64,000 bases of DNA, from the NCBI GenBank assembly GCA_945861865.1, contig CAMAWN010000004.1:1-64000 (forward strand), written 5' to 3'. The notes beneath the pieces were generated by a model that had not been told where the DNA came from, ran no database searches, and was given only the letters and a program-made list of their open reading frames with translations. The DNA is from Candidatus Kuenenia stuttgartensis. GTDB lineage: Bacteria > Planctomycetota > Planctomycetia > Planctomycetales > Planctomycetaceae. Made by a program: the position numbers and the translations under genes. Below, piece by piece: positions 1 to 64,000 of the stretch (position 1 is its first letter; every line of letters starts with the position of its first letter).

Positions 1-163
1 AATTCACCTGGGTCGTCTGAGCCGCCAGCAATTCGGCACGCACTTTGAGTTCGGTGTTGTGCAGCACACCGACCGCCCCCTGGTAAACCGTCAGCCCATC
101 CGCCAGGTCCTCGGCCAACGTGAACAGCAAATCCAGATTCGCGGGTAACGCATTGCTCGCCAT
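1..163 (-). CDS. hypothetical protein, N-terminal part only (cut by window edge)
   Basis: Reading frame open from an ATG at 163 to the window edge, giving 54 residues starting MASNALPANLDLLF. The start is supported by an AGGAG about 6 bases upstream (168-177 region, reverse strand). The visible part is Leu/Ala-rich and probably helical, with no membrane segment and no recognised motif. The protein continues outside the window, so function cannot be called. It is followed, away from the gene, by about 800 bases of non-coding DNA. Confidence 0.6.
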   Translation of the reverse strand, partial: MASNALPANLDLLFTLAEDLADGLTVYQGAVGVLHNTELKVRAELLAAQTTQVN

Positions 164-243
164 GCTCAACTCCTGGGGTGAAAGGGAGAAAAACGGATGC
201 GATGAGGGCTCGCGAGGTTTCGGCCGCGCGGAAAAGTCCTGAA

Positions 244-295
244 CACGACGCGCCCGCGAGTGGTGACCAACGAAACCACTCGCTGGCGCGTCGTG
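244..295. repeat. long inverted repeat, dispersed palindrome family A
   Basis: Arms 244-264 and 275-295 (21 bp, one mismatch) around a 10-base loop. The core GCGCCAGCGAGTGGT recurs at 57917-57976 as a complete inverted repeat, at 63088-63112 as a single arm inside murG, and in a diverged form at 47385-47444. No T-run follows, so it is treated as a dispersed palindromic element rather than a terminator. Confidence 0.8.
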
Positions 296-606
296 CTGAC
301 TCACTTCAAGTTGCACCGAAAACTTCCCGACTCCTGGGAATCCTGCCGGCCAGACTGAAGCGGGAGCCGCGCGGTACGGCCCCTCTAAGTGCGTAGCCGA
401 AATGGAAATTTCTCACTAATTCTTCCAGAATTTCAGAAAATCCCGAAAATATCCGCCGCGACAGGCCGGAACTCGTCGCATGGACGCTGGCGGACCCCCA
501 AAGCCGGGTGCCGGAGGGTGAACAAGCCCCCGAGCCGCGCAGGGCGTCCCTGGGAGGGCTGAAACTGGGGCAAATGCCGTAACTCGAAGCGGCATAAGCT
601 TGCGCG

Positions 607-889
607 CCTCGGTTTTGTCCAAAATCAGGCCGCGCAACACTTTTTTGCCTCGGTTTTGTCCAAAATCGGGTCGCGCAACGCTTTTTTGACTCGGTTTTGT
701 CCAAAACCGGACCGCGCAACGCTTTTTTGTCTCGGTTTGGTCCAAAATCGGGACGCGCAAGGCTTTTTTGACTCAGTTTTGTCCAAAATCAGGCCGCGCA
801 ACGCTTGTGAGCCACGGTTTTGTCCAAAACCGAGCCGCGCAACGCTTGTGAGCCTCGGTTTTGTCCCAGACTGGGCCGAAAAACTCCCG
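607..889. repeat. 41-bp tandem repeat array with palindromic core
   Basis: Six direct units of exactly 41 bp start at 607, 648, 689, 730, 771 and 812; a seventh, diverging unit runs from 853. Each unit holds GGTTTTGTCCAAAAYC. In units 3 and 6 this is the perfect palindrome GGTTTTGTCCAAAACC, and in the others one base breaks it. The second half of the unit (CGCGCAACGC) is also conserved, ending in a T-run in units 1-4 and in TTGTGAG in units 5-6. Since 41 is not a multiple of three and the spacer is as conserved as the core, the array is neither a protein repeat nor a CRISPR. Confidence 0.9.
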
Positions 890-957
890 TTTGCCGCGAT
901 TTCGGCCCAGATCGGGAGAAAACACGCTCGTTGGCAGCGGGCGGGGGCGGAATCGCT

Positions 958-2019
958 TCACCGCGTGATCGGGGCGGGGACTTTCGCGGGATCGAGCACG
1001 ACGTGCCGCACTCGCTGGCGTTTCCAGGTGTAAACGATGTGCACCAGCCCGTCGCTCGTCTGGATGACGGCCGGGTAGCTGTACTCACCCGGCTGGCTTT
1101 CCAGTACCAGCGCGGGCTGCCAGTCCTGGCCGTCTTTGGAGACCGCGACGTTGAGCGGCGAGCGGCCCTTCGGCGTGTGGTTGTAAACGATCACATGCCG
1201 TCCGTCTTTGAGCGTGACGGCGTCCGTCCCGGCGTTCGGATTCGGCAGCGTGGTGGCCGTGAGCGGTCCCCACGTTTGGCCCAGATCGTCGGAGGCCACT
1301 TGAAAGACCTGGCCTTGTTTCGAACGTCCGACCGCCAGCAGTTTGTCGCCACCAAGAAACAGGATGCTCGGCTGGATCGCTCCGAAGGCTTTGCCGTCGT
1401 TGACCGGACCGGTGCGCTGCCACGTCAGGCCGAGATCGCTGGTCCGCTCGAAGTGGACACGCCAGCCGTCGTGCTCCGTGCTGGACCCGCACAGCAAATC
1501 GCCGTTGGGCAACTGCACCGGTTTGTTCTTCACCGGGCCGTCGATGTGTTCGGGCAATCGCTGCGGGGCGGACCACGTCGCACCGCCGTCCTCGCTGGTC
1601 ATCAACATCCCCCACCAAGTGCTGGGGCTGGGACCGACCTTGTAGAACAACAGCAACGGCCCGCTCTTCGGCTGGAACAGCACCGGGTTCCAGCAAGGAT
1701 GCCGCTGCACCGAGCCGTCGGGCTTCGCGTACTGCACGCCATTGGCGACTTCGACCGGCGCCGTCCAGCGGCCAGCCACCTGCCGCGCGACCCAGATGCC
1801 CACCTTCGGATGCTTCTCGTACTCGCCGCCGAACCACGCCGCGACGAGCGATCCCTTCGCCGTCTCTTCGATCGTCGAAGCATGACAACTCGGAACCGGA
1901 GCGGTCTCGTAAATGAATTCCGACTTGATGACTCCAGGCGGCAATTTTTCTTGCGCGTTTGTCAGCGAGCAGGCCGTCACTGCGACTGCGAGCGATGCGA
2001 AGACGAGGGCTGATCTCAT
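958..2019 (-). CDS. secreted sialidase-like BNR-repeat protein (exo-alpha-sialidase family)
   Basis: 353 residues with a signal peptide at the start (MRSALVFASLAVAVTACSLT; a Cys in the lipobox region could make it a lipoprotein). The body is a BNR/Asp-box six-bladed propeller. Asp-box-like SxDxGxTW segments are seen as SEDGGATW, SDLGLTW, SDDLGQTW and SKDGQDW. Family members cleave terminal sialic acid or related sugars outside the cytoplasm; the true substrate is not determined by sequence. The ATG at 2019 is preceded by AGGAG at 7 bases, and overlaps the stop of the upstream MFS gene as ATGA, which indicates translational coupling. A longer frame upstream is rejected because it lies inside the MFS gene. 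Confidence 0.85.
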   Translation of the reverse strand: MRSALVFASLAVAVTACSLTNAQEKLPPGVIKSEFIYETAPVPSCHASTIEETAKGSLVAAWFGGEYEKHPKVGIWVARQVAGRWTAPVEVANGVQYAKPDGSVQRHPCWNPVLFQPKSGPLLLFYKVGPSPSTWWGMLMTSEDGGATWSAPQRLPEHIDGPVKNKPVQLPNGDLLCGSSTEHDGWRVHFERTSDLGLTWQRTGPVNDGKAFGAIQPSILFLGGDKLLAVGRSKQGQVFQVASDDLGQTWGPLTATTLPNPNAGTDAVTLKDGRHVIVYNHTPKGRSPLNVAVSKDGQDWQPALVLESQPGEYSYPAVIQTSDGLVHIVYTWKRQRVRHVVLDPAKVPAPITR

Positions 2020-3260
2020 GTGGAAACTCCTGATGCAGACGATTCTCTGGGACGAATCAATAACACGATGACGACAGACAGCAGCGCGACGCCCGCGAAG
2101 ACTCCGAAGATCACATTGAGCGGCACGCCGCGATCTCGCAAAGCTCCGAAGCCCCAGTCGGCGAAGCCCCCGCAACTGATGCTGACGAGATTCATGAAGC
2201 CGTATCCGGTCGCTCGCAGTTCCGGCCGCACGAGCTGGCAGAGAATCGGCATGTTGTTGCAATCGAAGAAGCCCCAGCCCAGCCCGAAGAGCATCAGAAA
2301 CGCGATCGCGACACTCAGCGAATTCGAGTTACCGACTCCGAACAGCGCCGGCAAAAAGAACGACATGCCAATCGCACTGACGAAAATGCGGCCGCGATTC
2401 GATCGTCGCATCCAGAGGTCCGCCAGCCAGCCGCCAATCCCCACGCCGATCAACGACGCCACTTGCACATACAGCACCGCCGACATCCCCGCCTTGCCCT
2501 GGCCGAGACCGAACTGCTCTTTGAGGATGTCTGGCATCCAATCCTTCACCACCCAGCCCGCCATCGCCGGCAGCGTGAAATACAACACGAGCAAAATGAA
2601 ACTGAGGTTGCTGAATAACTCGCGAACCGCGGTCCAAGGTGCTGGTTGTGAGCGGCTCTCGGCGGGTCGCGGAGGATTCCGCAGCAGCCCGAACAGCGGC
2701 AGGGCGTAAACCACGCCAACCACGCCGCACGCACTGAAGGCGAACCGCCAACCGAGGCTCGGGCTCTCCGCCACATAGCCAGAGAAGCCGCCAATGATGA
2801 TGCCGGCATAGATGCCCATCTGATGAAAGCCCACCGCGCGCGAACGGGTCTCGCCGAGATGAAAGTCCGTGATCAATGCCAGCGCGGCCGGGATGTAGAA
2901 CGCCTCGCTGATGCCCATGATCGCTCGCGCGACGACCAGTTGCTGAAACGTCTCGACATGCCCGGTCGCCCAAGTCACGGCCGACCACACGAACAAGCTG
3001 GCCGCGATCACATGCCGCCGGCTCATGCGATCGGCCACATAGCCGCCGACCGGACTGAGCAACGCGTACACCCACTTGAACGAACCCAGCACGAAGCCCC
3101 AATTGGCCTTCGTGGCGATGTCCGGGATGTCGTCCATCATCGACGACTTCATCGCCGCCAGCATCTGCCGGTCGAGATAGTTCAGCAACGCCACCGGCAC
3201 GAGCAGCAGCACGACCAACCAGGCGGTGCGAGACGCGGAACCGGAAGTCGCATGCGGCAT
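2016..3260 (-). CDS. MFS transporter, likely sugar-acid/sialic-acid type
   Basis: 414 residues with about 12 hydrophobic segments. Features of the major facilitator superfamily are visible: LNYLDRQ in the first helix and the loop 2-3 motif GGYVADRMSRR. The LNYLDR start resembles the anion:cation symporter (ACS) branch, which carries organic and sugar acids. The gene lies directly upstream of, and overlaps by four bases, the sialidase-like gene, so uptake of the released sugar acid is the natural inference. The ribosome site before 3260 is weak (AAGTGA). Substrate is not proven. Confidence 0.85.
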   Translation of the reverse strand: MPHATSGSASRTAWLVVLLLVPVALLNYLDRQMLAAMKSSMMDDIPDIATKANWGFVLGSFKWVYALLSPVGGYVADRMSRRHVIAASLFVWSAVTWATGHVETFQQLVVARAIMGISEAFYIPAALALITDFHLGETRSRAVGFHQMGIYAGIIIGGFSGYVAESPSLGWRFAFSACGVVGVVYALPLFGLLRNPPRPAESRSQPAPWTAVRELFSNLSFILLVLYFTLPAMAGWVVKDWMPDILKEQFGLGQGKAGMSAVLYVQVASLIGVGIGGWLADLWMRRSNRGRIFVSAIGMSFFLPALFGVGNSNSLSVAIAFLMLFGLGWGFFDCNNMPILCQLVRPELRATGYGFMNLVSISCGGFADWGFGALRDRGVPLNVIFGVFAGVALLSVVIVLLIRPRESSASGVST

Positions 3261-3294
3261 TGAAAATCACTTGGGAATAAGGACGAAGACGAAT

Positions 3295-4155
3295 TCAGTA
3301 CCACGCCGTCGCGAGCTTGCGTCGGTACTCGCCCGCCAGTTCCGAAGCCGGACCTAACAGGCCGAGAATTTTGACCATCGCCTCTTTGACTTGCGGGCCG
3401 ATGCCCGCTTTGTCGCGAGCGATCAACGCCAAGCACAGTTCCAACGCTTCCGTGTGCTTGCCCGCGACAGCGAGCGCATCGGCGAGACCAATTTGCAGCG
3501 ACAGGTCATTCGGGTTCGCAGCGGCCGCTCGCCGAGCCTCCTCGACACCACCGGATTCTTGAGCGGAGGCGCGGACTTCAAGCTCGTCTTTGATCGCCTG
3601 ACCTTCCGGCTCCAAGAAACCGCGTTCTTCGAGTTGCTCGATCAACCGGCGTGCTTCTTCATCGCGATTCTGAGCCATGATGACTCGCGCCAAAGCGATC
3701 TTCAGCACGTCCGCCTTCGGTTCGAGATTCAGGGCCTCGCGAAATTTCAATTCTGCTCCGGCCGGGTCCGTCTCTTCGAGCTTCATGCCCGCCATCATCG
3801 CCATCTGCGCGGCAGACGGCAGGAACGTCGCCAACCATTCTCGAATCTGCGGCTCCGGCACCACGCCGACGAATTCGTTGACCAGTTGCCCGTCCCGAAA
3901 CGCCACGACCAGCGGGATCGACTGAATCTGGAAGGCTTGAGCAATCTGTGCTTCAACCTCGACGTTGATCTTCACCAGCAGGAACTTGCCAGCATACTCC
4001 TCCGCGAGCCGCTCCAGCACGGGACCAAGCTGCTTGCAGGGCTGGCACGACGGCCCCCAGAAGTCGACGACAATCGGCAGCTCAAAGGATTTCTTGATGA
4101 CGTCCGCATCAAACGTGGCGGTCGTCGTGTCTTTAATCCAGGCGGAGACAGGCAT
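3295..4155 (-). CDS. thioredoxin-domain protein with TPR-like C-terminus (CnoX/YbbN-like)
   Basis: 286 residues from the ATG at 4155. The N-terminal 110 residues form a thioredoxin fold with CxxC active site CQPC (residues 37-40, in FWGPSCQPCK) and the cis-Pro segment IQSIPLVV. Residues 120-286 are alpha-helical TPR-like repeats (LKFREALNLEPKADVLKIALA). This architecture matches the chaperedoxin CnoX (YbbN), which protects proteins from oxidation and aggregation in the cytoplasm. An in-frame TTG at 4197 would add 14 residues and overlap the upstream gene by 17 bases; the ATG was preferred because the thioredoxin domain begins right after it. Neither start has a strong ribosome site. Confidence 0.85.
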   Translation of the reverse strand: MPVSAWIKDTTTATFDADVIKKSFELPIVVDFWGPSCQPCKQLGPVLERLAEEYAGKFLLVKINVEVEAQIAQAFQIQSIPLVVAFRDGQLVNEFVGVVPEPQIREWLATFLPSAAQMAMMAGMKLEETDPAGAELKFREALNLEPKADVLKIALARVIMAQNRDEEARRLIEQLEERGFLEPEGQAIKDELEVRASAQESGGVEEARRAAAANPNDLSLQIGLADALAVAGKHTEALELCLALIARDKAGIGPQVKEAMVKILGLLGPASELAGEYRRKLATAWY

Positions 4156-4180
4156 GGCGGGTTCATCAATCGGTGGGAAG

Positions 4181-4783
4181 TTATTCGGGGTGGTCAATCA
4201 GGTCTTGCAGTCGCGCGGCCAACTCCGGCGCGAACCGTTCTGGCCAGGTCGCGTCGATCAAACCAAGTTCGATCAGGTCAATTAAATGGGTCTGATCCTT
4301 GCGCCGAAACGACGTGAGCTTCATGCGCACCAGAGCATCCAGCGCCAACACTTGGAAGTGCGCGCCCGGCCGAGACTCGGTGACGTCCGCCGTGGGCGCG
4401 GTGTATTCGGGCCGGACTTTCTCACCGGCGAACAGCAGATGCACGCCGTCCCGAAACTTGGCGTCGGGGCCATCCAGAAAGAAGTCGATTCCGGCCGCGT
4501 GCCGATGTTCAAAGCCCGCGTTCTCCAACGCCACGATGACCGCATCCAAGTCTTGCCGACGAATTAAGAGGTCAACGTCCGCCGTGTTTCGCACCGCGGC
4601 TTCATCGACTTCGGCGACCCACGCGGCGACGGCGTTTCCACCGGCCACGGCATACGGGATCCCCGCCGCGGCCAACGCCCCGGCGGCTCGACGAACTCGT
4701 TCGCGTACTTTTTCCACGGCTCGTACCATCCGATCGAGGAGGTCGTCACGCATTCGATAATCAGGCGAGGTCATCGCAACCAT
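4181..4783 (-). CDS. nucleotidyltransferase-fold protein (AbiEii-like)
   Basis: 200 residues. The nucleotidyltransferase signature is seen as GGNAVAAW (48-55) followed by NTADVDLLI (66-74), i.e. the G-x-A strand and the D-x-D metal-binding pair. A later segment, LDALVRMKLTSFRRKDQTHLIDLIELGLID, is typical of AbiEii or DUF6036-type proteins. Some relatives are toxins of type IV toxin-antitoxin systems, but no partner antitoxin is seen next to it. The downstream neighbour is the thioredoxin-TPR gene, 25 bases away or overlapping depending on its start. The role is unknown. Confidence 0.75.
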   Translation of the reverse strand: MVAMTSPDYRMRDDLLDRMVRAVEKVRERVRRAAGALAAAGIPYAVAGGNAVAAWVAEVDEAAVRNTADVDLLIRRQDLDAVIVALENAGFEHRHAAGIDFFLDGPDAKFRDGVHLLFAGEKVRPEYTAPTADVTESRPGAHFQVLALDALVRMKLTSFRRKDQTHLIDLIELGLIDATWPERFAPELAARLQDLIDHPE

Positions 4784-4875
4784 GAATCCAACCCGCTGTT
4801 GTCAGAATGTCGCCAGCCGAACGCTCGCTGGTTCGTCACACTCTATCGTCCAGACCCGAAGACTCACAAACCTGA

Positions 4876-6372
4876 TTATGTCCAAGCGAACCAACGCTCA
4901 AGCAATCGTTTCACGAAGGGCGTCAAACGGCGGCGCTGCGACTGGTCGGCCAGCCGCTTGATGATCTCGCTCTGTGTCGGATAGGGATGAATCGTCTTCG
5001 CCAACGAACTCAAGCCCAACTTGGCCGTCATCGCCAGTGTCAGTTCGTTGAGCATGTCTCCGGCATTGGACGCGACAATCGTTGCGCCGACGATTTGATC
5101 GGTGCCGCGTTTCAGCAGCACTTTCGCGAAGCCGGCGGTCTCACCGTCGAGGACCGCGCGGTCGTTGTGTGACATCGCTTCGACGAGCACATCCACGGCG
5201 ACGCCTCGCTCGCGAGCCTCTGTCTCCGTCCAGCCGACGGTGGCAACTTCGGGATCGGTAAATGTGCAGCGCGGGATCACCAACGACGAGCCTTTGCCGC
5301 GTCCCGGAAACAGTGCGTTCTGCAACACGATGCGGGCCATCGCGTCAGCCGCGTGCGTGAACTGAAACCGCGAACAGACATCGCCCGCCGCAAACACGCG
5401 CCGGTTGCTCGTCCGCAGTCGATCATCCACTCGCACTCCGGTTTGCGAATCGAACGTCACGCCAGAGACCTCCAACCCCAGCCCGGCGACGTTCGGAATC
5501 CGTCCCACCGCGACGAGCAACTCGTCCGTCGTCCGCTGGATCGCCTCGCCACCGCTCTCGATCGCCACCTGCTTTTCAATCCCGTTGCGTGACACACCCA
5601 CCACGCGAGCATTCAGTAAAATCTCCACGCCGTCGCGCCGCAACGACTCGGCCACGACGCGCGAGGCGTCAGCGTCCTCCCTCGGCAGGACGTTCGATTC
5701 CAAGTCCAGCAGAGTCACCTGCGACCCAAACCGCGCGAACGCTTGAGCCAACTCGCAGCCGATCGGCCCGGCACCCAGCACCACCAATCGACGCGGCAAC
5801 GACGTCAGCGAAAACACCGTCTCGTTCGTGACGAAGCCCGACTCGACCAAGCCCGAAATTCCGGGAACCGCCGCGCGAGCACCCGTCGCGATCATGGCTC
5901 GGCGGAATCGCAGCGACTGACCGGCAACGGCAATCGTATCGCGACCTGTGAACTGGCCTGCGCCGAAAAAGACATCGACGCCGAGACCTCGAAATCGCTC
6001 GGCCGAATCGTGTGGTGCGATCGACGCTCGCAGTTGTCGCATTCGATTCAGCACCGCGCCGAAATCGACGCGAGCACCAGCCGGCACATCGAGGCCGAAC
6101 TCGGCCGCATCGCGCACCGTCGCCGCGACACGTGCCGACTTCAGCAACGCCTTCGACGGTACGCATCCGTAAATCAAGCAGTCACCGCCGAGCCGATGCT
6201 TCTCGATCAGGGCGACCTTCGCACCCAGCCCCGCCGCTCCCGCCGCCGCCACCAACCCCGCGGGGCCACCACCGATCACGACCAGATGGTAGCGCTGCGC
6301 CGGAATCGGATTGATCCAATTCGCCGGTGCGACATGCCGGTCCAGTTCGCTGTCGAAGGGATCGCCGCTCAT
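4876..6372 (-). CDS. FAD-dependent pyridine nucleotide-disulfide oxidoreductase (mercuric-reductase-like)
   Basis: 498 residues. FAD-binding GGGPAG at 34-39, redox-active pair C65/C70 (GGDCLIYGCVPSK), a second dinucleotide fold (LVVLGAGPIGCELA), the FAD motif FAAGDV, and the C-terminal His-Glu dyad HPYPTQSE. This is the MerA/lipoamide dehydrogenase superfamily. No N-terminal heavy-metal domain and no C-terminal CC pair are present, so mercury reduction is unlikely. The start at 6372 has AGGGGAG upstream and overlaps the stop of the TVP38 gene as ATGA. Pairing of such a flavoprotein with a TVP38-like membrane protein is common in bacteria; the electron acceptor is unknown. Confidence 0.9.
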   Translation of the reverse strand: MSGDPFDSELDRHVAPANWINPIPAQRYHLVVIGGGPAGLVAAAGAAGLGAKVALIEKHRLGGDCLIYGCVPSKALLKSARVAATVRDAAEFGLDVPAGARVDFGAVLNRMRQLRASIAPHDSAERFRGLGVDVFFGAGQFTGRDTIAVAGQSLRFRRAMIATGARAAVPGISGLVESGFVTNETVFSLTSLPRRLVVLGAGPIGCELAQAFARFGSQVTLLDLESNVLPREDADASRVVAESLRRDGVEILLNARVVGVSRNGIEKQVAIESGGEAIQRTTDELLVAVGRIPNVAGLGLEVSGVTFDSQTGVRVDDRLRTSNRRVFAAGDVCSRFQFTHAADAMARIVLQNALFPGRGKGSSLVIPRCTFTDPEVATVGWTETEARERGVAVDVLVEAMSHNDRAVLDGETAGFAKVLLKRGTDQIVGATIVASNAGDMLNELTLAMTAKLGLSSLAKTIHPYPTQSEIIKRLADQSQRRRLTPFVKRLLERWFAWT

Positions 6373-7076
6373 GCCTGCTCCCCTTCGACGGCAGCGGTCG
6401 CGTCTGCCAAAGCCTTCTTCGCAATGCGTGCCATCACGACCGTAACCGCCACCGTCGCGAGCAGGCCGACTCCCAACAGCACTTTCTGAGCGACGCCCCC
6501 TTCGGATCGTCCCGACACAATGTCGCTCAAACTCTTCGCCGCCGATCCGATCGAGACGTACAACAACGTCCCCGGAAACATGCCGATCCACGAGGCCAGC
6601 ACGAAATCACGCAGCCGAACCTTCGTCAGCCCAAATGCGTAATTCAGCAGATTGAACGGCAGCACCGGCGAGAGCCGCGTCAGGAACACGATCTTAAAAC
6701 CTTGCTCGGCGACCGCCGCGTCCAATGCTCGGAAGCGCGCGTCGCCCGCAACTTTGTGTTCGATGAATCGCCGCAACAGCGTCCGCCCGGCGAGGAACGC
6801 CGAGGTTGCACCCACCGTGCTGCCAATCGACACGGCGATCAGAGTCTTCACGACGCCGAATGCGAAGCCGCCCGCCAACGTCAACAACGATGCGGGAAAG
6901 AAGAACAAGCTCGCCGGAATGTACGACAGCGCCAACCACACCAAGCCGACATCGCCCTGAGCTTGCAACGTTTCAACAAACCGCTTGGTCTGCGCGGGCA
7001 CATCGAACCCCGAGCTCGCGGCAAGAACCGCGACAACGATCAGCAACATCAACAGGATTCCGATTCGCCACTTCAT
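6369..7076 (-). CDS. TVP38/TMEM64 family membrane protein (VTT domain)
   Basis: 235 residues with a start hydrophobic helix (MKWRIGILLMLLIVVAVLAA) and further segments around FFFPASLLTLAGGFAFG, the diagnostic VTT/DedA-like stretch, and LTRLSPVLPFNLLNYAFGLTKV. Members are inner-membrane proteins of the DedA superfamily implicated in lipid scrambling. A GGGAAG lies about 10 bases before the ATG at 7076; longer in-frame starts run into the inverted repeat upstream and were rejected. It is translationally coupled to the following flavoprotein gene. Confidence 0.9.
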   Translation of the reverse strand: MKWRIGILLMLLIVVAVLAASSGFDVPAQTKRFVETLQAQGDVGLVWLALSYIPASLFFFPASLLTLAGGFAFGVVKTLIAVSIGSTVGATSAFLAGRTLLRRFIEHKVAGDARFRALDAAVAEQGFKIVFLTRLSPVLPFNLLNYAFGLTKVRLRDFVLASWIGMFPGTLLYVSIGSAAKSLSDIVSGRSEGGVAQKVLLGVGLLATVAVTVVMARIAKKALADATAAVEGEQA

Positions 7077-7106
7077 CGAGCATGTCTTCCCACAAAGCAA
7101 AAGTGA

Positions 7107-7157
7107 GATAACGGCCAGCGGCTGATAACCGATCGCTGACGGCCGCTGGCCGTTATC
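7107..7157. repeat. perfect 16-bp inverted repeat in a divergent intergenic region
   Basis: Arms 7107-7122 and 7142-7157 (GATAACGGCCAGCGGC and its complement) with a 19-base loop. It lies between the divergent starts of the TVP38 gene and the isomerase gene, so it cannot be a terminator for either. It could be a protein-binding site or a REP-like element. Confidence 0.8.
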
Positions 7158-7223
7158 CTTTTCCTCGCCCCCAAACAGTATCCTGCACGCAGTCCACACG
7201 CTTGTCCGTCCCAGGAGTTCGTA

Positions 7224-8183
7224 ATGAGTATCTTGCCACCCCACGATTCCGCCAGTCGCAGGACGTTCTTGAAAACGCTCACAGCGGCGGCGGTCGGCGG
7301 CGTTTCACCAGCCATCACATGCGGTGCGAATGAGCCGCCGCCACAAATACCGCTCGGCTTCAGCCTGTACGGCATGAAGAGCCTGCCGGTTGCGGAGGCT
7401 CTGAAGGTCTGCTCGGAGATCGGCTACGAGTGCGTTGAACTCGCGGTGATGCCCGATTGGCCGTGTGCGCCGGAGAGGCTGTCGGCCGAACAACGCCGAG
7501 AACTCCGCCAGCAGTTGGAAGATCGCCATCTTCAACTCGCAGCGCTGATGGAGAACTTGTCGCTGGCCGTGGATGGGGAGAAACATCGCGACAACCTCGA
7601 CCGCTTCAAACGGGCGTTTGAACTATCTCGCGATCTCGCGCCGCAGCAAACGCCGCTGATCGAGACGATTCTCGGCGGTTCGCCCGATAAGTGGCCGATG
7701 CTCAAGGACAAATTCGTCGAGCGTCTGCGTGACTGGGCGACGGTCGCGGCCGAGCACAAAGCGATCATCGCCATCAAGGCTCACGTCGCAGGCGCGTTGC
7801 ATCTGCCGCGGGACGCCGCAGAAATCGCGCAGACGATCAACTCGCCGGCACTGCAATTGGCGTTCGATCAAAGCCATTTTCAGCTTCGCGAAGTGCCGCT
7901 GGTGGACGCTTGGAAAGCGATGGCCGAACGGACGCGATTCGTACATGTCAAAGACGGTCGAGGGAAACCGGGAGCGTTTCAATTTCTGCTCCCCGGCGAC
8001 GGCACGATCGACTTCGTCGAACTGTTTCGCTTGCTGAAATCCAGCCGCTACTCCGGCCCGGTCGTCGTCGAGGTCAGCGGTCAACTGAGTTCCAAGCCCG
8101 ACTACGATCCCATCGCGGCGGCGAAGAAGTGCTGGCCGGTGCTGCGCGACGCTCGCCAGAAAATTAGTCCAGTCACTCCGTGA
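7224..8183 (+). CDS. Tat-exported sugar phosphate isomerase/epimerase-like TIM-barrel protein
   Basis: 319 residues. A twin-arginine signal (SRRTFLK, residues 11-17) is followed by a hydrophobic Ala/Gly stretch, so the protein is probably exported folded. The rest is a xylose-isomerase-like TIM barrel: GFSLYGMK, CSEIGYECVELAV, FDQSHFQL, FVHVKDG, and a final VVVEVSG. Metal-binding Glu/His/Asp positions are plausible in these segments. AGGAG precedes the ATG by 6 bases. The specific sugar is unknown. The stop codon is the left base of a hairpin (8171-8210). Confidence 0.85.
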   Translation: MSILPPHDSASRRTFLKTLTAAAVGGVSPAITCGANEPPPQIPLGFSLYGMKSLPVAEALKVCSEIGYECVELAVMPDWPCAPERLSAEQRRELRQQLEDRHLQLAALMENLSLAVDGEKHRDNLDRFKRAFELSRDLAPQQTPLIETILGGSPDKWPMLKDKFVERLRDWATVAAEHKAIIAIKAHVAGALHLPRDAAEIAQTINSPALQLAFDQSHFQLREVPLVDAWKAMAERTRFVHVKDGRGKPGAFQFLLPGDGTIDFVELFRLLKSSRYSGPVVVEVSGQLSSKPDYDPIAAAKKCWPVLRDARQKISPVTP

Positions 8184-8210
8184 CCGGAATCTTCGAATCA
8201 CGGAGTGACT
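8171..8210 (+). terminator. hairpin overlapping the stop codon, possible terminator
   Basis: Perfect 13-bp arms at 8171-8183 and 8198-8210 (AGTCACTCCGTGA and complement), 14-base loop. It includes the TGA of the isomerase gene. The following bases hold only a short T-run (CGTCGACTTTTC), so intrinsic termination is possible but not certain. Confidence 0.5.
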
Positions 8211-8305
8211 CGTCGACTTTTCTCTGCAAGTCCAAGTTGTCTCAGAGAGCGAGCTTGCCCTCCCACACCCGGTCCCGAACAATCCCGCCGACGAAAGGAT
8301 GAGTC

Positions 8306-9448
8306 GTGGATCATCGTGAACCGATCGAGTTGCCCGTCGAGCACATTTCGAATGCCCCGCCGCCGGACGCCGCGCGGCCATTTGTTTTCCAAGTACAATT
8401 TGGAAATTGGGAGCAACCGCCGGACGAGCCACCACTTCGCCTGCAAGCCAGACGTCCGCGGCGCGTACTGCCGTTGGTGCTGTTTGTCGCCACCTGCTTG
8501 AGCACGTTTTGGGCGGGGGGAGAGATGTTTGGCCTGGCGCTTCTGCCGGGCAATCCGCCGCAGGTCGCGATCGACTTCTCCAAGTTCCTGACGGGCGGAC
8601 TGCAATACTCCGTCGCCTTGATGGCGATTCTGGTCGCTCACGAAATGGGACACTTCCTGCAAGCTCGGCGTTACGGCGTTCCCGCAAGCTGGCCGTGGTT
8701 CATCCCGATGCCAATTTCACCGCTGGGGACAATGGGAGCCGTGATCGTCCAAGCCTCAGGACACGCTGACCGCAAGCAGATGTTCGACATCGGCATCACC
8801 GGCCCGCTGGCCGGTTTGGTCGTCGCGATCCCCGTCACGATCTTGGGATTGCAGAGTAGCCACATCGAAAACATCGAATCCTTCGGCGGCGGTCTGACGT
8901 TCGGTAACCCACTGCTCTTGCGGTGGCTCGCCGAGTGGCATTTCGGAGCGTCGCTGTTGCCCAATCAGGACCTCGTGCTGACTCCGCTGCTGCACGCGGG
9001 ATGGGTCGGAATTTTGATCACCGCGTTGAATCTGATCCCGATCGGACAACTCGACGGCGGGCACATCTTGTACGGCTTGATCGGCCGCCGAGCACACCGG
9101 GTCGCGTTCGTGTTGTTGTGGTCCGCCGTAATTTGGACGTTGACCACCGGGAACTGGTCCTATTCGGTCATGATCTTTTTGCTGCTGACGATGGGAGCAC
9201 GTCATCCGCCGACTCGAGATGACTCCGTTCCGCTGGGCGGATTTCGCATCGTGCTCGGCTGGCTGACGCTGGCGTTCATGCTGATCGGCTTCACTCCGAA
9301 TCCGATCAGCTTTCAGGACCACCCACAGCGTGAGAATCCGGCATCATCGAGCCGCCAGCGTCAGCGCGATGTTCCACAGGTTGAAGAAGCCATGCGCGAC
9401 GACCACCGACAGAAATCGCTGCTGGCGGTCGTACAGGCTTCCGAGTAG
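8306..9448 (+). CDS. site-2 protease family intramembrane zinc metalloprotease
   Basis: 380 residues from a GTG with AAGGA at 7 bases. Zinc-binding HEMGH at 112-116 in a hydrophobic segment, and the second motif NLIPIGQLDGGH with D250, define the S2P (M50) family. About 50 soluble residues precede the first helix. No PDZ domain is present, unlike RseP. Members cut membrane-bound regulators within the bilayer. The last 35 residues (after FQDHPQ) are hydrophilic, Gln/Arg-rich and encoded opposite the conserved C-terminus of the next gene, so they may be a read-through extension. Confidence 0.9.
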   Translation: MDHREPIELPVEHISNAPPPDAARPFVFQVQFGNWEQPPDEPPLRLQARRPRRVLPLVLFVATCLSTFWAGGEMFGLALLPGNPPQVAIDFSKFLTGGLQYSVALMAILVAHEMGHFLQARRYGVPASWPWFIPMPISPLGTMGAVIVQASGHADRKQMFDIGITGPLAGLVVAIPVTILGLQSSHIENIESFGGGLTFGNPLLLRWLAEWHFGASLLPNQDLVLTPLLHAGWVGILITALNLIPIGQLDGGHILYGLIGRRAHRVAFVLLWSAVIWTLTTGNWSYSVMIFLLLTMGARHPPTRDDSVPLGGFRIVLGWLTLAFMLIGFTPNPISFQDHPQRENPASSSRQRQRDVPQVEEAMRDDHRQKSLLAVVQASE

Positions 9449-10135
9449 CAGCGCCAGCGGCAACAGTGCGGCACCGTCCAGCGGCCCGTGGATGAACGCG
9501 AAGGCCAGCGACGAAATCCCGATCGCGTGCGTCGCCGTCGTTTTCGTCTTGAGCCATCCCAGCAAGATGACTCGGAAGAGCAATTCCTCCACCAGCGGCG
9601 CGAGCACCACTGCCGCGAATACCACCCAAGCCAGCGTTGCGAAACTGCGATCCTGATCCAACAGAACCAGCAGCCCGTTTTTCTCTCCGGGCTGACGGAG
9701 CGGCGAAGTGGCGAACAAAACATACAACACCGGCAGAAAACAGGCGTGCGCCGTCTCCAAGCCGACCGACACTTGTTGCCGCCAGTTCGCCCAGGTGATT
9801 CCAAACTCACGGGCGGAGCGTGCTCCAAAGCCCGTCAGCAGGCTCAACAGCATCGCGGCCAAAACAGCACGTTCCAGGCAACCGCCGCGAACATGCTCCA
9901 CCGTCATCGGCTTGGTCTCGCCGGACTGCGGCAACAACCCGAACAGCAAAAACATCGCGATGATCGCCAGAGCCAAGAACACCACGCCCGGATTCCAGGT
10001 TGGAGTCGCCGTCGGTTCGTGGTGCCAAATCTCGCCGAAGCGTCGCCAGCGCCGCCACCACATCCACCACACCGTCGAACTGATCGCAACCATCAGGACG
10101 ACGATCAAAACTTGAGCGTTGTCAGCATTGGGCAT
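9344..10135 (-). CDS. CPBP family intramembrane glutamic endopeptidase (CAAX-like)
   Basis: 263 residues, six or more hydrophobic segments. Catalytic motifs of the CPBP/Abi family are visible: EELLFR (E183, E184, R188), FIHG (H216) and HGFFN (H248, N252). Bacterial members are membrane proteases, some linked to bacteriocin immunity. GGAG lies 6 bases before the ATG at 10135. Its 3' end overlaps the end of the convergent site-2 protease gene by 105 bases; because HGFFNLWN is a conserved motif, this gene is the genuine occupant of the overlap. Confidence 0.9.
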   Translation of the reverse strand: MPNADNAQVLIVVLMVAISSTVWWMWWRRWRRFGEIWHHEPTATPTWNPGVVFLALAIIAMFLLFGLLPQSGETKPMTVEHVRGGCLERAVLAAMLLSLLTGFGARSAREFGITWANWRQQVSVGLETAHACFLPVLYVLFATSPLRQPGEKNGLLVLLDQDRSFATLAWVVFAAVVLAPLVEELLFRVILLGWLKTKTTATHAIGISSLAFAFIHGPLDGAALLPLALLLGSLYDRQQRFLSVVVAHGFFNLWNIALTLAAR

Positions 10136-10162
10136 GAGGAACTCCGGCAGCGATCGCGACCA

Positions 10163-11131
10163 CTAACGGCGATACGCCGGGAACTCGACAAAGACTTTGA
10201 TCGCGCCGTCGCGGCGATCTCGGAACGTCTCGAAGGCGGTTTGAATCTCGGCCAGCTTGAACGTGTGCGTCACCAGCGGATTCACATCGACCCGCTTCTC
10301 GGCGATCCACTGCATCGCCAGCGGGAAGTCGCGGCGGAAGTCCGGGTTGATGCTGGTGTGGACCGTGCCGTTCTTGAAGATCAAATCGCGCCACCGCAGC
10401 CCGTTGATGATCTCCGGAGCGACTCCGAAATACAGAATGCGTCCGCCGTAACCGAGCAGGTCGATGCACAGATTGAACTGTTGCTCGGCGTGGCCGACCG
10501 CCTCGATGACGATGTCCGCCCCTTTGCCGCCGGTCAGTTCTTTGAGCTTCGCCGCCGGATCATCGACGGCGTTGCAGATCGTCGCAGTCACACCGCATTT
10601 CAGACTGGTCTTCAGCCGCGATTCGAGCTTGTCGATGCCGATGACCTGCCGAGCCCCCAACGCCTTCACGCTCATGTTGAAGAGCTGCCCCATCGGACCT
10701 TGGCCGACAACCGCTACGTCGAGATCGACAAGCGTCGGCAGCTTTTTCAGCGCGAAGATCGCCGTCCCCAACGGCTGAGCCAGCACGGCCTCTTGGTCCG
10801 AGCAACGCGGATCGATCGCGACGCACTGATTTTCAGAGACCGTGTATCGCTCCCACAAACCGTTTTGTTCGGGCGGGACGCAGAGCACTCGGTCGCCAAC
10901 TTTCCAGCGTTGGCCGTTGGTCGCCACGACTCGGCCGATCATCTCGTGCAACGAATGCCCCAGTCGGATCGGCCATTCGCCACTCCATGTGAAATACGGC
11001 GTGTCCGAACCGCACAGGCAAGTCAGCTCTGGCTCAAAAATGATCTCGCCGCTGCCGCCCGGCGTGAGCTTTGGCTCCGGCGCTTCCACGAGGTCGATGC
11101 GATGCGGTGCGGTGAATTGTCCAGCGAGCAT
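10163..11131 (-). CDS. zinc-binding alcohol dehydrogenase family protein (MDR, lacking structural zinc lobe)
   Basis: 322 residues. The catalytic-zinc ligands of medium-chain dehydrogenases are present as C40 (CLCGSD), H62 and E63 (LHEMIGRV), and the cofactor fold as VAVVGQGPMG. The four-cysteine structural zinc loop normally found after residue 85 is absent, and the protein is about 20-30 residues shorter than classical members. Closest by architecture are sorbitol or threonine dehydrogenase-like enzymes. AAGGA precedes the ATG by 6 bases. Substrate unknown. Confidence 0.85.
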   Translation of the reverse strand: MLAGQFTAPHRIDLVEAPEPKLTPGGSGEIIFEPELTCLCGSDTPYFTWSGEWPIRLGHSLHEMIGRVVATNGQRWKVGDRVLCVPPEQNGLWERYTVSENQCVAIDPRCSDQEAVLAQPLGTAIFALKKLPTLVDLDVAVVGQGPMGQLFNMSVKALGARQVIGIDKLESRLKTSLKCGVTATICNAVDDPAAKLKELTGGKGADIVIEAVGHAEQQFNLCIDLLGYGGRILYFGVAPEIINGLRWRDLIFKNGTVHTSINPDFRRDFPLAMQWIAEKRVDVNPLVTHTFKLAEIQTAFETFRDRRDGAIKVFVEFPAYRR

Positions 11132-11151
11132 GTCGTTCCTTTGAATTGCGA

Positions 11152-11214
11152 TGTGTCAGCACCGCTTTCTGATGGCCACAGAAAACGAATCCAAAGCGGT
11201 GCTGACACACCGCG
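11152..11214. repeat. inverted repeat, dispersed family GCGGTGTGTCAGCACCGC
   Basis: 17-bp perfect arms at 11152-11168 and 11193-11209 with a 24-base loop, between the alcohol dehydrogenase start and the propeller gene stop (both minus strand). The reverse complement of the right arm plus flank matches 41565-41591 over about 27 bases, so this is a dispersed element. Confidence 0.8.
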
Positions 11215-11222
11215 TCCTAAAA

Positions 11223-12458
11223 TTACTTGCTCAAGCAATACAGCGTCCGGTCCGAGCGTGAAAACATCTGGCCGCGCGACGGTGTCAGCGAGGCTCGGAA
11301 GACTTCGCTTCCGGTTACCGGCAGCGTGTTCTCTGCGACGACCTCGAGTTTTGGGCCGGGCTTGATGACGGTTGTTTTGCCAGCATCGTCTTGCAAATAC
11401 GCCAGACCATTCGCGGCAATTGGCGATGACGTAAAACTGCCACCCAGCCGTTCCTTCCAGAGTTCTTTGCCGGTCGTCGCGTCGTAGCAGAAGCCCAGCC
11501 CGTCCATGCTGACCACGATCACAAACTCGCCGACTACGATCGGTGATGGCTGATCACGGCCGCTCTTGCGAGGTGTGTGCCACGCCATGTGCGACTGCGT
11601 GATGTCGCCCTCGCCACCGGGTCGCAGCGCATAGAAATCGCCCGGCTTGCCGTTGACGACGTAGATCAATCCGTGTCCCGGAGTCACGGTCGGTTCGCCG
11701 CGACCGTTGAAGGCCTTGCACGTCCACAACTTCTTGCCGGAATTGGGATCGTAACCCGTCACAACTTCCTCACCGTTCAACACCAGTTCACGGTGCGTCC
11801 CCGCGTTGACCAGCACCGGGGAACTCCAACCTCCACGCGGCGGAACATCACGCGGCGTCTGCCACACCACATTGCCCGTCTTCAAGTGCAGCGCCAGGAG
11901 CGAGGCTTCTCCCTGAGCATCACAATTCTGAATTACGAGGCCATCCATGATCAGCGGCGAGGCACCCGCGCCCCAGGGGCCGTCGAATTTTCCGAGGTCT
12001 TTCGACCAGAGTTTTTTCCCGGCAACATCGAAACAGTGAATGCCTCCTTTGCCGAAAAACGCGACGACGTGCTGGCCGTCCGTCGCGCAGGTCGCCGACG
12101 CCCAGCCGTTCATCTTGTGCGTCGCTTCGGGAGTCCCCGTCCAAACCGTTTCTTGCCAGACGATCTTTCCGGTCTTGCGATCGACACAAAACACGACGCG
12201 CTGCCGCCCCGACTCCAAAGCCGTCGTCAGAAAAATGCGATCGCCCGCGATGACCGGCGACGATTGGCCGCTGCCCGGCAGTTCTGTTTTCCAAACAACA
12301 GACTTTTCGTCCCATTTCACCGGCACGTTTGTCTCCGCCGAGTGTCCGTCGCTCGCCGGACCACGCCACTGCGGCCAGTCGCCTTCACCGCCGATCGCAG
12401 CCTGACACAGCCACGCACTCATCAAAACCGCCAACAGCCAACGTCCAATCGCATTCAT
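11223..12458 (-). CDS. secreted PQQ-binding-like beta-propeller repeat protein
   Basis: 411 residues with a signal peptide (MNAIGRWLLAVLMSAWLCQAAIGG) and then WPQWRGPASDG, the usual start of planctomycete PQQ-like propellers. Blade motifs recur: VDRKTGKIVWQE, FDVAGKKLWSK, LHLKTGNVVWQT, YDPNSGKKLWTC, YDATTGKELWKE. The fold resembles the BamB propeller and quinoprotein dehydrogenases, but no catalytic dehydrogenase residues can be asserted. Probably periplasmic. GGAG lies 7 bases before the ATG. No operon partner is evident. Confidence 0.88.
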   Translation of the reverse strand: MNAIGRWLLAVLMSAWLCQAAIGGEGDWPQWRGPASDGHSAETNVPVKWDEKSVVWKTELPGSGQSSPVIAGDRIFLTTALESGRQRVVFCVDRKTGKIVWQETVWTGTPEATHKMNGWASATCATDGQHVVAFFGKGGIHCFDVAGKKLWSKDLGKFDGPWGAGASPLIMDGLVIQNCDAQGEASLLALHLKTGNVVWQTPRDVPPRGGWSSPVLVNAGTHRELVLNGEEVVTGYDPNSGKKLWTCKAFNGRGEPTVTPGHGLIYVVNGKPGDFYALRPGGEGDITQSHMAWHTPRKSGRDQPSPIVVGEFVIVVSMDGLGFCYDATTGKELWKERLGGSFTSSPIAANGLAYLQDDAGKTTVIKPGPKLEVVAENTLPVTGSEVFRASLTPSRGQMFSRSDRTLYCLSK

Positions 12459-12505
12459 GGAGATCTCCGTGTCCCAGTGGCCACATTTGATTTTGAATCT
12501 GCCCT

Positions 12506-12949
12506 CTACGCCTTGATTTCAAAAATCGCCTCGACCTCAGCCGCCGGTCCCGTCGGCAGCGACGCGAAGCCCAGCGCGCTGCGAGCGTGCCAACCGTCTC
12601 CTTCTTTGCCGAAGAGTTGATGGATCAGGTCCGACGCTCCGTTGATGACCAAGTGCTGGTCGGTGAAATCCTGCGTCGAGTTCACGCAACCCAGCAGTTT
12701 CACGCACCGCAGCCCATCGAGCGTCCCGTGCGTGTGATGCACTGAGTTCAGAATCTTGACCATGCACTCACGAGCCGCCGCGTAGCCTTGCTCGACGGTC
12801 AGGTCACGACCGAGCTTCCCTTTCATGTCGCTGGTATGCCCCGACGAGAACAACAGATTCCCTGTCTTCGCACACAGATTGAGATAGCCGGGCTTCACTT
12901 CGGTGAACGTGAGTCCGTGTTCTTTGGCTTTCGCTTCCGGGCTGCTCAT
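12506..12949 (-). CDS. ridA: RidA family protein (enamine/imine deaminase fold)
   Basis: 147 residues from the ATG at 12949, preceded by AAGGTG at 8 bases; a longer frame to 13066 is rejected because it lacks homology-like sequence before MSSPEAKAKEHG. YjgF/RidA features: LLFSSGHTSD, and HARSALGFASLP with the conserved Arg that binds the substrate carboxylate, then AEVEAIFEIKA. RidA hydrolyses reactive 2-aminoacrylate intermediates from PLP enzymes. The ILNSVHHTHGTLDGLRCVKLLG region fits the longer RidA subgroup. The hydrolase gene starts divergently 109 bases away. Confidence 0.9.
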   Translation of the reverse strand: MSSPEAKAKEHGLTFTEVKPGYLNLCAKTGNLLFSSGHTSDMKGKLGRDLTVEQGYAAARECMVKILNSVHHTHGTLDGLRCVKLLGCVNSTQDFTDQHLVINGASDLIHQLFGKEGDGWHARSALGFASLPTGPAAEVEAIFEIKA

Positions 12950-13058
12950 GGTCGGCACCTTGTCGTTGGACGTTGCGTTGTGTCTGATTCCCGCCACACC
13001 CGCCGCCGACGGTCGGCGACAGGGGACGCAGAATACTGTCCCACGCGCGAGTTCGGAA

Positions 13059-15395
13059 ATGAACACCCCAAGTTCGTTGCAGGTCGCTCAGCCGAAAGTC
13101 AGATACCGATGGCCGACAGCCGTTGTCCCATTTTTCTGGAGTCTCCTGCTGCCATCGCTCGCACCCGCCGCCGATGAGCAACTCGTCCAGTCGCTGCGAA
13201 CGCTGGACTCAAACGTCGTCCCCGCCGCCGAGCGTGAGTCGATGGCCAATCAAGTCCGCGATCAACAGCGGCAACTCCTCCGAGACGCCAACGAACGCAG
13301 CACCGTCGAATGGCGACAGGTCAAGAGTCGCGACGACTGGGAGCGGTTCAAAAAACAGAAGCTCGACGAGTTGAAGAAGTCAATCGGCACATGGCCGGAC
13401 CCGCCGAAGTCCGTCCCCGTGCGAGTCGCTTCCTCCTTCGACGGCGACGGCTTCGTCATCGAGAACATCCTGTTCGAAAGTCGCCCCGGATGGTGGGTGA
13501 CAGCAAATCTGTACCGCCCCACAAAGCCACGCGAGTCGATGCCCGGCATCCTGATCTGTCACGCGCATCACACACCGAAGGAACACGGCGAACTGCAAGA
13601 CATGGGGATGACCTGGGCACGAGCCGGCTGCATCGTGCTGGTCATGGATCAACTCGGACACGGCGAGCGGCGGCAGCATCCGTTCGCGACGGCCGCTGAT
13701 TTCGACAAGCCGTTCCGAGTCGGCCACGCTGACTACTCGTTCCGCTACGACAGCGCGATCCAACTGCAACTTGTCGGCGAGAGCCTCGTCGGTTGGATGG
13801 TGTGGGACATGATGCGCGGAGTTGATGTGCTGCTGGCTCGGCCTGGCGTTGATCCGCAGCGATTGATTCTGCTCGGAGCCGTCGCGGGCGGAGGTGATCC
13901 CGCCACTGTGACCGGCGCGCTCGACGAACGGCTAGCGGCAGTCGTGCCGTTCAACTTCGGCGGCCCACAGCCGGAGACGAAATACCCGCTCCCCGACGAT
14001 GCCGAGGCTTCATTCAATTACGCCGGGGGCGGCAGTTGGGAATCGACTCGCAACCTCCGCGATTCGGCGGCACGCGGATTCCTCCCGTGGGTCATCGTCG
14101 GCAGCATCGCACCACGGCGGTTGGTCTACGCTCACGAGTTCAAGTGGGATCAAGACCGCGATCCCGTTTGGAAGCGGCTACAAACGGTCTTTGGGTTTTA
14201 CGACCACGCGGATTCCCTCGCCTTCACGCACGGTCAAGGAGCCGTCACTGGCTCCTCGCCGCAGGACACCCATTGCACGCACATCGGCAAAACACATCGC
14301 GTGCGAATCCACGAAGCATTCCGTTCGTGGTTCGGTATCGAGGCGTCTCCGAAAACAGAGTTCAGTGCGCGTCTGCCCGCCGACCGCTTGCGGTGCTGGA
14401 CGCCGGAGCTGAAACAAGAACTGCAACCCAAATCACTCGCCGCAATGACGACCTTCCTGGCAGATCAATTCGCCGTTCGAAACCGACGCGCGCAATCCAA
14501 TCCGGCCTTCTTCGAAGAGTTTCATAAAATGCTGCGACATCGCTGGGCAGTTTTGCTGGGGGCCTCTTCCCAAAATCCGCTGGTGGCGGAGCACCGTGTC
14601 CGACAAGAAACGATCGCCAAGACCCGCACCGATGCCGTCGTGCTCATCAGCTCGTCCGGCAATCGCATCCCGATTTTTCTGCTCAGACCCCAAGAGTTTC
14701 GGGACCAGCAACCCATCGTCGTCGCGATCTGCTCGCAAGGCAAAGGTCGACTGCTGAAAGAGCGATCCGACGACATCGCCGAATTGCTCGAACGGGGTTC
14801 GCCCGTCTGCCTCGTCGATCCGCGCGGAATCGGCGAATCGAAGCTCGGCGACAGTCACGGCCGCCGCAGTTCGGCGACGTCGATGTCGTCGACCGCGCTG
14901 ATGCTCGGCACACCGCTGCTCGGCCAGCAATTGCGCGACGTGCGACTGGTGCTGTCTTGGCTGCGTGAGCAACCCGATCTGAAAGGCCGCCGGTTCGCGT
15001 TGTGGGGTGAATCGCTCACGCCACCGAATCCTGACACCGCGCTCTTCCGGCAACCGCGGGACGATGACGGAGCACTGCCCGCTCCGTCCGAGCCACAAGC
15101 TCCGCTGCTCGCGCTGCTGACTGGCTTGTTTGAGGATGACCTCTCCGCCATCTACACCGCTGGCGGCCTGACGAGTTGGCGTTCGCTGTTGTCCGACTAC
15201 CTCGTCCTGACCGCTCACGATAGTCTCGTCCCCGGAGTACTGACCGCCAGCGACATCACCGATTTGACGGAACCGTTCCGTTCCGACCGCCGAGTCCGCA
15301 TCGAGGCCGCTGTCGATGGCTGGAATCGTCTGGCACCCAGCACTCCGAAACGCGATGGCCCGGTGCAGTGGTTACAAACAGTCTTACGACCGTAG
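13059..15395 (+). CDS. exported protein with two alpha/beta-hydrolase domains, first one degenerate
   Basis: 778 residues. A hydrophobic segment (VVPFFWSLLLPSLAPAADE, 22-40) looks like a signal peptide ending AxA. The first hydrolase-like domain (about 120-420) has HAHHTPKEHG and DQLGHGERRQHPF, but its nucleophile elbow reads GAVAGG (273-278) where related proteins have GxSxG, so the serine is missing. The second domain (about 540-778) keeps GES with S652 (FALWGESLTPP). Such proteins are annotated as acetyl-xylan-esterase-like or prolyl-oligopeptidase-like. Start choice is uncertain: the ATG at 13059 has only GGAA close to it, and the frame is open further upstream. Confidence 0.75.
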   Translation: MNTPSSLQVAQPKVRYRWPTAVVPFFWSLLLPSLAPAADEQLVQSLRTLDSNVVPAAERESMANQVRDQQRQLLRDANERSTVEWRQVKSRDDWERFKKQKLDELKKSIGTWPDPPKSVPVRVASSFDGDGFVIENILFESRPGWWVTANLYRPTKPRESMPGILICHAHHTPKEHGELQDMGMTWARAGCIVLVMDQLGHGERRQHPFATAADFDKPFRVGHADYSFRYDSAIQLQLVGESLVGWMVWDMMRGVDVLLARPGVDPQRLILLGAVAGGGDPATVTGALDERLAAVVPFNFGGPQPETKYPLPDDAEASFNYAGGGSWESTRNLRDSAARGFLPWVIVGSIAPRRLVYAHEFKWDQDRDPVWKRLQTVFGFYDHADSLAFTHGQGAVTGSSPQDTHCTHIGKTHRVRIHEAFRSWFGIEASPKTEFSARLPADRLRCWTPELKQELQPKSLAAMTTFLADQFAVRNRRAQSNPAFFEEFHKMLRHRWAVLLGASSQNPLVAEHRVRQETIAKTRTDAVVLISSSGNRIPIFLLRPQEFRDQQPIVVAICSQGKGRLLKERSDDIAELLERGSPVCLVDPRGIGESKLGDSHGRRSSATSMSSTALMLGTPLLGQQLRDVRLVLSWLREQPDLKGRRFALWGESLTPPNPDTALFRQPRDDDGALPAPSEPQAPLLALLTGLFEDDLSAIYTAGGLTSWRSLLSDYLVLTAHDSLVPGVLTASDITDLTEPFRSDRRVRIEAAVDGWNRLAPSTPKRDGPVQWLQTVLRP

Positions 15396-15453
15396 CCACG
15401 TTCGCCAGAACGTGGGCCAATCGGCGCAATTCCCACGTTCTGGCGAACGTGGC
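15395..15453. repeat. perfect 22-bp inverted repeat between two genes
   Basis: Arms 15395-15416 and 15432-15453 (core CCACGTTCGCCAGAACGTGG) with a 15-base loop, placed in the 72-base gap between the hydrolase stop and the aldolase start. Each arm itself contains a shorter imperfect palindrome. No T-run follows; it may reduce read-through or be a mobile palindromic element. Confidence 0.8.
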
Positions 15454-15467
15454 GACAGAGGCATCCC

Positions 15468-16247
15468 ATGATTCGCAACGCTGTCAAACACAAACTCCGC
15501 GAGGGCGGGGCCTCGATCGGCACGATGCTGTTCGAGTTCAACACGACCGGTATCGCTCGCATCGCTGCCAACGCCGGAGCCGAGTTCGCCCTCTTCGACA
15601 TGGAACATTCCGGTTGGAGCATCGAAACGATCCGCATGTTGATCGCCACGACTCCGAAGTCCGAGCTGGTCCCGATCATCCGCATCCCGGCGACCGAGTA
15701 CCACTTCGTCGCCAACGTGCTCGACATGGGGGCGATGGGGGTCATGATCCCGATGTGCGAGAGCGCGGATCAAGCGCGTCTGCTGGTCAGTTCGGCCAAG
15801 TATCCGCCAGACGGCCGCCGAGGTGCCGCCTTCGCCATCGCTCACGACGACTACCGCGGCAGTTCAATCCCAGAGACTGTCCAATCCGCGAACGATGAAA
15901 CGCTGTTGATCGCCCAGATCGAAACCGCTTGCGGCCTGGAGAACGTCGATGAAATCGCCGCCGTCCCCGGCATCGACGCCCTGTGGATCGGCCTCTACGA
16001 CCTGACGTTGTCGCTCGGCGTCGCAGGTCAAATGAATCACCCCGATATCCTCGCGGCCACCGATCGCGTTTTCGCCGCGTGTCACGCTCACAATAAGTCA
16101 CCGGCGGTGCTCGTAACCAGCATCGCGGAAGGGGAAGCTCAACTCGCACGCGGCTTCAAACTCATCGCCTACGGCGGCGACCTGTGGCTGTATCAGGCCG
16201 CACTCCGCGCCGGGATCAAGAGGCTGCGTGAGCAGCCATCCTCGTAG
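15468..16247 (+). CDS. HpcH/HpaI aldolase/citrate lyase family protein
   Basis: 259 residues. Class II aldolase TIM-barrel motifs: FALFDMEHSGWS, IIRIPATEYHFVANVLDMGAMGVMIP, and the metal-ligand region IAQIETACGLENVDEIAAVPGIDALWIGLYDLTLSLG. Members catalyse retro-aldol cleavage of 2-keto-3-deoxy acids to pyruvate plus an aldehyde. A second, divergent family member lies at 40767-41546, minus strand. The ATG at 15468 has a weak AGAGG upstream. Substrate not determined. Confidence 0.9.
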   Translation: MIRNAVKHKLREGGASIGTMLFEFNTTGIARIAANAGAEFALFDMEHSGWSIETIRMLIATTPKSELVPIIRIPATEYHFVANVLDMGAMGVMIPMCESADQARLLVSSAKYPPDGRRGAAFAIAHDDYRGSSIPETVQSANDETLLIAQIETACGLENVDEIAAVPGIDALWIGLYDLTLSLGVAGQMNHPDILAATDRVFAACHAHNKSPAVLVTSIAEGEAQLARGFKLIAYGGDLWLYQAALRAGIKRLREQPSS

Positions 16248-16278
16248 TCCGGACCCCCACGTCCGGACAATTCGATCG
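16247..16278 (+). terminator. possible intrinsic terminator after the aldolase gene
   Basis: Two copies of GTCCGGAC at 16247-16254 and 16261-16268 pair into an 8-bp stem with a 6-base loop. The octamer is itself palindromic. A T-run (16279-16283) follows about 10 bases later, which is further than ideal. Confidence 0.4.
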
Positions 16279-16394
16279 TTTTTGAACCGCTGAATCGACC
16301 GGAGGTAGGCGTCCGGTCAACTTTCGTTCTTTCCCATCGTGCGACCGACCGATTACTGTGATGCGGTCTTGAATGCCCGCAACGGAGTTCCGTC

Positions 16395-17774
16395 ATGCGC
16401 GACACGCCCAACACGAATGCCTTCTGCCGAGGTCCGGCCAGTCGCCGCGAGTTTCTGCGCGTCGGAGTGTCTGCCTTGAGCGGCATGAGCTTGGCGGATC
16501 TCTTGGCCGCACATGCTGCGGCGGGAACAAACTTAACCGGCGAACTGCCAACCTCCGTCATCCTGTTTTGGATGTGGGGCGGGCCAAGCCAGATTGAGAC
16601 ATTCGATCCGAAACCGAACGCACCTTCGGAATATCGCGGGCCGTTTCGACCAATCGCGACTTCGGTGCCGGGAATCGAAATTTGCGAGTTGTTCCCGCAG
16701 CTTGCGAAGATCGCCGACAAGTGCTCACTGATCCGCTCGCTGCATCACGAGATGGCGTCACACAACGACGGTTCGATTGAACTGCTCACCGGCAAGACGC
16801 CCAGCATCGCCGATCCGACTTCGACGGCAAAGTCCGAGCATCCCGATCTCGGCATGATCGCCAGCCGTCTGCGAGGCTCACGCTCCGATGGCTTGCCGCA
16901 GTACATCGGCATTCCGACGCAGCCGTTCATGACTCGGCCACAGTATTTGGGAGTCAGCCATTCGGCGTTTGTCACCGGCGACCCATCGGCTGAAAACTTC
17001 CGCCCGGCGAACCTGACGATTCACGGGGGACTCAACGGCCAGCGACTGGATGACCGCTTGGGTCTCGCGCGGCAGTTCGATCAGCATCGGCAACGGCTCG
17101 AAGCGACCGAAGGTCTCGAAGCCTTTCACCGGCAGGCGTTTCGATTGCTCACCAGCGCGTCGGTCGCGAATGCCTTCGACCTGACTCGCGAAGACCCGAA
17201 GCTCCGCGATCGCTACGGCCGACATCTGTGGGGCCAAAGCTGTTTGCTCGCGAGACGCTTGGCCGAAGCAGGCGCGGGCGTCGTCACCATCGACGCGCTG
17301 GCTCCGAAGCCCGGCATGCCGCTGTACTTCAGTTGGGACGACCACGCCAACGCACAACCCGGCTGGGACATGGCAAAAGGAATGACCTTGCGTGCCGAGT
17401 ACATGGACCCGGCGCTCTCGGCCTTGATCGAAGACATTCACCAGCGCGGTCTCGACAAGAAGATTCTCGTCGTCGCCGTTGGCGAGTTCGGCCGCACACC
17501 GCGCGTCACCATGAACAGCGGCAACCTCGGCCGCGACCACTGGCCACAAGCTCAATCCGCACTGATCGCCGGCGGAGGATTTCGGTCGGGCCAAGTCGTC
17601 GGAGCCACGAACTCCAAAGCCGAATACCCCGCCGAACGCCCGCTCCACCCGCAAGACTTGCTCGCGACGATCTACCACCACCTCGGCATCAACCATCGCC
17701 ACGAGTTCCCCGACTTCTCCGGCCGCCCGATCCCGGTGCTGCCATACGGCGAACCGATTCGCGAGCTGGTGTGA
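16395..17774 (+). CDS. Tat-exported DUF1501 family protein
   Basis: 459 residues. Twin-arginine signal SRREFLR (16-22) followed by a weakly hydrophobic stretch. DUF1501 hallmarks: FWMWGGPSQIETFDPKPNAP, EYRGPFRPI, HHEMASHNDG, and VGEFGRTPRV near the C-terminus. The fold belongs to the alkaline phosphatase/sulfatase superfamily. In planctomycetes these proteins are abundant and often paired with DUF1549/DUF1553 cytochrome-like proteins; no such partner is here. GGAG precedes the ATG by 7 bases. Its TGA abuts the lpdA stop on the other strand as TGATCA (17772-17777). Confidence 0.92.
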   Translation: MRDTPNTNAFCRGPASRREFLRVGVSALSGMSLADLLAAHAAAGTNLTGELPTSVILFWMWGGPSQIETFDPKPNAPSEYRGPFRPIATSVPGIEICELFPQLAKIADKCSLIRSLHHEMASHNDGSIELLTGKTPSIADPTSTAKSEHPDLGMIASRLRGSRSDGLPQYIGIPTQPFMTRPQYLGVSHSAFVTGDPSAENFRPANLTIHGGLNGQRLDDRLGLARQFDQHRQRLEATEGLEAFHRQAFRLLTSASVANAFDLTREDPKLRDRYGRHLWGQSCLLARRLAEAGAGVVTIDALAPKPGMPLYFSWDDHANAQPGWDMAKGMTLRAEYMDPALSALIEDIHQRGLDKKILVVAVGEFGRTPRVTMNSGNLGRDHWPQAQSALIAGGGFRSGQVVGATNSKAEYPAERPLHPQDLLATIYHHLGINHRHEFPDFSGRPIPVLPYGEPIRELV

Positions 17775-19187
17775 TCAGCGAGGCGGTCGGTACATGTGCG
17801 TCGCTTGGCCGATGAAAGCTTCCGCGGCTTCCATCAGCGTCTCTGACAGCGTCGGGTGCGGGTGGATGCTGTCGGCGAGGTCGCGGGCGACGGCAGCGGT
17901 TTCGACGGCGAGCACGCCTTCAGAAATCAACTCGCCCGCGCCGACTCCGACGATGCCAACGCCGAGGATGCGTTCGGTTTTGTTTTCGACGATCAGTTTC
18001 GTCAGGCCCTCGGTGCGAGCCAGCGATTGAGCGCGGCCGCTGGCGGCCCAGGCGAAGCGGATGACTTTCACGTCGCGTTCTTGAGCCTTCGCTTCGGTTT
18101 CGGTCAGGCCGCACCAGGCGAGTTCCGGGTCGGTGAAGACGACGGCGGGGATCGCGATGTTGTCGAACTCGGCCGGTTCGCCGACGAGCGCTTCGATGGC
18201 GACCTTCGCCTCACGCGTGGCTTTGTGAGCCAGCATCGGTTCGCCCGCGACATCGCCGATGGCGAGGATGTTCGGATCGGCGGTGCGGCAGCAGCGGTCG
18301 ATCTTCACGAAGCCTTTTTCATCGACTTGGACCTTGGTGTTTTCGAGGCCGAGATTCTTGCTGTTCGGCTTGCGGCCGACGGAGACGAGGACTCGGTCGA
18401 AGGTTTGTTCCGGCTCAACGCCTTCGCCTTTGAGCGACGCGACGATGCCGGACTTCGTCGCTTTCAAGCCGAGCACCTGCGTGTTGACGTGAATCGCTTT
18501 GAACTGCGTTTCGAGCCGCTTTTGCAGCGGCCGCACGAGATCACGATCCGCGCCGAGCAAAATCCCGCTGAGCATTTCAACGACGGTCACATCGCTGCCG
18601 AGCGCCGCGTACACGCAACCCATCTCCAGCCCGATGTAGCCGCCGCCGATGACCAGCAGCTTCTTCGGGATGTCCTCCAAAGCCAGCGCCCCCGTCGAGT
18701 CCATCACGCGCGGGTCGCCGATCGCGAACATCGGCGGCATCGCCGGCTGCGAGCCGGTCGCGATCATCGCTTTGTCGAACGTCAGTTGTTCCGTCGAGCC
18801 GTCTGGCTTCGCGAGGTTCAGCGTGTTCGAGTTCGCGAACGTCGCGCGAGCCTGCACCAGCGTCACTCCGCGAGCCTTGCACAAGCTCTGAATGCCGCCC
18901 GTCAGTTGCCCGATGACGCCGTTCTTGAATCCTCGCAGCTTGTCGAGGTCGATCTTCGGCTTGCCAAAAGTCAGCCCATGCTCGGCCGCGTCCGCCGCCT
19001 CGTGAATCAACTTCGCGACATGCAACAACGCCTTCGACGGAATGCACCCGCGCTGCAAACAGACGCCACCGGGGTTCTGCTCCTCATTGACGAGCACCAC
19101 CTTTTTTCCATGATCCGCCGCCGCAAACGCCGCCGGATAGCCGCCGGGGCCAGCACCAATGACAACGATTTCCGCGTGTTGAGACAT
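17775..19187 (-). CDS. lpdA: dihydrolipoyl dehydrogenase (E3)
   Basis: 470 residues, the usual E3 length. FAD motif GAGPGG (11-16), redox pair C43/C48 ([13 protein letters not shown]), NAD fold [17 protein letters not shown] segment LAIGDVAG, and the C-terminal HPHPTLSE His-Glu dyad. It reoxidises dihydrolipoamide on E2 and reduces NAD+. It is the third gene of the aceE-aceF-lpdA cluster, 96 bases after aceF, with an inverted repeat between. TGAGG lies 7 bases before the ATG. No N-terminal lipoyl domain is present. Confidence 0.95.
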
Positions 19188-19215
19188 CAGAGAACCTCAG
19201 TGAAAACTCTGAGTC

Positions 19216-19263
19216 CTCGGTGTCTCTGTGGTGAATTCAGTTTTTCACCACAGAGACACCGAG
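19216..19263. repeat. 20-bp inverted repeat between aceF and lpdA
   Basis: Arms 19216-19235 and 19244-19263 (core GGTGTCTCTGTGGTGAA) with an 8-base loop. The arm carries the CACAGAGACACCGAG wording that recurs widely as short dispersed repeats in such genomes; a related single-arm text occurs at 60515-60545. On the minus strand no T-run follows. Confidence 0.8.
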
Positions 19264-19283
19264 AGCACAGAGGGAGTACAGAG

Positions 19284-20570
19284 TTAAGCCTCGGCTAGCA
19301 ACGCGAAGAAGTCATTCAACAGGCTGCCGAGCTTGGCGACGAATCGGGCTCCGTCGGCTCCGTTAATGACTCGGTGGTCGTAGCTGAGAGACAGCGGAAG
19401 CAGCAGGCGTTCGACGACCGCTCCGCCGTGGAGTTTCAGTTCGGTGCGGCTGCGGCTCAGGCCGAGGATCGCGACTTCGGGCCAGTTGACGATCGGCGTG
19501 AACGCCGTGCCGCCGATGCCGCCGAGGTTCGTGACCGTGAACGTCGCTCCGCTCATCTCGTCGGGCTTGAGCTTCTTCTCGCGGGCGCGAGCGGCGAGGT
19601 CGGCCAAGTCGGTGGCGATCTGCACGATGCTCTTTTGATCGACGTTCTTGACGACCGGAACCAACAAGCCGTTGGGCGTGTCGACCGCGCAACCGATGTG
19701 GTAATAGCGTTTCAGAACCAACTCGCCCTTGGCCGAATCGAGGCTGGCGTTGACGTGCGGGAACGCCTTCAGCGCGGGAACGAGAGCTTTCATCACGATG
19801 GCCGTCATCGTCACTTTCGGCCCGTTCTTGCCAAGCGTCTCGCCGAAGCGTTTGCGAGCCTCTTCGAGATCGGTGATGTCGATGAGGTCGTGCTGCGTGA
19901 CGTGCGGAATCGTTTGCCACGCCATGCTCAAGTTCGTGGCGGAGACCTTCGCAATCTTGCTTTGAGCTTGTCGCTCGACCGAACCGAATTGGCTGAAGTC
20001 GGGCAGCGGCGGAGTCGCGATCGCGCCGCCACTCGGCACGGCGGCGCGGCCTTCAAGGATGTTCTTGACGTAACTCTGCACGTCCTCTTGCGTGATCCGT
20101 CCGCCTGGACCAGTTCCGGTGACTTGATGCAAATCGACGCCGAGATCGCGCGCGAGTCGCCGTGTTGCAGGACCGGCGGGAGCGGGTGGACGAGTCCCGC
20201 CTTGAGGCGGAACGTCTGGCCTCGGACTTGGTGCCGCAACTGGCTGAGCGACAGGAGCCGGCGTCGTTGCCTTCGCAGACGCGACTGGAGTTGCTGGCGC
20301 TGCGGTTCCGCTTGAAGGCGGGACTACGGAACTAGCGGCTTCGATGCTCAGAAGCGGCGTGCCAATTGGGACCGACTGACCGGCGGCGACGAGCACCTTC
20401 ACAACCGTGCCGACGTGAGGGCATTCGAGTTCGACGACCGCCTTTTCAGTTTCGAGATCCATAACCACCTGGCCGGCGGTCAGCACATCTCCGGCTTTGA
20501 CTTTGATCTCGGCGATATCGACGGACTTCACGCCGTCAGAGACTTCAGGCAATTTGAATTCGATGGCCAT
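19284..20570 (-). CDS. aceF: dihydrolipoamide acetyltransferase, E2 of pyruvate dehydrogenase
   Basis: 428 residues. One lipoyl domain (1-75) with lipoylated Lys43 in DLETEKAVVE, a Pro/Ala/Val-rich linker (85-130), a peripheral-subunit-binding domain (about 133-170, ATRRLARDLGVDL...GRITQEDV), and the acyltransferase domain ending in DHRVINGADGARF with catalytic His399. The usual Asp of HxxxDG is Asn here, as in some other AceF proteins. Transfers acetyl from E1 to CoA. It lies between aceE and lpdA on the same strand; no strong ribosome site is seen before 20570. Confidence 0.95.
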   Translation of the reverse strand: MAIEFKLPEVSDGVKSVDIAEIKVKAGDVLTAGQVVMDLETEKAVVELECPHVGTVVKVLVAAGQSVPIGTPLLSIEAASSVVPPSSGTAAPATPVASAKATTPAPVAQPVAAPSPRPDVPPQGGTRPPAPAGPATRRLARDLGVDLHQVTGTGPGGRITQEDVQSYVKNILEGRAAVPSGGAIATPPLPDFSQFGSVERQAQSKIAKVSATNLSMAWQTIPHVTQHDLIDITDLEEARKRFGETLGKNGPKVTMTAIVMKALVPALKAFPHVNASLDSAKGELVLKRYYHIGCAVDTPNGLLVPVVKNVDQKSIVQIATDLADLAARAREKKLKPDEMSGATFTVTNLGGIGGTAFTPIVNWPEVAILGLSRSRTELKLHGGAVVERLLLPLSLSYDHRVINGADGARFVAKLGSLLNDFFALLAEA

Positions 20571-20625
20571 TGGAGGGTTCGCGGATATTGGAATTGAAAA
20601 CCGGTGTGGCTAATGACGAATGACA

Positions 20626-20734
20626 AAAGACCCAATGACGAAGGAATGACGAAGCCCGAACAACGAAGGACTCACGTCAACATTCTTGGTCATTCGGATT
20701 TCGACATTCGTGCTTCCTTTGTCATTGGGTCTTT
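20626..20734. repeat. inverted repeat pair between aceE and aceF
   Basis: Arms 20626-20646 and 20714-20734 (AAAGACCCAATGACGAAGGA and near complement, one mismatch) separated by 67 bases that also hold related GAATGACGAA and CATTCGGATTTCGACATTCG words. The whole 180-base gap between aceE and aceF is built from such repeats; no gene is present. Confidence 0.7.
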
Positions 20735-20752
20735 CGGAATTCGTCTTTCATC

Positions 20753-23425
20753 TCACGCCTTGAGCGGCTCGACCTTTTCGGGATCGATCCCCAAATCTTT
20801 GAGAGCCTTCGACAGCTTCTTCTTATCGAAGGAACCGTTCTGAGCCAACGCCACGAGGGTCGTGTACGCGACACTTTCACCGTCAATTTCGAAGTGACGG
20901 CGGAGTTCCTCGCGGGTTTCGCTGCGGCCGAAACCGTCGGTGCCGAGAACGTGGTACGGGCCGGGAATCCAACTGCGGATTTGATCGGGAACCAGCCGAA
21001 CGTTGTCGCTGGATGCGATGAACGGGCCGGTGATGCTATCGAGCGTCGATTCGAGGTAACTTTTCTTCGGCTTCTCGGTCGGATGCAGACGGTTCCATCG
21101 CAGAGCCATCGAGGCGTCGCGGCAGAGTTCCGAATAGCTCGTCACGCTCCAAACGTCGCAGCCGATGCCGAACTTGTCACTCAGGATTTGCTGAGCACGC
21201 AGCACTTCGTTCAGGATCGGGCCGCTGCCGAATAGCTGCGGTCGTTCCTTCTGACCTTTCGAGCCGTCGGTGCTCTTGAAGCGATACATGCCGCGCACGA
21301 TGCCGTCGGTCACGCCATCCGGCATCGCCGGCATCGCGTAGTCTTCATTGTAGACGCTGAGGTAGTAGAAGATTTCTTCGTGCTCGACGTACATCCGCCG
21401 CATGCCGTCTTGGATGATGATGGCCAGTTCGTAGCCGTATGCCGGATCGTACGCCTTGAGATTCGGGACGCTCGTTGCGAAAAGCTGGCTGTGTCCGTCC
21501 TCGTGCTGCAAGCCTTCACCGTTGAGCGTCGTGCGACCCGATGTGCCGCCGACCAGAAAGCCTTTCGTCCGCGAATCGCCCGCGAGCCAAATCTGATCGC
21601 CGACGCGCTGGAATCCGAACATCGAGTAGTAAATGTAAAATGGCACCATGTGGATGCCGAGATTCGAGTACGCCGTGCCGGCCGCGACGAACGACGAGAT
21701 CGCTCCGGCTTCGTTGATCCCTTCTTCGAGAATCTGGCCGTCCTTCATTTCTTTGTAGTACATGAGCTGGTCGGCATCGACCGGCTCATAAAGCTGACCT
21801 TTGCTGGCGTAAATGCCGCATTGACGGAACAGTCCTTCCATGCCGAACGTGCGTGCCTCGTCCGGGATGATTGGCACAATCCGCGAGCCGATCTGCTTGT
21901 CCTTCAGCAGGCCACTGAGCAAGTACGTGAATGCAAACGTCGTCGAGCCTTCCGTTGCTCTGGCGATGTAGTTGAGAAACGACTCGACCGGCGGAACCGC
22001 GAGTTTTTCCGCGGTCGGACGCCGCGAGGGCAAGTAGCCGCCGAGCGACTGGCGACGCTCTTGCAGGTACTGCATCTCTGGGCTGTCGGGTGCCGGTTTG
22101 TAGAACGGAGCCTGATCGACTTCGTCGTCGGCGATCGGAATGCCGAACCTCGAACGGAACTCACGCAACTCCTGCTCGTTCGCCTTCTTGACGTTGTGGG
22201 CAACATTGCGTCCCTCGCCCGCTTCGCCGAGGCCGTAGCCCTTGATCGTCTTGGCGAGGATGACTGTCGGCGAACCTTTGTGCTCGACGGCCGACTGGTA
22301 CGCGGCGAAGACTTTTTCTGGATCGTGCCCGCCGCGTTTGAGCTTTTGCAGTTGCTCATCCGAGAGATTCTCGACCAGCTTCAGGGTTTTCGGATTCGCT
22401 CCGAAGAAGTGCTCGCGGATGTACGAGCCGGGTTCGACGACGTACTTCTGATACTGGCCGTCGACGACCTCGCCCATGCGGCGAACCAAGTCGCCGTCAC
22501 GATCGTCTTCCAAAAGCGGATCCCAATCGCCGCCCCAGACTACTTTAAGGCAATGCCAACCGGCTCCGCGGAATGCGCCTTCGAGCTCTTGGATGATCTT
22601 GCCATTGCCGCGCACTGGCCCGTCGAGTCGTTGCAGATTGCAATTCACGACGAAGATCAAGTTGTCGAGATTCTCTCGTGAGGCCAGCGTCAACGCGCCG
22701 AGCGTTTCGGGTTCATCGACTTCGCCATCCCCGACAAAGCACCAGACGTGCGACTGCGACGTGTCGAGCAGACCGCGATTTTCGAGGTATCGCAGGAATC
22801 TCGCCTGATAGATCGCCGTGATCGGACCGAGGCCCATCGACACCGTCGGGAACTGCCAGAAGTCCGGCATCAGCCACGGATGCGGGTACGACGACAAACC
22901 TTCGCCGGCAGGAAGCTCTTGTCGAAAATGTTCGAGATGATCTTCCGTAAGCCGGCCTTCAAGAAAGGCTCGCGCGTAAACTCCCGGCGACGCATGACCT
23001 TGAAAGTAGACGAGGTCGCCGGTGTGCTCGGCGTTCCGCCCGCGAAAGAAGTGATTGAACCCGATCTCGTACAGCGTTGCCGAGGAGGCGTACGTCGAGA
23101 TGTGGCCGCCGATCCCATTTTTCTCACGGTTGGCTCGGACAACCATCGCCATCGCGTTCCAGCGGATGATCGACTTGATGCGGCGTTCGATCTCACGATT
23201 GCCGGGGAAACGCGGCTGTCGATCCGGAGGAATCGTGTTGATGTACGGTGTGTTGGCCGTGAACGGCAACGTCACGCCGCGAACATAAGCTCGCTCCTGC
23301 AAGGCGGAAAGGAGATGCTGCACGCCTCCCTGACCATGTCGGTGGAGGATGTCGTCCAACGACTCAAACCACTCGTCCAATTCCTGGGAATCCAGCGGTG
23401 TCGAAACCGGTACCTCAAGCGTCAT
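20753..23425 (-). CDS. aceE: pyruvate dehydrogenase E1 component, homodimeric type
   Basis: 890 residues from the ATG at 23425, matching the roughly 890 of E. coli AceE. Thiamine diphosphate motif GDGEVDEPETLG ... VNCNLQRLDGPVRGNGKI, active-site loop region HNVKKANEQELREFRSRFGIP, and transketolase-like GMEGLFRQCGIYA and SGRTTLNGEGLQHEDGHS. It decarboxylates pyruvate and reductively acetylates the E2 lipoyl group. An in-frame extension to 23644 is open but has no AceE-like sequence. The ribosome site is weak (ACGAGA). First gene of the aceE-aceF-lpdA group; the cimA leader is transcribed divergently. Confidence 0.95.
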   Translation of the reverse strand: MTLEVPVSTPLDSQELDEWFESLDDILHRHGQGGVQHLLSALQERAYVRGVTLPFTANTPYINTIPPDRQPRFPGNREIERRIKSIIRWNAMAMVVRANREKNGIGGHISTYASSATLYEIGFNHFFRGRNAEHTGDLVYFQGHASPGVYARAFLEGRLTEDHLEHFRQELPAGEGLSSYPHPWLMPDFWQFPTVSMGLGPITAIYQARFLRYLENRGLLDTSQSHVWCFVGDGEVDEPETLGALTLASRENLDNLIFVVNCNLQRLDGPVRGNGKIIQELEGAFRGAGWHCLKVVWGGDWDPLLEDDRDGDLVRRMGEVVDGQYQKYVVEPGSYIREHFFGANPKTLKLVENLSDEQLQKLKRGGHDPEKVFAAYQSAVEHKGSPTVILAKTIKGYGLGEAGEGRNVAHNVKKANEQELREFRSRFGIPIADDEVDQAPFYKPAPDSPEMQYLQERRQSLGGYLPSRRPTAEKLAVPPVESFLNYIARATEGSTTFAFTYLLSGLLKDKQIGSRIVPIIPDEARTFGMEGLFRQCGIYASKGQLYEPVDADQLMYYKEMKDGQILEEGINEAGAISSFVAAGTAYSNLGIHMVPFYIYYSMFGFQRVGDQIWLAGDSRTKGFLVGGTSGRTTLNGEGLQHEDGHSQLFATSVPNLKAYDPAYGYELAIIIQDGMRRMYVEHEEIFYYLSVYNEDYAMPAMPDGVTDGIVRGMYRFKSTDGSKGQKERPQLFGSGPILNEVLRAQQILSDKFGIGCDVWSVTSYSELCRDASMALRWNRLHPTEKPKKSYLESTLDSITGPFIASSDNVRLVPDQIRSWIPGPYHVLGTDGFGRSETREELRRHFEIDGESVAYTTLVALAQNGSFDKKKLSKALKDLGIDPEKVEPLKA

Positions 23426-23704
23426 TGTCTCGTCTTCTGTCTGCGTTTCGGGGAGGCGGCGACACGGCTTCGGAGCACTCCGCCGCATTTCCACAATTTC
23501 CAATGTCAAAAATGAGTTCGGGATTATTGCGGCAGGCCAGAATGGGAGCAACTCGCCGGAAGCCGACGACGATTTGAGTCCGACACAAGACAAGATCAGC
23601 CCGGTCCTTGGCGCAATTCTGACCGATCGGCAAACTCGGCACAAAAGGAATGGTGGCGAACCTCAGCCTACTCGCCAGCGTATGAGTTGATGACGTGACG
23701 GAGT

Positions 23705-23733
23705 TTGACCGACACAAGGGTGTGGCCTATATT
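23705..23733 (+). promoter_or_regulatory. sigma70-type promoter for the cimA leader
   Basis: TTGACC (23705-23710), a 17-base spacer, and TATATT (23728-23733). Each hexamer matches consensus at five of six positions. Expected transcription start is near 23740, just before the leader ORF and terminator upstream of cimA. Confidence 0.6.
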
Positions 23734-23763
23734 CCTCTCGCATTTTGTCCACGGATGTTTGTC

Positions 23764-23853
23764 ATGCGACTCAATTTCCAATTTCCGATCTCCATTATCA
23801 CGGTCGCTGCCGGGATCAAGATTCCCGCCAGCGGCCCTTGCCATCGGCATTGA
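23764..23853 (+). CDS. putative leader peptide, isoleucine-rich
   Basis: 29-codon ORF starting ATG CGA CTC, with five Ile codons (positions 9, 11, 12, 18, 20) and one Val in the stretch ISIITVAAGIKI, followed by TGA. A weak GGAT lies about 7 bases upstream; an in-frame ATG at 23755 is an alternative. The Ile codons 18 and 20 fall in the loop of a predicted hairpin. Being so short, it cannot be told from chance by coding statistics; the case rests on content and position. Confidence 0.45.
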   Translation: MRLNFQFPISIITVAAGIKIPASGPCHRH

Positions 23854-23889
23854 GCTTGGGGTTTGTTTCTTTTCGTCACGACGTTGTCA

Positions 23890-23918
23890 CCCTCAGGTCG
23901 ATCGCCTGAGGGTTTTTT
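23890..23918 (+). terminator. intrinsic terminator upstream of cimA (attenuator)
   Basis: Stem CCCTCAGG (23890-23897) with CCTGAGGG (23105-offset region 23905-23912), 7-base loop TCGATCG, extended by one A-T pair, followed directly by six T residues (23913-23918). It ends 51 bases before the cimA ATG on the same strand, so it would stop cimA transcription unless read through. Confidence 0.85.
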
Positions 23919-23969
23919 ATTGGATGCGTGGATCTCAAATTTCAAATTGCAAAATGAGGCGGCACTGCG

Positions 23970-25580
23970 ATGACTCGAATCCAAATCTACGACACGACCC
24001 TGCGCGACGGCAGCCAGGGCGAGGGCGTGAACTTCTCGTTGCAGGACAAGCTGCTCATCACGCAGCGGCTGGATGAACTCGGCTTCGACTTCATCGAGGG
24101 GGGCTACCCGCTGTCGAACCCGAAGGACGCGGAGTATTTTCATCGGGCGCGAGACCTCGACTTGAAACACGCAACGGTGACGGCGTTCGGGATGACTCGG
24201 CGGCGCGGAGCGGCCCCTGAGGACGACACCGGCATGGTCGCGCTGCGGGACTCGCAGGCGAAGATTTGCGTGATCGTCGGCAAGACGTGGGACTTGCACG
24301 TCTTCGAAGTGCTGCGTGTCGATGAAGCGGAGAACCTCGCGATGATCCGCGACTCCGTCGGATTCCTGCATGGCGAAGGGCGACGAGTCTTCTACGACGC
24401 CGAGCACTTCTTTGACGGCTATCGAGCGAATCCAGATTTCGCGCTCAAGACAATCAGGGCCGCCGAAGAAGCCGGTGCCGAGATCGTCGTCCTCTGCGAC
24501 ACGAACGGCGGACGTCTGCCGGAAGAGGTTGCCGACGCCGTCAAGGCCGCGCGGCAGGCACTGACGATCCCGGTCGGCATTCATTGTCACAACGATTGTG
24601 ACTTGGCGGTCGCCAATTCGCTCGCGGCCGTGGATGTCGGAGCGATCCAAGTGCAAGGCACGGTCAACGGCATCGGCGAGCGGTGCGGTAACGTCGATCT
24701 GTGCAGCGTCGTGGCCAACCTCGCCTTGAAGAAGTCCGGTTACGAGGTGCTGACCGACGGCGGCCTGAAGCATCTCGCCGAGTTGTCGCGCTACGTCTAC
24801 GAACTCGCGAACATGAACTATCGCAACGGCCAGCCGTTCGTGGGGACCAGCGCGTTCGCTCACAAGGGCGGCATGCACGTGCATGCCGTCAATCGCTTGG
24901 CGAAGAGCTACGAGCACATCGAACCGGAAACCGTCGGCAACGTGCGACGAGTGCTCATCAGCGAACTGTCTGGCAAGTCGAACATTGTCGCCAAGACGAC
25001 GAAGTACGCGATCCAGAATGACTCGGCGATGATGCAAAAGATTCTTGACCGCGTGCAGGACCTGGAAAACGAAGGTTTTCAGTTTGAGGCCGCCGAGGCG
25101 TCGTTCGATCTGCTCGTCCGCAAGATCGTCGGCCAGTACGTCCCCAAATTCGAGAAGGTGCATTACCGCGTGAACGTCGAATCCGACGGCGGCCTGCGCG
25201 ACGATTCGGTCGCGGTCGTCTCGAACAGTGAAGTCGCCCCCGCGACCGAGGCGACGATCAAGCTGCGAGTCGCTGGCCACCTGGAACACGTCGTCGCTGA
25301 AGGAGACGGCCCAGTCAACGCGCTCGACACGGCGTTGCGCAAGGCTCTGATCCCGGCATACCCGAACCTCACCGAGATGCAGCTTGTGGACTACAAGGTC
25401 CGCGTCATCAATTCGACGGCCGGCACGGCGGCTCGCGTGCGAGTCGTCATCGAGAGCCGCGACCCGCACGAAATTTGGACAACCGTCGGCGTCAGCGAAA
25501 ACATCATCGAAGCCAGTTGGCTCGCGCTGGTGGATAGCGTCGAATACAAGTTGTTCAAGGACGAACAACCGGCGTCGTGA
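23970..25580 (+). CDS. cimA: (R)-citramalate synthase
   Basis: 536 residues. DRE-TIM aldolase start YDTTLRDGSQGEG, with IHCHNDCDLAVANSLAA providing metal-binding His and GTVNGIGERCGNVDL. The sequence AFAHKGGMHVHAV and the C-terminal LeuA dimer domain (about 390-530, allosteric) place it in the CimA type of the isopropylmalate/homocitrate synthase family. It condenses acetyl-CoA and pyruvate to citramalate, the threonine-independent route to 2-oxobutyrate and isoleucine. GAGGCGG precedes the ATG by about 8-10 bases. Regulation by the leader described at 23740-23918 is inferred. Its end overlaps the convergent gene by 26 bases. Confidence 0.93.
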   Translation: MTRIQIYDTTLRDGSQGEGVNFSLQDKLLITQRLDELGFDFIEGGYPLSNPKDAEYFHRARDLDLKHATVTAFGMTRRRGAAPEDDTGMVALRDSQAKICVIVGKTWDLHVFEVLRVDEAENLAMIRDSVGFLHGEGRRVFYDAEHFFDGYRANPDFALKTIRAAEEAGAEIVVLCDTNGGRLPEEVADAVKAARQALTIPVGIHCHNDCDLAVANSLAAVDVGAIQVQGTVNGIGERCGNVDLCSVVANLALKKSGYEVLTDGGLKHLAELSRYVYELANMNYRNGQPFVGTSAFAHKGGMHVHAVNRLAKSYEHIEPETVGNVRRVLISELSGKSNIVAKTTKYAIQNDSAMMQKILDRVQDLENEGFQFEAAEASFDLLVRKIVGQYVPKFEKVHYRVNVESDGGLRDDSVAVVSNSEVAPATEATIKLRVAGHLEHVVAEGDGPVNALDTALRKALIPAYPNLTEMQLVDYKVRVINSTAGTAARVRVVIESRDPHEIWTTVGVSENIIEASWLALVDSVEYKLFKDEQPAS

Positions 25581-26034
25581 GGCAATGATCGAACTCAAAT
25601 GCTTCATCGCGTGAAGCGGTCAGCGGGAGCGGTTCGCCTCGCTGTTCGGTGAGCACTCGCCAAACGTGGCTCAACCTGGGTTCCGCTTCACTGACCGAGA
25701 CTCTCACGCTGATCGGCCAGATCGAGCGTGTGCGACCATCGGAAGCACACCATGCTCCGTAACAGCAGACCCACAACGCCAGCGGCCAGCGACCAAAAGC
25801 CGAAGTGACCTCGGCAGCGGGGAATTCGTCCGGCCATGACTGGCAAATGATGACGAGGTCTGGATCGAAGAGCGGATTTTCAAGCCACTCGTCGTGTATG
25901 CCGCGTCGCCCCTCAAAGCCTTCCGAAATCTGTACGGTCGCAGCGGGGACGATTTGATGCAGCCAGTCGCGGACCCGTGAGAACTCGGTGCGGTCGATTT
26001 CACCGATGACAAGAATGTTGGGCTTGTCGGACAT
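25555..26034 (-). CDS. conserved hypothetical protein
   Basis: 159 residues. No signal peptide or membrane helix. The N-terminus NILVIGEIDRTEFSRVRDWL and the segment DLVIICQSWPDEFPAAEV look like a Rossmann-like or response-regulator-receiver-like fold; the middle holds two Cys (WVCCYGAWCASDGRTR) in a Trp/Cys-rich segment. I do not recognise a named family. It overlaps the 3' end of cimA by 26 bases on the opposite strand. Confidence 0.7.
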   Translation of the reverse strand: MSDKPNILVIGEIDRTEFSRVRDWLHQIVPAATVQISEGFEGRRGIHDEWLENPLFDPDLVIICQSWPDEFPAAEVTSAFGRWPLALWVCCYGAWCASDGRTRSIWPISVRVSVSEAEPRLSHVWRVLTEQRGEPLPLTASRDEAFEFDHCLTTPVVRP

Positions 26035-26052
26035 CGCCGCTCGCAGGAAATG

Positions 26053-26080
26053 AAAAAAGGCCGGTTTAAAAAACCGGCCT
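26053..26080 (-). terminator. intrinsic terminator of the korA-korB unit
   Basis: Arms 26058-26067 and 26071-26080 (AGGCCGGTTT with AAACCGGCCT), 3-base loop; on the minus strand it is followed by a run of six T (26058-26053). It lies 18 bases after the korB stop. Confidence 0.9.
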
Positions 26081-26097
26081 CTGTTTGGGTATCACGC

Positions 26098-27126
26098 TCA
26101 ATTCACGAACCAGGTGTCGCCACTGTTGAGCAGTTTCTCGACATCGCCTTCACCAAGCTTCGCGCGAGCGAATTCGACCTGCTTCGTCACGGACTCGTCA
26201 TAGGTCGAACGCTCGACGGCTCGGAAGATTCCCATCGGTTCGGGGAACTCCGGGTGTCTCATGCGGGAGAGCAAGAACGCCAATGACGGCTCTGTCGCCT
26301 TCTCATCGTGGAACAGCAAGTCATCTTCTTTCACGTCGCCGCCGAGTTGCACGATCTCGATGCGATTTCCTTCGGCAACGCGAATTCCCTTTTCACGATT
26401 CTTGCCAAAGATCAACGGCTTGCCGTGTTCGAGATAGACGATGCTGTCGCTGCGAGTCTCCTTGTCGGTGGCGTAGCTGAATGCCCCGGGGTTGAAGACG
26501 TTGCAGTCTTGATAGACCTCGACAAACGCCGTGCCTTTGTGGTGCGCGGCTCGTTCGAGAACCATCGTGAGATGCTTGATGTCCACATCGACCGAACGGG
26601 CGACGAAAGTGGCTTCGGCCCCGATCGCGACTGACAGCGGCGTCAGCGGGTGATCGATCGAGCCATACGGCGTGCTCTTGCTTTTCTTGCCGACCGGGCT
26701 GGTCGGCGAGTACTGGCCCTTGGTCAGACCATAAATCTGGTTGTTGAAGAGGATGATCTTCATATCGATGTTACGGCGGATGGAATGCAAAAAGTGATTG
26801 CCGCCGATCGACAGGGCATCGCCGTCACCGGTAATGACCCAAACTTGCAGGTCCGGATTGGCTAACTTCACGCCCGTCGCAACCGCTGGAGCGCGGCCGT
26901 GAATGCTGTGCAGGCCATACGTGTTCACGTAGTACGGAAAACGGCTGCTGCAACCGATGCCCGACACGAAGCAGAATTTCTCTTTCGGAATACCCAGCGT
27001 CGGGAGCACCTTTTTCATCTGGGCGAGAATCGAGTAATCGCCGCAGCGCGGGCACCAGCGGACTTCCTGGTCGCTGGCGAAGTCTTTCGATTGAAGTGTT
27101 GGAAGAGCTGGCAGATCGACGGACAT
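26098..27126 (-). CDS. korB: 2-oxoacid:ferredoxin oxidoreductase, beta subunit
   Basis: 342 residues. Iron-sulfur Cys pair WCPRCGDY (C25, C28) with further Cys in SGIGCSSR and QDCNVFN, and the thiamine diphosphate motif GDGDALSIGGNH ... LFNNQIYGLTKGQYSPTS. Together with the alpha subunit it oxidatively decarboxylates a 2-oxoacid (2-oxoglutarate or pyruvate) to the acyl-CoA with ferredoxin as acceptor, or runs in reverse. AAGGTG precedes the ATG. It follows korA by 80 bases, which hold a dispersed repeat, and ends before a strong terminator. Confidence 0.93.
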   Translation of the reverse strand: MSVDLPALPTLQSKDFASDQEVRWCPRCGDYSILAQMKKVLPTLGIPKEKFCFVSGIGCSSRFPYYVNTYGLHSIHGRAPAVATGVKLANPDLQVWVITGDGDALSIGGNHFLHSIRRNIDMKIILFNNQIYGLTKGQYSPTSPVGKKSKSTPYGSIDHPLTPLSVAIGAEATFVARSVDVDIKHLTMVLERAAHHKGTAFVEVYQDCNVFNPGAFSYATDKETRSDSIVYLEHGKPLIFGKNREKGIRVAEGNRIEIVQLGGDVKEDDLLFHDEKATEPSLAFLLSRMRHPEFPEPMGIFRAVERSTYDESVTKQVEFARAKLGEGDVEKLLNSGDTWFVN

Positions 27127-27162
27127 GAGACAATCACCTTTTGCAGAGTTCGCAGTTGTTTG

Positions 27163-27189
27163 AAAAACTAGCCCAAAGCGCGAGCGAGG
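27163..27189. repeat. dispersed repeat ACTAGCCCxAAGCGCGAGCGAGG (family B)
   Basis: Located in the korA-korB gap. Nearly the same text occurs at 63044-63070 inside murG, and a diverged form, read on the minus strand, at about 47251-47275. Core AAGCGYGAGCGAGG. Confidence 0.7.
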
Positions 27190-27206
27190 TTTTTGACTGG
27201 ATTTGT

Positions 27207-29084
27207 CTAACCGTGGAATTCGTTGATCACGTTGACCAGTTCGTTCACGAGGAACGGCTTGCCTTCGATCTTGTTGTAGCCTTGAGCATCGACGAGGAAC
27301 TGATTACGGAGCAACAGCCGCAACTGACCGCAGTTCAATTCCGGCACGAGCACCTTTTCGTAGCTCTTCACGATCGTGCCGAGGTTGCGCGGAAACGGGT
27401 TCATGTATTTCAGGTGCGTGTGAGCGACCGATTTTCCCGCGGCCTGAGCCTGTTGGACCGCCGTGCGGACGGCTCCGTAAGTCCCGCCCCAACTGATGAC
27501 GAGCAGCTTGCCGGACGCCGGACCATCCACCGTTTGTTCGGGAATGAAATTGGCGATGTTCGCGACCTTCTGAGCTCGCGTGTTGGTCATGTGCTGATGG
27601 TTCTTCGGCGAGTAATCGATGTTGCCGGTGACATCCTTTTTTTCGAGTCCGCCGATGCGGTGTTCCAAGCCTTTTGTGCCCGGCTTGGCCCACGGGCGAG
27701 CGAGCTTTTCATTCCGCTTGTACGGCAGGTATCCGCCGTTCTCACCGTTCGCTGAGGTGATGTGCTCGATCTTCAAGCGCGGCAAGTCTTCGATCTTCGG
27801 AATTTGCCACGGCTCAGCTCCGTTGGCGATGTAGCCGTCGGAGAGGAAGATCACCGGGCACATGAACTCGGTGGCGATGCGAAACGCTTCTTGAATCATC
27901 GAGAAACAATCGCCAGGGCCACTCGCCGCGACGATCGGCAGCGGCGATTCGCCGTTGCGGCCGTACATGGCGAGCAACAAATCGGATTGTTCTGTCTTGG
28001 TCGGCAAGCCGGTGCTCGGCCCGCCGCGCTGGACATCAATGATGACCATTGGCAACTCGGTCATCATTCCCAGGCCCATCGCCTCACCCTTCAGGCAGAT
28101 ACCGGGACCGCTGCTGGCGGTGACCGCCAGTTCTCCCGCGAAGGCGGAACCCACACACGCAGCCATCGCGGCAATTTCGTCTTCCGCTTGAAACGTCTTC
28201 ACGCCGAAGTGCTTGAACGCTGACAGGTCATGCAGAATGTCACTGGCCGGCGTGATCGGATAACCGCTGAAGACGACGGTCTTGCCAGAGAGCTTGGCCA
28301 TGGTCGCCAGACCCATCGCGACCGCTTCGTTGCCGGTGATCTTGCGGTACTTGCCAGCGGGCAGTTTGGCCGGCGGAACGTGATAATGGACCGTGAAGGA
28401 CTCGGTCGAGAAGCCGTAATTCATGCCGGCTCGCAGTGCCCGCAGGTTGGCTTCGACGACGTCCGGCTTCTTGGCGAACTTCGCCCGAATGTTGTCTTCG
28501 GTCGGCTTCGGATCACGGTCGTACAACCAGTAAACCAAGCCCAACGCGAAGAAATTACGGCACAGGTCCGCGGCTTTCAGCGAAAGCCCCAGACCTTCGA
28601 CCGCGTCGCGGTTGAGCCGCGTCATCGGCACTTTGTGGACGCGGAACTTGGCCATCAAGGTTTCGTTGTCGAGCGGGTTGGCCTCGTACAGCGCCTTCTG
28701 CAGACCGCTCTTGTTGAACTCTTCCTCGTTGACGATCAGCGTGCCGCCACGCTTGAGATCTTCGACGTTCGTCTTGAGCGCCGCCGGATTCATCGCAACC
28801 AGCGTGTCAACGGCATCACCCGGAGTGAAGATGTCGTGATTCGAGAAGCACAATTGATAGCCGGAAACACCGAAGAGTGAACCGGCGGGAGCACGAATTT
28901 CGGCGGGGAAATCGGGGAACGTACGAACGTCATTGCCAAACATGGCCGAGGCGTTCGTCATCTGTCCTCCGGCCTGCTGCATTCCGTCGCCGGAGTCGCC
29001 GCAAAAGCGGATGACGACTGTTTCGAGGTTCTCCAGTGGCTTGCCGTTGGTGGAGGCGGGAGCATCCAGTGTGGCGGTTGACAT
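27207..29084 (-). CDS. korA: 2-oxoacid:ferredoxin oxidoreductase, fused gamma-alpha subunit
   Basis: 625 residues. The N-terminal 200 form the gamma domain ([30 protein letters not shown]); residues 215-460 are the pyrimidine-binding alpha domain ([70 protein letters not shown]); the rest is the C-terminal transketolase-like domain. This gamma-alpha fusion is standard for KorA. AGGAG lies about 11 bases before the ATG. The only partner gene needed, korB, follows. Pyruvate versus 2-oxoglutarate specificity cannot be read from the sequence. Confidence 0.93.
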
Positions 29085-29371
29085 TGCGGGTAAGACTCCT
29101 GATCTGCCGGTGAAAAACTAAAGTTGACGGTCAGCGGACGAGACGCCGAGCCAGTTGCAAATTCGCGGTGGGAAAGTCACACGGCCACGGATGATCGGCC
29201 AAACCACATCCTCGGTCGCAAATCATCCGGCCAGTGTGCGAGACGCCTGAAGTTGTCTCGACTTTCGGGGGAGTTTGTCAATTGAGTCATCCCTGCCGAT
29301 CAGTCCAACTTGAAGCACGACCATTCATCGGCCAAACGGAGTGGCTGCGTTTCGCTTTTCTGACGGAACTT

Positions 29372-31708
29372 TTACGACTCATCGGTCTTTTTTCGACGCT
29401 GTTGCCGCTGCTTGCGAACCACTTGCATGCCATCAATCGCTTTCTTGCGTCGCCGAGCAAGCCCCTCTTTCGGAGCCGTGCGGTAGCCCGTGACTTTGCC
29501 CTGCAAGATTTCTTTTCCGTCAGCCGTCATCGGACGCGGCGGTGGAGCCGCCCGCTGGCCTCGGCCGCGAGCCGGCAATTCACGATTGCCCGCTTGCCCA
29601 TATCCACGCGGGCCGCGAGCCGGACGACGTTGAGCCGAGTAGCCCCCCGCCGATCCCTGCTGCGAAGCCGCCTCGTCGGAAACATTGCGGCGACGTTGTG
29701 GCCGTTCGCCATCAGCCGGTCGAGGCGGACGTGATCCAACCGGGCGAGGTGGACGCGCGGGACGCTGATTGAACGACGACTCCGGAGTATCGTCCGTGAC
29801 GAACCGGCGACGTCCTCCGCCGAAGTCATTGTCGGTGGACTCGGGCTGAGGTGCTCCTGACTCTTGATCGTTTTGATAGCGACGTGGCGGCTGATCGTCT
29901 CGATCCTGATAACGGCGTGGCGGACGCTGATTGCCATCGGCTCCCCCCTGACCACCGTATGGTGGCCGTGACGAATATCCGCGTTGCTGCGAGTCTCCAC
30001 CCTGCTGATCTCCACCTTGATCCTGAGAGTATCCGCGTCGATTCCCCGGTGCGCCTTGTCCATATCCAGTTCGTCCGCGCGGCGGGCCTTGACCGTCACC
30101 GGTCGCACCTCGACTTGGGTAACGGCGCGGAGTTTGTTGAGCATCGCCTTGAGCATCATCGCGACGTGGCGGCCGGCGTTGTCCGCGCGGTGGACCGCTG
30201 ATTTGCTCGCCGTCATTGCGTCGCGTGTCACGGCGTTGGCCTCCTTGAGCACCAGATCCACCTTGGGAGTATCCGCCCGGACGCGGCCGACCGGCAGGAC
30301 GGCGTTCGCGAGATTCGTCTTGAATGACCTCGCCGCTGTTCGCGAGATCGAGCGCTTGCTCATCGGTCATCGCACCGAACTTCCCACGAGGCGGCCGATC
30401 GCCGTACGACGATTGCGTGCCGGATTTCGATTGGCCATAAGCCGGCTTCCCGCCACGCGGCGGCTGACCGTACGACGTCTTTCCCATCGGTGGCTTGCTG
30501 TCAATCTTTGGCTTGCTGACGAACGCGGGCTTGTCACCAAACTTTTTCTTGCGGCCGCGGCCGGCGGTGTTGTCGAGGTGCGCTCGCTGCTCGGACAAAT
30601 CTTGCAGCAGCTTCAGTTCGTCGCTGGCGAGTGCCCGGTACGCTCCGGCCGGCAGATCGCCCAGGCGGATCGGGCCGAAGCCGACTCGTTTCAAACGCAT
30701 GACCTTGTGGCCGACTCGCGCCATCAGCCGGCGAATCTCGCGGTTCTGGCCTTCGTTGAGCACGATCTCCAGATACGCACTGTCACCGACCGCCTTCTTC
30801 AACCGCGCCCCTTCGACATGGAATCGCCCTTCGTCGAAGTACATGCCACGCTTCAGTGACGCGAGCGTTTCGGCCGACGGGACACCCTTTACATGGCACA
30901 AGTAAAACTTGGCGACACGATACCGTGGATGCGCCATGCGGTTGGCCAACTCGCCGTCATTCGTAACCAGCAACAAGCCTTCCGACTCTTCGTCGAGCCG
31001 GCCGATCGCGAAAATTCGTTCGCGAAACTGCGGGAACAAGTCAATGACTCGCGGACGTCCCGACGGATCGTGATTCGTGCAGACGACCCCGCGCGGCTTG
31101 TTGAGCGCGAAGTACACCTTGCGCTGCAACTTGATCTTCTCACCGTCGAGTTCAATCTTCTGCGAATACGGATCGGCTCGGAACGCGACGTCGGTAATGA
31201 CCTCGCCATCGACGGAGACTCGGCCAGTGGTGACGTACTCTTCGCACTTCCGCCGCGCGTCAATGCCCGCCGCCGCGAGGATCTTCGCGAGACGCTGCGG
31301 AGCAAACTTCGCCGCTCCGGAATACTGGTGCTTGGCCAATCGTTCGCCCGGTGACGGATCGTTGTCGCCGTCGAATTCGTCCGCGAAGTCGGATGAGTCT
31401 TCGAGAGCTTCCGCGTGTTCTTGCTTCTTCGACTTAGACTCGCGTTTGCGTTTCGGCTTGGCTTGGGGTTCTCCCCCAGCGTCCTCCGATTCCGTGACGA
31501 TCTCGTCGGGAGCACCGTCGTAGTCAAACGCCTCAACGTCGCCATCGACAAATTCGTCGTCTGAATCATCGGACTCTTCGTAGGCGAAGTCATCCGAGGC
31601 GTCGTCGAACTTGCCGTGTTCGAGCGTCTCGGCTTCGAGTTCCTCGGCGCGTTCCAACGGCAGCGTGACTTCGAGTTCTGGATTCGGTTCTTGGATGTCA
31701 TCCGACAT
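29372..31708 (-). CDS. 16S/23S rRNA pseudouridine synthase (RsuA/RluB family) with long disordered arms
   Basis: 778 residues, about 500 more than E. coli RluB. Residues 1-120 are acidic (Asp/Glu-rich with KPKRKRESKSKK at 84-95). An S4 RNA-binding domain (138-190, RLAKILAAAGIDARRKCEE) and the pseudouridine synthase domain (198-370) follow, with catalytic Asp239 in GRLDEESEGLL. From about 380 on the chain is disordered, rich in Gly, Arg, Gln, Pro and Tyr, with RGG-like and RPPR repeats. AAGG precedes the ATG at 31708. The core assigns rRNA pseudouridylation; the tail looks RNA-binding. Confidence 0.9.
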   Translation of the reverse strand: MSDDIQEPNPELEVTLPLERAEELEAETLEHGKFDDASDDFAYEESDDSDDEFVDGDVEAFDYDGAPDEIVTESEDAGGEPQAKPKRKRESKSKKQEHAEALEDSSDFADEFDGDNDPSPGERLAKHQYSGAAKFAPQRLAKILAAAGIDARRKCEEYVTTGRVSVDGEVITDVAFRADPYSQKIELDGEKIKLQRKVYFALNKPRGVVCTNHDPSGRPRVIDLFPQFRERIFAIGRLDEESEGLLLVTNDGELANRMAHPRYRVAKFYLCHVKGVPSAETLASLKRGMYFDEGRFHVEGARLKKAVGDSAYLEIVLNEGQNREIRRLMARVGHKVMRLKRVGFGPIRLGDLPAGAYRALASDELKLLQDLSEQRAHLDNTAGRGRKKKFGDKPAFVSKPKIDSKPPMGKTSYGQPPRGGKPAYGQSKSGTQSSYGDRPPRGKFGAMTDEQALDLANSGEVIQDESRERRPAGRPRPGGYSQGGSGAQGGQRRDTRRNDGEQISGPPRGQRRPPRRDDAQGDAQQTPRRYPSRGATGDGQGPPRGRTGYGQGAPGNRRGYSQDQGGDQQGGDSQQRGYSSRPPYGGQGGADGNQRPPRRYQDRDDQPPRRYQNDQESGAPQPESTDNDFGGGRRRFVTDDTPESSFNQRPARPPRPVGSRPPRPADGERPQRRRNVSDEAASQQGSAGGYSAQRRPARGPRGYGQAGNRELPARGRGQRAAPPPRPMTADGKEILQGKVTGYRTAPKEGLARRRKKAIDGMQVVRKQRQQRRKKTDES

Positions 31709-32066
31709 GATCGGCCCTTTCGTGGGCGAGAAAATCACCTCACAAGGGGAGTCTTGGAAGTGGCGACAATGCTGTGCCGCGAATGCAATGTGAATGCGAA
31801 ATAGGCAGGAATTCACAAAAGCGTGATGGGGGTGACCGTCGAGTTCTCCCAACCGTCGGTCTTCATCGGCCGTCTGGCCGTGGGCGGGAGTGTATCAACG
31901 CCCGTCGCGGTTGACACGGTTCCGCCCAGAATTCGGTGTGGACGCTGCCAGCGTCCGCACCGACGCAAGCGGCGTCGGCCACGGCCGGTTGGCTCAGGAC
32001 AATCGCCACCGATATGCTCCGCACCCACGTTTCATCACACCCCGTTTTGCTGCGAAGGATTCTCCC
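31709..32066. other. divergent intergenic region with two adjacent hairpins
   Basis: About 360 bases between the pseudouridine synthase and the DUF1080 gene. It contains the hairpins at 31935-31978. No convincing sigma70 promoter pair or coding frame was found; the frame running upstream of 32067 has no protein-like start. Confidence 0.6.
31935..31978. repeat. two consecutive stem-loops
   Basis: First: 31935-31961, arms GGTG-x-GGACGCTG and CAGCGTCC-x-CACC around a single base. Second: 31960-31978, CCGACGC with GCGTCGG around AAGCG. They share two bases. The nearly loop-less first arm suggests a cruciform or palindromic repeat rather than a terminator. Confidence 0.6.
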
Positions 32067-32744
32067 ATGATTCGCCAAATCTTGACCGTCGCACTGCTTT
32101 TGCTTTTGCTCGCTGCTTTCGCCCCGTTGCCCGCCGACGACAAGAAGCCGACTGAAGCTGGCTTTGTCACACTGTTTGACGGCAAGACGCTCAACGGCTG
32201 GACCGGAGCCAAAGACGCCTACAAAGTCGAAGACGGTGCGATCGTCTGCGTCCAGGGAACGGCCGGCAATCTGCTGACCGAAAAGGAGTACGCCGACTTC
32301 GTTGTGCGTTTCGATTTCAAACTCACCGCCGGAGCCAACAACGGCTTGGGCATCCGCTGCCCAAATGTCGCGAAGGGAAACCTGCACCTCGACGGCACTG
32401 AACTGCAAATCCTCGACAACACTGCCGAGAAGTACAAAGACCTCAAGCCGTATCAGTATCACGGCTCGGTCTACGGCATCCAGCCGGCCAAGCGAGAACA
32501 CCTCAAGCGGCTCGGTGAGTGGAACACTCAAGAGGTCACGCTTCAGGGCCGCAAGATCAAGATCGTGCTCAACGGCGAAACCATCGTCGACTGCGATCTG
32601 GACGAGGTTACCAAAAACGGCACGATGGACGGTGCCGAGCATCCCGGCCTGAAACGAACCACCGGCCATCTCGGCTTCTTGGGCCACGGCGATCGAGTCG
32701 ACCTTCGCAACATTCGGATCAAAGACCTCATGGCGAAGAAATAG
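32067..32744 (+). CDS. secreted DUF1080 family protein (3-keto-disaccharide hydrolase-like)
   Basis: 225 residues. Signal peptide MIRQILTVALLLLLLAAFAP ending near ADD. The DUF1080 start is GFVTLFDGKTLNGWTGAKDAYKVEDGAIVC, then the concanavalin-like sandwich: YADFVVRFDFKLTAGANNGLGIRCP, LDGTELQILDN, WNTQEVTLQGRKIKIVLNGE. Some family members hydrolyse 3-keto-glycosides. AAGGA lies 8 bases before the ATG. A longer frame upstream has no ribosome site. Stands alone as a transcription unit on this strand. Confidence 0.9.
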   Translation: MIRQILTVALLLLLLAAFAPLPADDKKPTEAGFVTLFDGKTLNGWTGAKDAYKVEDGAIVCVQGTAGNLLTEKEYADFVVRFDFKLTAGANNGLGIRCPNVAKGNLHLDGTELQILDNTAEKYKDLKPYQYHGSVYGIQPAKREHLKRLGEWNTQEVTLQGRKIKIVLNGETIVDCDLDEVTKNGTMDGAEHPGLKRTTGHLGFLGHGDRVDLRNIRIKDLMAKK

Positions 32745-32754
32745 ATGATCGCGA

Positions 32755-32777
32755 GGCAGGTTGAAAAACTGCCCCAC
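32755..32777. repeat. short palindromic repeat GGGCAGGTT family (family C)
   Basis: AGGCAGGTTGAAAAACTGCC with CCAC flank, a partly palindromic text between convergent genes. Related copies lie at 61640-61660, 63704-63727 and 63785-63808. It may serve as a weak bidirectional terminator here, but no T-run is seen. Confidence 0.6.
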
Positions 32778-32780
32778 GTC

Positions 32781-33581
32781 TCAGAACGGGAACTTCTCAT
32801 CAATCGGAGAGTCGGCGAGTTCCGCCAGGAATCCTGCCAGCCGCTCAGTGATTCGCTCGAAGAACGCACGCCCTTTTTCGGCGGAGGCTTTGTGCGGATT
32901 GCCGGAACCGCTGTTCGTCGTCAGCAGGTGCCACGGCCGGGTGATCGAGACCCAGCCCTTGTTGACGGCGTCAAAACGGCTCTTCGCCACCATGCCGGTA
33001 TCTGCGGCGATCTTGCCGGTCAACGGATTCGTCGCGACCAAGTGCGGCTTCAGGAACTGAATCAACGACGTCTCCACTTCGCCGGCGTGGTCGTCCGAGT
33101 TCTCGAATATTTTTGCCGTCAGCTCGGCAGCCATGCCCCGATACCACTCGCACAGGAACATCTTCACCGGAGTCTTGTCGGTCAGCTCTCGCAGCACCGG
33201 TTTGAAATCGTTGCCGCCATGACTGTTCAGAATGACCAACTTGAACAGCTTGTGTTTCGCCAGTGAATCGACGATGTCCGTGATCACGCGGGTCAGCGTG
33301 GACGGGTTGAGATTCATCGCCAGCGGAAACTCCATCATGTTGGTCTCGGTGCCGTAGGGCATCGTCGGCAGCAAGACCACTTTGGCTCCGCGCTGCCACG
33401 CCAGTTCGCAGGCACGCGAACCGATCGCTTCTCCCTCAAACGCATCCGTCCCGTAGGGCAGATGCAGGTTGTGCGGTTCGGTCGCCCCCATCGCCAGCAC
33501 GGCGACTTGGTACGGATTCTCTTTGACGTAGCCGTAGTTGATTTCCCGAAGGATCCACGGACGGGGTGCAGGGGTCGTCAT
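32781..33581 (-). CDS. creatininase family protein
   Basis: 266 residues from the ATG at 33581 with AAGGAG 9 bases upstream. Creatininase-family motifs: GATEPHNLHLPYGTDAFEGEAI (metal-binding Glu, His, Asp), LPTMPYGTETNM, LVILNSHGGNDF and DDHAGEVETSL. Members are zinc or manganese amidohydrolases; besides creatininase the family includes enzymes of riboflavin/F420 and mycofactocin biosynthesis. The start overlaps the stop of the upstream cyclase-repeat gene (ATGA), so they are co-translated. True substrate unknown. Confidence 0.88.
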   Translation of the reverse strand: MTTPAPRPWILREINYGYVKENPYQVAVLAMGATEPHNLHLPYGTDAFEGEAIGSRACELAWQRGAKVVLLPTMPYGTETNMMEFPLAMNLNPSTLTRVITDIVDSLAKHKLFKLVILNSHGGNDFKPVLRELTDKTPVKMFLCEWYRGMAAELTAKIFENSDDHAGEVETSLIQFLKPHLVATNPLTGKIAADTGMVAKSRFDAVNKGWVSITRPWHLLTTNSGSGNPHKASAEKGRAFFERITERLAGFLAELADSPIDEKFPF

Positions 33582-35329
33582 GGTGCTTTCTCCTTGGTGG
33601 CACTCTCTGGATAAATGGCCGCGTGCCGGATCGGCGTTTCCAGAACCAGCAGGCACATCGCGGTGAGGTACAACCGGCCGCCTTTGGCCGCATATTCTTC
33701 ATTAGAACCAGGGGGCTTGGTGGGATGCCAGCTTCCGCCAACCTCTCCGCCACCGGTGATTTGGCCTTTGAGAATCAACTCGCTGGTGTGCTGATACCAC
33801 GCCTGCCATTCCGGTCCGCCGACGTTGTGCAACGCTTGAGCTGTGTAGTACCAGCCGTAGACGTTCCGCCGGCCAGGAGCCCACGACGGTTTGTTTTCCG
33901 CGGAGAGCAAATACTTCAGCGCGTCCTGCTGCGAGGGATGCTCCTTCGGCCAACCGAGCCACTGGCGGCAGAGCAATCCCTCGGCGGTCATCGCCGGCGA
34001 AATCTTTTCGAGCGGATCGTTCGGCTGATACTTGTAGCGCGCGCCGTTTTGCTCCGAGACCGATTCCAGAAACAGTGTCGCTCGCTCGAAGTTGTCGAAC
34101 GGCACGTTGATCTTGGCGATGCGCGCCGAGTGCAACGCCATCAACGCCCAGCCGGTGACGGACAAATCTCCCATCGACTCGCCCGACTGCGGCTGGTAGC
34201 GCCAGCCGCCGTCTTTCGGATGCTGCGAATCGAGTAAATACTTCACAGCTCGCTCGCACGACGACTTCAAGCTGGGATCGCCGGTCAGCGCGTATGCCTC
34301 ACACATCGCGATGGTCGCTTGCGAGTGCGCATAGAACGCCGTCTGTCGGCCCAGCTCTTCGTGATCGTGATAGTCGCCGTTCGCTTTTTGCTTCGACTTG
34401 AGATACGCGACTCCTTTCGCGACCGACTTCGCGTGCAGCCCTTCGGTCGTGGTGTTTCCGTCTCCGAGCATCGCTAGCAACGCCAGCGCGGTCGCTCCGG
34501 CGTCGGTGCGGATGACTCTCTCACCGGCATCGGGATAGCCTTCGTGCAACTTCCAGTTGCCACTTTTTTCTTGCTGCCTGGCCAGCCACGCCAGTCCTCC
34601 GGCGATGCCGGTCGGAGGTTTCGTGCCGACGCCGAGACCTTGCCAAATCCCAGCCTTACCGCCGCCACCGCCGCCTCCGCCATCAGCACCACCACCCCCG
34701 GAACCACGACCGGCCAAAGCTCCGTCAACACCCACCGGTTTCGCGGCGCTGCCGCTGGCTGCATCCGCTGTCTCAGATGCATTCACGGCGGAGTCGCCGC
34801 TCGACGTGGACTTGCCACGCCCTGCCGGCAAATCGACCGGCGTAATCTTCGTGTTGATCTGAATCGGACCCTCTGGGCCAGCATCTCCGCCAGGACCAAC
34901 GGTTGAGAATCCGTCGAGCACAACGTTGTTCGACCGGATGACCTGCGGCAGCGCCCAGATGGCAAACACCAGCAACAGAAATCCGTGAAGCCCGACACTT
35001 GTCAGGAACCCGGTGCGATTGCTCTTCCACCACAGTTGCAGCAAATCACTCGCGCCGAGATCCATCGGAATCGACCCGATCTCCACGGAGCCGCCCATCA
35101 AAAATCGCAGCGTCCGCACCGTGAACGACATCGGCGTCCGAGGCTCGGTTTTTTCAGCCATCTTCGCCGGACGTTTTTTTGCGGTCGAACTCGGCGATCG
35201 CTTCGGCGGCAGAGAGTTCGAATTGGACGAACTCGTTGACTCCCCTTGAGCCTCTGACGCATTCGGCTTCGACCGCTGTAACCACGCGGGCTTCTCGGGC
35301 GGCTGCGAACGTGAAGTCGGCTCAGACAT
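33578..35329 (-). CDS. membrane-anchored squalene-cyclase/prenyltransferase-repeat protein
   Basis: 583 residues from the ATG at 35329. Residues 1-70 are disordered; one transmembrane helix at about 109-130 (FLTSVGLHGFLLLVFAIWALPQV). A low-complexity Gly tract follows (about 215-237). Residues 250-560 are alpha-alpha-toroid repeats of the terpene cyclase/prenyltransferase type (GIAGGLAWLARQQEKSGNW, AVKYLLDSQHPKDGGWRYQPQSGES, DLSVTGWALMALHSA). The DxDD-type catalytic motif of squalene-hopene cyclases is not obvious, so it is probably not a true cyclase. Coupled to the creatininase-family gene. Confidence 0.8.
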   Translation of the reverse strand: MSEPTSRSQPPEKPAWLQRSKPNASEAQGESTSSSNSNSLPPKRSPSSTAKKRPAKMAEKTEPRTPMSFTVRTLRFLMGGSVEIGSIPMDLGASDLLQLWWKSNRTGFLTSVGLHGFLLLVFAIWALPQVIRSNNVVLDGFSTVGPGGDAGPEGPIQINTKITPVDLPAGRGKSTSSGDSAVNASETADAASGSAAKPVGVDGALAGRGSGGGGADGGGGGGGGKAGIWQGLGVGTKPPTGIAGGLAWLARQQEKSGNWKLHEGYPDAGERVIRTDAGATALALLAMLGDGNTTTEGLHAKSVAKGVAYLKSKQKANGDYHDHEELGRQTAFYAHSQATIAMCEAYALTGDPSLKSSCERAVKYLLDSQHPKDGGWRYQPQSGESMGDLSVTGWALMALHSARIAKINVPFDNFERATLFLESVSEQNGARYKYQPNDPLEKISPAMTAEGLLCRQWLGWPKEHPSQQDALKYLLSAENKPSWAPGRRNVYGWYYTAQALHNVGGPEWQAWYQHTSELILKGQITGGGEVGGSWHPTKPPGSNEEYAAKGGRLYLTAMCLLVLETPIRHAAIYPESATKEKAP

Positions 35330-35348
35330 GATGGCCCATCGTAATGCA

Positions 35349-35380
35349 ACAGCCCGGCCGCTGGGGAGCGGTCGGGCTGT
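35349..35380. terminator. 14-bp stem-loop between two minus-strand genes
   Basis: ACAGCCCG-G-CCGCT (35349-35362), loop GGGG, AGCGG-T-CGGGCTGT (35367-35380). Lies between the sialate O-acetylesterase stop and the cyclase-repeat start. Very stable but without a T-run, so its terminator role is uncertain. Confidence 0.45.
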
Positions 35381-35420
35381 GAGATGCGGATCGCGCGGCG
35401 AGATCGCCACGAAAAACCAA

Positions 35421-36845
35421 CTAGCGCGACGTCCGGAACGGACCGGCTGGCAAACCGGCGGCGTTCATCAAGTTCGGCTCGGCGAGCTGATCCCAACCGA
35501 AGCGAACCGCGGCGGGATCGGCGACCTTGTCGCTGGAAACGACAACTGCGTTGCCGTCGATCGTGGCCGTCGCTTCGACGAAGTCCCCTTCCTTGCCGGC
35601 AATCGTGAACCACGACAGCGGCTTGCCATCGCGAGCCTTCAGGCCGCCGCCGATATGATCGAACTCAATCCGAACCTTGTTTCCGTCGACCTTCATCGAC
35701 TTGTACAACGGTCCGGAGTAGACCAAGTCCGATTTGCCATAGGTCTTCGCCAAGGCCCACAACGCCAGCCGTTTGCCAACGTCTTGCTTGTTCTTCGGAT
35801 GAATGTCGGTCAGGTTCGTGATGTCGGTCGTGACCGCCATGCCGGTGTTCTTCATCGCCAGCACTTTGGTCTGAGCCTCCCAAATCTGCGGCAACAAAAA
35901 CTGCGGATCGCTCGGCCCGTACTTGTACGGAGCGAGCTGGACATACAAGAACGGAAAGTCTCCCTGTCCCCAAACGCTGCGCCAGCCGTTGATCAGCGCG
36001 TGCATCCGTTGCTCGTAGCCCACGCCCTGACCGCGGTTCGATTCCCCCTGATACCAGATCGCTCCGCGAATCCCGAACGGCACCAAATGGTGCACCATGC
36101 CGTTGTAAAGATGCGACGGTCCGCCGGCTCCGGCCTTCGCGCCTTCCGGTTTGGCCTGCTGAGCCTTCACTTGTTCAGCGACGCCCTTCAACGACTCGAC
36201 CGATTCGAACCCGGCGATCGGCGTCCACGGCTCAATCGCCGTGCCGCCCCACGACGTGTTGATCAGCCCGATCGGCACGTTCAACTCTTTTTGCAAATGC
36301 CGTCCGAAGAAGTACGCCACCGCCGAGAAGTTCGAGATCGTCTCTGGCGAACATTCCGACCAATCGCGATCGAGCACCACTTCCTGCGGCGTCACGGCCG
36401 GCGTCTTGCGGACGTGAAACAACCGAATGTTCGGATGCTTCGCGGCATCGATCTCTTCCTTCGGATTCGCCGAGGCCGCGACCGACCACTCCATGTTCGA
36501 CTGCCCCGACGCGACCCACACTTCGCCGATCAGCACGTTGGTCAGCTTGATCTCGTTCTTGCCTTTGACCACGACTTCGACCGGAGCACCCCCCGCCGTC
36601 AGTTCCTTCAACTTGACCGACCACTTGCCGTCAGCCCCGGCCTTGGCGGTTGCCTTGTTGTCGCCAATCGAAACGGTCACGTCCTCGCCCGCATCGGCCG
36701 TTCCCCAAATCGGGATCGCCTGCTTCTGCTGCAAGACCATGTTGCTCGCGAGCACCTTCGGCAACTTGACGTCGGCACGAGCGAAACCGCTCGACGCCAA
36801 CAAACTCGCCAACACCACACCGGCACACCAACCCATTCGACTCAT
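35421..36845 (-). CDS. secreted sialate O-acetylesterase
   Basis: 474 residues with signal peptide (WCAGVVLASLLASSGFARA). SGNH-type nucleophile in WVASGQSNMEW (S116), INTSWGGTAIEPW, GAIWYQGESN, and the catalytic Asp/His segment DIHPKNKQDVGKRLALWAL. An N-terminal beta domain (LASNMVLQQKQAIPIWGTA) is usual for the family. It removes O-acetyl groups from sialic acids or other sugars outside the cytoplasm. AAGGAG lies 5 bases before the ATG. Alanine/glycine insert around 225-245 (EGAKAGAGG) is family-atypical but short. Confidence 0.93.
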   Translation of the reverse strand: MSRMGWCAGVVLASLLASSGFARADVKLPKVLASNMVLQQKQAIPIWGTADAGEDVTVSIGDNKATAKAGADGKWSVKLKELTAGGAPVEVVVKGKNEIKLTNVLIGEVWVASGQSNMEWSVAASANPKEEIDAAKHPNIRLFHVRKTPAVTPQEVVLDRDWSECSPETISNFSAVAYFFGRHLQKELNVPIGLINTSWGGTAIEPWTPIAGFESVESLKGVAEQVKAQQAKPEGAKAGAGGPSHLYNGMVHHLVPFGIRGAIWYQGESNRGQGVGYEQRMHALINGWRSVWGQGDFPFLYVQLAPYKYGPSDPQFLLPQIWEAQTKVLAMKNTGMAVTTDITNLTDIHPKNKQDVGKRLALWALAKTYGKSDLVYSGPLYKSMKVDGNKVRIEFDHIGGGLKARDGKPLSWFTIAGKEGDFVEATATIDGNAVVVSSDKVADPAAVRFGWDQLAEPNLMNAAGLPAGPFRTSR

Positions 36846-36982
36846 GCTGTCTCCTTCACGGTTGAGAGGAATTTTGGAAAACCTTCACGGCGGTCATTCG
36901 TAAGCCCCGTCGCGCGGATCGTCAACGCACGAGCCGTTGAAGTTCCGTTCGATTGAATCGTCCGCGATCGGCGAGGCGACGC

Positions 36983-38093
36983 TTAACTCTTGCCGAGTCG
37001 CCACCGCAGAAACGCTTCGAGGAACTCGTCGATCCGGCCATCGAGCACCGGCTGCGGATTGCCGACACGCAGTCCAGTGCGAGCATCCTTCACGAATTGA
37101 TCCGGGTTGAGGACGTAGTGCCGCACCGGTTCACCGCCGAAACCGATCTTGGTTTTCGATCCTCGCTTGGCTGCTAGTTCCGCGTCCCGCTTATCCTTCT
37201 CGATTTGAAACAGCTTGGCGATGAGCATCTTCTTGGCGGTCGATTTGTTCTTGGTCTGAGATCGTTCGTTCTGACAAGCGGCAACGACGCCTGTCGGAAT
37301 GTGCGTGAGCCGCACGGCCGAGTCGGTCTTGTTGACGTGCTGGCCGCCAGCTCCGCCGGATCGATAGGTGTCGACGCGCACGTCTTTTTCCCAATCAACA
37401 TCGATGTCAACATTCTCATCGACTTCGGGAGTCACATCGACGGCCGCAAACGACGTCTGCCTTCGAGCCGCCGAATCGAACGGGCTGATGCGGATCAGCC
37501 GATGCACACCGATCTCGCCCTTGAGATAGCCGTAAATGTAGCTGCCTCGAATCGCGATAGTCGCGTTACGAATCCCCGCCTCTTCCCCCGGCGAGCGATC
37601 GAGTTCCTCCACCGCAAAGCCGTGTTCTTCGGCCCAACGCAGGTACATCCGTAGAAGCATCTCGGCCCAGTCGGCCGCGTCCGTGCCTCCTTCGCCCGCT
37701 TGCAGGGTGACGTATGCCCCACACACGTCTTCCGGAGCGGACATCATCTCTTGCAGTTCGAGATCCGCGAGTCGCTGCTGAACTTGTTCGAGCAACTGCC
37801 CAAGCTCGCGCTCGCTCTCGCCGGAGTCGTCGTCTTTGGCGAACTCTATGAGCACGGACATGTCATCCGCCGCCGCACAGAGCGTGCTCAACGGCTTCGT
37901 GATGGCCGTGAGCTGTCGCCGCTCATTGACCATGCCTTGAGCTTTGTCTTGGTTGTCCCAAAATCCCGTGCCCGCCATCGCCGCATCGATTTCGTCGACA
38001 CGTCGCTGTTTTCCGAGCAAGTCAAAGAGAGTCCCGCATCGTCAAGATGCGGGCCTGAACGTCATCGCATTTTTCGCGAAGCGTGTGATCCAT
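36983..38093 (-). CDS. prfB: peptide chain release factor 2, with programmed +1 frameshift
   Basis: A 23-codon first frame starts at the ATG at 38093 (GAGG about 9 bases upstream) and meets an in-frame TGA at 38022-38024; the second frame continues from 38023 to 36983. Joined, the product is 369 residues, the normal RF2 length. Stop-recognition tripeptide SPF (RISPFDSAARR) and catalytic GGQ (GGAGGQHVNKTDSAVR) are present. RF2 reads UGA and UAA and is autoregulated by the frameshift. The C-terminal end is FLRWRLGKS. Should be annotated as a join, not as a truncated gene starting at 38020. Confidence 0.95.
38018..38036 (-). other. prfB +1 frameshift site (CUU UGA C)
   Basis: The slippery sequence CTT-TGA-C lies at 38027-38021 on the minus strand. 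A GGGA Shine-Dalgarno-like stretch is 5-6 bases upstream, weaker and further away than the AGGGGG of E. coli. Confidence 0.85.
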
Positions 38094-38167
38094 TGGGAAA
38101 GTCCTCGCCACAGGGTTCAAAGGGCGGGAAGAGATAACGGAAGCGCGGCGTGAAAGCGATGGCTACG

Positions 38168-39184
38168 TCACAGCCGTCCGCCGTATTGTTGCTCGTAGTA
38201 GTTGCGGTACTCGCCCGACTTGATGCGATCGATCCAAGCGGTGTTGGCCAGATACCAGTCGATCGTCTCGCGCAGTCCGTCGCGAAAATTGTGCTGCGGT
38301 TTCCAGTCGAGTTCCGTCTCCGCCTTCGCGCAGTCAATTGCGTAACGCAGATCGTGTCCCGGCCGATCGGCGACGTACTTGATGAGCGTCTGCGGCTTGC
38401 CGAGCAGTTCCAGCAGCGTCAGCGTCAGGTCGATGTTGCGGACTTCGCTGTGTCCGCCGAAGTTGTAGACTTCGCCGACTCGGCCGCGTCGCAAAGCGGC
38501 GTCGATGCCGCGCGCATGATCAAGCACATGAATCCAATCGCGCACGTTCTCGCCGGTGCCGTAGACTGGCAGAGCTTGATCCTGCAGCGCGTTCGAGATG
38601 AACAGCGGGATCAGCTTCTCGGGAAATTGATATGGCCCGTAATTGTTCGAGCAACGCGTGATGACCGCCGGAAATCCGAACGTGTGGACGTAGCCGCGGA
38701 CCAACAGATCGGCCGCCGCCTTCGATGCCGAGTACGGACTGTTCGGAGCCAACGGCGTCTCTTCGGTGAAAAAACCTTCCGCGCCGAGACTGCCGTAAAC
38801 CTCATCGGTCGAGACTTGCAGATACCGCTGCACGCCGATGGCTCGGCAGGCATCCATCAGCACCTGCGTCCCGACGATGTTCGTCCGCACGAACGGGCCA
38901 CTGTCGAGAATGCTACGATCGACATGACTTTCCGCCGCGAAGTTCACGACGAGGTCCGGCTGGTGAACCTTCAGCACGCGATCGACGAATTCGCGGTCGC
39001 AGATGTCGCCGTGCTCGAAGGCGTAGCGCGGATTGCTCGCGACGTCGGCGAGATTTTCCAGGTTGCCGGCGTACGTCAGCTTGTCGAGGTTGACGATCGT
39101 TTGTTCCGGATGCGTCAACAACTGCAGCCGCACAAAGTTCGCGCCAATGAATCCGCAACCGCCGGTGACCAGAAGAGTGGACAT
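38168..39184 (-). CDS. rfbB: dTDP-glucose 4,6-dehydratase
   Basis: 338 residues. Extended SDR with Rossmann motif TGGCGFIGANF, catalytic STDEVYG (Asp/Glu pair of the dehydratase) and YSASKAAAD (Tyr-Lys), and RmlB-specific segments NLDKLTYAGN, TRCSNNYGPYQFPEKLIPL, GENVRDWIHVLDH and DRPGHDLRYAID. It converts dTDP-glucose to dTDP-4-keto-6-deoxyglucose, the first step to rhamnose and related sugars. GGAGG lies 10 bases before the ATG at 39184, while an in-frame ATG nine codons upstream lacks one. No other rml gene is adjacent. Confidence 0.95.
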   Translation of the reverse strand: MSTLLVTGGCGFIGANFVRLQLLTHPEQTIVNLDKLTYAGNLENLADVASNPRYAFEHGDICDREFVDRVLKVHQPDLVVNFAAESHVDRSILDSGPFVRTNIVGTQVLMDACRAIGVQRYLQVSTDEVYGSLGAEGFFTEETPLAPNSPYSASKAAADLLVRGYVHTFGFPAVITRCSNNYGPYQFPEKLIPLFISNALQDQALPVYGTGENVRDWIHVLDHARGIDAALRRGRVGEVYNFGGHSEVRNIDLTLTLLELLGKPQTLIKYVADRPGHDLRYAIDCAKAETELDWKPQHNFRDGLRETIDWYLANTAWIDRIKSGEYRNYYEQQYGGRL

Positions 39185-39253
39185 GCGCCAGAAATCCTCC
39201 ATGAGAGACAACGTTGGCCGAAAGGTATCGCCGCTCCTCGCGGACGGGCAACT

Positions 39254-40714
39254 TCAGTCCTCAAGCTGCTTGTGACTCGTGTCCGGTGCGAACCAGATCA
39301 CGATCAGTCCCACGGCGAAGCAGAGACTGGTGACTCGGCCCATCTTGGCGTAATCGCCGCCGAAGAACTCGGTCAACATGCCGGTCGCAAAGACGGTCAC
39401 GGCGGTCAAGATGCGGCCGAAGTTGAAACTCACGCCGGCTCCGGTCGAGCGGACGCGCGTCGGAAACAATTCGGGCAAGCAGAGCGGCAGCCAGCCGAAA
39501 TAGATGCCGCTGAAGAAGCCGACCGCTCCGACACCGCACAAAAACAGCGTTCGATCGGCTGGAGTCAAAAACCAAAACGTGAACTGAGCACACACCAGGC
39601 AAAGCAGGCTGATACAGAAGTACGTTCGACGACGCCCCAAGCCGCTCGCGATCCAACCACCCAGCAGGCTGCCGATCAACCCCGCGAACGACCGAGCCTG
39701 TTGCACGTTCGCACGCAGGTCTTTGTCGGGCGGGCTGAGCGAATCGCCCACTTCACCAGCCCACGGGACCATCCAGTTCGCACTTCCCCAACCGCCGATC
39801 AGCGGGATCGTCGCGAGTGCAATCCCGACGAGCGTGATGCGCAGCAACGGCCGACGAAAAATCTCGCCGTTGGCCGAAGTTGTCGGCGGACTGACCTCGG
39901 TGTTGCGACGAGTGGCCAGCCAGCGAGGTGACTCCGGGACAAACAACAACGCGAAGATGCCCAGAGCCAGCGGAATTGCTCCGACGACCGGCAGCCAACG
40001 CCACGCGAGGAACGAGCCATCCACGCCGACATGCCAGCCGCTCGGCAACAAGTCGACCGGGATCGACGCCCACAGCGACCACTTCGCGACGAGCGACATC
40101 TTCGCAGCCAACGTCGAGACCAGGAAGATGCCAATGTTCGCCGACGTCCCGATCACTCCTGCGGCGACCACTCGCGAGAGATTCGACCACGCCTCCGAAA
40201 CCAACGCCACGCCGTTCGGCCACATGCCGCCGACCCCCGTGCAGGCCAGATACCACAACACAAGCAACTGCCACGGCGACTGCGACAACGACGCCGCACC
40301 GGCCATCACCGAGTACGTGAGGATGCTCCACGCCATCGCCTTGGACCGGCCGAAACGATCCCCAAGCCGACCGAAGATCAATCCACCGCTCGCCGCGCCA
40401 AACAGAAACGCACAGGTCAGCCACGCGAACCAACGGGAGACGATCGTCTTCATCCCCTCCCATTCCAACTTCTCGCTCGCCGACATCTTGGAACTGACCG
40501 AGTTCTTTTTCGGCACCAGCTTGTTCAATGCCTGATAGCGAGCGACGTCGAGCGATCCCGTCCGCCCCAACAGATCCACCGCCGCCGGCTGCATCGCCAA
40601 CGACGAGATCGACAAATGAAATCCCGCACAGAACCAGCCGAGAAACGCGCAGATCAAAACGACATAGCGGCCAGTTGAAGACAATTCGGGAGCAGCCTCG
40701 AAGTCATTCGTCAT
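39254..40714 (-). CDS. MFS transporter, sugar-porter/aromatic-acid type
   Basis: 486 residues with about 12 helices. MFS loop motif GRLGDRFGRSKAM and its second copy GLGRRRTYF, plus the ATVxPESPRW-like FVPESPRWLATRR in the middle loop and PELFPTRVRSTGAGVSFNFGR near the end, resembling SP-family porters. A hydrophilic insert of about 45 residues (DLLGRTGSLDVARYQALNKLVPKKN...) sits between helices 1 and 2. AAGGGA lies 7 bases before the ATG at 40714. It precedes rfbB with a 69-base gap. Substrate unknown. Confidence 0.88.
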   Translation of the reverse strand: MTNDFEAAPELSSTGRYVVLICAFLGWFCAGFHLSISSLAMQPAAVDLLGRTGSLDVARYQALNKLVPKKNSVSSKMSASEKLEWEGMKTIVSRWFAWLTCAFLFGAASGGLIFGRLGDRFGRSKAMAWSILTYSVMAGAASLSQSPWQLLVLWYLACTGVGGMWPNGVALVSEAWSNLSRVVAAGVIGTSANIGIFLVSTLAAKMSLVAKWSLWASIPVDLLPSGWHVGVDGSFLAWRWLPVVGAIPLALGIFALLFVPESPRWLATRRNTEVSPPTTSANGEIFRRPLLRITLVGIALATIPLIGGWGSANWMVPWAGEVGDSLSPPDKDLRANVQQARSFAGLIGSLLGGWIASGLGRRRTYFCISLLCLVCAQFTFWFLTPADRTLFLCGVGAVGFFSGIYFGWLPLCLPELFPTRVRSTGAGVSFNFGRILTAVTVFATGMLTEFFGGDYAKMGRVTSLCFAVGLIVIWFAPDTSHKQLED

Positions 40715-40766
40715 GCGGAGTCCCTTCGTCGTTCGAGCTTCGCCTCTCATCAACAGCAATCGTCAG

Positions 40767-41546
40767 TCAGCCGTCCAGTGACTTCCGCAGATGTTCGATG
40801 TCGCTCTTGAGCGTGCGACTAAACGCCGCCACGTCGGAACTGTGCATCACCAGATTGCCGCCAGCTTTCGACCACTCGATTTCTTTTTCGACGTTCAACC
40901 AAAAATGAATGCCGGCTCCGACGCCGTGTTCGCGAGCGATGCGGAAAATCTTTCGCACCGCTTCGTCGAAGCGCGGGTGATCGTATTGCTCCGGGATGCC
41001 GAGGTTGCACGACAGATCGTGCGGCCCGATCAGGACCGAGTCCAAACCCGGAACCGAACAAATCTCGTGCAAGTTTTCGATCGCCGGCACGCTCTCGATG
41101 TTGGCGATCAAAATTTTGTCGCCGTTTCGCTTCTCCAAGTAGTCGCGTAGTTCCGGTTCGAGCGTGTTCGGATCGCGCAAAGCTTCTTGCAAGCGTCGCC
41201 CTTTGAGCGGCCGGTACTTCACCGCTCCGACCAGCCCACGGACTTGCTCGGCCGTTTCGAGGTACGGCCCGATGATCCCGCCCGCTCCGGCATCGAGCGC
41301 CTTGCACGCCTCAAACGGATCATTGCAAGGAATCCGCACGACCGGCGGCAAACCCGACGCGGAATACGTCTGACAAATCCACGACAGCGTCTCGCGGCCG
41401 ATCGGCGTGTGCTCGGTGTCGATGAAGACGAAGTCGATCCCCGTCTGCTTGACGAAGTTCGGCCACAGCGGCGAGGTGCTGACCATCGCCGACGAATACA
41501 CACGCTTGCCTGAGTGCAGAGCCTGAATGATTTCGCGTCCGGTCAT
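40767..41546 (-). CDS. HpcH/HpaI aldolase family protein (second copy)
   Basis: 259 residues. FVFIDTEHTPIGRETLSW, VVRIPCNDPFEACKALDAGAGGIIGPYLETAEQV, IANIESVPAIENLHEI and VLIGPHDLSCNLGIPEQYDHP define the family, as for the copy at 15468-16247, but the two share only motif-level similarity. AAGGA lies 8 bases before the ATG at 41546. A longer in-frame start lies in the nested repeat element upstream and is rejected. Likely cleaves a 2-keto-3-deoxy sugar acid. Confidence 0.9.
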   Translation of the reverse strand: MTGREIIQALHSGKRVYSSAMVSTSPLWPNFVKQTGIDFVFIDTEHTPIGRETLSWICQTYSASGLPPVVRIPCNDPFEACKALDAGAGGIIGPYLETAEQVRGLVGAVKYRPLKGRRLQEALRDPNTLEPELRDYLEKRNGDKILIANIESVPAIENLHEICSVPGLDSVLIGPHDLSCNLGIPEQYDHPRFDEAVRKIFRIAREHGVGAGIHFWLNVEKEIEWSKAGGNLVMHSSDVAAFSRTLKSDIEHLRKSLDG

Positions 41547-41562
41547 TTGAGATTCCTTTGGA

Positions 41563-41689
41563 GTGCGGTGTGTCAGCACCGCTTTGGATTCTTCTCTCTC
41601 CGCGAGCTTTGCGCCTCTGCGTGAAAAGCATTCTCACGCAGAGGCGCAAAGCTCGCAGAGAAACAAAATGCGATGCTGACACACCGCAC
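41563..41689. repeat. nested composite palindromic element
   Basis: Outer arms 41563-41578 and 41674-41689 (GTGCGGTGTGTCAGCA and complement, 16 bp perfect). Inside lies a second inverted repeat, 41603-41624 with 41634-41655 (22 bp perfect, 9-base loop). The left outer flank is shared with 11188-11214. The element fills the gap between the aldolase and the Gfo/Idh/MocA gene. Confidence 0.85.
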
Positions 41690-41696
41690 GCCAGAT

Positions 41697-43466
41697 TCAC
41701 TTCACCTCGACCGGCTTTCCGGTTCGACACGATTCGAGTGCTGCGGCGACCGTTGCGTAAATCGCTTGGCTGGCGCGGGCGTCCAAAATCGTGCCGCCGT
41801 TTGTATCAATCGCCTGAGCAAAGTTTTCGGCCAGCAGGAAATCGTTGTCGTTGGCGACGCGCCGCTGACGGAATTCCTTTTGCGGCTGGCCACGATAGTA
41901 GACGCCAACCTCCGGCCGCGCCTCGCTCACGACCAGCGCGCCGTCACTGCCGAGCACATGCAGTTTGATTTCGCCACCGCTGGGATGACACGCCGCGCCG
42001 ATGCGGCCAATCGCCAATGTGGCGATCAAACCGCCGTCGAGTTCCAGCGTCACACTCGCCAAATCCTCGACGCCGTTGTCCACATGGACTTGCTGAAAAT
42101 GGCTCGCCGAGCGAGCGAACACTCGCCGCACGTCGCGGCCCGTCAGCATTCGCAGATAGCCGAGCGGATAAATCCCCTCGACCGCCAACTCACCCATCGG
42201 TTCGACTCCAAGTCCGCCGTCCGAACCATCGACATGTGCCGCGATCAGATGCGATTGCCAGTGGATTGGCGGATAGCCCGATTGCCGGCTCCCCTTCGGC
42301 GGCCCCGCGTCTTTCGCGAAATAGAAATCGAGATGCACGGCTTGCGGCTGGCCGATCGCGCCCGCTTCGATTTGTTCTCGCGTCTGCTGGACAGCGGGAA
42401 TGAAATTGCGGTTCCACATCAGGAATTTCACACCACTCCGTTCGATCGCCTCAACCAGCCGATCGGCTTCGCTGCGTCGCGTCGATAGCGGCTTGTCCTG
42501 AATGACGTGAACTCCGAGCGCCGCCGCGCGGATGCTCAAGTCGCAATGCCGCTCAGCTTCGGGGCTGACGATCGCCACGTCGACGTTGAACTCGCGCAAG
42601 GCTCGTTCGATGTCGCGGACGTACGGAATCTTGAATGAGTCGGCGAGTTGCTGATTCCGCTCGTGTGCCCAATCGGGAACCTGTGGGTCATCGGTCACGA
42701 CGACCAACTCGAATCGCGGATGCGACGCGACTCCGCGAGCGACGTAATCGTGTTTGACCGCGCTGAGCACCGCGCACCGAAATATTTTTCCAGAGGACAG
42801 GCACTCTTGTTCGCCATTTTTGTCCGCGATCAAGACGGCCGAAGGCGCTCGTCCGACGGTGCGCATCACCGTTCGCACGAGTTCCGCGACGTTCAAAACG
42901 TTCTGCCAATCGGCCACGCACGACGCGACATCGTGACCGGCTTGCAGCGAATCGATCCGTTCCTGAACCGCAGCGTTGTGTCGCCGTCCGGTCTCTTCCG
43001 CTCGCACGGCTTGAGCCTGTCCGCCGCGAAACACGAGCTGCATGTTTTGATGGTCGTCGTCGTACGCCGCTCCGGCTGACCCGATCACCGACAATGACTG
43101 ATAGCCATCCCCGTTCGGCAACTGACTCGAAAAATCAATCAACGCCATCGCTCCGCCAGGGAAGCCGAGATGCAGTTGAATGGACTTGCCAGAAGAATCG
43201 CTCTGCTCAACGGCATGAATGGCATCCGGCAACTTGCCGACCAGCCACAGCACCAGATCGAGGTCTCGCAGCAATCCGGTCGGCAGGCCGCCATCATCGT
43301 GGGACAGGTTCGGCTCCCAGCGATGCACTCGCACGAGTCCGACGTCTCCGAGCTTTCCCGCGTCGAGCTGCTGCCGAATGAGCTGTCGCGACGGCAGAAA
43401 GCGATCCGGATTGACGACGACCACTTGCGGTTCGTTGCTCGTGTTGTTGATCGTCACGCGAATCAT
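41697..43466 (-). CDS. Gfo/Idh/MocA-family fusion: half domain plus full oxidoreductase
   Basis: 589 residues, about 220 more than usual. Residues about 225-589 are a complete Gfo/Idh/MocA protein: a diverged nucleotide fold (RCAVLSAVKHDYVARGVASHPRFELVVVTDD), the VHVIQDKPLS motif (usual ExP reads QDKP) and a C-terminal alpha/beta domain. Residues 1-215 resemble only the C-terminal part of another family member (RHRWEPN-like VHRWEPNLSHDDGGLPTGLLRDLDLVLWLVG, GSAGAAYDDDHQN) without any Rossmann fold. AGGAG at 8 bases supports the start at 43466, 21 bases after gyrA. Sugar or inositol substrate unknown. Confidence 0.82.
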   Translation of the reverse strand: MIRVTINNTSNEPQVVVVNPDRFLPSRQLIRQQLDAGKLGDVGLVRVHRWEPNLSHDDGGLPTGLLRDLDLVLWLVGKLPDAIHAVEQSDSSGKSIQLHLGFPGGAMALIDFSSQLPNGDGYQSLSVIGSAGAAYDDDHQNMQLVFRGGQAQAVRAEETGRRHNAAVQERIDSLQAGHDVASCVADWQNVLNVAELVRTVMRTVGRAPSAVLIADKNGEQECLSSGKIFRCAVLSAVKHDYVARGVASHPRFELVVVTDDPQVPDWAHERNQQLADSFKIPYVRDIERALREFNVDVAIVSPEAERHCDLSIRAAALGVHVIQDKPLSTRRSEADRLVEAIERSGVKFLMWNRNFIPAVQQTREQIEAGAIGQPQAVHLDFYFAKDAGPPKGSRQSGYPPIHWQSHLIAAHVDGSDGGLGVEPMGELAVEGIYPLGYLRMLTGRDVRRVFARSASHFQQVHVDNGVEDLASVTLELDGGLIATLAIGRIGAACHPSGGEIKLHVLGSDGALVVSEARPEVGVYYRGQPQKEFRQRRVANDNDFLLAENFAQAIDTNGGTILDARASQAIYATVAAALESCRTGKPVEVK

Positions 43467-43487
43467 GAGGCCGGCTCCTGTGACACC

Positions 43488-46229
<2,742 letters not shown>

Positions 46230-46537
46230 CTGGGCTACTCCTGTCCAAGATCCGCGAAATCGACTGTCCGAACCGGCCTTCATGGCCTTCGGAACACACC
46301 AGACAGACGGCCTCAAAACTCAGAGTTTCAAGGCCTGCGAATGGTAGTGAGATCGTCCTCGCCGAACAACGAACGGCGCGTCGTTCTGGCACGGCAAAAG
46401 GCGCGATTGCAAGCGACTCGCGGAATCGGCCTTCCGGCGAGTTTTCGCAACTCAGGACCGCATCTTCGCGGGCGCGGAGACGCACCGGTGATTCCGGATG
46501 CGGCACTCCATTCGGCTCGGAGTCAGGGAGCTCGCTT

Positions 46538-47218
46538 CTATTCCGACAGATGGCATTTGGACTGCACGCGGATGGAACTGCCGGGGACTGCTGGAACTCG
46601 ATCGGGCGTCCTGCGAGCATGGCTCAGGACCGAGTTTCGTCTTTCACGACGACGTTCGATCACGTCCAATGGGAATGGCGGCAGCGAGCGATTGGCCCAT
46701 GGTTTCAAGGCTTCTGCGACAACGCCAGGATTCTGAAAGCGATCTTCGGGTCTCTTTTCCAGCATCGTGTGAATGATGTCGGCCAAGGGAGTCGGCAGAT
46801 CGTGACGGTGCTGGTGAATCGGCCGCGGTTCGGCCGTTTGGTGCATGAGCAGTTTTTGAACGGTCGTCCGCGCCACAAACGGCAGTCGCCCGGCGAGCAG
46901 GGCATAGAACACGCAGCCTAGGCTGTAGATGTCGGCTCGCGTATCGACCACGCGACAGTCGACCGCTTGTTCCGGAGCCATGTAATCCACGGTGCCGACT
47001 TGGATCTCGCGCGATTTCCGAGCGTCGTCCTCGTCGCCGTCCCACAGGCACAGGCCCAAGTCCATGATTTTTAGTGTGCCGTCGGTGGCCACAAAGAGAT
47101 TCCTGGGCTTGATATCGCGATGCACCAACCCGTGCAGTCGAGCATGCTCCAGGCCAAGCGCCGCTTGCATCATGTAGTCGGCTGCTTGAGGCCACGACCG
47201 CTTGCCGAAACGCTCCAT
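46538..47218 (-). pseudogene. Ser/Thr protein kinase, N-terminally truncated
   Basis: 226 residues from an ATG at 47218. The C-lobe of an eukaryotic-like kinase is intact: LVHRDIKPRN, IMDLGL (DFG equivalent), VGTVDYMAPEQ, DTRADIYSLGCVFYALLAGRLPF and MLEKRPEDRF. The N-lobe, with the Gly loop and catalytic Lys, is missing. Reading upstream in frame gives about 18 more plausible residues and then a TGA, inside the dispersed repeat at 47251-47275. The remaining fragment could not bind ATP normally. The 3' end (after KPWANRSLPPFPLDV) runs on with low-similarity sequence. Repeat insertion probably broke the gene. Confidence 0.75.
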
Positions 47219-47384
47219 GACGCTCCAAATTCGCAGGCACTCTGAAGCATCCGCCCTCGCTCACGCTTCGAGTGACATTGTGAGTGCGTTGATTGAGGTG
47301 GCACCCGAGCGACATGCGTTGTCCTCTTTTGACAACGTCTTCACGCAGTTGCGACGCGCGAACTGCGCGGAACAACGGGACGTT

Positions 47385-47444
47385 CAGCACGCCGCACCAG
47401 CGAGTGATTGTTCGAGAACAATCACTCGCTGGTGCGGCGTGCTG
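47385..47444. repeat. near-perfect 60-base palindrome, family A variant
   Basis: Arms 47385-47413 and 47416-47444, 29 bp perfect, with a 2-base centre. The core GCACCAGCGAGTG is related to the family A repeat of 244-295 and 57917-57976. It separates the kinase fragment from nuoJ. The bases 47445-47532 hold nothing recognisable except the repeat GTTTGACGTTTGACG. Confidence 0.85.
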
Positions 47445-47532
47445 GGTGCATTCCCATCGCGAAGAGAGCCAACTACAGTACGCTCGCGTTCGAGATCGCT
47501 CGTTTGACGTTTGACGTTTGAAGGACAAGGGA

Positions 47533-48306
47533 ATGCAGTGGCTGGAGGAGCATTGGCTGCTCGTGCTACCGATGGTCTTGGGAACTTTCGCGGTGGCCCG
47601 GTTGATGCCGAAAGGTGAGCCACGCTCGTCGCTGGTCGCTCGGCTCGTGGGATTGGCGGCGATCGGAATCGTCGGCGGAACGCTGTTGCAACCGACCGGA
47701 GCCGCACTGAACGATGTCCTCTTTTTTCTCTTCGCCGGCGTCGCGGTGCTCGCCGCGATTCTCATGATTACCCACCGGAACCCCGCCTATTCGGCCCTGT
47801 GGTTTGCGGTCGTGACACTCGCAGTTTGCGGGCTGTTCCTGCTGCAATCGGCCCCGTTTTTGGCGTCGGCAACGGTCATCGTCTACGCCGGAGCAATCAT
47901 CGTCACGTTTCTGTTCGTGCTGATGCTGGCCCAACAAGCCGGGACCACGAACTACGATCAAAACTCCCGGCAACCTGGTGTCGCGACCTTCACCGGCTTC
48001 GTTTTACTGGGAGCGTTGCTGTTCGTCCTGCTGCCGTCGAAAGAGCAAGCCACCACTGGCCCCGTGACTGGATTCGTCTCGCTCGCGCCCAAAGTCATCC
48101 TGGCGGCCCAATCCCCGCCGGATCAATCCAGCACCCCGCAGTCCACCAGCGCGACGACGGCGGAAAACTTCGGCACCATGCGCGGACTCGGTCGGTCATT
48201 GTTCGGCGATTACCTGTTCGCGGTCGAACTGGCCGGCACGCTGCTGCTGGTCGCGTCCATCGGAGCCATCGTGATCGCTCCCAAGCGATCCAGCGGAAAG
48301 TTGTAG
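47533..48306 (+). CDS. nuoJ: NADH-quinone oxidoreductase subunit J
   Basis: 257 residues from an ATG at 47533 with AAGGA about 7 bases upstream. Five hydrophobic helices and NuoJ segments: FFLFAGVAVLAAILMITHRNPAYSALWFAVVTLAVCGLFLL, ATVIVYAGAIIVTFLFVLMLA and a last helix AVELAGTLLLVASIGAIVIA. A Ser/Thr/Gln-rich loop of about 55 residues (SPPDQSSTPQSTSATT) before the last helix is longer than usual. First gene of nuoJKLMN, the membrane arm of complex I. nuoA-I are not upstream; the preceding DNA is a palindrome and a kinase fragment. Confidence 0.92.
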   Translation: MQWLEEHWLLVLPMVLGTFAVARLMPKGEPRSSLVARLVGLAAIGIVGGTLLQPTGAALNDVLFFLFAGVAVLAAILMITHRNPAYSALWFAVVTLAVCGLFLLQSAPFLASATVIVYAGAIIVTFLFVLMLAQQAGTTNYDQNSRQPGVATFTGFVLLGALLFVLLPSKEQATTGPVTGFVSLAPKVILAAQSPPDQSSTPQSTSATTAENFGTMRGLGRSLFGDYLFAVELAGTLLLVASIGAIVIAPKRSSGKL

Positions 48307-48317
48307 AAAGCGGTTCT

Positions 48318-48746
48318 ATGGTCGTCCTGACGAATTATCTGATCGTCGGCAGCATCCTGTTTGTGCTGGGAGCCATCGGGTTTCTGACTCGACGCAATTT
48401 GATCACGCTGATGTTGTCGGCGGAGATGATGCTGCACGGCGTGTCGCTGAACCTCGTCGCGTTCTCGAATTTTCATCAGAACATGCAGGGGCAAGCCTTC
48501 ACCGCCTTCATTTTGACGGTCGCCGCTTGCGAGGCCGGCATCGCGCTGGCGTTGATCCTCACGCTCTACAAGCGGTCGAAATCGCTCGATGTGAATCTCT
48601 GGAGCCAACTGGGCGAAGCCGATATCGAATCGCCGCACGAGGAAGAACCGGCCGTGCCGACGGCTCAGCCGGCTCAAGTGTTCCCGCAACTCACGCCGAC
48701 GGGACGATCGCCACAGTTTCAGAAGGAGACCGCGAACCGTGTCTGA
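48318..48746 (+). CDS. nuoK: NADH-quinone oxidoreductase subunit K
   Basis: 142 residues. Three helices with the conserved NuoK segments GAIGFLTRRNLITLMLSAEMMLHGVSLNLVAFS and AFILTVAACEAGIALALILTLYKR; the membrane glutamates E36 and E72 positions are visible in SAEMM and CEAGI. The usual protein is about 100 residues; here a hydrophilic Pro/Gln/Glu tail of about 40 residues follows. Starts 12 bases after nuoJ and overlaps the nuoL GTG by 8 bases. Confidence 0.93.
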   Translation: MVVLTNYLIVGSILFVLGAIGFLTRRNLITLMLSAEMMLHGVSLNLVAFSNFHQNMQGQAFTAFILTVAACEAGIALALILTLYKRSKSLDVNLWSQLGEADIESPHEEEPAVPTAQPAQVFPQLTPTGRSPQFQKETANRV

Positions 48747-50763
48747 ACTCACGCCGGCATTGCTCTGGTTGATTCCCGGAGCACCGCTGATCGCGAGCGT
48801 GTTCATCGCCTGCTTCGGCAAGGCGCTGTTACGCGGGCGGAGCCATGTCCCTTGCGTCGCCGCCTTGGCAGTCTCGACGGCTTGCGCTGGCTTGATGATG
48901 CTGACCTTTCTCGCGATGCCGGCCAGCCTCAAACAGGACACGAGCCTGTTGAGCCGAATCCAAATCGACGATCTGCAGGCTGCCGCTGAGCAGCATGAAC
49001 CCAAACTTCTCGCGACGACTCCAGGCTATGACTGGTCGGTCACGGACAGCCTGCGAGTTCGCGTTGATCTGCAAGTCGATTCGATGACGGCCTTGATGCT
49101 CTGCACGATCACGTTCGTCTCGCTGCTGGTGTCGATTTACGCCAGCGGCTACATGCACGGCGATCCGGGCTATCCGAGATTCTTCGCGGCGTTCGCGCTG
49201 TTCGTGTTTTCGATGTGCATGTTGGTGCTGGCGGACAACTACTTGACGATGTTTGTCTTTTGGGAAGGGGTCGGATTATGCAGCTATTTGCTGATCGGCT
49301 TCTGGTTCCAAAAACCGAGCGCCGCTGCCGCTGCTCGCAAAGCGTTCGTCGTGAACCGCATCGGCGACTTCGGTTTCCTCATGGGCATCTTTCTGATTTG
49401 GAAAACCTTTGGTACGGTCAAGTTCTCCGAAGTCTTTGAACTTGTCCCACAAGTCGCGGCCACAAATCCCGAAGTCTTCACCACGATCTGCCTGCTGCTG
49501 TTCCTCGGAGCGATGGGCAAGTCCGCTCAGTTTCCGCTGCACGTCTGGCTGCCCGACGCGATGGAAGGCCCGACTCCCGTCTCGGCACTCATTCACGCGG
49601 CGACGATGGTCACGGCCGGCGTCTACATGGTCGCTCGCAGCACTCCGCTGTTCGTGATGTCTCCATCGGCTCAGATGGTCGTTTCCGGAATTGGAGCGAT
49701 CACGGCGTTGCTCGCCGCGCTCATCGCACTCACGCAGTACGATCTCAAGCGAGTGCTCGCGTATTCGACAGTCAGCCAACTCGGCTACATGTTCATGGCT
49801 CTGGGAGCGGCCTGCGTCAGCCCCGAACTGACGACCTTCGCCGTCACCGCCGCGATGTTTCATCTCTTCACGCACGCCTTTTTCAAAGCGCTGCTGTTCC
49901 TGGGAGCCGGCAGCGTGATGCACTCGATGGGAGACGTGATCGACATGCGTCGCTTCAGCGGCCTGCGGCATGTGATGCCGCACACGCGACTGACGTTCTT
50001 GATCGGCTCGCTGGCATTGGCCGGCTGTCCGTTGCTGGCAGGCTTCTGGAGCAAAGACGAAATCCTGGTCGCCCTGTTCGAGGGAACGAAGGCCGGCAAT
50101 CACGAGACATTCTTCACGGTGATCCTGGGTGTCGCCATTGTGACCGCATTCCTGACGGCGTTCTATTCCTTCCGAGCCTACAACATGACGTTCCTCGGCG
50201 AGGAACGCTTCCCGGAAGAGGCGCATCATCCGCACGAATCCTCACCGACGATGACGCTGCCGTTGTTCGTCCTCGCGGGATTCTCGGTGGTCATTGGCTT
50301 GTTTCTCGGCCCGACTGGGGTTTATGCCCGGCAGTTGGCCCAATCATCGTCGCTCACAGAGCACGGCGTTCATCCTCACAGCGTTCCCTTGATGGCACTC
50401 AGCGCCGCGATCTTTGCCGCCGGTTATGGACTCGCGCGGTGGATGTACGTGAAAGCTCCCGGTGTGCCGGCCAAGCTGGAGTCGGGCCTCAAGCCGCTGC
50501 ATCGCTTGTCGCTCAACAAGTTTTTCCTGGATGAACTTTTCACATACCTGCTGGTCGTCCCGGTCAAGGTGCTCTCGCTGATTTGCACGCTGTTCGACAA
50601 ATACCTGATCGACGGTCTGCTGGACTTCGTGGGTTCGATCCCCTCCACGATCGGCCGCATCGTGCGCCCGATGCAAAACGGACTCGTGTCCAACTACGCC
50701 TGGGTGATGCTGCTGGGGGTGGTGCTGTTCCTGATTCAGATGTTGCGGGCCTTCGCCGGCTGA
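48739..50763 (+). CDS. nuoL: NADH-quinone oxidoreductase subunit L
   Basis: 674 residues from a GTG, with AAGGAG about 10 bases upstream. Antiporter-like subunit: LADNYLTMFVFWEGVGLCSYLLIGFW, KAFVVNRIGDFGFLMGIF, SAQFPLHVWLPDAMEGPTPVSALIHAATMVTAGVYM, KRVLAYSTVSQLGYM and MRRFSGLRHVMPHT, then the long lateral helix and last helix (ALIQMLRAF-like FLIQMLRAFAG). Charged residues for proton translocation (E in WEGVG, K in GAMGKSAQFP, H in LHVW) are kept. The N-terminal periplasmic loop is extended (EQHEPKLLATTPGYDW). Confidence 0.95.
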   Translation: MSELTPALLWLIPGAPLIASVFIACFGKALLRGRSHVPCVAALAVSTACAGLMMLTFLAMPASLKQDTSLLSRIQIDDLQAAAEQHEPKLLATTPGYDWSVTDSLRVRVDLQVDSMTALMLCTITFVSLLVSIYASGYMHGDPGYPRFFAAFALFVFSMCMLVLADNYLTMFVFWEGVGLCSYLLIGFWFQKPSAAAAARKAFVVNRIGDFGFLMGIFLIWKTFGTVKFSEVFELVPQVAATNPEVFTTICLLLFLGAMGKSAQFPLHVWLPDAMEGPTPVSALIHAATMVTAGVYMVARSTPLFVMSPSAQMVVSGIGAITALLAALIALTQYDLKRVLAYSTVSQLGYMFMALGAACVSPELTTFAVTAAMFHLFTHAFFKALLFLGAGSVMHSMGDVIDMRRFSGLRHVMPHTRLTFLIGSLALAGCPLLAGFWSKDEILVALFEGTKAGNHETFFTVILGVAIVTAFLTAFYSFRAYNMTFLGEERFPEEAHHPHESSPTMTLPLFVLAGFSVVIGLFLGPTGVYARQLAQSSSLTEHGVHPHSVPLMALSAAIFAAGYGLARWMYVKAPGVPAKLESGLKPLHRLSLNKFFLDELFTYLLVVPVKVLSLICTLFDKYLIDGLLDFVGSIPSTIGRIVRPMQNGLVSNYAWVMLLGVVLFLIQMLRAFAG

Positions 50764-50806
50764 CCGGCAATCTCAAATTCCAAATCTCAAATTTCAGATT
50801 TCCAAA

Positions 50807-52513
50807 ATGCTGCTCCTGTCCATCATCCTGCTGCCATTGCTCGCCGCCGTGTTGCTGGCCTTATTGGGTGGCGGTCGGCCGCTCGCTCGCTGGGTCGCGC
50901 TGCTGACGGCAATCGGTACGCTGCTAATCTCATTGGGAATCGCTGCGAATTTGAGTTCGATCCGCGAGCACAAGTCGATCGCCGGAAACGAACCGGCTGT
51001 CAACGGCCCGATCCAGCCGAAGCTCGAGTGGCGGCGGACGTGGATGACACTGGGAAGTTTGACACGGCAAGAGCAAGTCCAAATGGACCCCGCCGCTGTG
51101 GAAGTCGATGCCACCGACACATCGACTCCCCCAGCAAACGATCCGCCGCCTCCAGAGTGGCGAACGGTGACGTCTCCCATTCGCTTGGAGTTCTACCTCG
51201 GAGCCGACGGCATCAGTGTGCTGATGCTGGCGCTGACGGCGATCCTCACCGTCTCTGCGGTGTTGATCTCCTGGGAGGCGATTCAAAACCGCGCGACCGA
51301 GTTTTACATCTGCCTGCTGGTACTCGAAGCCGGAATGCTGGGGGCCTTCGTCGCCTTCGACCTGATCCTCTTCTACGTCTTCTTCGAGTTCACACTGATC
51401 CCGCTGTTCTTCCTGGTCGGCATTTGGGGCGGAGTGCAGCGGCAGTTCGCGGCGTATCGCTTTTTCATCTACACGCTCGCCGGCAGCGTGATCACGCTGG
51501 TCGGCTTGGTCGCGCTGGTCCTGAAAGTCCTGCAAGAGGGACTGACGGCGACGCCGTTCTCGATTCCCGATATTGCCGCCGCGCTGCAAGCTCATCCGCT
51601 GCCGGAGTCGTGGCAGATTGGCTTGCTGCTCGCGCTCAGTGCGGGCTTCGTCATCAAAGTGCCGCTGTTCCCGTTTCACACCTGGCTGCCGTTGGCTCAC
51701 ACGGAAGCGCCGACCGCGGGCAGCGTGCTCTTGGCCGGCGTCTTGTTGAAGCTCGGAGTGTACGGCTTCCTGCGGATCTGTTTGCCGCTCCTGCCCGATG
51801 CCGTCCAAGGATTCGGAGTGCCGGTCTTCGCGACGATGGCCGTCATCGGCATCGTCTACGGAGCCTTGGGTGCGCTGGCTCAAAGCGACATCAAAAAGCT
51901 AGTCGCGTACAGCTCGGTCAGTCACCTCGGCTTTTGCATGTTGGGGATGTTCGCATTGAACTCCGAAGGGATCACCGGAGCCGTGCTGCAGATGGTCAAT
52001 CACGGCCTCTCGACCGGAGCGTTGTTCCTGCTGGTCGGCATGGTCTACGACCGCTACCACACACGCGAGCTGAGCGAACTCGGCGGCTTGGCGACTCGGC
52101 TGCCGCTGTTGTCGGTTTGCATGGTTTTCATCTGCCTCGCGAGCGCGGGGTTGCCGGGTTTGAACGGCTTCGTGGGCGAACTACTCTCGCTGATCGGCAT
52201 GTTCAAAGCGAATCCGATCTACTCGGCGATCGGCGCAACGGGTGTGGTGCTCGGCGCGTGGTACTTGCTCGACATGCTCCGCCGTGGATTCTTCGGACCA
52301 CTCAAGGAACCCGCCTCGACGCACGGCCCGATCCTCGACATCAACATGCGCGAGTTGCTCTCGGTCGCTCCGCTGATGGCACTCTGCTTGTGGATCGGCG
52401 TTTATCCGAAGCCGGTGCTCGACATCATCGAAGACGACGTGCGCGGCGTCGTGAATCTGTATCGGACAACCACGCCGGTCAAAGAAGTCCACGTCGGTCA
52501 CAACGACCGCTAA
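50807..52513 (+). CDS. nuoM: NADH-quinone oxidoreductase subunit M
   Basis: 568 residues. NuoM motifs: FEFTLIPLFFLVGIWGG, FVIKVPLFPFHTWLPLAHTEAPTAGSVLLAGVLLKLGVYGFLRI, DIKKLVAYSSVSHLGFCMLG and NGFVGELLSLIGMF. Residues 60-125 form a hydrophilic insertion (WRRTWMTLGSLTRQEQVQMDP...PPPPEWRTV) not found in E. coli NuoM. The 43-base gap after nuoL holds CAAATTCCAAATCTCAAATTTC-type repeats and no ribosome site is seen, so translation initiation may be weak or leaderless. Confidence 0.94.
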   Translation: MLLLSIILLPLLAAVLLALLGGGRPLARWVALLTAIGTLLISLGIAANLSSIREHKSIAGNEPAVNGPIQPKLEWRRTWMTLGSLTRQEQVQMDPAAVEVDATDTSTPPANDPPPPEWRTVTSPIRLEFYLGADGISVLMLALTAILTVSAVLISWEAIQNRATEFYICLLVLEAGMLGAFVAFDLILFYVFFEFTLIPLFFLVGIWGGVQRQFAAYRFFIYTLAGSVITLVGLVALVLKVLQEGLTATPFSIPDIAAALQAHPLPESWQIGLLLALSAGFVIKVPLFPFHTWLPLAHTEAPTAGSVLLAGVLLKLGVYGFLRICLPLLPDAVQGFGVPVFATMAVIGIVYGALGALAQSDIKKLVAYSSVSHLGFCMLGMFALNSEGITGAVLQMVNHGLSTGALFLLVGMVYDRYHTRELSELGGLATRLPLLSVCMVFICLASAGLPGLNGFVGELLSLIGMFKANPIYSAIGATGVVLGAWYLLDMLRRGFFGPLKEPASTHGPILDINMRELLSVAPLMALCLWIGVYPKPVLDIIEDDVRGVVNLYRTTTPVKEVHVGHNDR

Positions 52514-52533
52514 TGTTTTGAGGAGAGTTGCTC

Positions 52534-54075
52534 GTGTTTGGACACCTCACCAGCGCCGTCAGCCAGGTTCTGCCAGAGATTATTCTGCTGGCAGCGGCGT
52601 GCGTGAACTTGGCCGTGGGGCCGTTCCTGATTGGCGACTCCGGCCAAGCCGCGAGCGGCGTCCGTCACCGCTGGGGTGTGTGGTCGCTGCTGGCGATGCT
52701 GATCGCCGGTTGGTGCTCGCTCATGCCGACGCCGGTCATTGAGGCGACGGAACTGGCTCCCTTCCAAGTGGACGCGCTGGTCTGGTTCGTGCGACTCGTC
52801 ACGCTCGCGGCCGGCACGGTACTCGTGCTCACGAACTGGAACCAAACCAGCGACAACGACGCGGCGGAATCGCACGCCTGTCTGCTGTTTATCCTCGCAG
52901 GAGCGAATTTGATCGCGCTGGCCAACGACCTCGTCGTTCTGTTTCTGGCGTTGGAGTTGGTCAGCATCCCGACCTATCTGTTCCTGTACGTCGCCCGCCG
53001 AGACCGTTCCGGCCAGGAAGCGACGCTGAAGTATTTTCTGATGAGCGTTTTCTCCTCCGCGCTGGTGCTGTACGGATTCAGCTTCTTGTACGGAGTGGCC
53101 GGCACAACGAACCTGACCGCGCTGCATCACGTTTTCAAGAATTACGAATTCAGCGCCATGCCCGCCATGCTGCTCGTCAGCATTGTGACGATCGTCTCCG
53201 GCTTGGCGTTCCGCATCACGGCGGTCCCGTTTCACTTCTACGCCCCCGATGTCTTTCAAGGAACCGCGACATCGGCCGCCGCGCTGTTGAGCTTCATCCC
53301 CAAAGTCGCCGGCTTCATCGCGCTCATCCGCATCCTGGGTCAACCGAGCGTCGAAGCCGCAACTCACTTGGGCTACTGGAGCCTCGCCGCCAAGAGCGGC
53401 GACGTATTATTCCTGCTGGCGATCGCAACGATGTTCGTCGGCAACTTGCTCGCGCTGCTGCAAAAGAACGTGCGCCGACTGCTGGCCTATTCGAGTATCG
53501 CTCACGCCGGGTACATGCTGGTCGGTCTGAGCGTCGCCGTCAGCGTGCCGCAGATCAACGACGATGCGACCGCCGCCTCAGCCGGTTCCATCGGTGGCCT
53601 CCCCGCGCTACTGTTCTATCTCGGAGTCTATGGCATCACGACACTCGGTGTGTTCGCGCTGATCGCCAGCCTCTCGCTTCCCGAACGCCCGCTCGAAACC
53701 AGCGACGACCTCGCTGGCCTGAGCAAGACGCATCCCGCCGGAGCGTTCCTCGCCGCCGTCCTGCTCTTCGGTCTGACGGGCCTGCCCCCCACCGCCGGCT
53801 TCCTCGGCAAGCTGACGCTGTTCCTCTCCGCCTGGAATCACGGCACAGACCTCGGCCGCCGCTTAGCAATCTGCCTCGCGATCAACGCTGCCATCGCCGC
53901 GTGGTACTACCTCCGCCTGATCGGCGTGATGTACCTGCAACCCAGCCGCGACGACACACGACGTACGACGGGAGTGCCCGCCTTCGTCGGTGTCTCGCTA
54001 TGTGCGGTCGCCAGCATCGCGCTGTTCTTCGCCCCCGATTGGCTGTGGCAAGCTTTGCAACGGGTCGGCGGCTGA
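52534..54075 (+). CDS. nuoN: NADH-quinone oxidoreductase subunit N
   Basis: 513 residues. The GTG at 52534 is chosen because AGGAG lies 8 bases upstream; a TTG at 52528 would leave only 2 bases. NuoN segments: LALELVSIPTYLFLYVARRD, GQEATLKYFLMSVFSSALVLYGFSFLYG, ITAVPFHFYAPDVFQGTATSAAALLSFIPKVAGF, NVRRLLAYSSIAHAGYMLVG and GLTGLPPTAGFLGKLTLF. Last gene of the nuoJKLMN unit; no terminator is visible after it. Confidence 0.94.
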   Translation: MFGHLTSAVSQVLPEIILLAAACVNLAVGPFLIGDSGQAASGVRHRWGVWSLLAMLIAGWCSLMPTPVIEATELAPFQVDALVWFVRLVTLAAGTVLVLTNWNQTSDNDAAESHACLLFILAGANLIALANDLVVLFLALELVSIPTYLFLYVARRDRSGQEATLKYFLMSVFSSALVLYGFSFLYGVAGTTNLTALHHVFKNYEFSAMPAMLLVSIVTIVSGLAFRITAVPFHFYAPDVFQGTATSAAALLSFIPKVAGFIALIRILGQPSVEAATHLGYWSLAAKSGDVLFLLAIATMFVGNLLALLQKNVRRLLAYSSIAHAGYMLVGLSVAVSVPQINDDATAASAGSIGGLPALLFYLGVYGITTLGVFALIASLSLPERPLETSDDLAGLSKTHPAGAFLAAVLLFGLTGLPPTAGFLGKLTLFLSAWNHGTDLGRRLAICLAINAAIAAWYYLRLIGVMYLQPSRDDTRRTTGVPAFVGVSLCAVASIALFFAPDWLWQALQRVGG

Positions 54076-54120
54076 ACTCCTTCGTTGAGGTTGCCTCGGA
54101 CTGCCGATCGTCTGTGGTTC

Positions 54121-54258
54121 ATGCAACCGTACGAAACTAATGCGACGATTCAGTCGGGCGGAATACTCACGCTCGACAATCTGCCATTTGGCGATGGGCA
54201 GGCGGTCCATGTTCACGTCGAACCTGTTGAATCATCGGCGGTGCCACCCTGTTGTTGA
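54121..54258 (+). pseudogene. small antitoxin-like ORF, probably truncated
   Basis: 45 codons starting MQPYETNATIQSGG, then LTLDNLPFGDGQAVHVHV. The short beta-strand pattern (signal-free, L-P-F-x-x-G-x-x-V-x-V) resembles N-termini of small planctomycete proteins that precede PIN-domain toxins. No ribosome site of note. It ends at TGA 12 bases before the start of the IS remnant, with no toxin gene following. Treated as a truncated remnant. Confidence 0.4.
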
Positions 54259-54275
54259 TCCGCAAGCTTGGTGTC

Positions 54276-54385
54276 TCTCTAGGCCGTGTTGACATTCACG
54301 CGAGCAGGATCATGGCTGCGGCCAAGTGGAGAAAGGCGAGGAAGTTGCGAGCGGTTTTGTCAACGCGAACGCCATCCTTGGGGTG
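54276..54385 (-). mobile_element. remnant of an IS5-like transposase 3' end
   Basis: On the minus strand the frame ending at the TGA at 54298-54296 encodes DKTARNFLAFLHLAAAMILLA, typical of the last residues of IS5-family transposases (DKxARNFLA). The stop is followed by TCAACACGGCCTAG, which looks like an IS end. Nothing of the rest of the transposase or the other IS end is present, so only about 100 bases remain. Confidence 0.5.
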
Positions 54386-54705
54386 ACGAACACCGCGACG
54401 ATCACCGCCACCGGCACGATCCTGTTGGGAAACAACGTTACCGACTCGGTCAACTTCGGCGTCAACTGTTTCCGCGACGTGAGAATTCTCGGCGAATTGG
54501 AATTGCCAACAGACCGCGCTGAACGTCAGGTTGTACGGTTTGTTTCAAGGCAGCCTCGGCCCTTTTGCTGCCTGTGTGACTCAGCTCATTCTGACCACAA
54601 AGGCTGCAAGATACGAAGAGTATCGTGGCTGTTGGCAGAACTGTCATCCGGGACGTCGTACACAGCCGAAAACTGATCATCTCAATCCTGCCAGGAATCT
54701 CGAAA
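54386..54705. other. degraded region with a fragment of a beta-repeat protein
   Basis: The plus-strand frame at about 54361-54480 encodes TNTATITATGTILLGNN, which resembles the repeats of the surface protein at 54706-57027. No start or ribosome site is present and the frame decays. Together with the IS remnant this looks like leftovers of an older, disrupted gene. Confidence 0.4.
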
Positions 54706-57027
54706 ATGCCTGTGTCAATTTGGAACCATCGGGTTTGGGAATCGTTGCTCGCTGGAGTGTTGGGACCGCGGCGGCTGCGGCGACCCAAACGCTCGTGGCA
54801 TTGCGCTGAGAATGCGGCAGTTTCTGCCGAGACACTCGAATCTCGGGAGTTGCTCGTCGTTCCTCCGCCGCTGCTAATCGTCGAGTTTGAGGCAGGTATT
54901 TTGACGCTGACGGGAACGGAGGATTCCGATGAGACGGTGATCGTCAAAACGGGACTCGCCTACTCGGACGTTTTCCTCAATGGCCAATTTCATTCGCGTG
55001 AACCATTCGCCCAGCAGGACACTCTGACGACCATCGTCTTCGATGGACTAACCGGCACGGACTCGCTGACGTTCATCGGCCAGACACCGGCCATCACCGT
55101 GCAACTGACCGACGTTGAACAACTGCAGTTGAACTGCCGCGACGCCGTCGTGGAATCCAGCGCGGCCGTCGCGTTTGCCGCCTCATCAGTGAACGGTCCC
55201 TTGGACGTGACCACGACGGACGGAGACGTCACACAGACGGGGCGACTCTCGGTGTCGGGCACCGTCACCATTTCGGCGGCGGACGGGGCGGCCAATATCA
55301 TCCTGACTTTCCCCAGCAATTTGTTCGGAACGCTGATCCTGACCGGAGCCGACGTCAGCATCCATGAAGCCGCATCCACCGAACTGGGACCATCGACCAT
55401 CGGCAACCTCACCGTCAAATCGGGGTCCACAATCACCGACACGGGAACGCTGACGGTGGCGGGCGACCTGACCCTGACCGCGAATCGCAACGTCATCACA
55501 CTCGACGATCCGGCCTCGACGTTCGACGGAACGATGCATCTGAAAGGGACCAAAATCGCCGTGACGAACGATGCCGACACCGACCTGGGCACGATCACTG
55601 CCACCGGCACGTTCACCCTGATCTCCTCCGGGGCCATCACGCATGATGAGGCCTTCAAGCTCACTCTGAGCGGTTTGGCGACCATGACCGCTGGCGGAGA
55701 CACCCCCGACATTACGCTGAACGGAACCAACAACAACTTCGCATCGCTGTCACTGTTTGGTCGTGATGTCACCGTCTCGGAAGCGAGCGCGACCGACCTG
55801 TTCACGACCGACGCCACGAATTTGACCGTGATCTCGAACGGAACGATTTCCGATTCCGGCAGACTGACGGTGTCCGAAGCAACCTCACTGATCGCCGCCG
55901 GTCGTCCAATCACATTGGATCATCCGGACTCGAAGTTCGAGGGAGTCGTGACTCTCAGCGGGACGAACCTCGACTTAGTCAATCACACGGCGACCATTCT
56001 CGGAACGGTGGTCGCGTCTGGACGCTGGAATCTGACTTCCGCCGGTGACGTGACTCAATCGGCGGCGACTACAACGGTCGTCGGTCGCGTGACCATCGTC
56101 GCCGCGGATCAAGACATCATGCTGGGCACCGGCAGCCGGTTTGGGTCGATTTCCGTGTTCGGCAAGGACGTCATCCTCGACGAAGCGAACGCGACCAACT
56201 TGTTCACGTCCACGATTGCCGGTGATTTCACACTGACCTCGGCGGGAGCCGTGACGGACAGCGGTGATCTCCACATTTCCGGGACGACCACGATCGACGC
56301 GGGAAATCACGCGATCACACTGGATTCCAATGGCTCCCACTTCGACGGGACCGTTTCGTCGATCGGCACGAATGTCACGCTCAAAAACGGAACCGCCACG
56401 GACCTGGGAACAATCATCGCCACCAGCAATCTGCGGGTCACTTCTGGCGGAGACGTGACTCAGTCAGGCACCGTGCGAGTCACCGGACGCGCGACATTCA
56501 TCGCCACCGAACAGAACATCACGCTGGAAGATTCCGACAACAAGTTCGGAGTGATTTCGCTCTTCGGTCAGGACATCACCGTCAGAGAATTGGATTCGAC
56601 GAACCTCTACACCTCGGCGGCTACGGGATCATTCAATCTCCGGTCGGGCGGCAGCATCACGGACAGCGGGCCGCTGACCGTCCTGGATGGCCTCACCACG
56701 TTGATTGCTGCGGAGAGTTCACCGAATAACATCACTCTCGATTCCACGGCGACCGCTTTCGGTGGATCAGTCATCTTGATCGGTCTGAATATCTCGCTCC
56801 GTTGCAATTCGTCGTTGGATCTGGGATTCGTGGAAGCGTCAGGCACGCTGACGATCATCGGACGAGGGGACATCACCGATAGTAATCCCACGGATGTACT
56901 CACCCCGGTCTTGGACGCGGCGGGAACTGTCTTCATCCGCGCCACGGGATTGCTCACGCTCGACGAGGATCGAGCCTTCACGGCCGCCAGCGTGACACTG
57001 GTTGGCGATGCGGGAACAAGTGTCTGA
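54706..57027 (+). CDS. beta-strand-repeat surface/secreted protein with LESRELL N-terminal motif
   Basis: 773 residues from the ATG at 54706, with AGGAA 8 bases upstream. The N-terminus is basic (GPRRLRRPKR, 20-29) and then carries AETLESRELL (41-50), the motif at the start of many large planctomycete exported proteins. The rest is Thr/Asp/Gly-rich and made of units of about 135 residues (e.g. one unit begins GDVTQS, next GDVTQS 135 residues later), each with ITDSG-LTV, ITLD and LFG-x-DV segments, suggesting a beta-helix or filamentous-haemagglutinin-like rod. There is no anchor or dockerin; the C-terminus ends abruptly and may be truncated. Confidence 0.75.
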   Translation: MPVSIWNHRVWESLLAGVLGPRRLRRPKRSWHCAENAAVSAETLESRELLVVPPPLLIVEFEAGILTLTGTEDSDETVIVKTGLAYSDVFLNGQFHSREPFAQQDTLTTIVFDGLTGTDSLTFIGQTPAITVQLTDVEQLQLNCRDAVVESSAAVAFAASSVNGPLDVTTTDGDVTQTGRLSVSGTVTISAADGAANIILTFPSNLFGTLILTGADVSIHEAASTELGPSTIGNLTVKSGSTITDTGTLTVAGDLTLTANRNVITLDDPASTFDGTMHLKGTKIAVTNDADTDLGTITATGTFTLISSGAITHDEAFKLTLSGLATMTAGGDTPDITLNGTNNNFASLSLFGRDVTVSEASATDLFTTDATNLTVISNGTISDSGRLTVSEATSLIAAGRPITLDHPDSKFEGVVTLSGTNLDLVNHTATILGTVVASGRWNLTSAGDVTQSAATTTVVGRVTIVAADQDIMLGTGSRFGSISVFGKDVILDEANATNLFTSTIAGDFTLTSAGAVTDSGDLHISGTTTIDAGNHAITLDSNGSHFDGTVSSIGTNVTLKNGTATDLGTIIATSNLRVTSGGDVTQSGTVRVTGRATFIATEQNITLEDSDNKFGVISLFGQDITVRELDSTNLYTSAATGSFNLRSGGSITDSGPLTVLDGLTTLIAAESSPNNITLDSTATAFGGSVILIGLNISLRCNSSLDLGFVEASGTLTIIGRGDITDSNPTDVLTPVLDAAGTVFIRATGLLTLDEDRAFTAASVTLVGDAGTSV

Positions 57028-57149
57028 CCGGCAAACGTCCGCGGCGCGTTGGCGGCGGGCTTGCAGGTTTGCAACTCGCGACGGAAGACGGCAAGCTGCT
57101 CACCAATATGTGGGCAGGCCGAACACCTGCCCCATGCGGAGGACACCTC

Positions 57150-57911
57150 ATGAAGCTGGGCATCGTGACGTACATGTGGGGCGCGGATTGGGACTTGCCC
57201 ACGCTCATCAAAAACTGCGAGGCGACTGGTTTTGAAGGGATTGAGCTTCGCAGCACACACAAGCACGGCGTTGAGCCATCGCTGTCGAAAGAACAGCGGG
57301 CGGAGGTTCGCAAGCGGTTCGCGGACTCGAAGGTGACCTGCGTCGGCCCCGGTTCGGCGTGCGAATACCACAGCGTCGATCATGGCGTGCTGCAGCGAAA
57401 CATCGACCTGACCAAAGAGTTTGTCTTGCTCTCGAAAGACATCGGCGGCAGCGGCGTGAAGGTCCGGCCCAACGGCTTTAACAAGGGCGAGGACGAAAAG
57501 AAAACCATCGAACGGATGGGCCTCGCGCTGCGCGAGTGCGGGCAGTTCGCCGCAGATCACGGCCAAGAGATTCGCGTCGAAGTCCACGGCAATGGAACTC
57601 AAAAGCCGACCGTCATGCGCGACATTCTGAAGGTCGCCGATCATCCGCAGGTTGTCGCCTGCTGGAATTCCAATCCTGGTGAAACGGTGAACGGCTCGCT
57701 CAAGCAGAGTTTCGATCTGCTCAAGGACAAGCTCGGATCGACGACGCATATCCACGATCTTTACGACCCGGACTACCCGTACCGCGAACTGTTCTCGCTT
57801 TTGAAGAGCGTCGGCTACAAAGGCTGGTGCCTCTCCGAAAGTCCGGCCACGACCGACACCGTCCGCGTCATGCGGTACTACCGGGCACTGTTTGATGAGT
57901 TGACGAAGTAG
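57150..57911 (+). CDS. sugar phosphate isomerase/epimerase (xylose-isomerase-like TIM barrel)
   Basis: 253 residues with GGAGG 7 bases before the ATG at 57150; the frame extends upstream without protein-like sequence. Cytoplasmic (no signal). Barrel segments: LGIVTYMWGADWDLPTLIKNCEATGFEGIELRST, GPGSACEYHS, VKVRPNG, IRVEVHGNG (metal-binding Glu/His), VACWNSNPGET, HIHDLYDPDYPYREL and GWCLSESPAT. This is one of the abundant planctomycete isomerase-like families of unknown sugar. It is not exported, unlike the one at 7224-8183. Confidence 0.88.
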   Translation: MKLGIVTYMWGADWDLPTLIKNCEATGFEGIELRSTHKHGVEPSLSKEQRAEVRKRFADSKVTCVGPGSACEYHSVDHGVLQRNIDLTKEFVLLSKDIGGSGVKVRPNGFNKGEDEKKTIERMGLALRECGQFAADHGQEIRVEVHGNGTQKPTVMRDILKVADHPQVVACWNSNPGETVNGSLKQSFDLLKDKLGSTTHIHDLYDPDYPYRELFSLLKSVGYKGWCLSESPATTDTVRVMRYYRALFDELTK

Positions 57912-57916
57912 TCACA

Positions 57917-57976
57917 CCAGCACGACGCGCGAGCGAGTGGTCCCGACGCACACCACTCGCTGGCGCGTCGTGCTGG
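57917..57976. repeat. 25-bp inverted repeat, dispersed palindrome family A
   Basis: Arms 57917-57941 and 57952-57976 (one mismatch), 10-base loop. Same core and same loop length as 244-295. It follows the isomerase stop by 5 bases. Confidence 0.85.
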
Positions 57977-58059
57977 AGGCGGCATCAAGATCGCGTCCGG
58001 CGTCGCCATGTTCGACAGAACGTGGGTCCCCAACCACCATCACACGTCGAGGACATGAC

Positions 58060-59112
58060 ATGACTCGTGCTTCGCTGTATTTGGGAATCGCGTTTCTGCT
58101 GACGTTGCGTGGCTCCGCTCGCGCCGCGGACGATCCGACGAAGCCGGTGGACTACGAATGGGTGAAGATCACGCTGAACGCCGCGTTCGCTCCGCGCGAC
58201 GGTGCGGGAGCGTTGTCTTTTCAAGGCAAGATGTGGTTCATCGGCGGCTGGAATCCGGGAGCGGCGACGCGCAGCTTCTTTCCGCGGATCTGCAACAACG
58301 AAGTCTGGAGTTCGCGCGACGGAGCCGAATGGCTGCTCGAAAAGCCGAACACGTTCAAAGACCGTTCGTTCGATGCGAAGGCCGATTGGGAAGGCCGGCA
58401 CACGGCGGGCTATGCCGTCTATCACGACAAGCTGTGGATTCTCGGCGGCGACTGCAACCAGGGAAATTATCAGCCGGACGTGTGGAACTCGGCGGACGGC
58501 AAGAATTGGAAGCTGATCAACCCGGCGACTCCGTGGGGTCAACGAGCGTTGCATTACACCGTCGTCCATGCCGACAAGATCTGGGTCATCGGAGGGCAGA
58601 CGATGCCCGCCTTCGCCAAGGCCGAGGAACTTTTTTATCGCGACGTCTGGACGACACAGGACGGAGTGAATTGGCAGCAGGTCCAGCCTAAAGAACCGTA
58701 CTGGCCGCAGCGTGGCATGATCGGCGGCAGCGCGGTTCATCAGGGCCGGATTTGGATTCTCGGCGGCGGGACGTACGACACGCCCAAGATTCCGACGCGG
58801 CAGTATTTCAATGACATCTGGAGTTCCGCCGACGGAGTCACCTGGAAAAAACATCTCGACGCCGCTCCGTGGGCCGCGCGGCAGTATCACGATGTCGCCG
58901 CCTGGGACGATCGCCTGTGGGTGCTCGAAGGCTACGCGAAGGCGAACCGCAACGACGCCTGGTACTCGGCCGACGGCGAGCACTGGTTCGAGGTGCCGAA
59001 CACTCCGTGGAAGCCGCGTCACGCCGCCAGCGTGTTCGTCCACAACGGCTCGCTGTGGATGGTCGCCGGCAACAACATGGAATCCGACGTCTGGCGGCTG
59101 CGCCGGAAGTAG
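58060..59112 (+). CDS. secreted kelch/galactose-oxidase-like beta-propeller protein
   Basis: 350 residues, signal peptide MTRASLYLGIAFLLTLRGSARA. Repeated blades: FQGKMWFIGGWNPG, YHDKLWILGGDC, HADKIWVIGGQ, HQGRIWILGGGT, WDDRLWVLEGY and HNGSLWMVAGN, alternating with DVWNSADGKNW-type Asp-box-like turns. GAGG lies 8 bases before the ATG. Six to seven blades fit a kelch-type propeller; no enzyme activity is evident. Probably periplasmic or extracellular. Confidence 0.85.
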   Translation: MTRASLYLGIAFLLTLRGSARAADDPTKPVDYEWVKITLNAAFAPRDGAGALSFQGKMWFIGGWNPGAATRSFFPRICNNEVWSSRDGAEWLLEKPNTFKDRSFDAKADWEGRHTAGYAVYHDKLWILGGDCNQGNYQPDVWNSADGKNWKLINPATPWGQRALHYTVVHADKIWVIGGQTMPAFAKAEELFYRDVWTTQDGVNWQQVQPKEPYWPQRGMIGGSAVHQGRIWILGGGTYDTPKIPTRQYFNDIWSSADGVTWKKHLDAAPWAARQYHDVAAWDDRLWVLEGYAKANRNDAWYSADGEHWFEVPNTPWKPRHAASVFVHNGSLWMVAGNNMESDVWRLRRK

Positions 59113-59239
59113 TCCTTCCGCGTTCGGCATGCTCTGTTCGCACGGCCCAGCGACGAACCACAAATCGTCGTGCCCTGACCGGCGGTGGGAACAACGTCAT
59201 CGCGAGGGATCTCTTCACCACGAAGAGGCTGCACACCAC

Positions 59240-60418
59240 TCAGGGCTTTGCGTCGCCCGGCTGCGTCGCTGGCCGCTCGATGACCGGCTGCTGCGAGGCG
59301 GCGACGCCGACCAGCGGCAACGGTTCCGCCTTCGGCGGCGGGCCGGGAATGTAACCCTGATCGAGCGGCGTCCCGTCGTCGCTCTGCCGCAGCAGGAAGT
59401 AAATCACGGTCGTCGCGGACCAGAAGTAACTCCCGAGCACCGCCAATTGAAGCACCTTCAAGAAGTCTGCCCAGACATCGAATGAGGTCACGCCCCGAAC
59501 TCCAACGCTCCACTCTGCAAGTTGAAAGGTCATTCCGAAAAGCCAATCGGTGAAATAGGCCGTCAGCAAGCCGACTCCAAATGCGACAGCCACCAGGAAC
59601 AGGAATTCCCACAGACGATTCACCACATAACCGAAGGCTCGACTCAGCCCATCGAAGCCATCACTCCCCTCGACGCTAATGGCGGCCACCATCAGCGGCC
59701 AACTGGCCAGGATCAGCAACAGCAGCAACGCCATCGCCAAACTGGCCAGCGTCGGCAGCCAGCCCATGACGAGCAATACGCCCCCCTGCCCTTCGGCATA
59801 CCAAGCGTCCGCTCGCCCCACGATCCAGCCCGCCGCCGATAAGGCGAATGCCCCCAACAATGGCAACAGCGGCGCATAGAGATAACTCTGCCACAGACGG
59901 CTCGTGAATCGCACGGCATGCAATGGGGACACCGATTCGTCGCGAGCAAATCGCACGGCGTGCATCCGCACCATCGCTCCGCCGAAGATTCCCCAAACGA
60001 GCCAACTCCAGAGCAAGTCAGTCCAATGAGTCGCCACTGTGGACCAACTGCTGGCGGACCAACTGCTGGCCGTTGCTTGAGACGGCCTGAAGAACAACTC
60101 GGCTCCCGGACGACCCGTGGAAATCCACGGCCAAGCCAGCGACCAGCGATTGATGCCACCCTGCGGGTTCAAATCGAATCGGTGCGAGTCCAGCGACTTC
60201 GTGTTCAGAACGTCCAAAAATGTCGGACTTGCCCCGTCTCTCGCATGAAACGGCAGCCGATGAATCGCCAATTGTCCCACCGAAAACACGGCGACGGCAG
60301 CCAAAGCCAACAGCAACACCCGAATCCGCAATGCCAACTGAGCGGCCCGCAACAAATGCAGCCACGGCAGCACGCTGTGCCAGCGGATGCTGTCCACTGT
60401 GATGTGCTTGTCGGTCAT
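59240..60418 (-). CDS. integral membrane protein of unknown function
   Basis: 392 residues from the ATG at 60418, which has AGGAGG 5 bases upstream; the ATG three bases before it is too close to the site. About six hydrophobic helices: LALRIRVLLLALAAVAVFSVG, DLLWSWLVWGIFGGAMV, LLPLLGAFALSAAGWIVG, LASLAMALLLLLILASWPLMVAAI, WEFLFLVAVAFGVGLLTAYF and AVLGSYFWSATTVIYFLL. The C-terminal 55 residues are Pro-rich and cytosolic-looking. I do not recognise a named family. A longer frame upstream reads through a dispersed repeat and is rejected. Confidence 0.8.
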   Translation of the reverse strand: MTDKHITVDSIRWHSVLPWLHLLRAAQLALRIRVLLLALAAVAVFSVGQLAIHRLPFHARDGASPTFLDVLNTKSLDSHRFDLNPQGGINRWSLAWPWISTGRPGAELFFRPSQATASSWSASSWSTVATHWTDLLWSWLVWGIFGGAMVRMHAVRFARDESVSPLHAVRFTSRLWQSYLYAPLLPLLGAFALSAAGWIVGRADAWYAEGQGGVLLVMGWLPTLASLAMALLLLLILASWPLMVAAISVEGSDGFDGLSRAFGYVVNRLWEFLFLVAVAFGVGLLTAYFTDWLFGMTFQLAEWSVGVRGVTSFDVWADFLKVLQLAVLGSYFWSATTVIYFLLRQSDDGTPLDQGYIPGPPPKAEPLPLVGVAASQQPVIERPATQPGDAKP

Positions 60419-60657
60419 CATCGCCTCCTGCGAACGGCGGTTGAAAAGTGGCGAATGATAGCTCGTGAGTTCTGGCTGCCAAATGAGGACTCGAAAGAAC
60501 CACGCAAGATTCGTGCGTGTTTCTTTGTGCCTTTGTGCCTTCGTGGTCAATTCAACCGGTTTCGACGCGGGCAACCTGCACCGAGCGCGTCGTCATTCGT
60601 CGTTCTTCGCCCTATACTCCGTCGCGTTTGAACACCCAAGCCCCACGGAGTCGCCTC

Positions 60658-61608
60658 ATGGATTTGCTCAGCACGTTGCCTGGTTCGTTGATGGAAGGAT
60701 TCTTTCCCGCAGGTTGGGACTTGAAGAAAATTGATGCCTGCGTCGACGCCAACCCGGCAAACATCACGGTTCGGCAGAAGTCCTGGCACCGCCTGTTTGA
60801 GCCGATCCCGTGCGTGAGCGTCGCCGACTTCGACATGATGCTGGGCCACGAAATCGCCATGACGATCAAGAAAGCTCGCGACGCCAACGAAGAGGCGTTG
60901 CTCATTCTGCCGGTCGGCCCGATGGGCATGTATCGCTGGGCCGTCTACTTTCTGACCGAGTGGAATGTGTCGTGCAGCCACGTTTACGGCTTCAACATGG
61001 ATGAGTGGTCCGACGCCGCCGGAAACACGCTGCCGCCAGAAAATCCCGGATCATTCCAATTCTCGATGGAGAAAGCGTTTTACGGCCCGCTCGGCAAACT
61101 GACGCCGCCGAAAAGTCAGCGGTACTTTGCCACCAAGAAAATGCTGCCGACCTACGCCGCCCGCATCAAAGAACTTCGAGCGAACGGAGCCAAGCTGACG
61201 GTCATCTTCGGCATCGGCCGCGTCTGTCACATCGCGTTCTGGGAACCGCAATTCGCCTCCGAATTCGCGGCCGAGAATGAATGGAAGAAGCAGACTCATC
61301 GCCTCGGCGCGAAGCTGCATCCGCTGACCGTCGAGCAAAACGCGCTCACCAGTTTCAAGAGCCGCACGACGCTGGTTCCGGCATACGCCAACACCATCGG
61401 CCCCGGCCTGTTCCTCGGAGCCGACAAGGTCATCGGCGGTGCGGACGGCTCGTTCGGACGAGGCATGATGTGGCAAGGACTCAGCCTGTGGATGACGCTG
61501 CGTCATGCTCCGACATCTTGGATTCCATCGACGTACATGCCGACGCAACCCGGCCGACTGTTCTTCCTCAAGGAACTCGCCGGCCCGCTCGTCCCTGACT
61601 GCAATTGA
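60658..61608 (+). CDS. NagB-like glucosamine-6-phosphate isomerase-family protein
   Basis: 316 residues, GGAG 8 bases before the ATG. The NagB/RpiA/SugarP isomerase fold is suggested by [26 protein letters not shown] (D115 equals the proton-transferring Asp72 of E. coli NagB) and [13 protein letters not shown]. In the latter, His191 and Glu196 are kept, but the usual GIGxDGHIAFNEP Asp is Val189 and the following Gly is Cys190. The function may therefore differ from GlcN-6-P deamination. About 50 residues longer than NagB. Stands alone. Confidence 0.82.
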
Positions 61609-61639
61609 GCCTTGGGAGTGCAAGCACTTCGCAAATCGA

Positions 61640-61660
61640 GGGGCAGGTTTTAATCTGCCC
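61640..61660. repeat. GGGCAGGTT palindromic repeat (family C)
   Basis: GGGGCAGGTTTTAATCTGCCC, a small imperfect palindrome in the gap before the next gene; see 32755-32777, 63704-63727 and 63785-63808. Confidence 0.65.
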
Positions 61661-61692
61661 GGACATCTCAGGGCGGGACGACCGGAGGATTC

Positions 61693-62013
61693 ATGGCATC
61701 ATCACGAAACTACTCGCCGTACCAAGACAAAATCATCAAGCGGTTTTATGACAATCGCGACCAGATCGACCAAACGCGGCTGAGCGATCTCGCCGCCGAG
61801 CTGTACCTCGCCGAAGGCAAGAAGCGCGAACGTCTCTGGAAGCAAGCGGGCGAAGTCATGGAACGGCTCGGCGTGCCGCAGTCGCGACTCGATCACGTCC
61901 TGAAATCCGCCGACCCCGCCATCCTGGCCGCGGTCGTCCAAGACGTACTCAACGGCCACATCAAGCCGCCACCGAAGAAGAAGCCGGGTGACCAAACCAA
62001 GCCGGTGAAATAG
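61693..62013 (+). CDS. conserved small hypothetical protein
   Basis: 106 residues, GGAGG about 5 bases before the ATG. Starts MASSRNYSPYQDKIIKRFYDNRDQIDQTRLSDLAAELYLAEGKKRERLWKQAG-type helical sequence with a basic, Pro/Lys-rich tail (KPPPKKKPGDQTKP). No signal peptide or membrane helix. Helical and charged; I do not recognise a named family, though it looks like a well-formed small cytoplasmic protein. Confidence 0.7.
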   Translation: MASSRNYSPYQDKIIKRFYDNRDQIDQTRLSDLAAELYLAEGKKRERLWKQAGEVMERLGVPQSRLDHVLKSADPAILAAVVQDVLNGHIKPPPKKKPGDQTKPVK

Positions 62014-62061
62014 TCGGACAGGGTCGTGATCGCTTGAATGGTCGCGAAAGGAATCGAGCGC

Positions 62062-62445
62062 ATGAACTCCGACCCTAGCCAACCTGAAGCCTTCGTGGCT
62101 GATGCGCTTGAACGGGAGATCGCGCGGCATGAATCCGGTCAGTTTGAGGCACTGGGGTGCGAGTACGACACGGTCGAGTGCGAGATACTCCCCTTCCATG
62201 CAGGTGCCGAACAGACGCTCGGCCTCGCTTTTCGGTTTTGGGATAGCTGGGTGGATTCTTCCAATCATGAATGGCAGTACTACCCCGGCATTAAAAAAGA
62301 TGACTGGCCTCGCTTAGCGTCGGTCGTCATCGCGGCCCTACGCGCACATCAGCTACCGAACGATCCGGTCGTGCTGGCATCATTCGGCGCTCAGCCGCCC
62401 TCTCGACTTTGGATGTTCTTCAGGCGACTGTTTGGCGCGACCTAA
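62062..62445 (+). CDS. hypothetical protein, possible former integron cassette
   Basis: 127 residues from the ATG at 62062, with AAGGA 8 bases upstream; an ATG at 62038 would add 8 residues but lacks a ribosome site. Acidic and soluble: FVADALEREIARHESG, FRFWDSWVDSSNHEWQYYPGIKKDDWPRLASVVIAAL. Ends FRRLFGAT. No recognised family. Its TAA (62443-62445) lies inside an attC-like hairpin, as in gene cassettes. Confidence 0.65.
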   Translation: MNSDPSQPEAFVADALEREIARHESGQFEALGCEYDTVECEILPFHAGAEQTLGLAFRFWDSWVDSSNHEWQYYPGIKKDDWPRLASVVIAALRAHQLPNDPVVLASFGAQPPSRLWMFFRRLFGAT

Positions 62446-62483
62446 CAACGCGGTGCAGCGGACTCGCTACGCTCACCGCTTAG
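62442..62483. repeat. attC-like imperfect hairpin at the gene end
   Basis: CTAA (62442-62445) and GCGGTG (62450-62455) pair with CACCGC (62474-62479) and TTAG (62480-62483), leaving four extrahelical bases on the left strand. Pattern and placement across the stop codon recall an integron recombination site, but it is shorter than typical attC sites (about 42 bases) and the GTTRRRY right end is not exact. Confidence 0.35.
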
Positions 62484-62490
62484 CTGGATA

Positions 62491-63669
62491 TCATTCGGCT
62501 CTGAAGTTCGACTGCTCTCGTACGATTTCCACAACAGCGCTGGCGGCTGGCGGCTGGGCGAGAGCGAGAACATTTTGGCGGAGTCGGTCCCGCAACGAAG
62601 GATTGCTCAAAAGTTGGACGAGAGAGGCTCGCAAAGAGTCGGCAGCGGGCGAGGTCGGTTCGGCTACGAGGGCGGCGGAGTGGTCGGCGAACAGGCGGGC
62701 GTTGAGTCGCTGGTGGTCGTGAGCCGAGGTCGGGAGCGGAACCAGGAGAGCCGGCAGGCCCGCGCACGCGAGTTCGGCCAGCGTGGTGGCTCCCGCTCGC
62801 GAGACGACGCAGGTGGCGCGGCAGTACTGCTCGGCCATGTCGCGAAAGAAGGGTTGCACGTCGGCCGCCAGCGATAACTCGGCATAACGCTGACGAATGG
62901 CGTCGAGATCAGTCGCTCCGGTTTGATGCACGATTCGCCAACCAGCGAGTTCGGCTCGCAGAGTCGCGAGAGCATCGAGCACAGCGGCGTTGAGCGATGC
63001 CGCGCCTTGGCTCCCGCCGAGGATCAACAATGTGGGCGTTTCCAAACTAGCCCGAAGCGCGAGCGAGGGATTGTCGCTCTCATCATGACCACTCGCTGGC
63101 GCGTCGTGCTGGTGTGAGCCGAACGCTGAGTCGGCCAGCGCTGCGATCTCGGCTCGGATCGGATTGCCGGTCACGATCGTCTTCACGCCGCGAGGTAATC
63201 CGTTCGCGGCTTGTCGCCACGGCAAGCAAACGACCTCCGCGAAGCGACTCAACCAGCGAGTCGCTTTGCCGGGCACGACGTTCTGTTCCAACAGCACGAT
63301 TGGCACACCGGCCCGCCACGCGGCCAGCACCGGAGGAACGCTCGCGAAGCCACCCAGTCCCACGACCACGCTCGGCTGTTCGTGAGCCATGATTGCACGA
63401 GCCTGCCGGTATGCTCGCCCGTTGTTGAGCAGCGATGAGCCGATGCGCGTCGGACTTAGTGACGGCGAGACCGACGGCAACGCGACATGCTCGAACCCCG
63501 CACTGCCGATGATGTCCTGCTCGATCGGCTTCTGCGATCCGACGAACAGCACGCGTGCATCCGGTTCGCGAGCGAGCAACTCGCGCGCGACCGCGATGCC
63601 GGGAAATAAGTGCCCGCCAGTACCGCCACCAGCAAAGATCACGCTCCGTCGTGTCGAGGCATTCGTCAT
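62491..63669 (-). CDS. murG: UDP-GlcNAc:undecaprenyl-PP-MurNAc-pentapeptide GlcNAc transferase
   Basis: 392 residues, about 30 above the usual. GT-B family 28: GGGTGGH (14-20) binds the lipid substrate side, VVGLGGFASVPPV and LLEQN follow, then the C-terminal domain with GGSQGAASLN (218-227) and FRDMAEQYCRATCVVSRAGATTLAELACAGLPALLVPLPTSAHDHQ. It makes lipid II from lipid I on the inner membrane face. Residues about 184-208 (GSHQHDAPASGHDESDNPSLALRASL) are not part of the family; they are encoded by two dispersed repeats. Its presence supports peptidoglycan synthesis in this planctomycete. Confidence 0.94.
   Translation of the reverse strand: MTNASTRRSVIFAGGGTGGHLFPGIAVARELLAREPDARVLFVGSQKPIEQDIIGSAGFEHVALPSVSPSLSPTRIGSSLLNNGRAYRQARAIMAHEQPSVVVGLGGFASVPPVLAAWRAGVPIVLLEQNVVPGKATRWLSRFAEVVCLPWRQAANGLPRGVKTIVTGNPIRAEIAALADSAFGSHQHDAPASGHDESDNPSLALRASLETPTLLILGGSQGAASLNAAVLDALATLRAELAGWRIVHQTGATDLDAIRQRYAELSLAADVQPFFRDMAEQYCRATCVVSRAGATTLAELACAGLPALLVPLPTSAHDHQRLNARLFADHSAALVAEPTSPAADSLRASLVQLLSNPSLRDRLRQNVLALAQPPAASAVVEIVREQSNFRAE
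63044..63112. repeat. families B and A repeats inside the murG coding sequence
   Basis: 63044-63070 carries AAACTAGCCCGAAGCGCGAG (family B, also 27163-27189); 63088-63112 carries one arm of family A (also 244-295 and 57917-57976). Together they encode about 25 extra residues of MurG in frame, at the linker between its two domains. Confidence 0.85.
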
Positions 63670-63703
63670 ATTGAGATCGGGAAGTTACGCTGCCATCGTG
63701 TCC

Positions 63704-63808
63704 GTGGGGCAGGTTTTCAACTTGCCCGGCCCATGACAATTTGTGTGCTCGACTTCGCCAAGTCGCGCCAGCATTGAGGTTCACGGGCAGGTTAAAAACC
63801 TGCCCCAC
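63704..63808. repeat. inverted pair of family C repeats in a divergent promoter region
   Basis: 63704-63727 (GTGGGGCAGGTTTTCAACTT) and 63785-63808 (GGGCAGGTTAAAAACCTGCC with CCAC) are inverted copies with two mismatches, 57 bases apart, between the divergent murG and sulfatase starts. The right copy is itself a hairpin. A promoter could not be picked out with confidence. Confidence 0.75.
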
Positions 63809-63828
63809 GATGACAACCGAGGTGCCTC

Positions 63829-64000
63829 ATGGCAAGCTGCATGAAACTCTGGCTCGTCGCGTCGTTGCTGTTGTGGTCGAGCATGTCGCTCGCCGCCGAT
63901 GCCGCGCGGCCGAACATTCTTTTTATCGTCGCGGACGACCAAGCCGAGTGGGCGATGAGTTGTTCGGGGCATCCTGAGGCGAAGACTCCAAACCTGGACC
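63829..64000 (+). CDS. sulfatase, N-terminal part (cut by window edge)
   Basis: 57 codons seen. GAGGTG lies 6 bases before the ATG at 63829. Signal peptide (MKLWLVASLLLWSSMSLAADA region) then RPNILFIVADDQAEW, the calcium-binding start of the type I sulfatase family, with GHPEAKTPNLD. The catalytic Cys/Ser (CxPSR) lies beyond the window, so activity cannot be checked. Exported sulfatases are typical of planctomycetes that degrade sulfated polysaccharides. Confidence 0.85.
   Translation, partial: MASCMKLWLVASLLLWSSMSLAADAARPNILFIVADDQAEWAMSCSGHPEAKTPNLD

Follow-up and report, generated by a model that had tools for sequence, protein, structure and literature searches.

An isoleucine-codon candidate attenuator of cimA and its leucine counterpart at leuA in Planctomycetota

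Introduction

Attenuation of amino-acid genes is known above all from Proteobacteria, Actinobacteria and some Firmicutes. The attenuators of the branched-chain amino acid (BCAA) operons of E. coli, namely ilvGMEDA (ilvL), ilvBN and leuABCD (leuL), encode a leader peptide in which the regulated residue is abundant and comprise four RNA regions, 1 to 4, whose 2:3 and 3:4 pairings exclude each other, and a terminator before the first structural gene. Classical attenuation thus requires a region 2 that is able to pair with the 5' arm of the terminator. Citramalate synthase, the product of cimA, uses pyruvate and acetyl-CoA as substrates, and its own product leads to isoleucine.

Published cases of amino-acid attenuation come from Proteobacteria, Actinobacteria (PMC1262725) and Firmicutes (PMC5794164, PMC2965389). 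In Actinobacteria, candidate leader peptides and terminators were found at ilvB (Seliverstov et al. 2005, PMC1262725), and Staphylococcus aureus has a leucine-rich, ribosome-mediated ilv attenuator (PMC5794164). A leader-gene statistic published in 2016 mentions Planctomycetes, though not cimA or leuA attenuation (PMC4833913).

Here we analyze a putative attenuator directly upstream of cimA in a 64,000-nucleotide stretch of planctomycete DNA (the window, whose first letter is position 1). Like the E. coli BCAA attenuators, the predicted element has a residue-rich leader, exclusive 2:3 and 3:4 pairings and a terminator ahead of the gene; unlike them, it matches no Rfam leader family, and unlike the E. 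coli ilv attenuators, it would control cimA alone, the ilvB genes of the planctomycete genomes analyzed here being without such a leader. With the actinobacterial ilvB leaders (PMC1262725) it shares a leader peptide and a terminator before a BCAA gene, but the phylum differs and the gene is cimA, not ilvB; leuA, for its part, carries a LEU element in Actinobacteria and a Leu leader peptide in planctomycetes. The S. aureus attenuator (PMC5794164) is likewise an instance of ribosome-mediated BCAA attenuation by a residue-rich leader, but it joins leucine to the ilv operon in a Firmicute, whereas the planctomycete element joins isoleucine to cimA.

Results

The original prediction had placed a promoter, an isoleucine-rich short open reading frame (ORF), a hairpin and an intrinsic terminator in front of cimA, and all of these are present on the forward strand. 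The promoter, TTGACC-17 bp-TATATT, lies where it was claimed (-35 hexamer at 23705-23710, -10 hexamer at 23728-23733) and is the only sigma-70-like site in a 3-kb scan; its -35 element, in the conserved form TTTGACC, is invariant in nine genus-level sequences, and its -10 element is kept in the genus as TATATT or TATAGT. The predicted leader ORF, MRLNFQFPISIITVAAGIKIPASGPCHRH, spans 29 codons (23764-23853, ATG at 23764, TGA at 23851-23853), and its coordinates and residues match the claim of five isoleucines and one valine within 12 residues: isoleucine occupies codons 9, 11, 12, 18 and 20 (23788, 23794, 23797, 23815 and 23821) and valine codon 14. Folding places the hairpin within the ORF at 23802-23836, where it possibly acts as an RNA polymerase pause hairpin, a role that we infer. 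The terminator consists of a stem at 23889-23913 and a U-run, TTTTTT, at 23913-23918, and its end is separated from the start of cimA (23970-25580, the presumed regulated gene) by the predicted 51 bases. The assignment of this gene as citramalate synthase was borne out by its match to TIGR00977 (671.8 bits, cut-off 450).

The leader as a whole is structured (fold z -2.1), ends in the terminator and can be divided into four regions. Region 1, CGATCTCCATTATCA (23786-23800), covers isoleucine codons 9, 11 and 12 and is predicted to pair as a protector with region 2 when the ribosome is absent (duplex of -9.8 kcal/mol). Region 2, ATTGAGCTTGGGGT (23849-23862), lies across the leader stop codon and, judging by the cognate-pairing tests described below, would be the 5' arm of an antiterminator. 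Region 3 (23889-23898) is the 5' arm of the terminator and would also provide the 3' arm of the antiterminator, whose pairing reaches 23902, and region 4 (23904-23913) is the 3' arm of the terminator. The antiterminator (23849-23862 with 23889-23902) and the 1:2 protector pairing are additions to the original prediction. As to the surroundings, cimA is flanked by a divergent aceE (pyruvate dehydrogenase E1, TIGR00759; window 20753-23500, minus strand) on one side and by the beta and alpha subunits of a 2-oxoacid:ferredoxin oxidoreductase (window 26098-29084, minus strand) on the other.

Such an arrangement is confirmed to be far beyond chance. For the window, none of 200 dinucleotide shuffles attained five isoleucines in 12 codons, and among the strong terminators of the window genome, which are rare (23 in the 464 kb sampled), only that of the cimA locus (1 of 23) follows a short ORF with more than 3 isoleucines in 12 codons. 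The scarcity of strong terminators makes those lying in 5' leaders conspicuous, and could be used for finding further attenuators.

Conservation was assessed in 80 related cimA loci (the relatives set), drawn from planctomycetes with a few from elsewhere. In 49 loci having a terminator, the best leader ORF contained on average 4.0 isoleucines per 12 codons, compared to 0.75 in dinucleotide shuffles, with an enrichment of p<=0.01 in 34, and the gap between the leader ORF and the terminator stem measured 20-36 nt in most loci. At the genus level (nine sequences), TTTGACC, the -10 box, most isoleucine codons and the terminator were kept while the flanks had diverged, and the leader start codon was retained in 8 of the 9; a codon-position test on the same sequences gave no clear synonymous bias in the leader, substitutions being even over positions 1, 2 and 3. 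The conservation that had been put forward as a check thus holds within the genus for the isoleucine codons, the terminator and the promoter. Beyond it, the layout recurs with differing letters in several families of Planctomycetia and in Phycisphaerae, as in the cimA leaders MSFPYSGRSLHVSTAIIAARIIVISIIGDV (L008), MSVSYTDYVSSIIIICKITGSS (Gimesia, L013), MTTANASIIAIAIIITYPM (strain ZRK32, L069), MIYLINIITTIIIRYQ (Sedimentisphaerales, L071) and MNIQNIIISIIINIGGD (L229), each followed by a terminator. Outside Gemmataceae, the leader peptides have almost nothing in common but their isoleucine and valine content.

In a separate draw of 56 cimA upstream regions from the phylum, a leader with a terminator was found in 20, a few of which are strains already in the relatives set (e.g., L233 = L011 and L244 = L022). 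These positives include 12 of the 13 regions from the window's family, and others belong to families f5, f7, f39, f43 (3/3) and f51 (2/4); in this draw the combination was not found in f36, f38, f57, f58, f14, f30 and other families. Nor was an attenuator found at cimA of L019, L158 (G010), L045, L046, L053 and L055-L064. The position immediately before cimA is taken by another gene in L019 and apparently also in L158. The cimA element is therefore widespread in the phylum and not universal.

We then consider the pairing on which attenuation depends. Across 56 loci, the most stable duplex that the stop-codon region forms with the 5' arm of the terminator surpassed that of shuffled sequences (mean z -2.4), the 5' end of region 2 falling at -10 to +5 of the leader stop codon in most loci. 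The terminator arms vary by lineage (ACCCTCAGG, GACCCCGGAG, AGCCCTACC, AAGCTCTGGA and others), with parallel changes in region 2: cognate duplexes had a mean energy of -17.0 kcal/mol, as against -12.2 kcal/mol for non-cognate combinations with divergent arms (p=6e-9 with loci as units, p=0.016 with the 8 arm clusters as units). Further leader-bearing loci, mostly from the phylum draw and some of them repeating strains from the relatives set, had the pairing in 20 of 20 cases (p<=0.04, mean z -3.4), and 24 loci of Gemmataceae gave a mean z of -2.3. In the window itself, the duplex of 23849-23862 with 23889-23902 (-14.3 kcal/mol, two mismatches) was modestly better than shuffles at a z of only -1.4, and the case for the window's antiterminator therefore rests on its relatives. 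Taken across lineages, these sequences contain a predicted antiterminator of the kind needed for attenuation, and it covaries with the terminator.

The effect of a ribosome on leader folding, also suggested as a check, was simulated by placing a ribosome footprint on a transcript ending before region 4, and such truncated transcripts differed in 2:3 pairing between states. In the window, the expected number of 2:3 pairs was 11.3 with the ribosome on the isoleucine codons, 0.1 with the ribosome on the stop codon and 4.8 without a ribosome, a contrast between stop and stall that is partly built in, because the stop-codon footprint blocks region 2. The drop to 4.8 without a ribosome arises because region 1 pairs with region 2; this protector pairing is present in the window, and many relatives keep 2:3 without a ribosome. 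The means over all loci were 6.5, 0.65 and 5.9, respectively. Some genus members folded poorly in the simulation (L005, L152, L153, L155 and L156). In the complete transcript at equilibrium, the terminator was favored in every ribosome state and only truncated transcripts separated the states; since the terminator is preferred once region 4 has been made, switching must be kinetic.

The proposed course of events is as follows. RNA polymerase would start near 23740, and a ribosome would translate the leader while the RNA is being synthesized. With ample isoleucine, the ribosome would get to the stop codon at 23851 and cover region 2, the 3:4 terminator would form and cimA would be off. With charged tRNA-Ile scarce, the ribosome would stall at isoleucine codons 9-20, disrupting the 1:2 pairing and leaving region 2 free to pair with region 3 ahead of the synthesis of region 4, such that no terminator would form and cimA would be on. 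In an untranslated leader, regions 1 and 2 would pair and the terminator would form. What we infer in this scheme is where transcription begins, that it does end at the terminator and how cimA responds to isoleucine.

A second element of the same layout was found in the window genome at leuA, where a leucine-rich leader, MRSSLRLLALSLLLR, is followed by a gap of ~40 nt, a strong terminator and then leuA (L099 at 11838, and L139; the leader region is L099:11690-11990, equal to C17:21690-21990). Compared to the cimA leader, leucine replaces isoleucine and the terminator sequence differs. The leucine leader and terminator are conserved, with variants, in relatives, and leuA leaders of other families read MPNLPLLLKLLRLRPGR, MAWTLLLLTLLRGEA and MPCISLLPLLLLTGLRP. 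This element is a candidate leucine attenuator. In the same genomes, neither a terminator nor a matching leader was found at ilvB (0/22), trpE (0/15) or hisG (0/16). Judged by these predicted leaders, the residue agrees with the pathway in which the gene acts, leucine for isopropylmalate synthase and isoleucine for citramalate synthase.

Gemmataceae present a variant of their own. Their cimA leaders mix isoleucine and valine, often with GCGCAGGGAGTGCGC, a 15-base hairpin that reads AQGVR in frame. Searching 297 genomes for its pattern gave 39 matches in 37 of them, compared to 3 matches of a reversed control, and in 29 of the 30 loci fetched it lay 138-267 bases upstream of cimA, within an isoleucine/valine leader ORF. 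The hairpin-bearing loci of Gemmataceae are L169-L198 together with L023, L027, L030, L034, L037, L040 and L044, and it is on the latter seven, found through cimA, that constancy is better judged, as the scan pattern itself fixed most letters. Third codon positions are constant in the AQGVR segment and vary just before it, and in L167 a G and a C replace the closing A-T pair of the hairpin (GCGCGGGGAGCGCGC); the segment therefore looks like an RNA hairpin. It may serve as a pause signal, or else perhaps as an internal Shine-Dalgarno-like site.

Discussion

We conclude, with a probability of roughly 0.9, that the region upstream of cimA is a classical ribosome-mediated transcription attenuator of the trp/ilv/leu type, sensing charged tRNA-Ile. 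The original prediction of an isoleucine attenuator is supported by the conservation of the element, its covarying antiterminator and the match between residue and gene, in addition to the anatomy of the locus and the predicted folding difference between ribosome states.

Another reading is nascent-peptide arrest, in which free isoleucine or some other small molecule, and not a shortage of charged tRNA-Ile, would make the leader peptide stall its ribosome. The attenuation scheme does have the leader translated, and the leaders of Gemmataceae do share an AAQGVR segment, but in that segment the third codon positions, too, are constant and a hairpin forms, a pattern that speaks for RNA, and the peptides outside Gemmataceae share little but isoleucine and valine, the mark of codon counting. 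Arrest at high isoleucine would likewise leave region 2 free and so give the wrong sign. We regard this reading as very improbable. The lack of peptide conservation beyond isoleucine and valine also weighs against the idea, which we find more improbable still, that the terminated leader acts chiefly as a small RNA, or codes for a small protein with a function of its own, the terminator being an ordinary 3' end. A full promoter-ORF-terminator unit is indeed present, as this idea would have it; yet the unit includes a covarying antiterminator, stays directly upstream of cimA in diverse families and has a matching leucine version at leuA.

That a metabolite riboswitch or a T-box controls cimA, with the ORF incidental, is scarcely credible to us. 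The long structured leader ending in a terminator would suit it, but there is no aptamer-like conserved core, and 34 of 49 loci hold more isoleucine codons than shuffles do (p<=0.01). An Rfam scan of the window and 20 relatives at the gathering threshold found no riboswitch, T-box or known leader, and one tRNA only; membership of a T-box or amino-acid riboswitch class was rejected, there being no relevant match to a curated covariance model. A chance association of an isoleucine-rich frame with a terminator has nothing but the small size of the element to speak for it and next to no probability: the shuffles, the 464-kb genome control, the cognate-pairing tests and the 20 of 20 further loci all stand against it, and conservation refutes it.

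The mechanism of attenuation is already known; the phylum, the target gene cimA and the pairing of leuA with cimA are new. Our literature search found no report of a planctomycete or cimA attenuator, with priority uncertain, the broadest survey (Lopatovskaya et al. 2010) being outside its coverage. If the present reading holds, attenuation is conserved across families of a further phylum, with cimA as a new target.

Its chief significance concerns coupling. For Gemmata, a spatial separation of transcription and translation was proposed, and coupling questioned, in work from 2014 that PMC5394234 and PMC5287468 cite. The predicted switch would fail unless a ribosome kept close to the advancing polymerase, and it therefore depends on the coupling of transcription to translation. 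Gemmata sp. IIL30 has it (L051; antiterminator of -18.6 kcal/mol, z -2.3), as do other Gemmataceae, and coupling can therefore be tested directly there, at a defined gene. We consider it rather probable that a matched pair of attenuators, leucine at leuA and isoleucine at cimA, governs the sister enzymes opening the leucine and isoleucine branches in Planctomycetota, and that translation during transcription would be obligatory at least for these genes in cells of the kind for which spatial separation was proposed, since the switch sits also in Gemmata and its family, where many carry the extra conserved hairpin GCGCAGGGAGUGCGC within the leader ORF.
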